This document shows positions 1-34,106 of a stretch of 34,106 nt of DNA, one piece after another. A program made the position numbers and the translations under genes. Source of the stretch: Planctomycetia bacterium (GTDB taxonomy: Bacteria > Planctomycetota > UBA8108 > SXIK01). The stretch is from assembly GCA_005772855.1 (NCBI GenBank), contig SXIK01000076.1, forward strand, positions 1 to 34,106, read 5' to 3'. Position 1 is the first letter of the stretch. Every line of letters begins with the position of its first letter. The notes beneath the pieces are model-generated. The model was not told the origin of the DNA. It was given only the letters and a program-made list of their open reading frames with translations, and ran no database searches.

Positions 1-844
1 AGTAGAACTTGAGCGCTCGACCGCCAGTCGTGGTCTCGGGGCTGCCAAACATCACCCCAATTTTCTCGCGGATCTGGTTGATGAAAACAAGGCACGTATT
101 GGACTTGTTGACGATGGCTGTAAGTTTGCGCAGGGCCTGCGACATGAGCCGCGCCTGCAAACCAACGTGCGAATCCCCCATTTCCCCTTCTAGCTCGGCC
201 CTTGGCACCAGCGCAGCAACCGAGTCGATGACCACGATGCTCATGGCGTTCGAGGAGATGAGCATCTCGGCGATCTCGAGAGCCTGCTCGCCCGAGTCCG
301 GCTGCGAAACGAGCAGCGTGTCGAGATTGACGCCTAGCCGTTTCGCGTAGCTGGGGTCGAGGGCATGCTCGGCATCGACGAAACCTGCATTTCCACCCGC
401 CTTTTGCGCATTGGCAATGAGGTGGAGCGTGAGAGTTGTCTTTCCGGAAGACTCCGGCCCGAAGATCTCGATGATGCGGCCACGGGGAACGCCGCCCACC
501 CCAAGCGCGTGATCCAGGCTCAGGAGGCCTGTCGGGATGACCTGGACATTGGCCTTGAAATCGGCTCCCAGGAACATGATCGCTCCCTGGCCGCACTTCT
601 TCTTGATTTGCCCAATCGCAAACTCAAGGGCCTGGGATTGCGCCTTCGCGGTCTTCGGGTCGACCAGACTCACGCTGGGCCGCTCCTTTGTGACAACCGG
701 GGGCCCGGCGTGGACTCGGTCCGACCCGGCACCAGCAAAGCCAAGCCCGCCAGGACGCTCGCCAGTCCGCTCGGCCGTGCCCACTTCCACTTCCTCCAAC
801 TCCACACGGGACGGGTTAGCCGCCTTGAATTTCATCTTTCCCAT
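1..844 (-). CDS. recA: RecA recombinase, 3' end beyond the window
   Basis: RecA forms filaments on single-stranded DNA, drives strand exchange and triggers LexA self-cleavage. About 281 N-terminal residues are visible. They include Walker [10 protein letters not shown], the Walker B strand [20 protein letters not shown], and the L2 region running through [21 protein letters not shown]. The ATG at 844 is preceded by GGAAG about ten bases upstream; a second in-frame ATG lies three codons on. The core that aligns with E. coli RecA (GQI...GAIM) begins near residue 78 instead of residue 16. The protein therefore has an extension of roughly 60 residues, rich in Glu, Gly and Pro, with no motif I recognise. 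It lies downstream of a lipoprotein gene on the same strand. The C-terminal part is off the window. Family assignment is certain; the exact start is less so. Confidence 0.96.
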
Positions 845-921
845 GACACCACCACTTCCTTTCTAAGTTTCACTGGACGCCCTGACAGGCGTCGTTTCCA
901 ACATTTTTCATTGCAATTCAC

Positions 922-1461
922 TCACCGGGTCAACGGAGTCCTGCCAGCACGGTCCACCGGTGCGTCCGCACCGCTCGGCGTGGGTGGAGGACTGGCGACG
1001 TCTTTGGCCTCTCCTTGAGTCTGCCTGGCACCCGCCCGGGTCGATGGCTTGAGCGAGTCTGGCTCGTCCACCACTGGGTCGTCCGCATCCGGGCCTGTCA
1101 ACGTCGACCTCCGACTCTCCGAGAAATGTGAAGCTTCACGTGCTTTTTCCTGCGCGTACTTCTCGGCGTAGACCTCGAAGGCACGATCGATTTCGTCTCG
1201 AGTTCGAGCCGGGTGATAGAAGAGCTGCCGTGCCTGCCCTGGAGCAATCTCTCGTTTTTTGGAAAAAATGAGCTCGCGCTTGTACTGGAGAGCCTCACGC
1301 TCGCTCAAGCGCCGCGAGGTGCCGCCGCAGCCAAGGAGGACTGTGCACGCGAGTCCGATGAGCACAATTCCCTTGAGGTAAAACCCTGGAAGAGGCTGCC
1401 CTGAACCGTGAAATCGGCCAAGGCCACCGAGCCGCGACTGAAGATACGAGAAGTTCTGCAC
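922..1461 (-). CDS. Putative lipoprotein of unknown function
   Basis: No family is recognised. The reading frame has a hydrophobic stretch (GIVLIGLACTVLLGC) ending in a lipobox-like LLGC, so the mature protein is probably a lipoprotein anchored at the periplasmic face of a membrane. After the Cys comes a charged, mostly helical segment (LSEREALQYKRELIFSKKREI, then a helix rich in E, K and A), followed by a Pro/Ser/Thr-rich low-complexity tail. As drawn, from the ATG at 1461, about 30 residues precede the signal peptide. A GTG at 1365, just before LIGLACTVLLGC, would give a more usual signal peptide, though its AGGGA lies unusually close. The gene runs in the same direction as recA and ends 77 bases before it, so the two could be co-transcribed. 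Confidence 0.6.
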   Translation of the reverse strand: MQNFSYLQSRLGGLGRFHGSGQPLPGFYLKGIVLIGLACTVLLGCGGTSRRLSEREALQYKRELIFSKKREIAPGQARQLFYHPARTRDEIDRAFEVYAEKYAQEKAREASHFSESRRSTLTGPDADDPVVDEPDSLKPSTRAGARQTQGEAKDVASPPPTPSGADAPVDRAGRTPLTR

Positions 1462-1629
1462 GAGGTAGGACCGGTTGAACTCTCGAAGGCCCGGAGGTCA
1501 ATGGAGGCTACGCCACCACAGATTTCGAACGCCAACGAAAGTAACGATGTCTGCAGGTTACGACAACAATCTCAAGACCGGCTGGAGGAGGATTGTAAGG
1601 AGCCCGGCAGGCGAATCAAGCGAAAAGAT

Positions 1630-1746
1630 ATACTCCTCGCGTGGGAGGGAAAGACCTCCCACGCACCGGCCGCCTGGCGGCGCCCTCTCTGGTGCCGATG
1701 GTGAGGGGGCGTTGGCGAGGCGTCCCAATCATGGCCGCGAGGAATA
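1630..1746 (+). repeat. Dispersed small repeat, copy A
   Basis: This is one of four related elements in the window (A here, B 5660-5768, C 3899-3966 reversed, D 32421-32507 reversed). It begins GATATACTCCTCGCG and ends CCGCGAGGAAT, imperfect inverted ends. Just inside the left end is a perfect hairpin, GTGGGAGG (1641-1648) with CCTCCCAC (1655-1662) and loop GAAAGA. The right half (GCCGATGGTGAGG through GTCCCAATCATGGCCGCGAGGA) aligns with copies B and D. No coding capacity is evident. It could be a miniature inverted-repeat element or a mobile structured RNA. The flanking bases 1462-1629 show nothing recognisable. Confidence 0.65.
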
Positions 1747-1810
1747 GAACAGGGGACGAAGTTTCACCCACGTCTGGGGACCGACCACCTTCAGCAAGAA
1801 GGCCGGCTGG

Positions 1811-2053
1811 ATGGAGAAGCCGCCAGTGAAGAAGCCGCCACGGGAGACAGTTCCAGCCGCAGCGCTCGAGGGACCGGACCCGAAAGCTTCTCGGTCTTCA
1901 GGATCTCCCTCGCTCACTTCGGGCTCCCAGGACGAGGAGGACAGTCCGTTCGTCAAAGGGAGAAAGCGCAACTGGGCACGGCTCATCAGAGAATCCTGGC
2001 TATCCGATCCGGAACCTCTGCCCAGCGCGTGCCACGAGCCCATGAATGCTTGA
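1811..2053 (+). pseudogene. Possible transposase C-terminal remnant
   Basis: A short open frame of 80 codons. Its last third, FVKGRKRNWARLIRESWLSDPE, resembles the segment just before the zinc-ribbon tail of a common transposase family, which I recall as (R)xWARLIxxxxxxDPxxCPxC. Here the expected CPxC is scrambled to PLPSAC and the frame stops soon after. Shifting frame by one base at the DPE codons would restore LCP. There is no sign of the catalytic part upstream, which is occupied by repeat copy A. I read it as a degenerate leftover of an insertion. The family assignment rests on memory of one motif and is tentative; it could also be a chance open frame. Confidence 0.35.
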
Positions 2054-2144
2054 CCCAAGTAACACAAAGGCTTATGGTTCTACTGAGTTTTCCCGTCGAC
2101 AGCGCGGTAAGGGTCTCTATCCGTCACCGTTAAGTAGAACGGGC

Positions 2145-3059
2145 ATGTCGAGCTCGATGAAAGCTTCACGTCTCGCGTCAGTCCTGGCCGTACTCGTCGC
2201 CGTTCCGGGAGCGGCTTCCAGCGAACCTACGGACGTCGAAGTGCTCCTCGACCTCCAGGCGGGCGGGTCCACCTCCGGTGCCGTGAGCGCGTGAGGCATC
2301 CGACTCGGCGGAGGCGGCGGCGGACGCAGGGCCGGCTTCCTCGCGCTGATCCTCCCCGACGGCCGCCTCGGCTTCGAGGTCGAGCGCCCGGCGGGCTCCA
2401 CGCTGAAAGCCTGGACGCTCCTGGCGCCGCTCGGACAGGACGGATTCGAGCGCGATGGGTACAGCGCCCTCGTGACCCAACCTCAAGTCGCCTACTCGCT
2501 CGACGAGCGCATCGCGCCAGGCGCCGCGGTGCCGTTGACCGAGAAGCGACTGGAGGCCTACATTGCCTACAGGAAGGAGTTTCACCTCGTCATGAAGGCG
2601 TACATGGTGGACATTACAGAGCTCTCAAAGAGGGTGGACGAAAAGTCGAACCAGCTGACGAAAGGTGTCGCCGCCGTGCATGGCGTGACCCAGGTCCTGG
2701 AAAAACAGGAGAACGCCCTCAGGGCGCTGCGCAAGAAACACGGCTTCGAGGAGAGGGAAGATGAGCGACTCTGGGAAGCCATTGAAGAAGTGGTTCGTGC
2801 GAAAGCCATGGAGAACCCCGTGCTCGAGCCGCAAGTCAAAGTGTTCCGCGAGATGCAGGTCAAGGGCGGCGAGGAGAAAAAATCAGCTGACGAGTTCTTC
2901 AAGAGCCTCGAGTCCGAAGAAAAGGAAACTCTGGCGAAGGCAAGGGAACGGTACGGAGCAGAGTGCGTGGACCTACTTTCGAAGCACGTCAAGGAGCTCC
3001 ACGCGCTCCAGATGGACGGCCTCCAGCAAATGACCGGGGCCTTCACGCCCGGGAAGTGA
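2145..3059 (+). pseudogene. Secreted helical protein gene interrupted by one in-frame TGA
   Basis: One continuous reading frame of 305 codons broken only by TGA at 2292-2294. The first part (ATG 2145, or ATG 2157) encodes a signal peptide, MKASRLASVLAVLVAVPGAASSEP, and the start of a mature domain. After the TGA the same frame continues for 255 codons with clear coding character: LALILPDGRLGFEVERPAG, then a long charged helical region (residues about 130-300) likely to form coiled coils. Without the upper part the gene would have to start at GTG 2472 with no signal peptide. The simplest reading is a CGA-to-TGA nonsense change or a sequence error. Selenocysteine seems unlikely because no redox motif and no good SECIS hairpin follow. 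No family is recognised. Confidence 0.5.
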
Positions 3060-3153
3060 CGCAAACGGTGGTGTCGAGAAGCCCTCCAGGTTTCCGGGCG
3101 CACTGGACCATCAAGCCGGGGCGCAACAACGCTCCCGTGCGGGGAGGCCCTCT

Positions 3154-3669
3154 GTGCCCGGGATCTTGAGAAATCCATCTCCCCCACCGTATCCTCCGGT
3201 CCTCTTGCGGCAGAGCATCCACGTCGTGTTGCTGGTGACTGCGGCCTTCCTGTCGGGCTGCGAGCCCGGGCGGGCTCCCTTGCCCACGGGGAACCTCGAC
3301 GCCGGCTCGAAGATCTTCGCCGACTACTGCGCCACCTGCCACAACCCGGCAGGCCTGGGAACGAAGGGCGGCGCGCCGCCCCTGGCAAAGTCACCGTGGG
3401 TGGCGGGGTCCGAGCAACGGCTGATTCGCATCGTGCTTCACGGAGTGCGCGGGCCTCTCAGCATTTCGGATACGACCTACAACCTTGAGATGCCGAGCTT
3501 TGGGGCCATGCTCGACGATTCCCGGATCTCTTCCGTGCTAACGTTCCTGCGCGCGACGTTCGGGGAAGGAGCTCCGGCGGTCTTTCCGAACACGGTCCGG
3601 GAGGTACGTCGGGCGACGTCAACCCGCACCGTCTACTGGACGGCCTCCGAACTTCTCGAGGTGCCGTGA
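3154..3669 (+). CDS. Monohaem c-type cytochrome, probable lipoprotein
   Basis: A small electron-carrier domain of the cytochrome c / cbb3-subunit-III type, expected on the outer face of the cytoplasmic membrane. The haem attachment motif CATCH is at residues 59-63 and the likely axial Met is M113 in EMPSFG. An N-terminal hydrophobic segment ends in LSGC (Cys36), a lipobox. The start is GTG 3154, supported by GGGAGG seven bases upstream; no ATG is suitably placed. The tail RRATSTRTVYWTASELLEV follows the haem domain. I recall such tails on cytochromes found beside secreted propeller or dehydrogenase proteins, and the stump of such a gene lies immediately downstream on the other strand. The partner and substrate are unknown. 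Confidence 0.85.
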   Translation: MPGILRNPSPPPYPPVLLRQSIHVVLLVTAAFLSGCEPGRAPLPTGNLDAGSKIFADYCATCHNPAGLGTKGGAPPLAKSPWVAGSEQRLIRIVLHGVRGPLSISDTTYNLEMPSFGAMLDDSRISSVLTFLRATFGEGAPAVFPNTVREVRRATSTRTVYWTASELLEVP

Positions 3670-3691
3670 AGGATCCACGGCCATGACACCT

Positions 3692-3907
3692 TTACTTCCG
3701 CTCGAGCCCAAGTTCGCTCCCCATCGCGACGACCTTGCCGTCCCGGAAGTGAACTTCGATGAACCTGGAGCCGCTCACCAGCTTTCCGTTGTCGTCCTTC
3801 AGGGTCGCGACCTGTTTTCGCGACTTCACATCGAAGACATCCGGCGTGTGGCACCACCCAAACCGGCCGTCGAGGCCAAAGCAGACGCAGCCATGACCGA
3901 GGCTCAC
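3692..3907 (-). pseudogene. 3' stump of a beta-propeller-like protein gene
   Basis: About 71 codons in good coding frame, reading LGHGCVCFGLDGRFGWCHTPDVFD, then KSRKQVATLKDDNG and FIEVHFRDGKVVAMGSELGLERK before a TAA stop. This is the pattern of the last blades of a repeat protein (G-W-x-HTPDV...V-A-x-L-x-D-x-x-G-x-x-V). I recall similar C-terminal ends in secreted propeller proteins. No acceptable start is seen; the nearest is a GTG at 3907. The frame upstream runs straight into repeat copy C, so the 5' portion seems to have been lost by deletion or by the event that placed the repeat there. It converges on the cytochrome gene, 22 bases from its end. The functional family is an inference. 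Confidence 0.5.
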
Positions 3908-3966
3908 CCACCATCGGCGCCGGAGGCAGCCGGCGCGGGGAGCTCTTCCTCCCCCGCGAGGAGACC
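3899..3966 (-). repeat. Dispersed small repeat, copy C (truncated)
   Basis: Read on the minus strand it begins CTCCTCGCGGGGGAGGAAGAG and contains GCCTCCGGCGCCGATGGT, an exact 18-base match to copy B. The stem CGCGGGG (3934-3940) pairs with CCCCGCG (3952-3958) and can extend inward with GAG/CTC. Similarity stops soon after GATGGT, where the propeller-gene stump begins, so the right half and its inverted end are missing or strongly diverged. Confidence 0.55.
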
Positions 3967-4019
3967 ACAGCTCTTATTTCGAATGACGCTGCCCTTCTGA
4001 CCGCTCAAAATGGTCGCCC

Positions 4020-5381
4020 ATGCCGCGCATCTTGCTTGTCAATCCGCCGATTCACGACTTCACGGCGCATGACTTCTGGCTGAAGCCGTTCGGTCTGCTG
4101 CGCGTCGCAGGCGAGCTCCGGGGACTCGCCGACATGGTACTCTTCGATGCGCTCGATCGCATGGACCCGCGGCATGGCCCCGTTGCCGGCCGGAACATCG
4201 ACGAGTTTGGCCGTGGTCGATTCCACAGCCAGGTCCTCTCCCGCCCGGCAGCGCTGGCGGGGGTGCCGCGCCACTACCATCGCTTTGGCGCCCCACGCGA
4301 GGCCTTCCAGTCCTTCTTGCAGAGTTCCGGCTCCTTCGATTTTGCGCTCGTCGCTACTGGTATGACCTACTGGTACCCGGGAGTGGCGGAGGTCGTCGCG
4401 GATCTGCGCCGGATCTCGCCTGGAACGCGGATCGCGCTCGGCGGCGTTTATGCCACGCTCTGCCCCTCGCACGCCCGGGGCCTTGGCGCCGATCTTGTTG
4501 TCCAGGGCCTCGACCTCTCTGTCCTCTGGAGCTTCCTGGGCCTCCAGGCCCGGGATCGCCGGCCGCAGAAGCCCCTGTGGGAGGCGTACTCACGGTTGAG
4601 GACGGGAATCCTCAAGCTCGCCGATGGCTGTCCCTTCCGATGCACGTATTGCTCGGTGCCGCAGGTTTATCCCGACTTCGTGGGCCAGCCCCTCGAGCGC
4701 TCCGTCGCCGAGCTTGCCTTCCTTCTTGACCGTGGCGCCCAAGATGTGGCCTTTTACGACGATGCGCTGCTTTACCGGATGGACCGGATCCTCTTGCCGT
4801 TTCTCCGGGCCGTCGCCGAGGGGGGGCTGCGCGTGCGCTTCCACACCCCGAACGCACTGAATGCGCGCTTCATCACCCCGGAAGTGGCCCACGCCATGGT
4901 CCATGGAGGATTTCGGACCTTCTACCTCGGGTTCGAGTCAAGCGGGGTCGATTGGCAGCGGAAGACCGGGGGCAAGGTCTACTCCCAGGAGCTCGAGCGT
5001 GCCGTCCGGAACCTCGACGCTGCCGGAGCGAATCTTGAGAACGTCACAGCGTATCTGATTCTGGGCCACCCCGAGGGGGACCTTCAGGGCGTGGAGGCGT
5101 CGATGCGGTTCGCCTCGAGCCTCGGCCTGCGGGTCCTGCTCTCCGAGTTTTCGCCGATCCCCGGGACTCCCGACGGTGAGCGCTGCCGGAAATGGGTGGA
5201 CCTCGATGAGCCGCTGAATCATTCAAAGACTGCATTTCCACTGGCTCTGCTCGGAAAGACGGAGGTCGATCGGCTCAAGACCATTGCAAGAACGCTCAAC
5301 GAGGGATTGCGCCGGGCGCCTGGGCAAGGCTCGAGCGTTGCTCCAGGTACCACAATGAGCTATACCGCACGCGGGCAGTGA
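4020..5381 (+). CDS. B12-binding-domain radical SAM protein
   Basis: A 453-residue radical SAM enzyme. The N-terminal 190 residues resemble a cobalamin-binding Rossmann domain, starting ILLVNPPIHDF, with FDFALVATGMTYWYPGVAEV and IALGGVYATLCPSHA. The 4Fe-4S motif CPFRCTYC has Cys204, Cys208 and Cys211, followed by the usual (beta-alpha) barrel elements (FYDDALLY, RFHTPNALNARFI, FYLGFESSG, TAYLILGHPEGD). This architecture is shared by methyltransferases and other B12-radical SAM enzymes, and the substrate cannot be inferred. ATG 4020 has no clear Shine-Dalgarno sequence. It stands alone: a hairpin-rich region follows and the remnant propeller gene precedes it on the other strand. Family confidence is high, function unknown. 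Confidence 0.9.
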   Translation: MPRILLVNPPIHDFTAHDFWLKPFGLLRVAGELRGLADMVLFDALDRMDPRHGPVAGRNIDEFGRGRFHSQVLSRPAALAGVPRHYHRFGAPREAFQSFLQSSGSFDFALVATGMTYWYPGVAEVVADLRRISPGTRIALGGVYATLCPSHARGLGADLVVQGLDLSVLWSFLGLQARDRRPQKPLWEAYSRLRTGILKLADGCPFRCTYCSVPQVYPDFVGQPLERSVAELAFLLDRGAQDVAFYDDALLYRMDRILLPFLRAVAEGGLRVRFHTPNALNARFITPEVAHAMVHGGFRTFYLGFESSGVDWQRKTGGKVYSQELERAVRNLDAAGANLENVTAYLILGHPEGDLQGVEASMRFASSLGLRVLLSEFSPIPGTPDGERCRKWVDLDEPLNHSKTAFPLALLGKTEVDRLKTIARTLNEGLRRAPGQGSSVAPGTTMSYTARGQ

Positions 5382-5391
5382 TGAGACATTT

Positions 5392-5583
5392 TGCAGCCTG
5401 CGAAAGGTTGCAGCTGCTCGCGCCAGAGGCGCCCGGCGCCCATCAGGCGCCGAGGAGGGGGTTTGCGGCGAGCTGGCGGAGCCGCAAACGGCTCGGAGGG
5501 AGCCGGCGCCAGCGAGAGCTGGCGGCTCCCGAGAGCCTGGCCCGGAGGCGCACGCGCAGCGTACGACCGGAGGGTCCGCCTCC
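5392..5583. other. Run of five hairpins, possible structured RNA or repeat cluster
   Basis: Five adjacent inverted repeats begin 10 bases after the radical SAM stop codon. H1 is TGCAGCC 5392-5398 with GGTTGCA 5406-5412 (one G-U pair). H2 is CGGCGCC 5434-5440 with GGCGCCG 5446-5452, loop CATCA. H3 is GTTTGCGGC 5461-5469 with GCCGCAAAC 5481-5489. H4 is GGGAGCC plus GCCAGC (5498-5504, 5508-5513) with GCTGGC plus GGCTCCC (5518-5530), loop GAGA and a 3-base bulge. H5 is GGAGGCG 5544-5550 with CGCCTCC 5577-5583. GAGCTGGCGG occurs both in the H3 loop and in H4. No U-tract follows, so this is not a plain intrinsic terminator. It could be a transcribed structured RNA, a REP-like cluster or a remnant. 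Confidence 0.5.
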
Positions 5584-5659
5584 CCCACCAGCAGAAACGA
5601 GCAGCAGACTTGAGATGGTCCTCCTCTGCCCATTCGGAATGTCTCACGTGGGGGCGCGC

Positions 5660-5768
5660 GAGGTATTTACTCCGCGCGGGGGCGGAAGACTCGCACCAGG
5701 CGCCTCCGGCGCCGATGGTAACGGAGCGCTGGCCAGGATGTCCACATCCCGGCCGCGAGAGTATATCA
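5660..5768 (+). repeat. Dispersed small repeat, copy B
   Basis: Inverted ends: left GGTATTTACTCCGCGC, right GCCGCGAGAGTATATC. The reverse complement of the right end (GATATACTCTCGCGGC) nearly equals the left end of copy A. The centre, GCCTCCGGCGCCGATGGTAACGG followed by GCGCTGGCCAGGATGTCC, aligns with copies A and D. The internal left hairpin seen in A, C and D is weak here. The element ends 50 bases before the thioredoxin lipoprotein start, so it may lie in that gene's leader. Confidence 0.6.
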
Positions 5769-5817
5769 TGGGGGCTTTCCGGATGCTAGCTTTGTCCCTC
5801 TTGAAGGAGTCGACTAC

Positions 5818-6345
5818 ATGTTCTCGGCGCTGACACCACTCCGCGCAGGAGTTCCGCGCGTACCCCGCATCCTGGCCGGGTCTCTCGGCCTTGTCCTGTC
5901 CCTGTTGGCAGCGGCGTGCGATCCCCCCCAGTCAGTTTCACAGACCGACCCGAAAGACCGACCCAAGGCGACCAGTGTTGCGCAGCCAACTGCCCCCCCT
6001 CAGGCGACGAAGCTGCCGGCAGGAGTCGTGGAGTTGACCGACGCCAATTTTGCTTCCGAGGTCCTCGAGTCGAAGACCCTCGTCCTGGGCGACTTCTGGG
6101 CTCCCTGGTGCGGGCCGTGTCGTATCCTGAATCCAACGATTCAAGAGCTCGCCCGTGAGTACTCTGGCCGGGTCAAGGTGTGCAAGCTCAATATCGACAC
6201 GAGCCCCAAGACCGCCCAGGGCTACCAAATAACGTCCATTCCACGTGTTTGGCTTTTTCGCGATGGCAAGCCGGTCAAGAAGATTGCAGGACTCAATCCG
6301 AAGGGAAACTACACCCGGATCCTGGACCATGAGCTCAAGTCCTGA
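5818..6345 (+). CDS. Thioredoxin-domain lipoprotein
   Basis: A membrane-anchored thiol-disulfide protein of 175 residues. The signal segment ends LLAAAC, so Cys34 is the likely lipidated residue. A Pro/Thr-rich linker (residues 35-66) leads to a classical thioredoxin fold with WCGPC (Cys98 and Cys101) and the cis-Pro loop TSIPRVWLFRDGK. The CGPC motif is that of reducing thioredoxins. Outside the cytoplasm it could reduce cytochrome c apoproteins or other exported thiols, but nothing nearby fixes the partner. ATG 5818 is well supported by AAGGAG eight bases upstream. It contrasts with the predicted selenocysteine thioredoxin-fold protein at 31519-32391. Confidence 0.92.
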   Translation: MFSALTPLRAGVPRVPRILAGSLGLVLSLLAAACDPPQSVSQTDPKDRPKATSVAQPTAPPQATKLPAGVVELTDANFASEVLESKTLVLGDFWAPWCGPCRILNPTIQELAREYSGRVKVCKLNIDTSPKTAQGYQITSIPRVWLFRDGKPVKKIAGLNPKGNYTRILDHELKS

Positions 6346-6681
6346 GAGCTCCCGTTGAGCCGGGTCCCTCACGTGGGGCGGCGGTTGGGCTTCACTGCGC
6401 GGACCTTGCTGTGAAAGGCCCCACCCGGGATAACCCCAGTGCTTTTCCTGCTGCCATGTCGGACCCCGCCGTGGTGCCTCCTGTGCCTGGTAGGCCGGCG
6501 ATGCCCTCGCAGCCGTGATTGTGCAACTTGCCCGGCAAGGCGTGAACAGCGCCTGAACTTCCCGTGGACCCGAATGGATGCTGACGTCGGTCCGGCCACG
6601 ATCCAGGGCAGCCCATCAAGGACATTCTGGGTAACAGCCCCCACTGGGCGCAGACTCCTGTCTCGGCTAAACTCTGTCGCC
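6346..6681. other. Intergenic region with no recognised feature
   Basis: 336 bases between the thioredoxin gene and the FGGY kinase. The kinase frame stays open upstream to 6439, but that part does not resemble the family and the GLDIGTSG motif expected near the N terminus starts just after ATG 6682. No tRNA, terminator with a U-tract, repeat copy or convincing promoter was seen. Confidence 0.6.
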
Positions 6682-8223
6682 ATGTCCATCCTCGGTCTCG
6701 ACATTGGCACCAGCGGCGTCAAGGCGGTCGCGTTCCGCGACGACGGCCAGTTCCTCACCTCGGCATATCGCGAATACAACCTGAAGAGCCAGCGACCAGG
6801 CTGGCTGGAGCTCGACCCTGCCGAGGTGCTGGCTGCAATCCGACATGTCACCGGCACTGTTGGATCCATGACAAGGGCTGATCCGATCAAGAGCGTGGGC
6901 ACTTCGGCCCTTGGCGAGGCAGCCGTTCCGGTCGATGGCGCTGGCAAGGCCGTCGGCAACGCGATCATCGGCTTTGACGCTCGCGGCGAGGCCGAGATGA
7001 CGCAGCTCAAGAAGCAACTCACCAACCACGAGGTCTTCGACATCACAGGCCACGGAATCAACTCCTACCACACGCTCTTCAAGATGGCGTGGCGTCGCGA
7101 CAACGATCGCGACGTCTTCAAGTCCGCAAGGAAGTTCCTCTGCTTTGGCGACTTCACCGCGGCCTCGATGGGTGTGCCTGCCAAGATGGACTATTCGCTG
7201 GCGGCTCGCACGCTCGCGTTCGACATTCACTCGCTCGAGTGGTCACGCAAGATCATCGAGGCAGCTGGGCTGTCCACGGACATCTTCCCCCCGGCGGTTG
7301 CACCCGGTGAGGCGCTCGGCGAGCTTGGAGCTTCGGCGGCGACAGAATTCGGCTTACCCAGAGGGTGTATCTTTTCAGCCGGACTTCACGATCAGCCGGC
7401 AGGCATTCTCGGCGCCGGCATTCAACCGGGAGAGTCGATGCTCGCGACGGGCACGGTGATTTGCCTGGGAGTGCGTCTCAAGGCCAAGCCGCAGGGCACC
7501 GTCATGGTCGATAACAACCTGTGCTACTACCCCACTGCGGGAGATCGACAGTACGTATCGATCGCGTGGAATTTCACGGGTGGGAGCCTCTTGAAGTGGT
7601 ACCGCGACAACCTCGTCGGCGAAGAGATTCAGGAGGCGGCCCGACGCAGCGTCGATGCCTACGAGGTGATCACCCAGGGGCTTCCCGACAACCCGACAGG
7701 GCTCCTGGTTCTGCCTCACTTCACCACGACAGGCACGCCGTGGCTTGATCCACGGGCTTTGGGCGCTATCTTCGGCCTGCGACTCACGACGACGCGCAAG
7801 GACATTGTCAAAGCAATCCTGGAGGGAATTATCTACGAGATCCGGCTCAACGTGGAGCTTCTGCGAGCGGCTGGCGTCGAGATCGGTCTTTACAAGGCGA
7901 TCGGGGGAGCGGCGAAGTCGCAAGCCTGGATGCAAGTCGCAGCCGATGTCCTGGGTCGGCCAGTGGCGATCACCACCGTCACAGAAGGCGCGGCGTTCGG
8001 TGCGGCGCTACTCGGAGCGAAGGCCGCCGGTGTGGTCAGGTCACTATCGGAAATCGAGCAAATTGTCCAGGACTCGGCTCGAGTCGAGTGCGTGCTGGAG
8101 CCCCGGCTCGACCGCACGCGCAAGTACGACGAGCGCTTCAAAATCTACAAGGACCTCTATCCCCGGACGAAGGACCTCTCACACCGGGTCTTCGCGCTCG
8201 GGGAAGAGGCGGGGACCCCCTGA
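6682..8223 (+). CDS. FGGY-family carbohydrate kinase, xylulokinase-like
   Basis: A 513-residue sugar or polyol kinase that transfers phosphate from ATP. The N terminus has the ASKHA phosphate loop GLDIGTSGVKA, followed by PGWLELDP. The middle has LHDQPAGILGAGIQPGESMLATGT, and the C-terminal domain has AIGGAAKSQAWMQVAADVLGRPV and TEGAAFGAALLGAKAAG, all family hallmarks. ATG 6682 places these motifs at the usual distance from the start, though the frame is open further upstream. The substrate is uncertain: xylulose, ribulose, glycerol or another polyol is possible. It ends exactly where the convergent iron alcohol dehydrogenase ends (shared TGATCA). A sugar kinase beside an alcohol dehydrogenase hints at polyol use, but convergent orientation means they are not one transcript. 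Confidence 0.9.
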   Translation: MSILGLDIGTSGVKAVAFRDDGQFLTSAYREYNLKSQRPGWLELDPAEVLAAIRHVTGTVGSMTRADPIKSVGTSALGEAAVPVDGAGKAVGNAIIGFDARGEAEMTQLKKQLTNHEVFDITGHGINSYHTLFKMAWRRDNDRDVFKSARKFLCFGDFTAASMGVPAKMDYSLAARTLAFDIHSLEWSRKIIEAAGLSTDIFPPAVAPGEALGELGASAATEFGLPRGCIFSAGLHDQPAGILGAGIQPGESMLATGTVICLGVRLKAKPQGTVMVDNNLCYYPTAGDRQYVSIAWNFTGGSLLKWYRDNLVGEEIQEAARRSVDAYEVITQGLPDNPTGLLVLPHFTTTGTPWLDPRALGAIFGLRLTTTRKDIVKAILEGIIYEIRLNVELLRAAGVEIGLYKAIGGAAKSQAWMQVAADVLGRPVAITTVTEGAAFGAALLGAKAAGVVRSLSEIEQIVQDSARVECVLEPRLDRTRKYDERFKIYKDLYPRTKDLSHRVFALGEEAGTP

Positions 8224-9345
8224 TCAGTAGGCGAGCCGGTAGAGCTCACGGCATACCTCAACACTGAGAGGTTTCGGATTCGTCGCTCCCGAGTGGTCCT
8301 CGAAGGCAGCCTGACTTTGCGCCTCGACTTCGTCCCAGGGTACGCTCAGGTCGCGCAAACGGGTGGGCAGGCCGATCTCGTGTGCAAGAGTCGCGAAGAA
8401 GTCGGGCACCACCGCGGGACTGGAAATTCGAAGCGTCTCACCAAGCCGTGAAATTTTTTCAGGGCATGCCTCGGCGTTGAAGCGGAGAACGTGGGGAAGC
8501 ATCACGGCGTTGAGCGTGCCATGATGCAATCGTCGGTGCTGAAGGCTGCCCAGGGGGTGGCTCAAACTGTGTACAGCGCCGAGACCTTTTTGGAACGTGA
8601 GCCCGCCCTGCACTGCAGCGAGGAGCATTTCGCTTCGAGCTTCGACGTTGGTGCCAACTCGAACCGCGGTGCGGAGGTGTTTCACCGCCCTCTCAAGGCC
8701 GTCGAGCGCAATGGCCTCGGCGACAGGATTCCAGCGCGGGCTAAGGAATGTTTCAACACAGTGTGAGATCGCGTCCATGCCGCTGCCCGCCGTGAGCCAG
8801 GGCGGAAGGCCAAGCGTGAGGAGAGGATCGCACAGGGATGCTTGTGGAATCAATTTCGGGCTCAGCAGCGCCCACTTCCGGCCATTTCTGAACGTAATGA
8901 GGGCTCCCCGGCCCACCTCGCTGCCCGTGCCGGCGGTCGTGGGAACGGCAACAACGGCCGGCTTCTGGCCCGAGATCCGCTCCAGCCCCCCTTTCAGGAA
9001 GGCATAGCGCTCCAGCGGCGGAGCGTGCGTGACAAGAACTGAGATAACCTTTGCGCAGTCGATCGGGGAGCCGCCGCCGACCGCTATCAGCCCATCGCAC
9101 GCAGAGCTGTGATAGCGTTCGAGCCCCCGCTCCACGTTCGTTTCGGTGGGGTTCGAATCGACATCAGCGAACACAAAGGCGCTCGAAAGATCCGGCATTT
9201 GCGCGAGAATCCCGGCCGCGACGACACCCGGATCCGTGACGATGAGCGGCCTCTTGATCCCGAGACGATCCAAAATCTCAGGCAACTGCCGAATCGCGCC
9301 GGGCTCAAAGTAAACATCCGTGAGATAGTGAAATGTGGGCGGCAT
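8224..9345 (-). CDS. Iron-containing (group III) alcohol dehydrogenase
   Basis: A 373-residue NAD(P)-dependent alcohol dehydrogenase of the Fe-ADH family. The nucleotide-binding motif GGGSPID is at residues 90-96, followed by AVPTTAGTGSEVG and the metal-site helices SGMDAISHCVETFLS and GAVHSLSHPLG. The next helix includes HHGTLNAVMLPHVLRFN. These match the D-x3-H ... H ... H ligand pattern. ATG 9345 is preceded by GAGGGA nine bases away, and a minus-strand TATAAT lies 53 bases upstream. The substrate (short alcohol, butanol, lactaldehyde or other) cannot be set from sequence alone. Its stop codon abuts that of the FGGY kinase. Confidence 0.92.
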   Translation of the reverse strand: MPPTFHYLTDVYFEPGAIRQLPEILDRLGIKRPLIVTDPGVVAAGILAQMPDLSSAFVFADVDSNPTETNVERGLERYHSSACDGLIAVGGGSPIDCAKVISVLVTHAPPLERYAFLKGGLERISGQKPAVVAVPTTAGTGSEVGRGALITFRNGRKWALLSPKLIPQASLCDPLLTLGLPPWLTAGSGMDAISHCVETFLSPRWNPVAEAIALDGLERAVKHLRTAVRVGTNVEARSEMLLAAVQGGLTFQKGLGAVHSLSHPLGSLQHRRLHHGTLNAVMLPHVLRFNAEACPEKISRLGETLRISSPAVVPDFFATLAHEIGLPTRLRDLSVPWDEVEAQSQAAFEDHSGATNPKPLSVEVCRELYRLAY

Positions 9346-9397
9346 TGGAACAGGTCCCTCGAGGGCTTCTTCGGAATGGGCCGGGGATCGTGGCTCG

Positions 9398-9403
9398 ATT
9401 ATA
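9398..9403 (-). promoter_or_regulatory. Candidate -10 box for the alcohol dehydrogenase
   Basis: On the minus strand this reads TATAAT, a perfect -10 hexamer, at a distance that would give a leader of about 45 bases before ATG 9345. No good -35 hexamer lies 16-18 bases upstream, so the call rests on the -10 and its position. Confidence 0.35.
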
Positions 9404-9704
9404 TTCTGAAACCCCAGGACAGGCTCCGCGGTTCATCTGGCCATCTGGCCGGACGCAAGCCTCGCCGGGCACCTGGAATTTGCGGCAAAGAAACTGGACA
9501 GCTCGCTGGGACGCAAAATTTCCGGCCGGTCCACTGTCACGAAAAGCCAGGTGGGCTACTCAAGTACTGGCATCGAGGTACCGGACGAGGTTGCTTGACT
9601 GGACGGGAACGGCGATCCTTTCCTGAGAATCGGCTTGAACGGCGCTGCGCCTTCGGTTCTCCTCGTCTCTTTCGTCCATTGTCTCTCGCGCCCAACTTTC
9701 CTCC
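9404..9704. other. Divergent intergenic region before the ABC-F gene
   Basis: Contains the tandem 8-mer CATCTGGC twice in a row (9434-9449) and, just before ATG 9705, a pyrimidine-rich leader (about 9650-9704, many C/T runs) with no Shine-Dalgarno sequence. No promoter pointing right was convincing. No RNA gene was seen. Confidence 0.45.
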
Positions 9705-11516
9705 ATGTCCATCGCGATCCAACTCCGAGAACTCGACAAGCGCTTCAACACGGTCGTCGTCTTCGACCACGCCAATCTATCGCTGGACTCCCGCGACAAG
9801 GTTGGGGTTATCGGGAGAAACGGCGCGGGAAAGAGCACGCTGTGCCGACTGATTACCGGAGAGGACGAGCCGGATAGCGGAGCGATCGTCTTGAACCCGC
9901 GTCTTCGCCTCGGATACCTCGAGCAGAACGAGTCCTTCAAACCCGGCGAGCGCCTGATCGCGTTCCTGGAGCGTGTCTCCGCTCGACCCGTGTGGGACTG
10001 TGCGCGCATGGCGGCGCGCTTTCAGCTTCGTGGCGACCTCATCAACGCGGAGTTTGCAAGCCTCTCTGGAGGATTCCGCACACGCGCCAAGCTGGCCGCG
10101 ATGCTCCTCCGCGAGCCAAACTACCTCCTCCTCGACGAGCCAACGAACTACCTCGATCTGCAGACGCTCGTCCTCTTCGAGCGCCTTCTGGCTGAGTTTT
10201 CGGGCGGCTGCCTCGTCGTCTCGCACGATCGCGAGTTTCTGAAGCGCAGCTGCGACAAGACGCTAGATGTCGAGCGAGGTAGCCTGACGTTTTTTCCTGG
10301 GGACGTCGAGGCCTACCTTGCGTACAAGGAAGAGGACCGCGAGCACCTGGAGCGTCAAAATCGCAAGATAGATGCCCGCCGCAAGCATCTCCAGGACTTC
10401 GTTGATCGAAACCGAGTCCGTGCGTCAACGGCCTCCCGGGCGCAGTCAAAGATGAAGGAGATCGACCGGCTCCGTCCGGTCTCGATTGAGCACCCGATGG
10501 CCACGGCGCGGATCCGCATGCCCGGAGTCGAGCCGCGCACCGGAACGGCGCTCGCGTGCGAGGACCTCGCGATCGGCTATCCGGAGCGGATTGTCGCTCG
10601 CAACATCCGCTTCGAAATCGAGCGCCGCCAGCACGTGGCAGTCGTCGGCCAGAACGGCGAGGGCAAGACGACGTTCCTCCGAACACTTGCAGGCGATATC
10701 ACCCCGCAGAGCGGTGGATTCCGCTGGGGCTACGGCCTGACCGTGGGATACTACGCTCAGCACGTGTACTCGGCGATGCCGGACGGCGCGACGGTCACAG
10801 ACTATCTGATCAGCAAGGCCGCGCCGGACGTCTTTCGCCAGGACGTCCTGGACATGGCAGGAGCGTTTCTGTTCCAGGGCGACGACGTCCGCAAGTCGAT
10901 TTCGGTCCTCTCGGGTGGCGAGCGTGCCCGACTTTGCCTTGCCGGCCTCCTGCTCGCTCGACGATCCGTCCTGTTGCTCGACGAGCCCACAAACCACCTC
11001 GACTTCGAGACGGTCGAGGCGCTCGGTCGAGCGCTGAGCAGCTACCCGGGCACGATCTTCTTCGTCAGTCACGATCGGACGTTTGTCCACCTCGTCGCGA
11101 CCAACGTCGTCGAAGTGCAGGGCGGGCGCGTGACGCTCTATCCTGGCAGTTACGACGATTACCTCTACCGTGTACTGAAGGACGCAGAGGATTCCTCTAC
11201 AGCTCCCGAGCCCACCCCGGCCTCCACCGAGAAGCCAGCAGATCGCGAGCCAACGGAACGAGACGCAAGAAAAGAACGGCGCATGCGTCGCCAGCGGCTC
11301 CAGCGCGAAAGCCGCTCTCTGGAGGGGGAGCTTCAGGCCCTCACACGAGAGCGCGACGAGATTACTAGCTTTTACCTCCAGAATCCAACGGCGTATGCTC
11401 CGCAGATGCAGGCGCGTCTCGAAGTGATCAAGCCGCTCCTTGCGGCAGCAGAGGAGCGGTGGCTCAAGCTCGAGGCAGAGGCGGAGGAGCTTGCCGAGGA
11501 CTCCGAGCGAGACTGA
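9705..11516 (+). CDS. ABC-F family ATPase (Uup/YheS/EttA-like)
   Basis: A soluble protein of 603 residues with two tandem ATP-binding cassettes and no membrane segments, typical of ABC-F proteins that act on ribosomes. Cassette 1 has Walker A GRNGAGKST (37-45), signature LSGGFRTRAKLA and Walker B YLLLDEPTNYLD. Cassette 2 has Walker A GQNGEGKTT (about 315-323), signature LSGGERARLCLA and VLLLDEPTNHLD. Between them lies a long charged linker helix (VEAYLAYKEEDREHLERQ onward), the P-site tRNA-interaction motif of the family. The C-terminal 90 residues form a charged coiled coil, as in Uup or YheS. Whether it is a housekeeping factor or a ribosome-protection type cannot be decided. ATG 9705 lacks a Shine-Dalgarno sequence. 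Confidence 0.93.
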   Translation: MSIAIQLRELDKRFNTVVVFDHANLSLDSRDKVGVIGRNGAGKSTLCRLITGEDEPDSGAIVLNPRLRLGYLEQNESFKPGERLIAFLERVSARPVWDCARMAARFQLRGDLINAEFASLSGGFRTRAKLAAMLLREPNYLLLDEPTNYLDLQTLVLFERLLAEFSGGCLVVSHDREFLKRSCDKTLDVERGSLTFFPGDVEAYLAYKEEDREHLERQNRKIDARRKHLQDFVDRNRVRASTASRAQSKMKEIDRLRPVSIEHPMATARIRMPGVEPRTGTALACEDLAIGYPERIVARNIRFEIERRQHVAVVGQNGEGKTTFLRTLAGDITPQSGGFRWGYGLTVGYYAQHVYSAMPDGATVTDYLISKAAPDVFRQDVLDMAGAFLFQGDDVRKSISVLSGGERARLCLAGLLLARRSVLLLDEPTNHLDFETVEALGRALSSYPGTIFFVSHDRTFVHLVATNVVEVQGGRVTLYPGSYDDYLYRVLKDAEDSSTAPEPTPASTEKPADREPTERDARKERRMRRQRLQRESRSLEGELQALTRERDEITSFYLQNPTAYAPQMQARLEVIKPLLAAAEERWLKLEAEAEELAEDSERD

Positions 11517-11590
11517 AAGATCGCGTGCGACTCGTCACGACTCGCAGCGGAGCATCCCTGAATAAGTGACTTCCCAGGCGTGTGCCCCAG

Positions 11591-11680
11591 GCGTTCTCAA
11601 AACGTTCTCAAGACGTTCCCTGCTCCTGAGTACCGCCCGAGAGCTGCATTTTCAGGCACTAACTTACGGTGGGCGGTACT
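11591..11680. promoter_or_regulatory. Phased direct repeats and long inverted repeat before the epimerase gene
   Basis: CGTTC occurs at 11592, 11603 and 11614, exactly 11 bp apart; the first two extend to CGTTCTCAA. Ten bases after the third copy begins an inverted repeat, AGTACCGCCC (11629-11638) with GGGCGGTACT (11671-11680), perfect over 10 bp. The site is 75 bases past the ABC-F stop and about 95-180 bases before the epimerase ATG. Helically phased direct repeats suggest a protein-binding array. The inverted repeat could be an operator or the stem of a terminator lacking a U-tract. Confidence 0.4.
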
Positions 11681-11772
11681 GAGGCTTCCCTCGATCGGCG
11701 GATTTGCTATCATGTCGAGGCTCTTGGTCCACACGTCCAGTCAACTGACCCACTTCGTCAAGGAATCGCTCA

Positions 11773-12930
11773 ATGAATTTCAGGCAATTTCTGGTTCGCT
11801 CGTGGATGGCCGCTGTGCTCTGCGCTGGTCTTGCTAGCTGCGCTGGAGGCCCGAGGAACTCGGGCCCCAATACGGGGAAAATCAAGAAAGAGCCTTGGGG
11901 CACGACGCACGAAGGCCAGGCAGTCGATCTCTATACCTTGACCAACCGAAACGGGCTCGTCGCCAAGCTCACAACGTACGGGGCGTTGCTGACGGAGCTC
12001 CACGTTCCCGATCGAAACGGCAAGCTGGGCGATGTCGTGCTCGGGCTGGACACTCTCGACGACTATTTGAGGGGACACCCCAACTTCGGCAGCACGATCG
12101 GCCGCGTGACCAACCGCATCGCAAAGGGAAAATTCACGCTCGACAACAAGGAATATCAGCTTGCGATCAATTTCGGGACGAACCATTTGCACGGGGGCAA
12201 GGTCGGATTCGACAAGCGTGTCTGGAAAGCCGAGGGGAAAATAACCGACCTGGGCCCGTCCGTACGATTGACCTACTTGAGTCCTGATGGAGAGGAGGGT
12301 TACCCTGGCAATGTCGAAGTCGAGGTTGTCTATACGCTGACAAACTCGGACGAGCTGGCGATCGAATACAAGGCCACGACGGACAAGGCCACGCCCATCA
12401 ACCTGACCAACCACAGCTACTTCAACCTGGCCGGCGCGGGCAATGGCACGATCCTCAACCACGAGCTCACGCTCATGGCCGAGAGCTACACACCGAGTGA
12501 TCAGGACGGCGTTCCGACCGGTGAAATAGCGCCCGTCAAGGGGACGGCGCTGGACTTCACGAAGCCCAAGGCCATTGGCGCACGGTTCGACCAGCTCACC
12601 GGGACCCCTCGTGGCTACGACCAAAACTATGTACTCAACAACCAGGACCCTGGCACCCTGGCGCTCGCTGCACGAGTCTTCGAGCCCACATCGGGTCGCG
12701 TTCTTGAGATCCTCACGACGGAGCCGGGAGTCCAGCTCTACACGGACAACTACTCCGAGGGCAAGTTGAAGGGCAAGGGCGGCAGCCCCTACCAAAGGCA
12801 CTCGGGTTTCTGCCTTGAGACACAGCACTACCCTGACTCGGTGAACCACTCCAATTTCCCGTCGACCATCTGCCGACCAGGGCAGACCTACCGCTCGAAG
12901 ACAGTGCACCGCTTCAGCGTGAGGAAGTAA
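11773..12930 (+). CDS. Aldose 1-epimerase, probable secreted lipoprotein
   Basis: Mutarotase of 385 residues that interconverts alpha and beta anomers of sugars such as galactose or glucose. The signal peptide ends GLASC, making Cys23 the likely lipidated residue, so this enzyme probably works outside the cytoplasm, unlike cytoplasmic GalM. Family hallmarks follow: TLTNRNGLVAKLTTYGALLTEL, GRVTNRIAKGKF, NHLHGG (His140 region), NLTNHSYFNL (His214 region), GYDQNYVL and a C-terminal LYTDNY...GFCLETQHYPDSVNH. The two histidines and the C-terminal glutamate in LETQ are the catalytic set known for the family. ATG 11773 has AAGGAA nearby. It ends 15 bases from the convergent Dabb gene. Exported mutarotases of this kind usually accompany polysaccharide use. 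Confidence 0.93.
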   Translation: MNFRQFLVRSWMAAVLCAGLASCAGGPRNSGPNTGKIKKEPWGTTHEGQAVDLYTLTNRNGLVAKLTTYGALLTELHVPDRNGKLGDVVLGLDTLDDYLRGHPNFGSTIGRVTNRIAKGKFTLDNKEYQLAINFGTNHLHGGKVGFDKRVWKAEGKITDLGPSVRLTYLSPDGEEGYPGNVEVEVVYTLTNSDELAIEYKATTDKATPINLTNHSYFNLAGAGNGTILNHELTLMAESYTPSDQDGVPTGEIAPVKGTALDFTKPKAIGARFDQLTGTPRGYDQNYVLNNQDPGTLALAARVFEPTSGRVLEILTTEPGVQLYTDNYSEGKLKGKGGSPYQRHSGFCLETQHYPDSVNHSNFPSTICRPGQTYRSKTVHRFSVRK

Positions 12931-12945
12931 GGGTGCCGGACTCGC

Positions 12946-13251
12946 TCACCCCACGATCGAGTCGAAAATGCGCACCTTCTTCCAGCTCTCCTTGTGCTCG
13001 GCCAAGAACTGGTTGTGGCGTTCGGTGGTCTGATACTTGTCGTGCGCGGCGCGGTCCTTGAAGACCAGGAGCAGCGAAACGTCAAAGTCACGATCGTTCA
13101 CGGGTCGGGCCAGCTCGGGCTCGAGCGTGCCGCAGGCATAAAACACTGTGCCCGGATGGGCGGTGAGGTACTTGTCGCAGGCTTCGACCAGGTGATGAAT
13201 GGCTTCCTGCGATCGGTCCTTGAGGGTGAAGTAGACACTGTGTGCGAGCAT
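12946..13251 (-). CDS. Dabb (stress-responsive A/B barrel) domain protein
   Basis: About 101 residues forming one dimeric alpha-beta barrel domain: MLAHSVYFTLKDRSQEAIHHL, then a YLTAHPGTVFYACGTL segment, DFDVSLLLVFKDRAAHDKYQT and HNQFLAEHKESWKKVRIFDSIVG. The opening hydrophobic-H-x-V-x-F and the D-x-Y...H...F pattern are typical. Bacterial members are usually of unknown function; plant members are stress-induced. I start at ATG 13251, where the domain begins. A GTG six codons upstream (13269) is in frame, and neither has a clear Shine-Dalgarno sequence. It is convergent with the epimerase gene. Confidence 0.85.
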   Translation of the reverse strand: MLAHSVYFTLKDRSQEAIHHLVEACDKYLTAHPGTVFYACGTLEPELARPVNDRDFDVSLLLVFKDRAAHDKYQTTERHNQFLAEHKESWKKVRIFDSIVG

Positions 13252-13494
13252 ATTATCTGAATTGCACACGCTTCGGGGCAGATACGCAAGGGGGAAGCTA
13301 GCGGCGAGGTCCAGCGGGTGTTGGGGGTTGAAGAAGTCCTGGGAGTTTTCGGAGAGTCAAAGTAAGCCGGCATTTTGCGGCCCGTGGCCCCTCCCCGAAT
13401 GTCTCTTTCCTTCTGGAGGCCTCTCCAGCGTGGAAATAGGCCCCGACGGCCCAGGCCGCCCACTCCGGAACTGCTTCGCTGAGGTGTTACAGCC

Positions 13495-14640
13495 ATGCGT
13501 GGAACAAGGATCGCTCTCAAGCCGCTGGTTCTCTCTACAGGACTTCTCTGCCTCTTCACCCTTCCCACTCTTGCCGTCGAGCTCCAGATACCCATCTCGA
13601 CGCCACGTCTCATGGGCATCGCCGCCGAGATCCCGGCGAGTGAAGGCACGGCCCTGCTCTCCGCGGTGCTACGCTACGACGCGAAGGGGAAAGTGGTCGG
13701 TGACGCCACGATCGATGGGCAGCCGGCCTCGGTGAAAGGCGCGCTGAAGAAGACCGCGGGCGGTTGGGGCTATAGCATGACCTTCAAGGGCCTGGGTGCG
13801 CCGGTGAACTGCAAGATCTCGGGCCTCATTGGATCCGGGGTCGCGGCGATCCGGTACAGGGGTCCAAGAGGTGATGCAAAGGTCGCAAGCTTCCCCGTCG
13901 CGCTTCAGGCGTCCGAAGGCGCTTCCTCGGGCGCGCTGAGCGGCTCCTTCCAGGTCGATGCCAGGGGCAAGATCATGGGTACCGGCCAGTTCTCGAGCGG
14001 TCTGGGCAACGACCCCGAGGGTGATGGCAAGGTCACAGGAAAGTTGACTCTGACCTCGGTCTCGCTGAAGTTCAAGTCGGGCAAACAGACGATCACGTTC
14101 AAGGGCGAGGTGCAGGGGGCGTACCTCGTCGGCACCTTGAAGATCAAATCGCCGCCAGCCAGGGAGACGATCGAGTCATTCTCCATCCCGCTGGACGGCA
14201 GCTTCAGCCTGCCCCCTCAAGGCGGGCACGACGAGCCGGAGACCGAGCAGCTCCTCTTCACGATCGAGCTTGACGGCACGTCGGGTTTCTTCGGCTCGGT
14301 GACCGTGAATCGGGTCACCACCTCCAGCGGCAAGGTGTTCAACCGCGCTTACGTGGAGATTTCGAGCGGCCGCCTTTATTACCGAAACCTGGATGGCCTC
14401 GAGCTGGATGCCAACTTGCCGCTCCCTCCCACGGCGACGGGCAAATGGCTCTCCTTCCCCCTTGAAGTCTACGACGCCGCGAACGCTGGTCATCAGTTCA
14501 AGAAGTCCGGGACCTTTACCATCGACGTGACCCGCGCCGACGCGGGCGATCACGCCGGGACGTGGAGCCTGCGAGACAACGCTTTCGGTCTTGCAGTTTC
14601 GGGCACGTGGTCTGGAAAGACCGAATTGATACGCCAATGA
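13495..14640 (+). CDS. Secreted beta-rich protein of unknown function
   Basis: 381 residues with a signal peptide (LKPLVLSTGLLCLFTLPTLAVEL, cleavage probably after TLA). The mature protein is dominated by short beta strands with G-x-G turns. It contains repeating units of the type LSAVLRYDAKGKVVGDATIDG, LSGSFQVDARGKIMGTGQFSSG, VTGKLTLTSVSLKFKSG and TFKGEVQGAYLVGTLKIKSP. The D-x-x-GK-h-x-G-x-x-x-h signature recurs at least twice, suggesting an internally repeated beta-barrel or lipocalin-like sheet. A change at about residue 240 starts a second region (LLFTIELDGTSGFFGSVTVNRV). No family is recognised. ATG 13495 follows GAGG at nine bases. It is convergent with the regulatory-like repeat protein gene downstream. 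Confidence 0.75.
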   Translation: MRGTRIALKPLVLSTGLLCLFTLPTLAVELQIPISTPRLMGIAAEIPASEGTALLSAVLRYDAKGKVVGDATIDGQPASVKGALKKTAGGWGYSMTFKGLGAPVNCKISGLIGSGVAAIRYRGPRGDAKVASFPVALQASEGASSGALSGSFQVDARGKIMGTGQFSSGLGNDPEGDGKVTGKLTLTSVSLKFKSGKQTITFKGEVQGAYLVGTLKIKSPPARETIESFSIPLDGSFSLPPQGGHDEPETEQLLFTIELDGTSGFFGSVTVNRVTTSSGKVFNRAYVEISSGRLYYRNLDGLELDANLPLPPTATGKWLSFPLEVYDAANAGHQFKKSGTFTIDVTRADAGDHAGTWSLRDNAFGLAVSGTWSGKTELIRQ

Positions 14641-14710
14641 GCGTTGAGGCGTCAGCTCCGACGTCGGTACTTCTGACGCACGAAAAGCGGACCGTCGCCA
14701 CTGGAGGGAA

Positions 14711-16885
14711 TCAACGCGTGAACGTCACCACGCGCTCCAGTACGACTCCGCTGGCGACGGTAAAAACCTCGTCCTTCAGGAGCAGCTTCCCCTCCACCGT
14801 GGTGGAGAAGCGGAGCTTGTACTGCCCCGACCGCCAGCGAGCGCGGTAGCCAAGGCGGGGATCCTCGACGAGAATCGGATCGCCGCCCCCCGATGGCGTC
14901 AAGAGGCTATTCGGGGGGCGCGCGGATGTGAACGCGATCCAGACGCTCGAGGTCACAGGCGCCGCCACCTCGCCCGGCCGTGGCGACAATGTGAAGCTGA
15001 GGGAGACCTCTCCCGAGGGCAGGACAGGCACGGCCAGGTCACCCTTCCAGCCTTCATCGCTTGCCGAGATCGAGAGCTCGAGGCTCGGCTCGAAGCGCGA
15101 GATCGCAGCGGTCCTCGGATCTTGCTTCACGAGCAGCCTGTACTCGCCCCGGGGCACGTCCTCGAATCGGAATCGCCCGGTCATATCCGTCACAACACCC
15201 GAAGCCACCGGGACTCGGCCACGGGAGTCCGTGACCAGGCTGAGCTGGAGGCTCGCGAGCGGCTCGCGCGTGTCGGCGGCGAAGAGGAGCCCTTCCACCG
15301 TGCCGGCCGCCAGAGCACGGATGTCCAGCGGTGGTGCGGGAATATCGACCTCCTGGATGTGGACAACGCGGCCTTCGCTCACGACACGAAGCCTGTATCG
15401 GCTAGTGGGCACATTCTTGAACGCGAAAGAGCCCTCTGCGTTCGTCCCGCTGACCAGGTGGAAGTCACTATCGATGGACTCAAGGTAGACAGCCGCCCGG
15501 GCCAGGAACTCACCGCTCGATAACTTCACGATGCCTTCAAGAAGGAGCTGAAGGTCGAGTACGATGTCGCGCTCCACCTCGGCAAGCGAGGCCGACACGC
15601 CCTCGACGTCGTACGTGAAGCTACTCTCCGAGCCGGGGGCCTTGACCGAAAGCTCAAGATCCCCCGGCAAGGCGAGGGCATCCGGGTCAAGCCCCTCAAG
15701 TAGGTATTCTCCGTCGGTGCCCGAAACGCAGGCGCTCAATTCGATCAGGCGCGACTCGAGTTTCTCGGAACTGCTTTCGAGTGCAAGGGCGTCGAAGACG
15801 ATCGAAATGCGAAAACCCGGGAGAGGCCGCCCTTTCGCGTCACTCACCTTCCCTCGAAGCGTCAGCCCTCGAGTCAGTCGGAAGTCATGACGAACCACTT
15901 GCCCGGGGTCGTCGGCGTCCACCTCCTTCGTCTCGAAGGAGTAGCCGGGGGCGTAAGCGGTGACATCGTCTACCACTCCCGAGATACGATACCTTCCATT
16001 CTCGTCAGCAGTGACCTCATGGCCCGAGTCCGCGTGCACTCTGGCACCGGGTATCGGTCGCTTCGTCTGCGCATCCAGCACGGAACCCTCAAGGGTCGCG
16101 GCCGACTCCACGGAAATTCGGTAAGAATCCCCGGGCGGGACTGCGGAGAAGGTCGCGTCCGCAAAGCCCGGCACGAGGCACTCGATCTGGTGGCTCTTCC
16201 GGGCCAACTCCAGCTCCTCGCGCGGCACTCCGGTCAGTCCCACTGAGCCGTCGCCGTCACTCTCGCCGGAAAATGACCATCCCACCCCTGGAATCGAGAT
16301 CCAGACGGGTTGGTGGGGCAGAGGCGTCAGGCCTTCCTCTCCGTCGAGGACGAGCGTCAAGGGAATCGCCTGCTGGACCGTGAGCTTCAACTCGACATCT
16401 TCGCCTGGATATACGCTTCCCACCAGGGCGGAAAGCCTACCCACGAGAGACGCCTGGACTCTGTAAGGCGCCCACTCAGTCTCGCGAAACTTGAAGCCCC
16501 CCCTGGCGTCGGTGGTCGCCTCCCACTTCCACAGCAGAGTACCCGCGGCCAGCTCCCCGGAGTCCAGCGAGGCCCGGACGGTCACCCCGGCAAGAGGAGC
16601 GCCGCCCTCCGCTTCGACGACCCGCCCGGCGATCACGCTCGAGCCTGGAGCTTCCGGCTTCTCCACAGGAGGCTCCACCGGGTTCTGCTTGCTGGGTGTC
16701 TGCGGCAGAATAGTAGGTACGGGTTGGTTGGCCGTGGAAGGCTCGCCCGGCTGGCGGCTCTCGTTCCTGTCAAGCCCCGGCTCTTTCACCCCCCCAGGCT
16801 TCCTGCCCGAGCTCACGATAAAGAAAAAAAGGGCGCCGAAGACCATCAAGGCGAAGATCCCGGAGATCAGGAGTTTCTGATTCAT
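14711..16885 (-). CDS. Membrane-anchored protein with carboxypeptidase-regulatory-like repeats
   Basis: 724 residues from ATG 16885. The frame is open further upstream, but MNQKLLISGIFALMVFGALFFFIVSS makes a proper N-terminal anchor. A Pro/Glu-rich linker (residues about 27-75) leads to at least five domains of the CarboxypepD_reg-like (prealbumin-like) fold. They open SVIAGRVVEAEGGAPLAGVTVRA, TLEGSVLDAQTKRPIPGARV, TLRGKVSDAKGRPLPGF, LLEGIVKLSSGEFLARAAV and TVEGLLFAADTREPLASLQL. Each has a matching D-x-x-G-x-F/Y-x-F/I-x-x-V strand. Such domains are beta sandwiches found in large surface proteins and hold no catalytic residues. It probably sits on the periplasmic or outer surface as a spacer or adhesion module. 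No partner gene is evident; ttcA lies upstream on the same strand. Confidence 0.85.
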   Translation of the reverse strand: MNQKLLISGIFALMVFGALFFFIVSSGRKPGGVKEPGLDRNESRQPGEPSTANQPVPTILPQTPSKQNPVEPPVEKPEAPGSSVIAGRVVEAEGGAPLAGVTVRASLDSGELAAGTLLWKWEATTDARGGFKFRETEWAPYRVQASLVGRLSALVGSVYPGEDVELKLTVQQAIPLTLVLDGEEGLTPLPHQPVWISIPGVGWSFSGESDGDGSVGLTGVPREELELARKSHQIECLVPGFADATFSAVPPGDSYRISVESAATLEGSVLDAQTKRPIPGARVHADSGHEVTADENGRYRISGVVDDVTAYAPGYSFETKEVDADDPGQVVRHDFRLTRGLTLRGKVSDAKGRPLPGFRISIVFDALALESSSEKLESRLIELSACVSGTDGEYLLEGLDPDALALPGDLELSVKAPGSESSFTYDVEGVSASLAEVERDIVLDLQLLLEGIVKLSSGEFLARAAVYLESIDSDFHLVSGTNAEGSFAFKNVPTSRYRLRVVSEGRVVHIQEVDIPAPPLDIRALAAGTVEGLLFAADTREPLASLQLSLVTDSRGRVPVASGVVTDMTGRFRFEDVPRGEYRLLVKQDPRTAAISRFEPSLELSISASDEGWKGDLAVPVLPSGEVSLSFTLSPRPGEVAAPVTSSVWIAFTSARPPNSLLTPSGGGDPILVEDPRLGYRARWRSGQYKLRFSTTVEGKLLLKDEVFTVASGVVLERVVTFTR

Positions 16886-17138
16886 GCTTGGCTCATTTCG
16901 AAAAGAGGAAGTGAAAGACCTTGTCGAACCGTACGGTGCATACGGCTTCCCTGCAAGTCGCCCGGCCGCCGTGAGTGTAATGATAGTCGCAACCCGAGGC
17001 AGCGCGAAAACAGCCGGGCACAGGATCCACGCGACAGGGTCCCCTTGCACCCAGCTTCGGGGCGAGGGCGACTGTTGGGATCTCCCCCGGAGCAAGCAAG
17101 CCCATCGTGTAAGCCGTGAGACGCATCCAAAAGAAAGG
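16886..17138. other. Gap between ttcA and the repeat-protein gene
   Basis: 253 bases. On the minus strand two small overlapping frames are open: 77 codons from ATG 17126 to 16893 (Cys-rich, beginning MRLTAYTMGLLAPGEIP) and 86 codons from ATG 17142, whose start overlaps the ttcA stop as ATGA. Neither resembles a known protein and both cannot be real. An imperfect inverted repeat (GAACCGTA with TACGGCTTC, about 16926-16949) lies inside. I see no tRNA. Confidence 0.3.
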
Positions 17139-17978
17139 TCATTTCCTCGCAGGATACTTGTGTGCCGAGGCCTCCCAGGCCTCGGCCACCTCGACGTCGA
17201 GGAGATGAGACGGCCGAACGTTCTTGAGTGCACTCAGCATGATGTTGCGCACATTTGGAATCTCTCGCTCCAGCGTCGCGAGAAGCTCCGCCGCTCGATC
17301 CCTCTTGAGGCCACTCTGCGCACCACAGAGGTTGCAGGGAATGATCGGATAGCGCTCGTTGGCCGCATGTCGGGCTAGGTCATCCTCCGCGCACTCCAGG
17401 AGGGGGCGAATCACCTCGAAACGTCCGTCATTCGTGCGGTAGCGGGCGGGCATGGCCTGAAGCCGGCCCGCGTACAGAAGGTTCATGAAAAGCGTCTCAA
17501 GCGCGTCGTCGCGATGGTGCCCAAGCGCCAGTTTGTTGCAGCGGTGTCGCTCGGCTGAGCTGTAAAGGATTCCCCGGCGGAGGCGCGAACACGGCGCGCA
17601 GTAGGTTGCGTTGTCTCTTGCCTGCTCCAGAACGATCGAGTAGGTGTCCTCGTGGACGATTTCATGAGGCACCTCCAAAGCCTTGAGCCAGGCGGCGAGA
17701 GCACGCCCGTCGTACCCTGGCTGCCCCTGGTCCAGATGCACGGCGACCAGCTCGAAATCGACTGGCGCCTTTTTCCTCGCCTCCCACAAGAGCTCAAGCA
17801 TTGTGTAACTGTCCTTACCGCCAGAGACAGCAACGAGGATGCGATCGCCTTCCTTGATGAGCTGGTACTCCCCCACCGTCTTCAACATGGTGCGAGACAG
17901 TCGGTCACGAAGCCGCGAGGCGGTTTCTGGAGACTCGGGTGCCTCGGTGGTCTCACCGAGGAGTGGCAGCGGGATCAT
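17139..17978 (-). CDS. ttcA: tRNA 2-thiocytidine(32) synthetase TtcA
   Basis: Adds sulfur to cytidine 32 of certain tRNAs, using ATP and a labile 4Fe-4S cluster. The PP-loop SGGKDS is at residues 52-57. The cluster cysteines are Cys127 and Cys130 (CAPC, followed by SRLRRGILY) and Cys215 (PIIPCNLCGAQ), the arrangement known from E. coli TtcA. LALGHHRDDALETLFMNLLY and VRPSHL near the end also match. I chose ATG 17978, preceded by GAGG eight bases away, giving 279 residues. The frame is open much further upstream, but that part overlaps the divergent ppk2 start region and is not conserved. E. coli TtcA is 311 residues, so the length is normal to short. It is divergent from ppk2. Confidence 0.93.
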   Translation of the reverse strand: MIPLPLLGETTEAPESPETASRLRDRLSRTMLKTVGEYQLIKEGDRILVAVSGGKDSYTMLELLWEARKKAPVDFELVAVHLDQGQPGYDGRALAAWLKALEVPHEIVHEDTYSIVLEQARDNATYCAPCSRLRRGILYSSAERHRCNKLALGHHRDDALETLFMNLLYAGRLQAMPARYRTNDGRFEVIRPLLECAEDDLARHAANERYPIIPCNLCGAQSGLKRDRAAELLATLEREIPNVRNIMLSALKNVRPSHLLDVEVAEAWEASAHKYPARK

Positions 17979-18143
17979 GTTCGGGGCCTCATGGGCAATC
18001 ACCCATCCCAAAATTGCCTCGATGGATCCGGGGCCGCCCAACCGGTCAGAGCCAGGATGGCCTGCCAAATCAACCTCCGAGGCAGCTTGGAAAGAACAAG
18101 ATGCTATCACAGGCTCGAGGCTTCTGTAAAATGCGCAGTCTCC

Positions 18144-18956
18144 ATGAAAAACTATTTTTTGAAGCCTGGAGAAAAAGTCTCCCTCTCCGATTACAACCCG
18201 GCCTCCACGGGCAATTTCAAGGATGCAGATGACGCCCCGAAGAAGGCAGGAGCCCGCATGGAGGAGCTCGGAAAGTCCCTCAAGAAGCTCCAGGGTCTCC
18301 TCTTCGCCGACAACCACTATTCACTCCTGATCGTGCTGCAAGGGACAGATGCGAGCGGCAAGGACGGCACCATCAAACACGTGATGTCAGGCCTGAGTCC
18401 ACTGGGGGTCACGGTAACGGCCTACAAGGCGCCGAACGAGGAGGAGCGAGATCACGACTACCTCTGGCGCATCCACAAGTCGGCTCCGAGACGTGGCGAG
18501 ATCGGGATCTTCAATCGGTCGCACTACGAGGACGTGCTCGTTCCTCGAGTCCACAAGCTAATTTCCAGGGAGGTCTGCAACGCTCGGTACGAGCAAATTA
18601 ACGACTTCGAGCGCATGCTCACCGAGAACGGCACGGTGATCGTGAAGCTCTTCCTCCACATCTCAAAGGAGGAGCAGAAGCACCGTTTCCAGGAGCGCAT
18701 TTCGGAGCCCGAAAAGCATTGGAAATTCAACCTCGGTGACATCGAGGAACGTAAGCTATGGGACGAGTACCAGGCGGCCTACGAGACGCTGCTCGAGAGG
18801 TGCAACACAAAGTGGGCGCCCTGGGCGATCATCCCCGCGGACAAGAAGTGGTACCGCAACCTGGTGGTTGCCGAGACAATCGTCGAGAAGCTCGAGAGCC
18901 TGGACATGAAATGGCCGCCGCCGTCGTTTGATCCGTCGAAGGTGGTGATTGAATAG
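18144..18956 (+). CDS. ppk2: Polyphosphate kinase 2 family protein
   Basis: 270 residues transferring phosphate between polyphosphate and nucleotides. The Walker A motif QGTDASGKDGT is at residues 67-76. The lid or Walker B region GIFNRSHYEDVLVPRV is at about 121-136. The conserved tail WKFNLGDIEERKLWDEYQAAYE and the segment WAIIPADKKWYRNLVVAETI are typical. It is a single-domain member; whether it prefers AMP, ADP or both needs phylogeny. ATG 18144 begins the family's usual N terminus (MKNYFLKPGEKVSLSDY). No strong Shine-Dalgarno sequence precedes it. Its last 8 bases overlap the start of the TMTC-like gene, so the two are probably translated from one mRNA. Confidence 0.93.
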   Translation: MKNYFLKPGEKVSLSDYNPASTGNFKDADDAPKKAGARMEELGKSLKKLQGLLFADNHYSLLIVLQGTDASGKDGTIKHVMSGLSPLGVTVTAYKAPNEEERDHDYLWRIHKSAPRRGEIGIFNRSHYEDVLVPRVHKLISREVCNARYEQINDFERMLTENGTVIVKLFLHISKEEQKHRFQERISEPEKHWKFNLGDIEERKLWDEYQAAYETLLERCNTKWAPWAIIPADKKWYRNLVVAETIVEKLESLDMKWPPPSFDPSKVVIE

Positions 18957-20922
18957 CCGATCCTCGACACGCTGGATGCTGATTCCAGCCACCGTCGCAC
19001 TGATCACCTTCGCGAACACTCTCCCGGGTGATTTCGTCTACGACGACGAACTCCTGATCGAGAAGGCTGTCGAGCTGCGCGAGTTCAGCCTCGAGCGGAT
19101 TTTCCTCGAAAACTACTGGGGCGCCGACCGCCTCGACCGTAACTACCGGCCGCTCACTCTCCTCAGCTACGCAGTCAACTTCCGCCTGAGCACACATCCG
19201 TGGGGCTTTCACGCTGTCAACGTGCTATTGAACGCCTGCGTTGCTGTGCTCGCCTTCCTCGTGTTGCTCGAATTGCTGCGCGATGCGCCGCTTGCGGCCG
19301 CCGGAGCCTCGCTTTACGCGGTGCTCCCCATCCATACCGAGGCCGTCGCAAATGTCGTGGGAAGAGCAGAGCTTCTTGGAGCAATCTCCATCTTCGGCTC
19401 GTGGCTCTGCGTCTTGAAGAGCCAACACGGACGAGACAGCCTCTGGGCTCTTGGCGCATCGCTTCTCGCATTGCTTGGGCATTTTGCGAAGGAAAACGTG
19501 ATGGTCCTGCTGGTGCTCCTGCCCGCAAGCAGCTTGATCCTCGGGCGGCGAATGCCGTGGCTAGCCACCCTGGGCACGGCGATTGCTTCGGGCGCTTATC
19601 TGGTTGCGCGCGCCGTCGTCCTGGGCGCCAGAGACAGCTTCATTGCGTTCGTCGACAACCCCCTCGTGAACGAGAGCCTCTTGCTGCGAGCGCTCAATGG
19701 CATGGCTCATCTGTGGACCTATGCGTTCAAGACCTTGGTCCCCGTCCACCTCTCGGCTGATTACTCCTTCAATCAGCTGCCCGTGCTCACGTTTTCGGAT
19801 GCGAAGCTCTGGGTTTGCGCAGTTGGAGTCCTGGGAATCGCCGGTGCTGCCACCTGGGCCTGGCGTCGGGGTAACAGGGTCGGGGTCCTGGCGATCACGT
19901 TCTTTCCCGTCACCTTCGCCCCGACTTGCAACGTGCTCCTGCCCATCGGCACGATCTTTGCCGAGCGGCTCGCATTCACGCCGTCCTTTGCCTATCCACT
20001 GAGCGTGTGTGCCTTGCTTTCTTCCCACAAGCGCGCAAGTCTGAGAGGCAGCGGCTTGCTCGTACTGTACGTGCTCACGGTTGGCTATGGCCTTCGAGCC
20101 GCTTCGCGCAATGCGGACTGGTCGGACCGAGTCACGATGTACCTTCGTATGCCGCTCGATGCGCCCGCAAGCGCACAAAGCCACTTGAAGGCCTCCGAAG
20201 CTCACATCGCGCTTTCGCGCAAGGCGAAGGCACCGGGCGAGAAAGCACGCGAGCTCAAGTTGGCGGAGGACGCCGTCCAGCGCTCGATCGCTATTTACTC
20301 GGCAAGCGGCAAGGGCGAGGCAAAGCAGGCCGAGGTGCTACACCTTCAGGGCCGCCACACCGAAGCGGTGCACCATTACACACGGGCCATCGCTGCGCTC
20401 ACGACCCATCATCAGCTCGATGTCACCATCTTTCGTTTGCGGGGCGAATGCCTGCTTGCCCTCAAACGCCACGCCGAGGCTCAGGCGGACTTCGACCACT
20501 ACCTGAAGGGTCTCGAGGGGCTGGGCGACAGTCCCGATCCGGCGGGTCTTAATTTCCGCGGCCTCGCGCTCGCGCTCCAGGGCCAGTTCACCGCAGCACT
20601 GCCCGACTTTGACCGGGCAGTGGCCCTTCGCAAGGACTGGCCGGAGCTGTGGAACAATCGAGCCATGTGCCGATGGAGCTTGAAGGATGTCCGCGGCGCG
20701 ATCGAGGACTGGCAGCGAGCTCTCGACCTTTGCCGCACTCAGGGGCAGCTCCACGAGCCGGGCAAGGACAGCGTACACTCGTTTCTCCTGAAGCTCGCGG
20801 TCGCACAGGAGGCCATCGCCGTGGAGCAGCGCGCCGCGGGGAACACAGAGGCTGCCCGGAAAGCCGAGGCCGCCGGTCGCGGCCACCGCGTCGAGGCGGC
20901 CAATCTCGTCCCGGTGCGGTAG
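18949..20922 (+). CDS. TMTC-like (DUF1736) membrane protein with TPR domain
   Basis: 657 residues. The N-terminal half has about ten membrane helices and the features of GT-C-fold TMTC proteins: an early acidic loop YDDE (31-34), NYRPLTLLSYAVNF, and the signature PIHTEAVANVVGRAELLG (about 127-144). The C-terminal 270 residues are TPR repeats (for example LNFRGLALALQGQFTAALPDFDRAVALRKDWPELWNNRAMCRWSLKDVRGAIEDWQRAL). In animals TMTC1-4 are O-mannosyltransferases of the endoplasmic reticulum. Bacterial homologues are presumed lipid-linked glycosyltransferases but are little studied. The start is TTG 18949, with AAGG seven bases upstream and an overlap with ppk2. The next in-frame ATG (18976) would trim nine residues and lacks a Shine-Dalgarno sequence. 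Confidence 0.85.
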   Translation: MNSRSSTRWMLIPATVALITFANTLPGDFVYDDELLIEKAVELREFSLERIFLENYWGADRLDRNYRPLTLLSYAVNFRLSTHPWGFHAVNVLLNACVAVLAFLVLLELLRDAPLAAAGASLYAVLPIHTEAVANVVGRAELLGAISIFGSWLCVLKSQHGRDSLWALGASLLALLGHFAKENVMVLLVLLPASSLILGRRMPWLATLGTAIASGAYLVARAVVLGARDSFIAFVDNPLVNESLLLRALNGMAHLWTYAFKTLVPVHLSADYSFNQLPVLTFSDAKLWVCAVGVLGIAGAATWAWRRGNRVGVLAITFFPVTFAPTCNVLLPIGTIFAERLAFTPSFAYPLSVCALLSSHKRASLRGSGLLVLYVLTVGYGLRAASRNADWSDRVTMYLRMPLDAPASAQSHLKASEAHIALSRKAKAPGEKARELKLAEDAVQRSIAIYSASGKGEAKQAEVLHLQGRHTEAVHHYTRAIAALTTHHQLDVTIFRLRGECLLALKRHAEAQADFDHYLKGLEGLGDSPDPAGLNFRGLALALQGQFTAALPDFDRAVALRKDWPELWNNRAMCRWSLKDVRGAIEDWQRALDLCRTQGQLHEPGKDSVHSFLLKLAVAQEAIAVEQRAAGNTEAARKAEAAGRGHRVEAANLVPVR

Positions 20923-21202
20923 ACACTTCTCTACCGGCGAGAGAGGCGCTTGTTGCCTCAAGGACAGGTCATGGGCTCGACAAAACGCGCCTGAACGCCT
21001 CGCTGTATTCGGGCCAGGCACAACCGGAGGAGGGCCCCGGGTCGACAGACCGCGCCCGGAGACTTCTTCCGGATGATCTCCGGCGCTTTGTCGAGGCGGG
21101 CGCGCATTATCGGCCTCGATGGCTCGGCGAAGGCGAGCATCCTACCCTTCCAGAGATCGTACGCCCGCAGTGGGCGCAGGTCCACAGTCCCGGGGTCCAT
21201 CC
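20923..21202. other. Intergenic region, no clear feature
   Basis: 280 bases. A minus-strand frame from 21227 to 20958 (89 codons, containing DPGTVDLRPLRAYDLWKGRMLAFAE) is open and would overlap the PATAN gene start. It has no recognisable relative and is left uncalled. No promoter, RNA gene or repeat copy was identified. Confidence 0.4.
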
Positions 21203-22837
21203 ATGAGCTTTCGTGGCGATATTTCATCTTTCTCGCTCGGCGATGTCTTTCAGAACCTCGCCGCGAATCAGAAGACCGGTACGCTGAGGGTTCAAAGCGG
21301 CGACACGGAATGTCTCGTCCTTTTCCGCGAAGGCAAGGCCGTCTCGTGTTCGGACCAGAAGACTCCGTCCATCGGCGAGTGGCTCGTCGACAAGGAGGTC
21401 ATCACCCGAGAGCAGCTGGACGAGGCCCAGAGGCGCTACAAACGTGCCAAGAAAAAGAGCCTCGGCGAAATCCTCCATGACATGGAAGAGCTGAAGTTGG
21501 AGGACTTCAAGTCGTACCTCGCAAGCCTCATCCAGGAGTCGATCTACGAGCTCCTGTCATTTCAGGAAGGCACCTTCGAGTTCCTCGAAGGCCTCGAGGA
21601 GGACTCGCCCAACCGTGAACCGCTCGCCCTCAAGATCGCGTTTCAGGCGCAAAGCCTCCTGATGGAAGCCGCTCGGCGAAGCGACGACTGGCAAAAGATT
21701 CGCCGGCAAATGCCGTCCGAAAATGAAATCTACCTCGTGCCCCCGGCAAGCCGCGAACGATTGCTCGCGACCACCGAGGACGAGGTGACGAAGGATGCGG
21801 TACAGCTCCTCGACGGCACCCGCACGCTCAAGAAAGTCATCGCCAGGATGCCTCACGGGCGATTTGACGCCTGCCGCGCGATTGCCCAGCTCATCGCCGA
21901 CAAGAAGGTCCGGCCACTGGACGCCTCCGAGCTGCCAAGGATGGCGACGGGCAAGGAGGACCCGAAAGAGATCATCGCCTGCCTGAAGACGATCCTCGAG
22001 CGGGAGCCGAATAACAGGAAGGTCCTCGAACGAGTGGCGGAAGTGTCGGCCCAGTTCGGCTCGCCGGAAGATTCGGCAACGCACTGGAAGCGACTCGCGA
22101 TCTCGTTCCTCGAGGACGGTGACCTGGCACAGGCGGAACGCTGTTTCACGAAAACCATCGAGCTCAACTCGAAGGACATCGTGGCCTGGCAGAAGCTGCG
22201 CGAAAGCATCCGTAGAGGGGGTGATCCAAGAAAACTCGAGGCGTTCGGCGCTCGTTTCGCCGAGCATTTCAAGCGCCTGGGACTCATGGAGGTCGTACGG
22301 GATCACCTCACCGAGATGGTTCAGCTCGTGCCCGGAAGCCTGGACCTGCAGCTCGGCCTGGCCGAGGCGCGGTTCTCACTCGGCCAGACAAAGGAATGCG
22401 TGGCGAGTCTCTTCACGCTCGGCATGGAACGTCTCAATGCAAGGCACTTCGACGAGGCGGAGCGCATCTTTGGAGAGATCCTCAAGTACGAGACGTCCCA
22501 TGCGAAGGCGAAGAAGATCTTCGAGGACCTGCGCTCGGGCAAGCTAGTGCGCAGACGCGCCCTCTGGCAGCGGGCAGTTCGAAGGGTCGTGATGAGCTCT
22601 TTTGCGCTCGTGCTCCTCGCGTTATTCGCGTACGACTGCCTTGTGAGGTACGAGCTCTTCAGCATTACTCGGAGCGTGTACGCCGAGTCGCGGATCGACC
22701 CGGCCAGGCAGGCGATCCTCTACGACCGAATCAGCTCTCTCGAGAAGAAACACCCGCTCTGCTACCCCACGATCCGCGAGGCAAAAGAGCTGCGCGCGGC
22801 CCTGAACAGCAAGGCAAGGGCAAGGACGGAGCGGTAG
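21203..22837 (+). CDS. PATAN (DUF4388) and TPR protein with a C-terminal membrane helix
   Basis: 544 residues. The N terminus, MSFRGDISSFSLGDVFQNLAANQKTGTLRVQ followed by FREGKAVSC, is the PATAN domain found in bacterial signalling proteins. It is followed by helices (VITREQLDEAQRRY, SLGEILHDMEEL) and LLSFQEGTFEFLEG, usual in this family. A winged-helix-like segment (LLDGTRTLKKVIARM) comes next, then TPR-like repeats from about residue 255 to 440. A single membrane helix lies at about 457-480 (VVMSSFALVLLALFAYDCLV), with a short tail outside. PATAN proteins are thought to couple sensing to motility or gene control through protein contacts. No partner is encoded nearby. ATG 21203 starts the domain; its Shine-Dalgarno sequence is weak. 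Specific function unknown. Confidence 0.85.
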   Translation: MSFRGDISSFSLGDVFQNLAANQKTGTLRVQSGDTECLVLFREGKAVSCSDQKTPSIGEWLVDKEVITREQLDEAQRRYKRAKKKSLGEILHDMEELKLEDFKSYLASLIQESIYELLSFQEGTFEFLEGLEEDSPNREPLALKIAFQAQSLLMEAARRSDDWQKIRRQMPSENEIYLVPPASRERLLATTEDEVTKDAVQLLDGTRTLKKVIARMPHGRFDACRAIAQLIADKKVRPLDASELPRMATGKEDPKEIIACLKTILEREPNNRKVLERVAEVSAQFGSPEDSATHWKRLAISFLEDGDLAQAERCFTKTIELNSKDIVAWQKLRESIRRGGDPRKLEAFGARFAEHFKRLGLMEVVRDHLTEMVQLVPGSLDLQLGLAEARFSLGQTKECVASLFTLGMERLNARHFDEAERIFGEILKYETSHAKAKKIFEDLRSGKLVRRRALWQRAVRRVVMSSFALVLLALFAYDCLVRYELFSITRSVYAESRIDPARQAILYDRISSLEKKHPLCYPTIREAKELRAALNSKARARTER

Positions 22838-23069
22838 GGCCAGGCAGCAGGGTCGTCTCATTTCACCAAGGCACGCGGTACTCAGGCGCCGGGGCCTCCC
22901 GCGATCAAGGCTTTCTTGGTTTCCGCAACGGGCGGGATTCGGCTACCGCGAGGGAGAAATCCCATGCGGGCTGGATTCGAATGGGAGTCTGGAAGCGGCT
23001 GCCAGAGGGCAGCACCACGGACATCCTCCCGCGTGACATTGCCGGGCGCTTCTGTTCAAGTAGAAGGGC

Positions 23070-24170
23070 ATGTCCATCAGCTATCAGGACTCCGGCGTCA
23101 ACTACGACGTCCTTGACTCTTTCAAACGCTCCTGCCAGCGCTCGGCGGCGACCACGACGAACGCTCTGAAGGCCCATGGGCTCTCGGAGCCGGCCTCGAT
23201 ACGAGGCGAAAGCGCCTACTTGATCGAGACTCCGGACGATTTTCTCGCGCACGTGGAGGAAGGCCTCGGAACAAAGAACCTCGTGGCGGACGCGATGCTA
23301 CGACTCACTGGCCGCAGCTTCTATCGAGCCATCGGAATCGACACCGTGGCGACGATGGTGAACGACCTCGTCACCTCGGGCGCGCTGCCCATCTCCATCG
23401 CCATGCACGCGGCGGTGGGAAGCGTGAAGTGGTTCGAGAATGAGGCCCGGGCCCGCGATCTGGCCGAGGGCTTCGCGGAGGGCTGCCGTCTCTCGAACGC
23501 GGTCTGGGGCGGCGGCGAAACCCCCGCCCTCAAGGGCCTCGTGAATGAAGATGCGATCGTCCTGGCGGGGTCGGCCCTGGGGCGAATCCGACCCAAGACA
23601 CACCGTATCACGGGTGACGTGCGCGACGGCGACGCGATCGTGTTTCTCGCAAGCTCCGGCATCCAGACGAACGGCCTCACGCTCTGCCGCACGCTCGCCG
23701 ACCGCCTGCCCGGAGGCTATGGGACTCCAATGCCCGACGGTCGTGGCTTCGGCGAAGCGCTCCTCGATCCCTCGGCCATTTACGTCCGCTTTGTGGCAGC
23801 CTGCCAGGAAGCCGACCTGCGGCTCCACTACGCGGCGCACGTCACCGGACACGGTTGGCGGAAGCTGATGCGGCTCAACGAGCCCTTCGTCTACCGCATC
23901 ACGGAAGTGCACGAGCCTCCCTGTATCTTTCGCTTCCTCTGCGAAGCCGGACCGCTCGACCCTCGCGAGGCGTATGGGACCTTCAACATGGGCGTCGGCT
24001 TCGCGGCCTACGTGCGCCCGGGCGATGCCGATCGCTGCGTGTCCATCGCCCGGCGCACGGGTCACGAAGCCTGGGTTGCAGGCAACGTGCGCACAGAAGG
24101 CTCGCGGAAAGCCGTCGAGGTGCCACCGCTCGGCCTCACCTTCGAGGGCGACACTCTCCAGGTACGGTAA
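23070..24170 (+). CDS. PurM-like AIR synthase-related protein
   Basis: 366 residues homologous to phosphoribosylformylglycinamidine cyclo-ligase (PurM), which makes aminoimidazole ribotide in purine synthesis. Shared features are MSISYQDSGVNYDVLD at the N terminus, IGIDTVATMVNDLVTSGALPI, AEGCRLSNAVWGGGETPALKG, DGDAIVFLASSGIQTNGLTLCR, HVTGHGWRKLMRLNEPFVY and FNMGVGFAAYV. Some key motifs differ. The PurM sequence around the ATP and substrate loop (GTDGVGTKL) is replaced by EEGLGTKNLV, and GGETAEMPG by GGETPALKG. It may be a divergent PurM or a paralogue with another substrate. ATG 23070 is close behind GAAGGG. The addB-like gene follows in the same frame 9 bases after the stop. Confidence 0.85.
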   Translation: MSISYQDSGVNYDVLDSFKRSCQRSAATTTNALKAHGLSEPASIRGESAYLIETPDDFLAHVEEGLGTKNLVADAMLRLTGRSFYRAIGIDTVATMVNDLVTSGALPISIAMHAAVGSVKWFENEARARDLAEGFAEGCRLSNAVWGGGETPALKGLVNEDAIVLAGSALGRIRPKTHRITGDVRDGDAIVFLASSGIQTNGLTLCRTLADRLPGGYGTPMPDGRGFGEALLDPSAIYVRFVAACQEADLRLHYAAHVTGHGWRKLMRLNEPFVYRITEVHEPPCIFRFLCEAGPLDPREAYGTFNMGVGFAAYVRPGDADRCVSIARRTGHEAWVAGNVRTEGSRKAVEVPPLGLTFEGDTLQVR

Positions 24171-24176
24171 GGAGGG
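24169..24176 (+). promoter_or_regulatory. Ribosome binding site that decides the AddB-like start
   Basis: AAGGAGGG overlaps the TAA stop of the PurM-like gene. The only plausible start codon within its reach in the AddB-like frame is CTG 24180, four bases after GGAGG. ATC 24186 is the next possibility, at ten bases. No ATG, GTG or TTG occurs in this frame until GTG 24300, which is too far and inside the conserved N-terminal domain. Confidence 0.6.
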
Positions 24177-24179
24177 ACC

Positions 24180-27100
24180 CTGAAGATCTCCGACTCCTCT
24201 TCACCTCCTCTGATCGCCGCGCTGGCTGACATCTGCAGACAGCAGGCGCTTGCGGAAAAATGGCTCCTTGCGCCATCGTTACGAGTCGGCAGCCAATGGG
24301 TGGATCACGTCGCCCGGGGCGGGCAGCCCGTCCTCAACCTGCGGTTGAAAACACTTCGAAGCGTGGCTCTGGATCTCGCACAATCGGAGCTACTTGCCCG
24401 GAAGCTCACGCCGCTGTCCGATCGGGGGGCCGTGATGCTCACCGAGCGCCTCTTCGCTCGTCTACGACCGGAGCTCCAGTACCTCGGTCAGCTAGAGCCA
24501 AGCACGCGCCTGGCGGAGACGCTCCACCGCTCGCTGAGGAGCCTTCGGCTTGCTGGCATTTCCCCCACGGACGTGCGCCCCTCGTGCTTCGAAGCCACGA
24601 CGAAGGGGGACGACATCGCCAGGCTGTTCGAGGCCTACGAGCGAAGGCTCGAGGAGCTGGGCCTCGCGGACGCAGCTCTTGTCCTGCGGCTCGCGGTGAA
24701 TCGGCTTCAGAACGATCCACGGTCACTTGCAGAGGAGACTCTCGTCCTGATCCCCGAGGGGCTCGAGTCGCTGCCGCTCGAACGGAGGCTCGTGGAGGCG
24801 CTGGGCAAGCGCACTCTCACCTTGCCCGTGGAAAACCCCACCGCCGGGGGCGCAAGGAGGTTCGTGGACTCCGACCTCGAGCTCCTCCAGTACTTCCGCT
24901 CGCCCGCCGATGCGCCTCCCCCGACCGGCGACGGCTGCGTTCAGTTCTTCACTGCAACCGGGGAGATCAACGAGGTGCGGGAAGTCTTGCGCAGAGCTGC
25001 CAGAGAGGGCATCGCCCTTGACCAGCTCGAGCTCCTCCACACGGACTCGGAGACTTACGTGCCTCTCGTGTACGAGACACTCCTCTCGCTGCGCGCGGAC
25101 GACGAGAAAGGCGACCTCCAGCCACCCGTCACTTTCGCCGAGGGACTCCCCTGTCGCTACTCACGGCCAGGTCGGGCGCTCGCCGCATGGATTGGCTGGT
25201 TGCGCGAGGACTTCCCCCAGTCAGTGCTCGTCGAGATGCTTCGCGACGGGCTGCTCGACCCCGGCGAGGCACTTGAGTCACCCTCGCAGCTCGAGGAGGA
25301 CGACGGGCCCGGCGCCTCTCGGCTCTCATCCCTCCTCCGTTCGTTGGGAATCGGCTTCGGACGCGCACGCTACCTCGAGCGGATCCAGGAGAAGATTGAG
25401 GCTCTCGAGCACCGTGCCCGCGGTGAGGAGCCACCCCGCTTCGAGGACGAGGATACTCCCGAGGAGAAGGCCTCCACCGAGCCCCTCCTCGAGCGCGCTG
25501 AAGGGCTGCGAAGGCTGGAGAGTGTCGTTTCACGCCTCCTCGGGACGACGCCGCAAGCCACTGCCAGGCCGCTCGAAGTGCTTCAGAAGGCCGAGCTCTT
25601 CCTTGAGCACAGCGCACGAGCCATGGGCAAGGTGGACGAATACGCACGCCAGAGGCTTGTGGAAGAAATCCGCGACATGGCCCGCTGGATCGCCCTCGAG
25701 GCTGACGAGACCCAGTTCGACGCCCTCGATTGGCTCTCAACGCTGCCAGCACAAAGTGAAATCCTTGGCAGCGGCCCGAAGCCAGGGTGCCTCCACGTCG
25801 CGCACGTGCTCTCCGGCGGACACACGGGTCGACCACAAACTTTCATTGTGGGGCTCGACGACAGCCGATTCCCCCGGGGCGGCCTCCAGGACCCACTCAT
25901 CCTCGACAGCGAGAAGAAGAGTCTCGGGGGCCAGATCGCGACAGGCGCCGATCGGCGCGGCCGCGACCTCGAGGCGCTTGCGAGGCTTCTTGGACAACTC
26001 AGGGGCCGCGTAACTCTCAGCTTCTCGAAGCTGAGCCTCACGGACGATGAGGAGAAGTTTCCGAGCCCGACGCTCCTCAGCCTCTACCGACTTGTCTCGG
26101 GCAAGCGTGACGCGGACCCGTCAGTCTTGTTGCAGGAGATGGCTCGGGAGACGGCTTCCTTCGCGCCGTTCGAGCCTGACCGAGCACTCGATGCAACCGA
26201 ATGTTGGCTCTCGCTCCTGTGCGGATCGGCTGAAATCGAAAACCGAGCGAGTCTCCTCGAGTTGCGCTTCCCCCACTTGCACCGGGGCCGCTTGGCCGCC
26301 AAGGCGCGCCTCGATCCTGGGCGAATCACGGAGTTCGATGGCTCCGTGCCCGAGGCGGGCGCCGACCTGGATCCGACCGCAAGTACCGCGGGGCCCATCT
26401 CGGCCAGCAGGCTCGAGACTGCCGGAGAGTGCCCCCTGAAGTTCTTCTTCAAGTATGGTCTCCGGATCCAGAAACCGGAGGACATCGACGTGGACCCCGA
26501 CCAGTGGCTCGATGCATTGACGCAGGGAAGGCTCCTCCATCTGGTGTTCGAGGACTTCATGCGAGAGCTGGCCTCGAAGGGCCAGGTACCCATTCACGCT
26601 CGAGACCGGGAGCGGCTTCTCGAGATCCTCTCACAGCGCGGGAAGGAGCTCCTCAAGCACTACCCTCCACCCAACGACGCGGCCCACGAGCGTCAGCTCC
26701 GAGAGCTACGCAAGACTGCGGAGACTTTCCTTGTCGAGGAAGAGGACTATGTCCGGAGCCGAATGGCTCGACCCGTCCATCTGGAAGCCTCGATCGGCCT
26801 GAAGCAGGAAGGGCACGCCTCGCTGATGGACTCCGCCGAGCCGATGGACTTCCCCCTCTCCGGTGGGCGGCGGATTCGGGTTCGGGGACGAATTGACCGC
26901 ATCGACCTCCTGGGCGATCCAGCCTCTCAGACCTACGCCATCTGGGATTACAAGACTGGTGGAACAAGAAAATATGCCGAGGAGAAGTCGAGCTCGAAAG
27001 GCCGGGTGCTTCAGCCAGCGCTCTATGTCTCCATGGTGGAGAAAAGACTCAAGACACAGGTCTCGGCGCAGGCAAGGGTGGCGTCCTTTGGCTTCTTCTT

Positions 27101-27371
27101 CCCCGGCACACGAGCCAACGGCGAGCGCATCGAGTGGACACCGACAGAGCTTGAAGCCCAACGAGCCAGCGTCGAGAGCCTTTGCGAGATCGTGAAGAGC
27201 GGAAGATTCCTCCCCACCACCGACAACAACCTTTGCCGTCACTGCGACTACCGTGAGATTTGCGGTGACGTGGAGCTCCTCACCCAGGCAAGCAAGGCCA
27301 AGCTGGAGCGCGTTGCCAAAGCCGCGAACCCCGAAGAAGAGCCCACCGGAAGGAAGGGGGTAAAGCGGTGA
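24180..27371 (+). CDS. addB: AddB-like PD-(D/E)XK nuclease with iron-sulfur staple
   Basis: 1063 residues if read from CTG 24180. This is the nuclease and inactivated-helicase partner of the AddAB complex, which resects double-strand breaks. The N-terminal strand WLLAPSLRVGSQWVDHVARGGQPVLN lies mostly upstream of GTG 24300, so the longer start is needed. The C-terminal nuclease has GRIDRIDLL (Asp near residue 905) and IWDYKTGG (DYK near 923). Four cysteines, one in GECPLKFFFKYGL (about 751) and three in LCRHCDYREICG (about 1019-1028), match the 4Fe-4S staple of AddB. No Walker A is seen at the N terminus, as in some AddB proteins and RecC-like partners. Its TGA overlaps the GTG start of the addA-like gene (GTGA), showing tight coupling. 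Confidence 0.88.
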   Translation: MKISDSSSPPLIAALADICRQQALAEKWLLAPSLRVGSQWVDHVARGGQPVLNLRLKTLRSVALDLAQSELLARKLTPLSDRGAVMLTERLFARLRPELQYLGQLEPSTRLAETLHRSLRSLRLAGISPTDVRPSCFEATTKGDDIARLFEAYERRLEELGLADAALVLRLAVNRLQNDPRSLAEETLVLIPEGLESLPLERRLVEALGKRTLTLPVENPTAGGARRFVDSDLELLQYFRSPADAPPPTGDGCVQFFTATGEINEVREVLRRAAREGIALDQLELLHTDSETYVPLVYETLLSLRADDEKGDLQPPVTFAEGLPCRYSRPGRALAAWIGWLREDFPQSVLVEMLRDGLLDPGEALESPSQLEEDDGPGASRLSSLLRSLGIGFGRARYLERIQEKIEALEHRARGEEPPRFEDEDTPEEKASTEPLLERAEGLRRLESVVSRLLGTTPQATARPLEVLQKAELFLEHSARAMGKVDEYARQRLVEEIRDMARWIALEADETQFDALDWLSTLPAQSEILGSGPKPGCLHVAHVLSGGHTGRPQTFIVGLDDSRFPRGGLQDPLILDSEKKSLGGQIATGADRRGRDLEALARLLGQLRGRVTLSFSKLSLTDDEEKFPSPTLLSLYRLVSGKRDADPSVLLQEMARETASFAPFEPDRALDATECWLSLLCGSAEIENRASLLELRFPHLHRGRLAAKARLDPGRITEFDGSVPEAGADLDPTASTAGPISASRLETAGECPLKFFFKYGLRIQKPEDIDVDPDQWLDALTQGRLLHLVFEDFMRELASKGQVPIHARDRERLLEILSQRGKELLKHYPPPNDAAHERQLRELRKTAETFLVEEEDYVRSRMARPVHLEASIGLKQEGHASLMDSAEPMDFPLSGGRRIRVRGRIDRIDLLGDPASQTYAIWDYKTGGTRKYAEEKSSSKGRVLQPALYVSMVEKRLKTQVSAQARVASFGFFFPGTRANGERIEWTPTELEAQRASVESLCEIVKSGRFLPTTDNNLCRHCDYREICGDVELLTQASKAKLERVAKAANPEEEPTGRKGVKR

Positions 27372-30300
27372 GTCACCTTCCGCCGGATCACAGTACCCGC
27401 GAGGGCATCCTGACTCGCCTCGACACCACCATCATCGTCGAAGCGTCGGCCGGAACGGGCAAGACAACGAGCATGGTCGGCCGCATGATCGCTCTTCTGG
27501 AGCAAGGAAAGTGCGAGGTATCGGGGCTCGCCGCCCTCACGTTCACGCGCAAGGCGGCGGGGGAGCTGCGAAGTCGGTTTCAAGCTCGACTGGAGAAGGC
27601 CGTGAGCCAGAAGATCGGCCTCGAACGCGAGCGTCTTGCAACCGCCCTTCGTGGAATCGAAGGATGCTTTGTCGGAACGATTCACTCTTTCTGCGGAAGA
27701 CTCCTTCGAGAGCGGCCCATCGAAGCCGGGGTCGACCCCACATTTCAGGTGCTAGAGCCGGACGTTGACGAGACGCTCCGCGAAGAAGCGTGGCGCGAAT
27801 ACGTGGCGGCACTCTTTGCCCGCAGGGACCCGCTGCTCAAGACTCTCAGGGCGCTCGGGCTCGAGCCAGGCCAGCTTCGCGACGCCTTTGACCTCTTCGC
27901 CGGATCCACGGACGTCCATTGGCCAGCCAGGGATGTCGACGCGCTGGACCCAGCGCCCGCCGCGACGGCGCTACGCAAGTACCTCGAGAGCGTCAGGGGC
28001 CTGCTTTCTGTGCTGCCATCCGAGTTCAAGAGCGACAAGCTCATCCAGAGCATCCAGGTCCTGGCGCGGCGGGCCCGACACGTGGACTGGTCCAACCGCG
28101 CAGATGTCCTGGGGCTCCTCGGTGGGTGTGAAGAGCTGCAACCCGGGAACGACGGAAAGAACCCCTTCACGATCAAGCACTGGCCCGGCGAGACGCAAGG
28201 CGCGAAGAAGGATCGCGCCGAGGCGGAGCTTCTTCGCTGGAACACGCTGGCGACCCTTCACGTCGCCCCCGTGCTGAAGGCCTGGCGTGGAATGCGATAC
28301 CGAGTCGTCCTTGAGCTCCTCAAGGCGGGGCTCGAGGTCTACGACCGAAAGCGGCGGGAGGTCGCCGGGCTCAGTAACCAGGATTTGCTCATCAAGGCGG
28401 CGGAGCTGCTCCGCGGCTCGGCAGCGCTGCGTTCCTACTTCCAGAAGCGCTTCACACACCTCCTCGTCGACGAGTTTCAGGACACCGATCCGATTCAGGC
28501 CGAGGTCCTGTTGCTCCTGACGTCGAACGATCTCGAGGAGCCCGATTGGCGCAAGACGAGGCCTCGGCCTGGCTCCCTCTTCGTCGTGGGCGACCCGAAA
28601 CAATCGATCTACCGTTTCCGCCGTGCCGATATTACGACCTACAACAGCGTAAAGGAGATTATCGTCAAGAGCGGCGGTGATATTGCAACTCTGACCGCCA
28701 ACTTTCGCTCGGAAAAGCCGCTCCTCGATTGGGTCAATGTTTCGTTTCGCAGGATGCTGGGGGAGAAGGCAACGGACCACCAACCAGCTTATTCTCCACT
28801 CGAGCCGGGGCGTGCCAACGGAGCGGCGTCCGATCGCCCCCGATTGCGCCGGCTTGACATCCCCGGCGAGCTTGGCCGAGCCGAGGAGATCGCGGACTTT
28901 GAGTCCCGGCTCATTGCGCGATCCATCGCTCACGAGCTTGCGAAGGGCGCTTGTGCCAGCGATTTCCTGATCGTCACCTACAAGAAGAAGCGACTCACCG
29001 CGTATGCAAGAGCCCTTCAGTCGCTTCGCATCCCCATTCGAATCACGGGCGGGAGCGTCTTCAGCGCCGTCGAGGAGCTGAACCTGCTCCGATCCGTCCT
29101 TCGAGCTGTCTCGGCACCACACGACCCTGTGGCCCTCGTCGCGGCACTACGGGGCGAAGCCTTTGGCCTCTGCGACACCGCCCTTCATGCTTTCACGAAG
29201 CACGGCGGAATCTTCTGCTACTTCACCAGGATCCCCGAGGAGCTGGCCGAAAAGGACCCTGGGGCCCATGCTTCGTTGACGGATGCTTTTTGCAGACTCC
29301 GGCACCACGCAACTTTGATCCGGCAACTTCCGCCCGTCACCGCCTTTCAGCGAATTGCCCAGGATCTCGGACTCTTCGTCAGAGCCGCCGCAGCAAGCGG
29401 TGGCAACGTGCAAGCAGGCAGCCTTGCCAAGGCGTTCGAGGTCCTTCGCGCGGCCTCCAGGACACTCCACTGCGTGAGCGACTTGGTGGCGCATCTCGAA
29501 CTGATGCTCGCGAAGGATTCGGAGGTCGAAAGCCTCCCGGCGCTGCCCGAGGTGGAGCCCGGTGTTCGCCTCATGAATCTCCACAAGGTCAAGGGCCTCG
29601 AGGCGCCTTTTGTCTTCCTCGCGGATCCCACTGGCAGGCCCACCCGGGACCGCGCTCCTGACCGGCACATCAATCGCACCCTGGGCGCGGGCGAGGCCGC
29701 CATGTGCGTACGAGAAACCCGGGACGACGACTCTCAAGTGGAAGCAAAAGTGCTCGCGGAGCCCGTCGACTGGGATGTTCAATCGGAGGAGGAGAAGAAG
29801 TTCATCGAGGCCGAGGAGAAGCGACTGCTTTACGTTGCGGCGACTCGCGCTGGGCAGCAACTCACAGTCACGTTTCGGCCAAAATGGAAGACTTCAAGCT
29901 ACTGGACGCCCCTGGAAGATCATGCCAGCGACTTCGAAGCAATGCCCGAGGCGAAGCCCACGCCGTCCGTCGTTGGGGTCCGGCGACAGTTGAGCGAGCA
30001 AGAGCTCGATTCCTTCTGCGCCGCAGCCGCATCACGCTGGAAGACGATCCTGCTCCCTTCCTTTCAAGTAGTCGCCGCGAAGGCGAGCTCTGTCTCTCAG
30101 TACAGCGCGCCGCGAATGAACGTCGGAGATCTCCTGGGCGCGAGTGGCACTCAGCCGTTGGCCGTGTACGAAGGCGAGAGCGGAGGGACGGACTGGGGCA
30201 CCGTGGTCCACAACCTCCTTGAAGCCGCGATGAAGGATCCAGGGGCTGACCTCCCCGCCCTTGCGCGTCGCGAGTTGGAGGCGGCGGAGCTGCCGCTCGT

Positions 30301-30667
30301 GCGGGCAGAGGAGGCCGTCGAGGTCGTCCGGAGCGTGAGGAGCTCGGAGATCTGGCGCCGCGCCCTTGCGGCCGAAAGTCGGCTGACCGAGGTGCCCTTC
30401 GTATACCGCCAGCTCCCCGGTGATGCCTTATCTCCTCTTCCTACGCTCGTCCGCGGCGTCATCGACTTGGTCTTCAGGGAGAAGCGTGGCTGGGTGATCG
30501 TCGACTACAAGACGGTCGCGGCAGCGCAATACGGCACCGCCGGGCTGGTGGAGCACTACCGTGAGCAAGTCGCCGCTTACTGCCGCGCGTGGAAGGTGCT
30601 CTCCGGCGAGGAGGCAGTGGAAGCGGGGCTCTACTTCACCCGCTCGGGCAGTTACGTGATCGTGTGA
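27368..30667 (+). CDS. addA: AddA-like UvrD-family helicase-nuclease
   Basis: 1099 residues, a superfamily 1A 3'-5' helicase with a C-terminal nuclease, the motor of AddAB. The motifs appear in order. Walker A is EASAGTGKTT (25-34), then ALTFTRKAAGELRSRF (Ia) and GTIHSFCGRLLRE. Walker B is LLVDEFQDTDPIQ, followed by VVGDPKQSIYRFRRADI (III), LTANFRS (IV), LMNLHKVKGLEAPFVFLA (V) and RLLYVAATRAGQQLTVTF (VI). The C terminus has VRGVIDLVFREKRGWVIVDYKTV, the PD-(D/E)XK catalytic core. The start is GTG 27368, overlapping the addB-like stop. Its last 16 bases overlap the 3' end of a convergent gene. Together with the AddB-like protein it would load RecA (also in this window) after resection. Recognition of Chi-like sites is not evident. 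Confidence 0.93.
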   Translation: MSHLPPDHSTREGILTRLDTTIIVEASAGTGKTTSMVGRMIALLEQGKCEVSGLAALTFTRKAAGELRSRFQARLEKAVSQKIGLERERLATALRGIEGCFVGTIHSFCGRLLRERPIEAGVDPTFQVLEPDVDETLREEAWREYVAALFARRDPLLKTLRALGLEPGQLRDAFDLFAGSTDVHWPARDVDALDPAPAATALRKYLESVRGLLSVLPSEFKSDKLIQSIQVLARRARHVDWSNRADVLGLLGGCEELQPGNDGKNPFTIKHWPGETQGAKKDRAEAELLRWNTLATLHVAPVLKAWRGMRYRVVLELLKAGLEVYDRKRREVAGLSNQDLLIKAAELLRGSAALRSYFQKRFTHLLVDEFQDTDPIQAEVLLLLTSNDLEEPDWRKTRPRPGSLFVVGDPKQSIYRFRRADITTYNSVKEIIVKSGGDIATLTANFRSEKPLLDWVNVSFRRMLGEKATDHQPAYSPLEPGRANGAASDRPRLRRLDIPGELGRAEEIADFESRLIARSIAHELAKGACASDFLIVTYKKKRLTAYARALQSLRIPIRITGGSVFSAVEELNLLRSVLRAVSAPHDPVALVAALRGEAFGLCDTALHAFTKHGGIFCYFTRIPEELAEKDPGAHASLTDAFCRLRHHATLIRQLPPVTAFQRIAQDLGLFVRAAAASGGNVQAGSLAKAFEVLRAASRTLHCVSDLVAHLELMLAKDSEVESLPALPEVEPGVRLMNLHKVKGLEAPFVFLADPTGRPTRDRAPDRHINRTLGAGEAAMCVRETRDDDSQVEAKVLAEPVDWDVQSEEEKKFIEAEEKRLLYVAATRAGQQLTVTFRPKWKTSSYWTPLEDHASDFEAMPEAKPTPSVVGVRRQLSEQELDSFCAAAASRWKTILLPSFQVVAAKASSVSQYSAPRMNVGDLLGASGTQPLAVYEGESGGTDWGTVVHNLLEAAMKDPGADLPALARRELEAAELPLVRAEEAVEVVRSVRSSEIWRRALAAESRLTEVPFVYRQLPGDALSPLPTLVRGVIDLVFREKRGWVIVDYKTVAAAQYGTAGLVEHYREQVAAYCRAWKVLSGEEAVEAGLYFTRSGSYVIV

Positions 30668-31308
30668 GGTGGGCTCGGCTGGCTCTTGATTCCAGGCTTC
30701 TTCCAAGTCCCCGGGCCATTTGCGTCGACAATGAACTTGAGGAATTGCGGATCGGGGAGGAGCCCGATCACTTTCCGACCCGCCAACTCGACTCCAAGCT
30801 TTGGACTCTCGAGCGTTGAGCGAAACCGCGCCTCTCTGACCGGCTTCCTCCCGTTCAAGTCGCAAAAAGCCACGTAGGCCTCGTAGATCTCACGCAAGGA
30901 GGAGATGCTCTTCGCATTGCACAAACAGCACTTCTTGACGAACATCAGGACGGAATCCCCCAAGACCCCACGGGCCCACTCCGGCCTGGAATCCTTCACC
31001 GCGGAGTCCACGGCGGCCGCCTGGAGGTCGAGCGACTCCACGGCTTCACAAAGCGTGGGGCCAAGCATCGCGGAGAGGTCTTTTTCGTCCACGCCACGCA
31101 GACGCAAGCCAAGGATCGTGCCGCCGTACCTCGAGGCACCCCCTTCTTTGAGCGCCGAGAGAACTTCCACAAGGCCCGGCAATTCCTCTCTCCGAATCTT
31201 GCACCACCCCGAAAGAACCACGTACAAAATTGCCTCGGAGACCTTGAGGCTCTTGCCCCATTCACACTGATCTTCGAGGAAGCGTGCCAACACTTTCTCG
31301 GATTTCAT
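30652..31308 (-). CDS. Protein with two similar winged-helix-like halves, unknown role
   Basis: 218 residues. Residues 6-72 and 120-186 look like copies of one domain: F-L/V-x3-C near the start, a helix pair (SEAILYVVLSGWC versus REIYEAYVAFC), then a helix with L-x-x-L-E/K and a C-terminal strand with GG/GR-x-x-x-GL (YGGTILGLRL versus AGRKVIGLLP). This resembles the winged-helix tail found in phage and plasmid D5-type primases, where the consensus I recall is h-Y-x-x-Y-x-x-W-C-x-x-x-G-x-x-x-L. Here it is unattached to a helicase. The second half has a Cys cluster, CCLC (127-130). ATG 31308 has AAAGGAA about eleven bases upstream and a fair promoter behind it. It overlaps addA by 16 bases, tail to tail. 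Assignment is tentative. Confidence 0.6.
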   Translation of the reverse strand: MKSEKVLARFLEDQCEWGKSLKVSEAILYVVLSGWCKIRREELPGLVEVLSALKEGGASRYGGTILGLRLRGVDEKDLSAMLGPTLCEAVESLDLQAAAVDSAVKDSRPEWARGVLGDSVLMFVKKCCLCNAKSISSLREIYEAYVAFCDLNGRKPVREARFRSTLESPKLGVELAGRKVIGLLPDPQFLKFIVDANGPGTWKKPGIKSQPSPPHTIT

Positions 31309-31357
31309 GAAAAGTGAATTCCTTTCATTGCGCCCAGGCCTATTTGGGAAGGGTAAT

Positions 31358-31385
31358 ATTCTAGAAATCCTGGAACCCTGGTCAA
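31358..31385 (-). promoter_or_regulatory. Sigma70-like promoter for the winged-helix protein gene
   Basis: On the minus strand, TTGACC (31385-31380) is followed after 16 bases by TAGAAT (31363-31358), each matching five of six consensus bases. This predicts a leader of about 43 bases before ATG 31308. The fit is good but unsupported by other data. Confidence 0.4.
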
Positions 31386-31475
31386 TAGAAAAACTTGAGA
31401 TGCACGGGCTCCTGGGGGAAAAACTGCCGCCAAAAAAAGCCTGAAAGCTGGCGCCTCCCCTCTGGTACCATCCAG

Positions 31476-31505
31476 GAGTTAGTGTGAGTCCAAGTCATTT
31501 AACTC
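31476..31505 (+). promoter_or_regulatory. Inverted repeat beside the selenoprotein ribosome binding site
   Basis: GAGTTA (31476-31481) pairs with TAACTC (31500-31505), with 18 bases between. The right arm directly abuts GGGAGGG, the Shine-Dalgarno sequence for ATG 31519. It could be an operator or a leader hairpin. Six base pairs is short, so chance is possible. Confidence 0.25.
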
Positions 31506-31518
31506 GGGAGGGTTTCCC

Positions 31519-32391
31519 ATGAATCCAAGATTTTCTGCAACTGCTTTCATTGGTCTCCTGGCGCTTGGCGCAGGCAACCCTACTTTCGCTGGAACTCAAG
31601 GAGACTCCTGCCTCGAGAGCTGGGGCTTGTTGAATTTTCAGCCAGGGAGCGCGAGTTTCGGCAAGACGGTGGAGAGCACGTCGTACCGGTCCCGAACGAC
31701 GGTGATCCTCTTGCTAGCGAGCTGGTGAGGCTTCTGCCAAAGTCAGGCCTCCAGGATGGAGGCCATGAAGTCGGATTTCGTGATTGCGGGTCTCGATGTG
31801 GACGTGGTCGCGATCAATGTGATCGCAGCTGAAACGTCCCAGAGCGGGCTCACCTCACGCTGTACCTTCGACCTCCTCCAGGACACTGCTCAAGTGCAGG
31901 CGTGGAAGCTCATGGGTGGCTCGAAGGACGACATTTTTATCTATCGAGCCAACGGGCGACTGGCGCCCGGCGGTTACCTGCCAGCTTTCGGCAAGATCGA
32001 TACGAACCTCTCAACAGAAGCCGGGTACCAGAACGTGCTCCGGGCGATCAAGGAAGCTGCAGCTCTCGGGCCTGCGACGACCTGCGACGAGAATCCTCCA
32101 ACTGGCCTCCAGCGCGTCGGCAACGCAAACCAGGATGACCGTCTGGACCTCGCTGACGCCGTCCTGCTCCTCGGGCGCCTTTTCCTCGGGGCCTCGGACC
32201 CACTCCCCTGCGAGGGCGAGGGAATCGAGGGCGAGGGTAACCTCAAGCTCCACGACTCCAGCGGGGACGACAAGGTGAACCTCTCCGATGCCATCTACCT
32301 CCTCAACTACCTCTTTGCCGGAGGCCCGCCAGTTCCCGGCGCAGGCAATTGCCAACCGCTCGAGGGCTGCCCCGACCGCTGCCCGGGCTGA
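31519..32391 (+). CDS. Predicted secreted selenoprotein: SelP-N-like thioredoxin domain with dockerin-like tail
   Basis: 290 residues if TGA 31726-31728 is read as selenocysteine (Sec70). The frame is open on both sides, and the TGA falls at the first position of a thioredoxin motif, W-U70-G-F-C73. A signal peptide precedes it (MNPRFSATAFIGLLALGAGNP). After the motif come QSQASRMEAM and WKLMGGSKDDIFIY. From memory these align with the selenoprotein P N-terminal domain (U-x-x-C, QAS-R/K-L-E-x-L, NGSKDDFLIY). The end holds two dockerin-like calcium motifs (GNANQDDRLDLADAV about 201-215, DSSGDDKVNLSDAI about 245-258) with paired cysteines. GGGAGGG lies six bases before the ATG. A bacterial SECIS-like hairpin follows the TGA. 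Probable role: exported thiol-selenol redox enzyme, substrate unknown. The alternative is a Cys-to-stop mutation or sequence error (TGC to TGA). Confidence 0.85.
31746..31764 (+). promoter_or_regulatory. Bacterial SECIS-like hairpin
   Basis: GGCCTCC (31746-31752), loop AGGAT (31753-31757), GGAGGCC (31758-31764): a perfect 7-bp stem starting 17 bases after TGA 31726-31728. The apical loop begins 24 bases after the TGA and has G at its second position. I recall the bacterial SECIS rule as a small apical loop with a G in the first two positions, 16-37 bases after the UGA. CTTC (31731-31734) can also pair with GAAG (31767-31770) to form a lower helix. The hairpin lies inside the coding frame. Confidence 0.75.
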
Positions 32392-32420
32392 ACGAATGAG
32401 CTGCCCCGTCTCCTCGTTGA

Positions 32421-32507
32421 CACTCCTCGCGTCCGTGATTGGGACATCTTGGCCAGGGCTCTTCGACCACCGGTGCCGGGGAGGTCTTCCTCCCCCTGCG
32501 AGGAGTC
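32421..32507 (-). repeat. Dispersed small repeat, copy D
   Basis: Perfect 9-bp inverted ends, ACTCCTCGC (32422-32430) and GCGAGGAGT (32498-32506). Inside the end at 32498-32506 is the hairpin GGGGAGG (32478-32484), loop TCTT, CCTCCCC (32489-32495). The minus-strand core, CCGGTGGTCGAAGAGCCCTGG then CCAAGATGTCCCAATCACGG, aligns base for base with copy A over about 50 bases. It lies 30 bases after the selenoprotein stop codon. Confidence 0.65.
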
Positions 32508-32659
32508 CAGGTCCGAAAAAGCAGAGCGCGGACACTTCCGGGGCAAGTGCTCAAGCCCTGCGAGGCCCCTCGTCGATCCATGCAACACTGCGACTCTCGC
32601 CATCGTGATGGCAGGGGCAGTGTGCAACCATTGCAACCTTGTCTCGGGAGACGTGTTCG

Positions 32660-33565
32660 ATGAAGGGAATCATTCTGGCCGGTGGCTCCGGGACGCGACT
32701 CTACCCGCTCACGCGAGCTGTCTCGAAACAGCTCATGCCAATTCACGACAAGCCCATGATTTACTACCCCCTCAGCGTGCTCATGCTGTCGGGCATCCGC
32801 GAGATACTGGTGATCACCACACCCCACGAGCAAGAAGGATTCAAGCGGCTACTCGGCGACGGGAGCGAAGTGGGCCTCGACATCCGTTTCGCGGTTCAGC
32901 CGAGCCCCGACGGAATCGCACAAGCGCTGCTGATCGGTGCGGACTTCACGCAAGGAGACCGGGTCGCTCTGGCGCTGGGTGACAACGTCTTTTACGGTCA
33001 TGGCCTCAGCGAGCTTCTACGCCGGGCGGCCCGGCGCAAGGAAGGCGCGAGCGTCTTCGCTTGCCGGGTGAAGGACCCGGAGCGCTATGGCGTTGTCGAG
33101 TTCGACGCGAGCGGCCTCGCCATCGGGATTGAGGAGAAGCCCGCCGCGCCCCGCTCATTCTTTGCCGTAACAGGCCTCTATTTTTACGACGAGAGAGCCG
33201 CCGAACTCGCGAGCCTTCTCAGACCCTCGCCACGCGGCGAACTCGAACTCACCGACCTCAACAAGGCCTACCTGGCCAGAGGTGAGCTCTTTGTCGAGCG
33301 GATGGGCCGCGGCATAGCGTGGCTCGATACGGGTACGCACGAGTCCCTGCTGCAGGCGTCGAACTTTATTCAAGCGATTGAGGAGCGGCAAGGCCTGAAG
33401 GTGGCCTGCATCGAGGAAATAGCCTACAGGCAGGGGTGGATCGACACCGCGCAGCTTGTGCACGCCGCGAAACCCATGATCAAGAACCCTTACGGCCAGT
33501 ACTTGATGTCGCTTGTGGATGAAGGTCTTCAGGAGCACGCACCAGGACTCACCGAGATGAGATGA
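32660..33565 (+). CDS. rmlA: Glucose-1-phosphate thymidylyltransferase
   Basis: Makes dTDP-glucose from dTTP and glucose-1-phosphate, the first step toward dTDP-rhamnose and related sugars for cell-surface glycans. 301 residues, slightly longer than the usual 290. The N terminus [42 protein letters not shown] carries the nucleotide-binding [11 protein letters not shown] loop and the [12 protein letters not shown] segment. Further hallmarks are [82 protein letters not shown] and [11 protein letters not shown] 32660 has GGGAG nine bases upstream. The frame is open for seven more codons upstream without a better start. No rmlB, rmlC or rmlD is in view. Confidence 0.96.
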
Positions 33566-33652
33566 CCCTGTTGAGGCGCCGCGGGCAAGCCTCACTCGAG
33601 GCCAGGCACAGGCTGAAGCTCGCCGAATGGATCGCCAGGCTCTGGTGAGCCC

Positions 33653-34106
33653 CTACTTCCCGAGCCCCCAGATGTCGCGACAATACTCTCGAATCGTACG
33701 GTCGCTCGAAAACTTGCCAATGCGCGCAACGTTGAGGATGGCCTTGCGGGTCCAGACCTCCGTTCGGCAGTACTCCTCAAGTGCAATGTCCTGGGCCGAG
33801 ACGTAGGACTCAAGATCCGCCAAGTGCAGGTAGTGATCACCGTATTCCAGCAGGTATTTCACCACCCAATCGAAGACATCCGGGCAGTGCGGCCTGAAGA
33901 GGTCACTTTTCAAGGCGTCGATCACACGTCGCACAACGCTCGACGAGTTGTACACGTTCCATGGGCTGTAGCAACGCTCACGGTGAAGGCGCTCCACATC
34001 GTCCGCCTTCAGCCCAAATATGAAGATGTTTTCGGCTCCGACCTCGTCGCGGATCTCGACATTGGCGCCGTCCATGGTTCCGATGGTCAGCGCCCCGTTG
34101 AGCGCA
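33653..34106 (-). CDS. glgP: Glycogen/starch phosphorylase, C-terminal part only
   Basis: About 151 codons at the 3' end of a phosphorylase that releases glucose-1-phosphate from alpha-glucans; the rest lies beyond the window. Recognisable segments are LNGALTIGTMDGANVEI at the window edge (just past the pyridoxal-phosphate lysine region), RDEVGAENIFIFGL and HYLHLADLESYVSAQ. The end is WTRKAILNVARIGKFSSDRTIREYCRDIWGL, standard for the family. It converges on rmlA with 87 bases between. Its product, glucose-1-phosphate, is the substrate of RmlA, a plausible metabolic link though the genes are on opposite strands. Confidence 0.95.
   Translation of the reverse strand, partial: ALNGALTIGTMDGANVEIRDEVGAENIFIFGLKADDVERLHRERCYSPWNVYNSSSVVRRVIDALKSDLFRPHCPDVFDWVVKYLLEYGDHYLHLADLESYVSAQDIALEEYCRTEVWTRKAILNVARIGKFSSDRTIREYCRDIWGLGK

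Follow-up and report, generated by a model that had tools for sequence, protein, structure and literature searches.

An exported, TUGYCR-related bacterial selenoprotein predicted from an in-frame UGA, with a thin tie to animal selenoprotein P

Within the 34,106-nucleotide stretch of DNA analyzed here (the window), one gene almost certainly codes for a bacterial redox protein that is exported and carries selenocysteine (Sec) at its active site. Judging from its sequence and from the genome that carries it, we are highly confident that this is a TUGYCR-related selenoprotein in which UGA 31726 would be read as Sec by means of the hairpin that follows it, and which would bear dockerin-like repeats at the cell surface (Table 1). 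That it is a bacterial selenoprotein whose Sec takes the N-terminal place in a thioredoxin UxxC was already proposed in the initial annotation, and both the full Sec machinery of the genome and the conservation of the TGA bear this out.

Table 1. Features of the selenoprotein gene and its surroundings (window coordinates)
Feature	Position	Strand	Basis and remarks
Shine-Dalgarno-like GGGAGGG	31506..31512	+	6 nt upstream of ATG 31519; direct sequence reading
Selenoprotein gene	31519..32391	+	290 residues with the first TGA as Sec, ending at TGA 32389-32391; read-through translation and homologues with TGA at the equal position
Predicted signal peptide, MNPRFSATAFIGLLALGAGNPTFAG	31519..31593	+	inferred from sequence
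Thioredoxin-fold redox domain, about residues 34-189	31618..32085	+	SelP_N, NF053656, AlphaFold/Foldseek
In-frame TGA, Sec 70, position 1 of UGFC	31726..31728	+	aligned TGA in 14 homologous loci; selA/selB/selC/selD in genome
Resolving Cys 73 (TGC) of UxxC	31735..31737	+	column C73 invariant in alignment
Candidate bacterial SECIS hairpin, GGCCTCC-AGGAT-GGAGGCC	31746..31764	+	G at loop position 2; published bSECIS criteria (PMC13188914)
SelP-like segment, GSKDDIFIYRANGRL, residues 134-148	31918..31962	+	by alignment, the place of the cis-Pro loop of generic thioredoxin-fold proteins
Dockerin-like C-terminal module, two Asp-rich repeats, residues about 195-290	32101..32388	+	Pfam Dockerin_1, sub-threshold

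The genome assembly to which the window belongs (5.03 Mb, 96% complete) encodes selA, selB and selD with scores of 545, 353 and 347 bits, all above curated cut-offs, and a single tRNA-Sec (66.4 bits) for which ARAGORN independently called the anticodon TCA. The initial annotation had asked whether selA, selB, selC and selD are present or the Sec machinery is missing; all four were found. The selD gene has an in-frame TGA of its own, within SCAGUASK, and because this TGA sits at UxxK, the known Sec position of SelD (PMC13188914), the genome holds a second, expected selenoprotein.

Searching 392 genomes of the phylum with the redox domain turned up eight loci whose in-frame TGA matches the UxxC position of the window gene, and a profile search added six more. 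All 14 lie in other genomes of the phylum, and their homology to the window protein extends over both flanks of the TGA, providing the aligned Sec at residue 70 that had been suggested as a check. Their consensus reads [A/S]WYFGHAT-U-x-Y-C-x-x-QFG, followed by N-x-x-G-x-E, PWLQD and [R/K]D[V/D]x-I-x-D, and we found no Cys form of the family in the phylum sample. A single-protein query against genome contigs gave no confirmed match, nor did plasmid and viral collections yield any. Within the class of the window genome (29 genomes), the other 28 contained no member. tRNA-Sec is nonetheless found in most of the genomes of the class that were sampled, so the presence of this tRNA alone does not account for the distribution. 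Counting against our preferred reading are the sub-cut-off NF053656 score and the shifted hairpin position described below, and also two further observations: in five or six of the 14 genomes with relatives, mostly fragmented drafts, there was no strong tRNA-Sec, perhaps through incompleteness of the drafts, and the window gene terminates in TGA where most relatives use TAA or TAG.

Several relatives have features of their own. Genomes G207, G266, G089, G228 and G238 each have a TUGYCR gene with an in-frame TGA and no tRNA-Sec above the Rfam cut-off, which could reflect draft gaps or a divergent tRNA-Sec. Two loci, L047 (G228:C470) and L049 (G089:C135), encode two-domain TUGYCR proteins in one open frame, in which a normal UGYC copy is preceded by an N-terminal one whose active site is degenerate (DATSIYARDQF or DATSLYARDQF, with neither Sec nor Cys). 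Loci L026, L048, L050, L051 and L052 have an upstream extension of ~100-200 residues that is absent from the lipoprotein-type TUGYCR members. L050 and L052, each with two TGA codons, were considered as UxxU forms and rejected, the second TGA being the terminal stop.

When the joined protein was searched against Pfam, its best match was SelP_N (PF04592; 29.7 bits, E 5.4e-7, residues 58-149), above the gathering cut-off of 23.2 bits, as had been anticipated; AhpC-TSA also passed (27.2 bits, cut-off 26) and Thioredoxin scored 22 (cut-off 23.5). The best match in any library was the NCBIfam family NF053656, redoxin_TUGYCR (51.5 bits, E 9.7e-14, residues 35-147). Because this score lies below the curated cut-off of 100 bits, we consider the protein related to NF053656 and do not file it as a member; its identity to members is 22-24%. 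All eight of the first-found relatives match NF053656. None of the TUGYCR relatives matched SelP_N, making the window protein the only tested one of the group to pass that model. Across 148 genomes, a PF04592 search returned only the window protein and one TlpA-like protein (25.2 bits, above the cut-off). Two generic thioredoxin-fold proteins, one of which also passes SelP_N, had AhpC-TSA and Redoxin scores far above those of the window protein. A 2008 Global Ocean Sampling survey described from metagenome reads a UxxC group, "Prx-like 2", that is weakly similar to pfam04592 (E>0.001), counts 99 Sec sequences and includes domain fusions (PMC2398784). Matched by description, not by sequence, it is probably the TUGYCR group. 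Neither PF04592 nor NF053656 appears among the 119 families of prokaryotic selenoproteins inventoried in 2026 (PMC13188914). The window protein is a divergent relative, built of two modules, of an already described family of bacterial selenoproteins; the kind itself is known.

The SelP_N match raises a broader reading, which adds a history to the preferred one and does not exclude it: that no bacterial proteins are closer to the redox domain of animal selenoprotein P (SelP) than the window protein and the TUGYCR group, with the window protein keeping the ancestral Sec form. We consider this possible, if on balance unlikely. In its favor, SelP_N is the top-scoring Pfam family and lies above its cut-off, Sec occupies the equal position in the window protein, SELENOP and TUGYCR, and a human SELENOP N-domain query had the window protein as its top match (E 1.4e-5 at Z=100,000), ahead of generic thioredoxin-fold proteins. 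This query was one human sequence, the only animal sequence used, entered by hand and not drawn from a database, and the pairwise and tree results obtained with it are indicative only. A tree of 27 domains paired the window protein with SELENOP (96/91) and joined both to TUGYCR (96/85); with SELENOP removed, the window protein joined TUGYCR (93/80). SELENOP forms a very long branch in this tree, which weighs against the broader reading, as does the failure of TUGYCR members to match SelP_N.

The similarity to SELENOP is moreover concentrated in one segment, GSKDDxxIYxxxGRL, which contributes roughly two thirds of the window protein's pairwise score against human SELENOP. Masking GSKDD..GRL in both lowered that score from 28.3 to 10.1 bits. 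In the correspondingly masked tree, the window protein, SELENOP and TUGYCR still stood apart from generic thioredoxin-fold proteins (95/85), whereas the window-SELENOP pairing lost its support and was neither supported nor rejected. By our reading of the alignments, all three lack the cis-proline and have [K/R]D[D/V] in its place; relative L023 carries ASKDDVFILDRQNRK at the SelP-like segment. Scanning 84,980 other species genomes with a strict DNA pattern of the GSKDD..GR segment brought up no redox protein, and this also tells against the broader reading. Three matches to the pattern were rejected as not thioredoxin-fold: two ferredoxin-like proteins (Comamonas) and one TetR-like regulator. 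The proposal that this is a bacterial relative of SelP therefore stands as far as a Sec UxxC protein with SelP_N as its best Pfam match, and falls short of a specific ancestor or sister relation: the closest family is NF053656 and the SelP signal is mostly one motif. The window protein seems closer to the first domain of SelP than do the other bacterial proteins compared, although the tie, largely one short motif, is suggestive but thin. Its standing as an "ancestor" of SelP is unproven, and that it is a surviving bacterial member of the lineage that gave rise to the animal redox domain seems to us somewhat more doubtful than the broader reading itself.

The case for read-through, on which the preferred reading depends, comes from homology and not from the arrangement of open reading frames. 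From its ATG the frame runs over 31519-31725, meets one TGA (31726-31728) and continues for 220 further codons; on re-reading, the coordinates, shared phase and single separating TGA of the two frames described in the initial annotation proved exact, and W-U-G-F-C, QASRMEAM and GSKDDIFIY are all present in the protein. By composition at 62% GC, 220 open codons past a stop have a probability of about 0.002. Seven more frame pairs of comparable size, each divided by a stop, occur in the window, so that the arrangement of ORFs, taken by itself, is weak evidence; the TGA at the UxxC position in 14 related loci settles the matter. Such chance pairs in a GC-rich window, together with ATG 31756, which could begin a 211-residue protein, are what speaks for a true stop that leaves a 69-residue stub and a separate downstream ORF (a pseudogene or two genes). 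We judge this very improbable, given that homology spans the TGA, the relatives share it, Sec machinery is present, and the downstream ORF on its own would be missing both the active site and the initial strands of the fold. ATG 31756 lies inside the loop of the candidate SECIS hairpin, and it is there that a mechanical ORF list begins the downstream protein, losing the active site as had been predicted for an ordinary annotation. Less probable still is an assembly or sequencing error turning a Cys codon, TGC, into TGA: the sequence comes from a single contig of a draft genome, but the error would need to have hit the exact position of the TGA in 14 relatives and to be followed by a stable SECIS-type hairpin. 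In the ORF list, the gene is flanked by a RecB-like helicase upstream and a sugar nucleotidyltransferase downstream, which seem to point to no functional partner. Elsewhere in the window (5818-6345, + strand) is a second thioredoxin-like protein, exported-looking and with an ordinary WCGPC active site.

A SECIS-like hairpin had been noted downstream of the TGA and does exist there. Its stem is 7-8 bp, its loop is AGGAU (or GGA) beginning 24-25 nt past the TGA, and its energy is -14 kcal/mol, values that lie within all published limits for bacterial SECIS elements (loop of 3-9 nt, stem of 4-16 bp, G in the first two loop positions, loop 16-37 nt after the UGA and energy at most -7.5 kcal/mol; PMC13188914). 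Equal stability was reached in 0.2% of 20,000 synonymous-recoding draws, and, at equal stringency, a hairpin accompanies 0.65% of all the window's TGAs. The 14 relatives share a 6-bp helix after the TGA (columns 14-19 with 25-30) with an AGUUY-type loop. In this helix 91.7% of cells are paired, against 70% when shuffled, with both sides changed in 22 cells, and the covariation of 0.634 (0.204 shuffled) was equaled in 0/500 shuffles; sliding the helix by one to three columns abolished the signal. The loop starts 16 nt past the TGA in the relatives versus 24 nt in the window gene, and in the alignment the relatives' helix is absent at its position in the window gene. Because the window hairpin does not occupy that position, its presumed function rests on the general bacterial SECIS model.

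The AlphaFold model has a mean pLDDT of 65, with the redox domain mostly at 80-92, and Foldseek assigned it the thioredoxin fold, with DsbE/ResA as best matches (3gl3, 2h1b). The signal peptide has no lipobox Cys, whereas most relatives look like lipoproteins. The C-terminal module scored 14.5 bits over two stretches against Dockerin type I (PF00404), and because this is under the gathering cut-off of 22.9 we call it dockerin-like only. With 96 matches in the genome (the copy in the window and 95 further places), the module is common in this organism; we infer a surface or extracellular location for it. Recent gene transfer from animal SELENOP, which the SelP_N similarity and the GSKDDxxIY segment might bring to mind, is extremely unlikely, since bacterial TUGYCR proteins score closer (L023 44 bits, L025 34 bits) than SELENOP (28.6 bits), the in-frame SECIS is of bacterial type and the C-terminal module is native to the genome.

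Taken together, the exported TUGYCR-related selenoprotein that we favor might be made and act as follows. SelB and Sec-tRNA would read UGA 31726 as Sec under direction of the hairpin, and the signal peptide would take the protein across the inner membrane. Outside the cytoplasm, the U70-G-F-C73 pair would carry out thiol/selenol-disulfide (or peroxide) reduction, U70 attacking the disulfide or peroxide substrate and C73 resolving the intermediate. The dockerin-like repeats may keep the protein at the cell surface or sort it there.

Automatic annotation would break the gene at the active site, so that the selenoprotein would be lost, as would its similarity to SelP. The gene also places a group first reported from ocean reads in the context of a nearly complete genome. 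The literature describes the SelP redox domain as only distantly related to bacterial TlpA/ResA, and Lobanov and colleagues tied the SelP N-domain to these proteins (PMC2397514). With a candidate bacterial group that contains Sec, the origin of the domain becomes testable. Were the proposed lineage true, the domain would have reached animals with its Sec already in place, as a bacterial selenoprotein domain of the TUGYCR group, and Sec would not have been gained afresh in a TlpA-type Cys protein.

Among known systems, TlpA/ResA/DsbE thiol-disulfide oxidoreductases provide the closest solved folds and likewise have an exported redox domain. Unlike the window protein, they have CxxC with Cys and a cis-Pro, and the examples compared score higher with AhpC-TSA/Redoxin than with SelP_N, the opposite of the window protein. 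The N-domain of animal SelP (PF04592) shares with the window protein a UxxC thioredoxin fold, apparent export and GSKDDxxIYxxxGRL. The window protein differs in having a single internal TGA and a dockerin-like C-terminus in place of a Sec-rich tail, and a bacterial in-frame SECIS, and a very long branch separates the two. "Prx-like 2" has in common with it the Sec UxxC and weak pfam04592 similarity. Members of NF053656, the "TUGYCR motif thioredoxin fold (seleno)protein", differ in having T-U-x-x-C where the window protein has W-U-G-F-C (W, not T, before U) and usually RDV where it has KDD; the window protein also lacks a lipobox, has the dockerin-like C-terminus and places its SECIS loop 8 nt further downstream. 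Both nevertheless appear to share the thioredoxin fold, Sec first in UxxC, an LQD motif, export and, by our reading of the alignment, the lack of Pro at the usual cis-Pro position.
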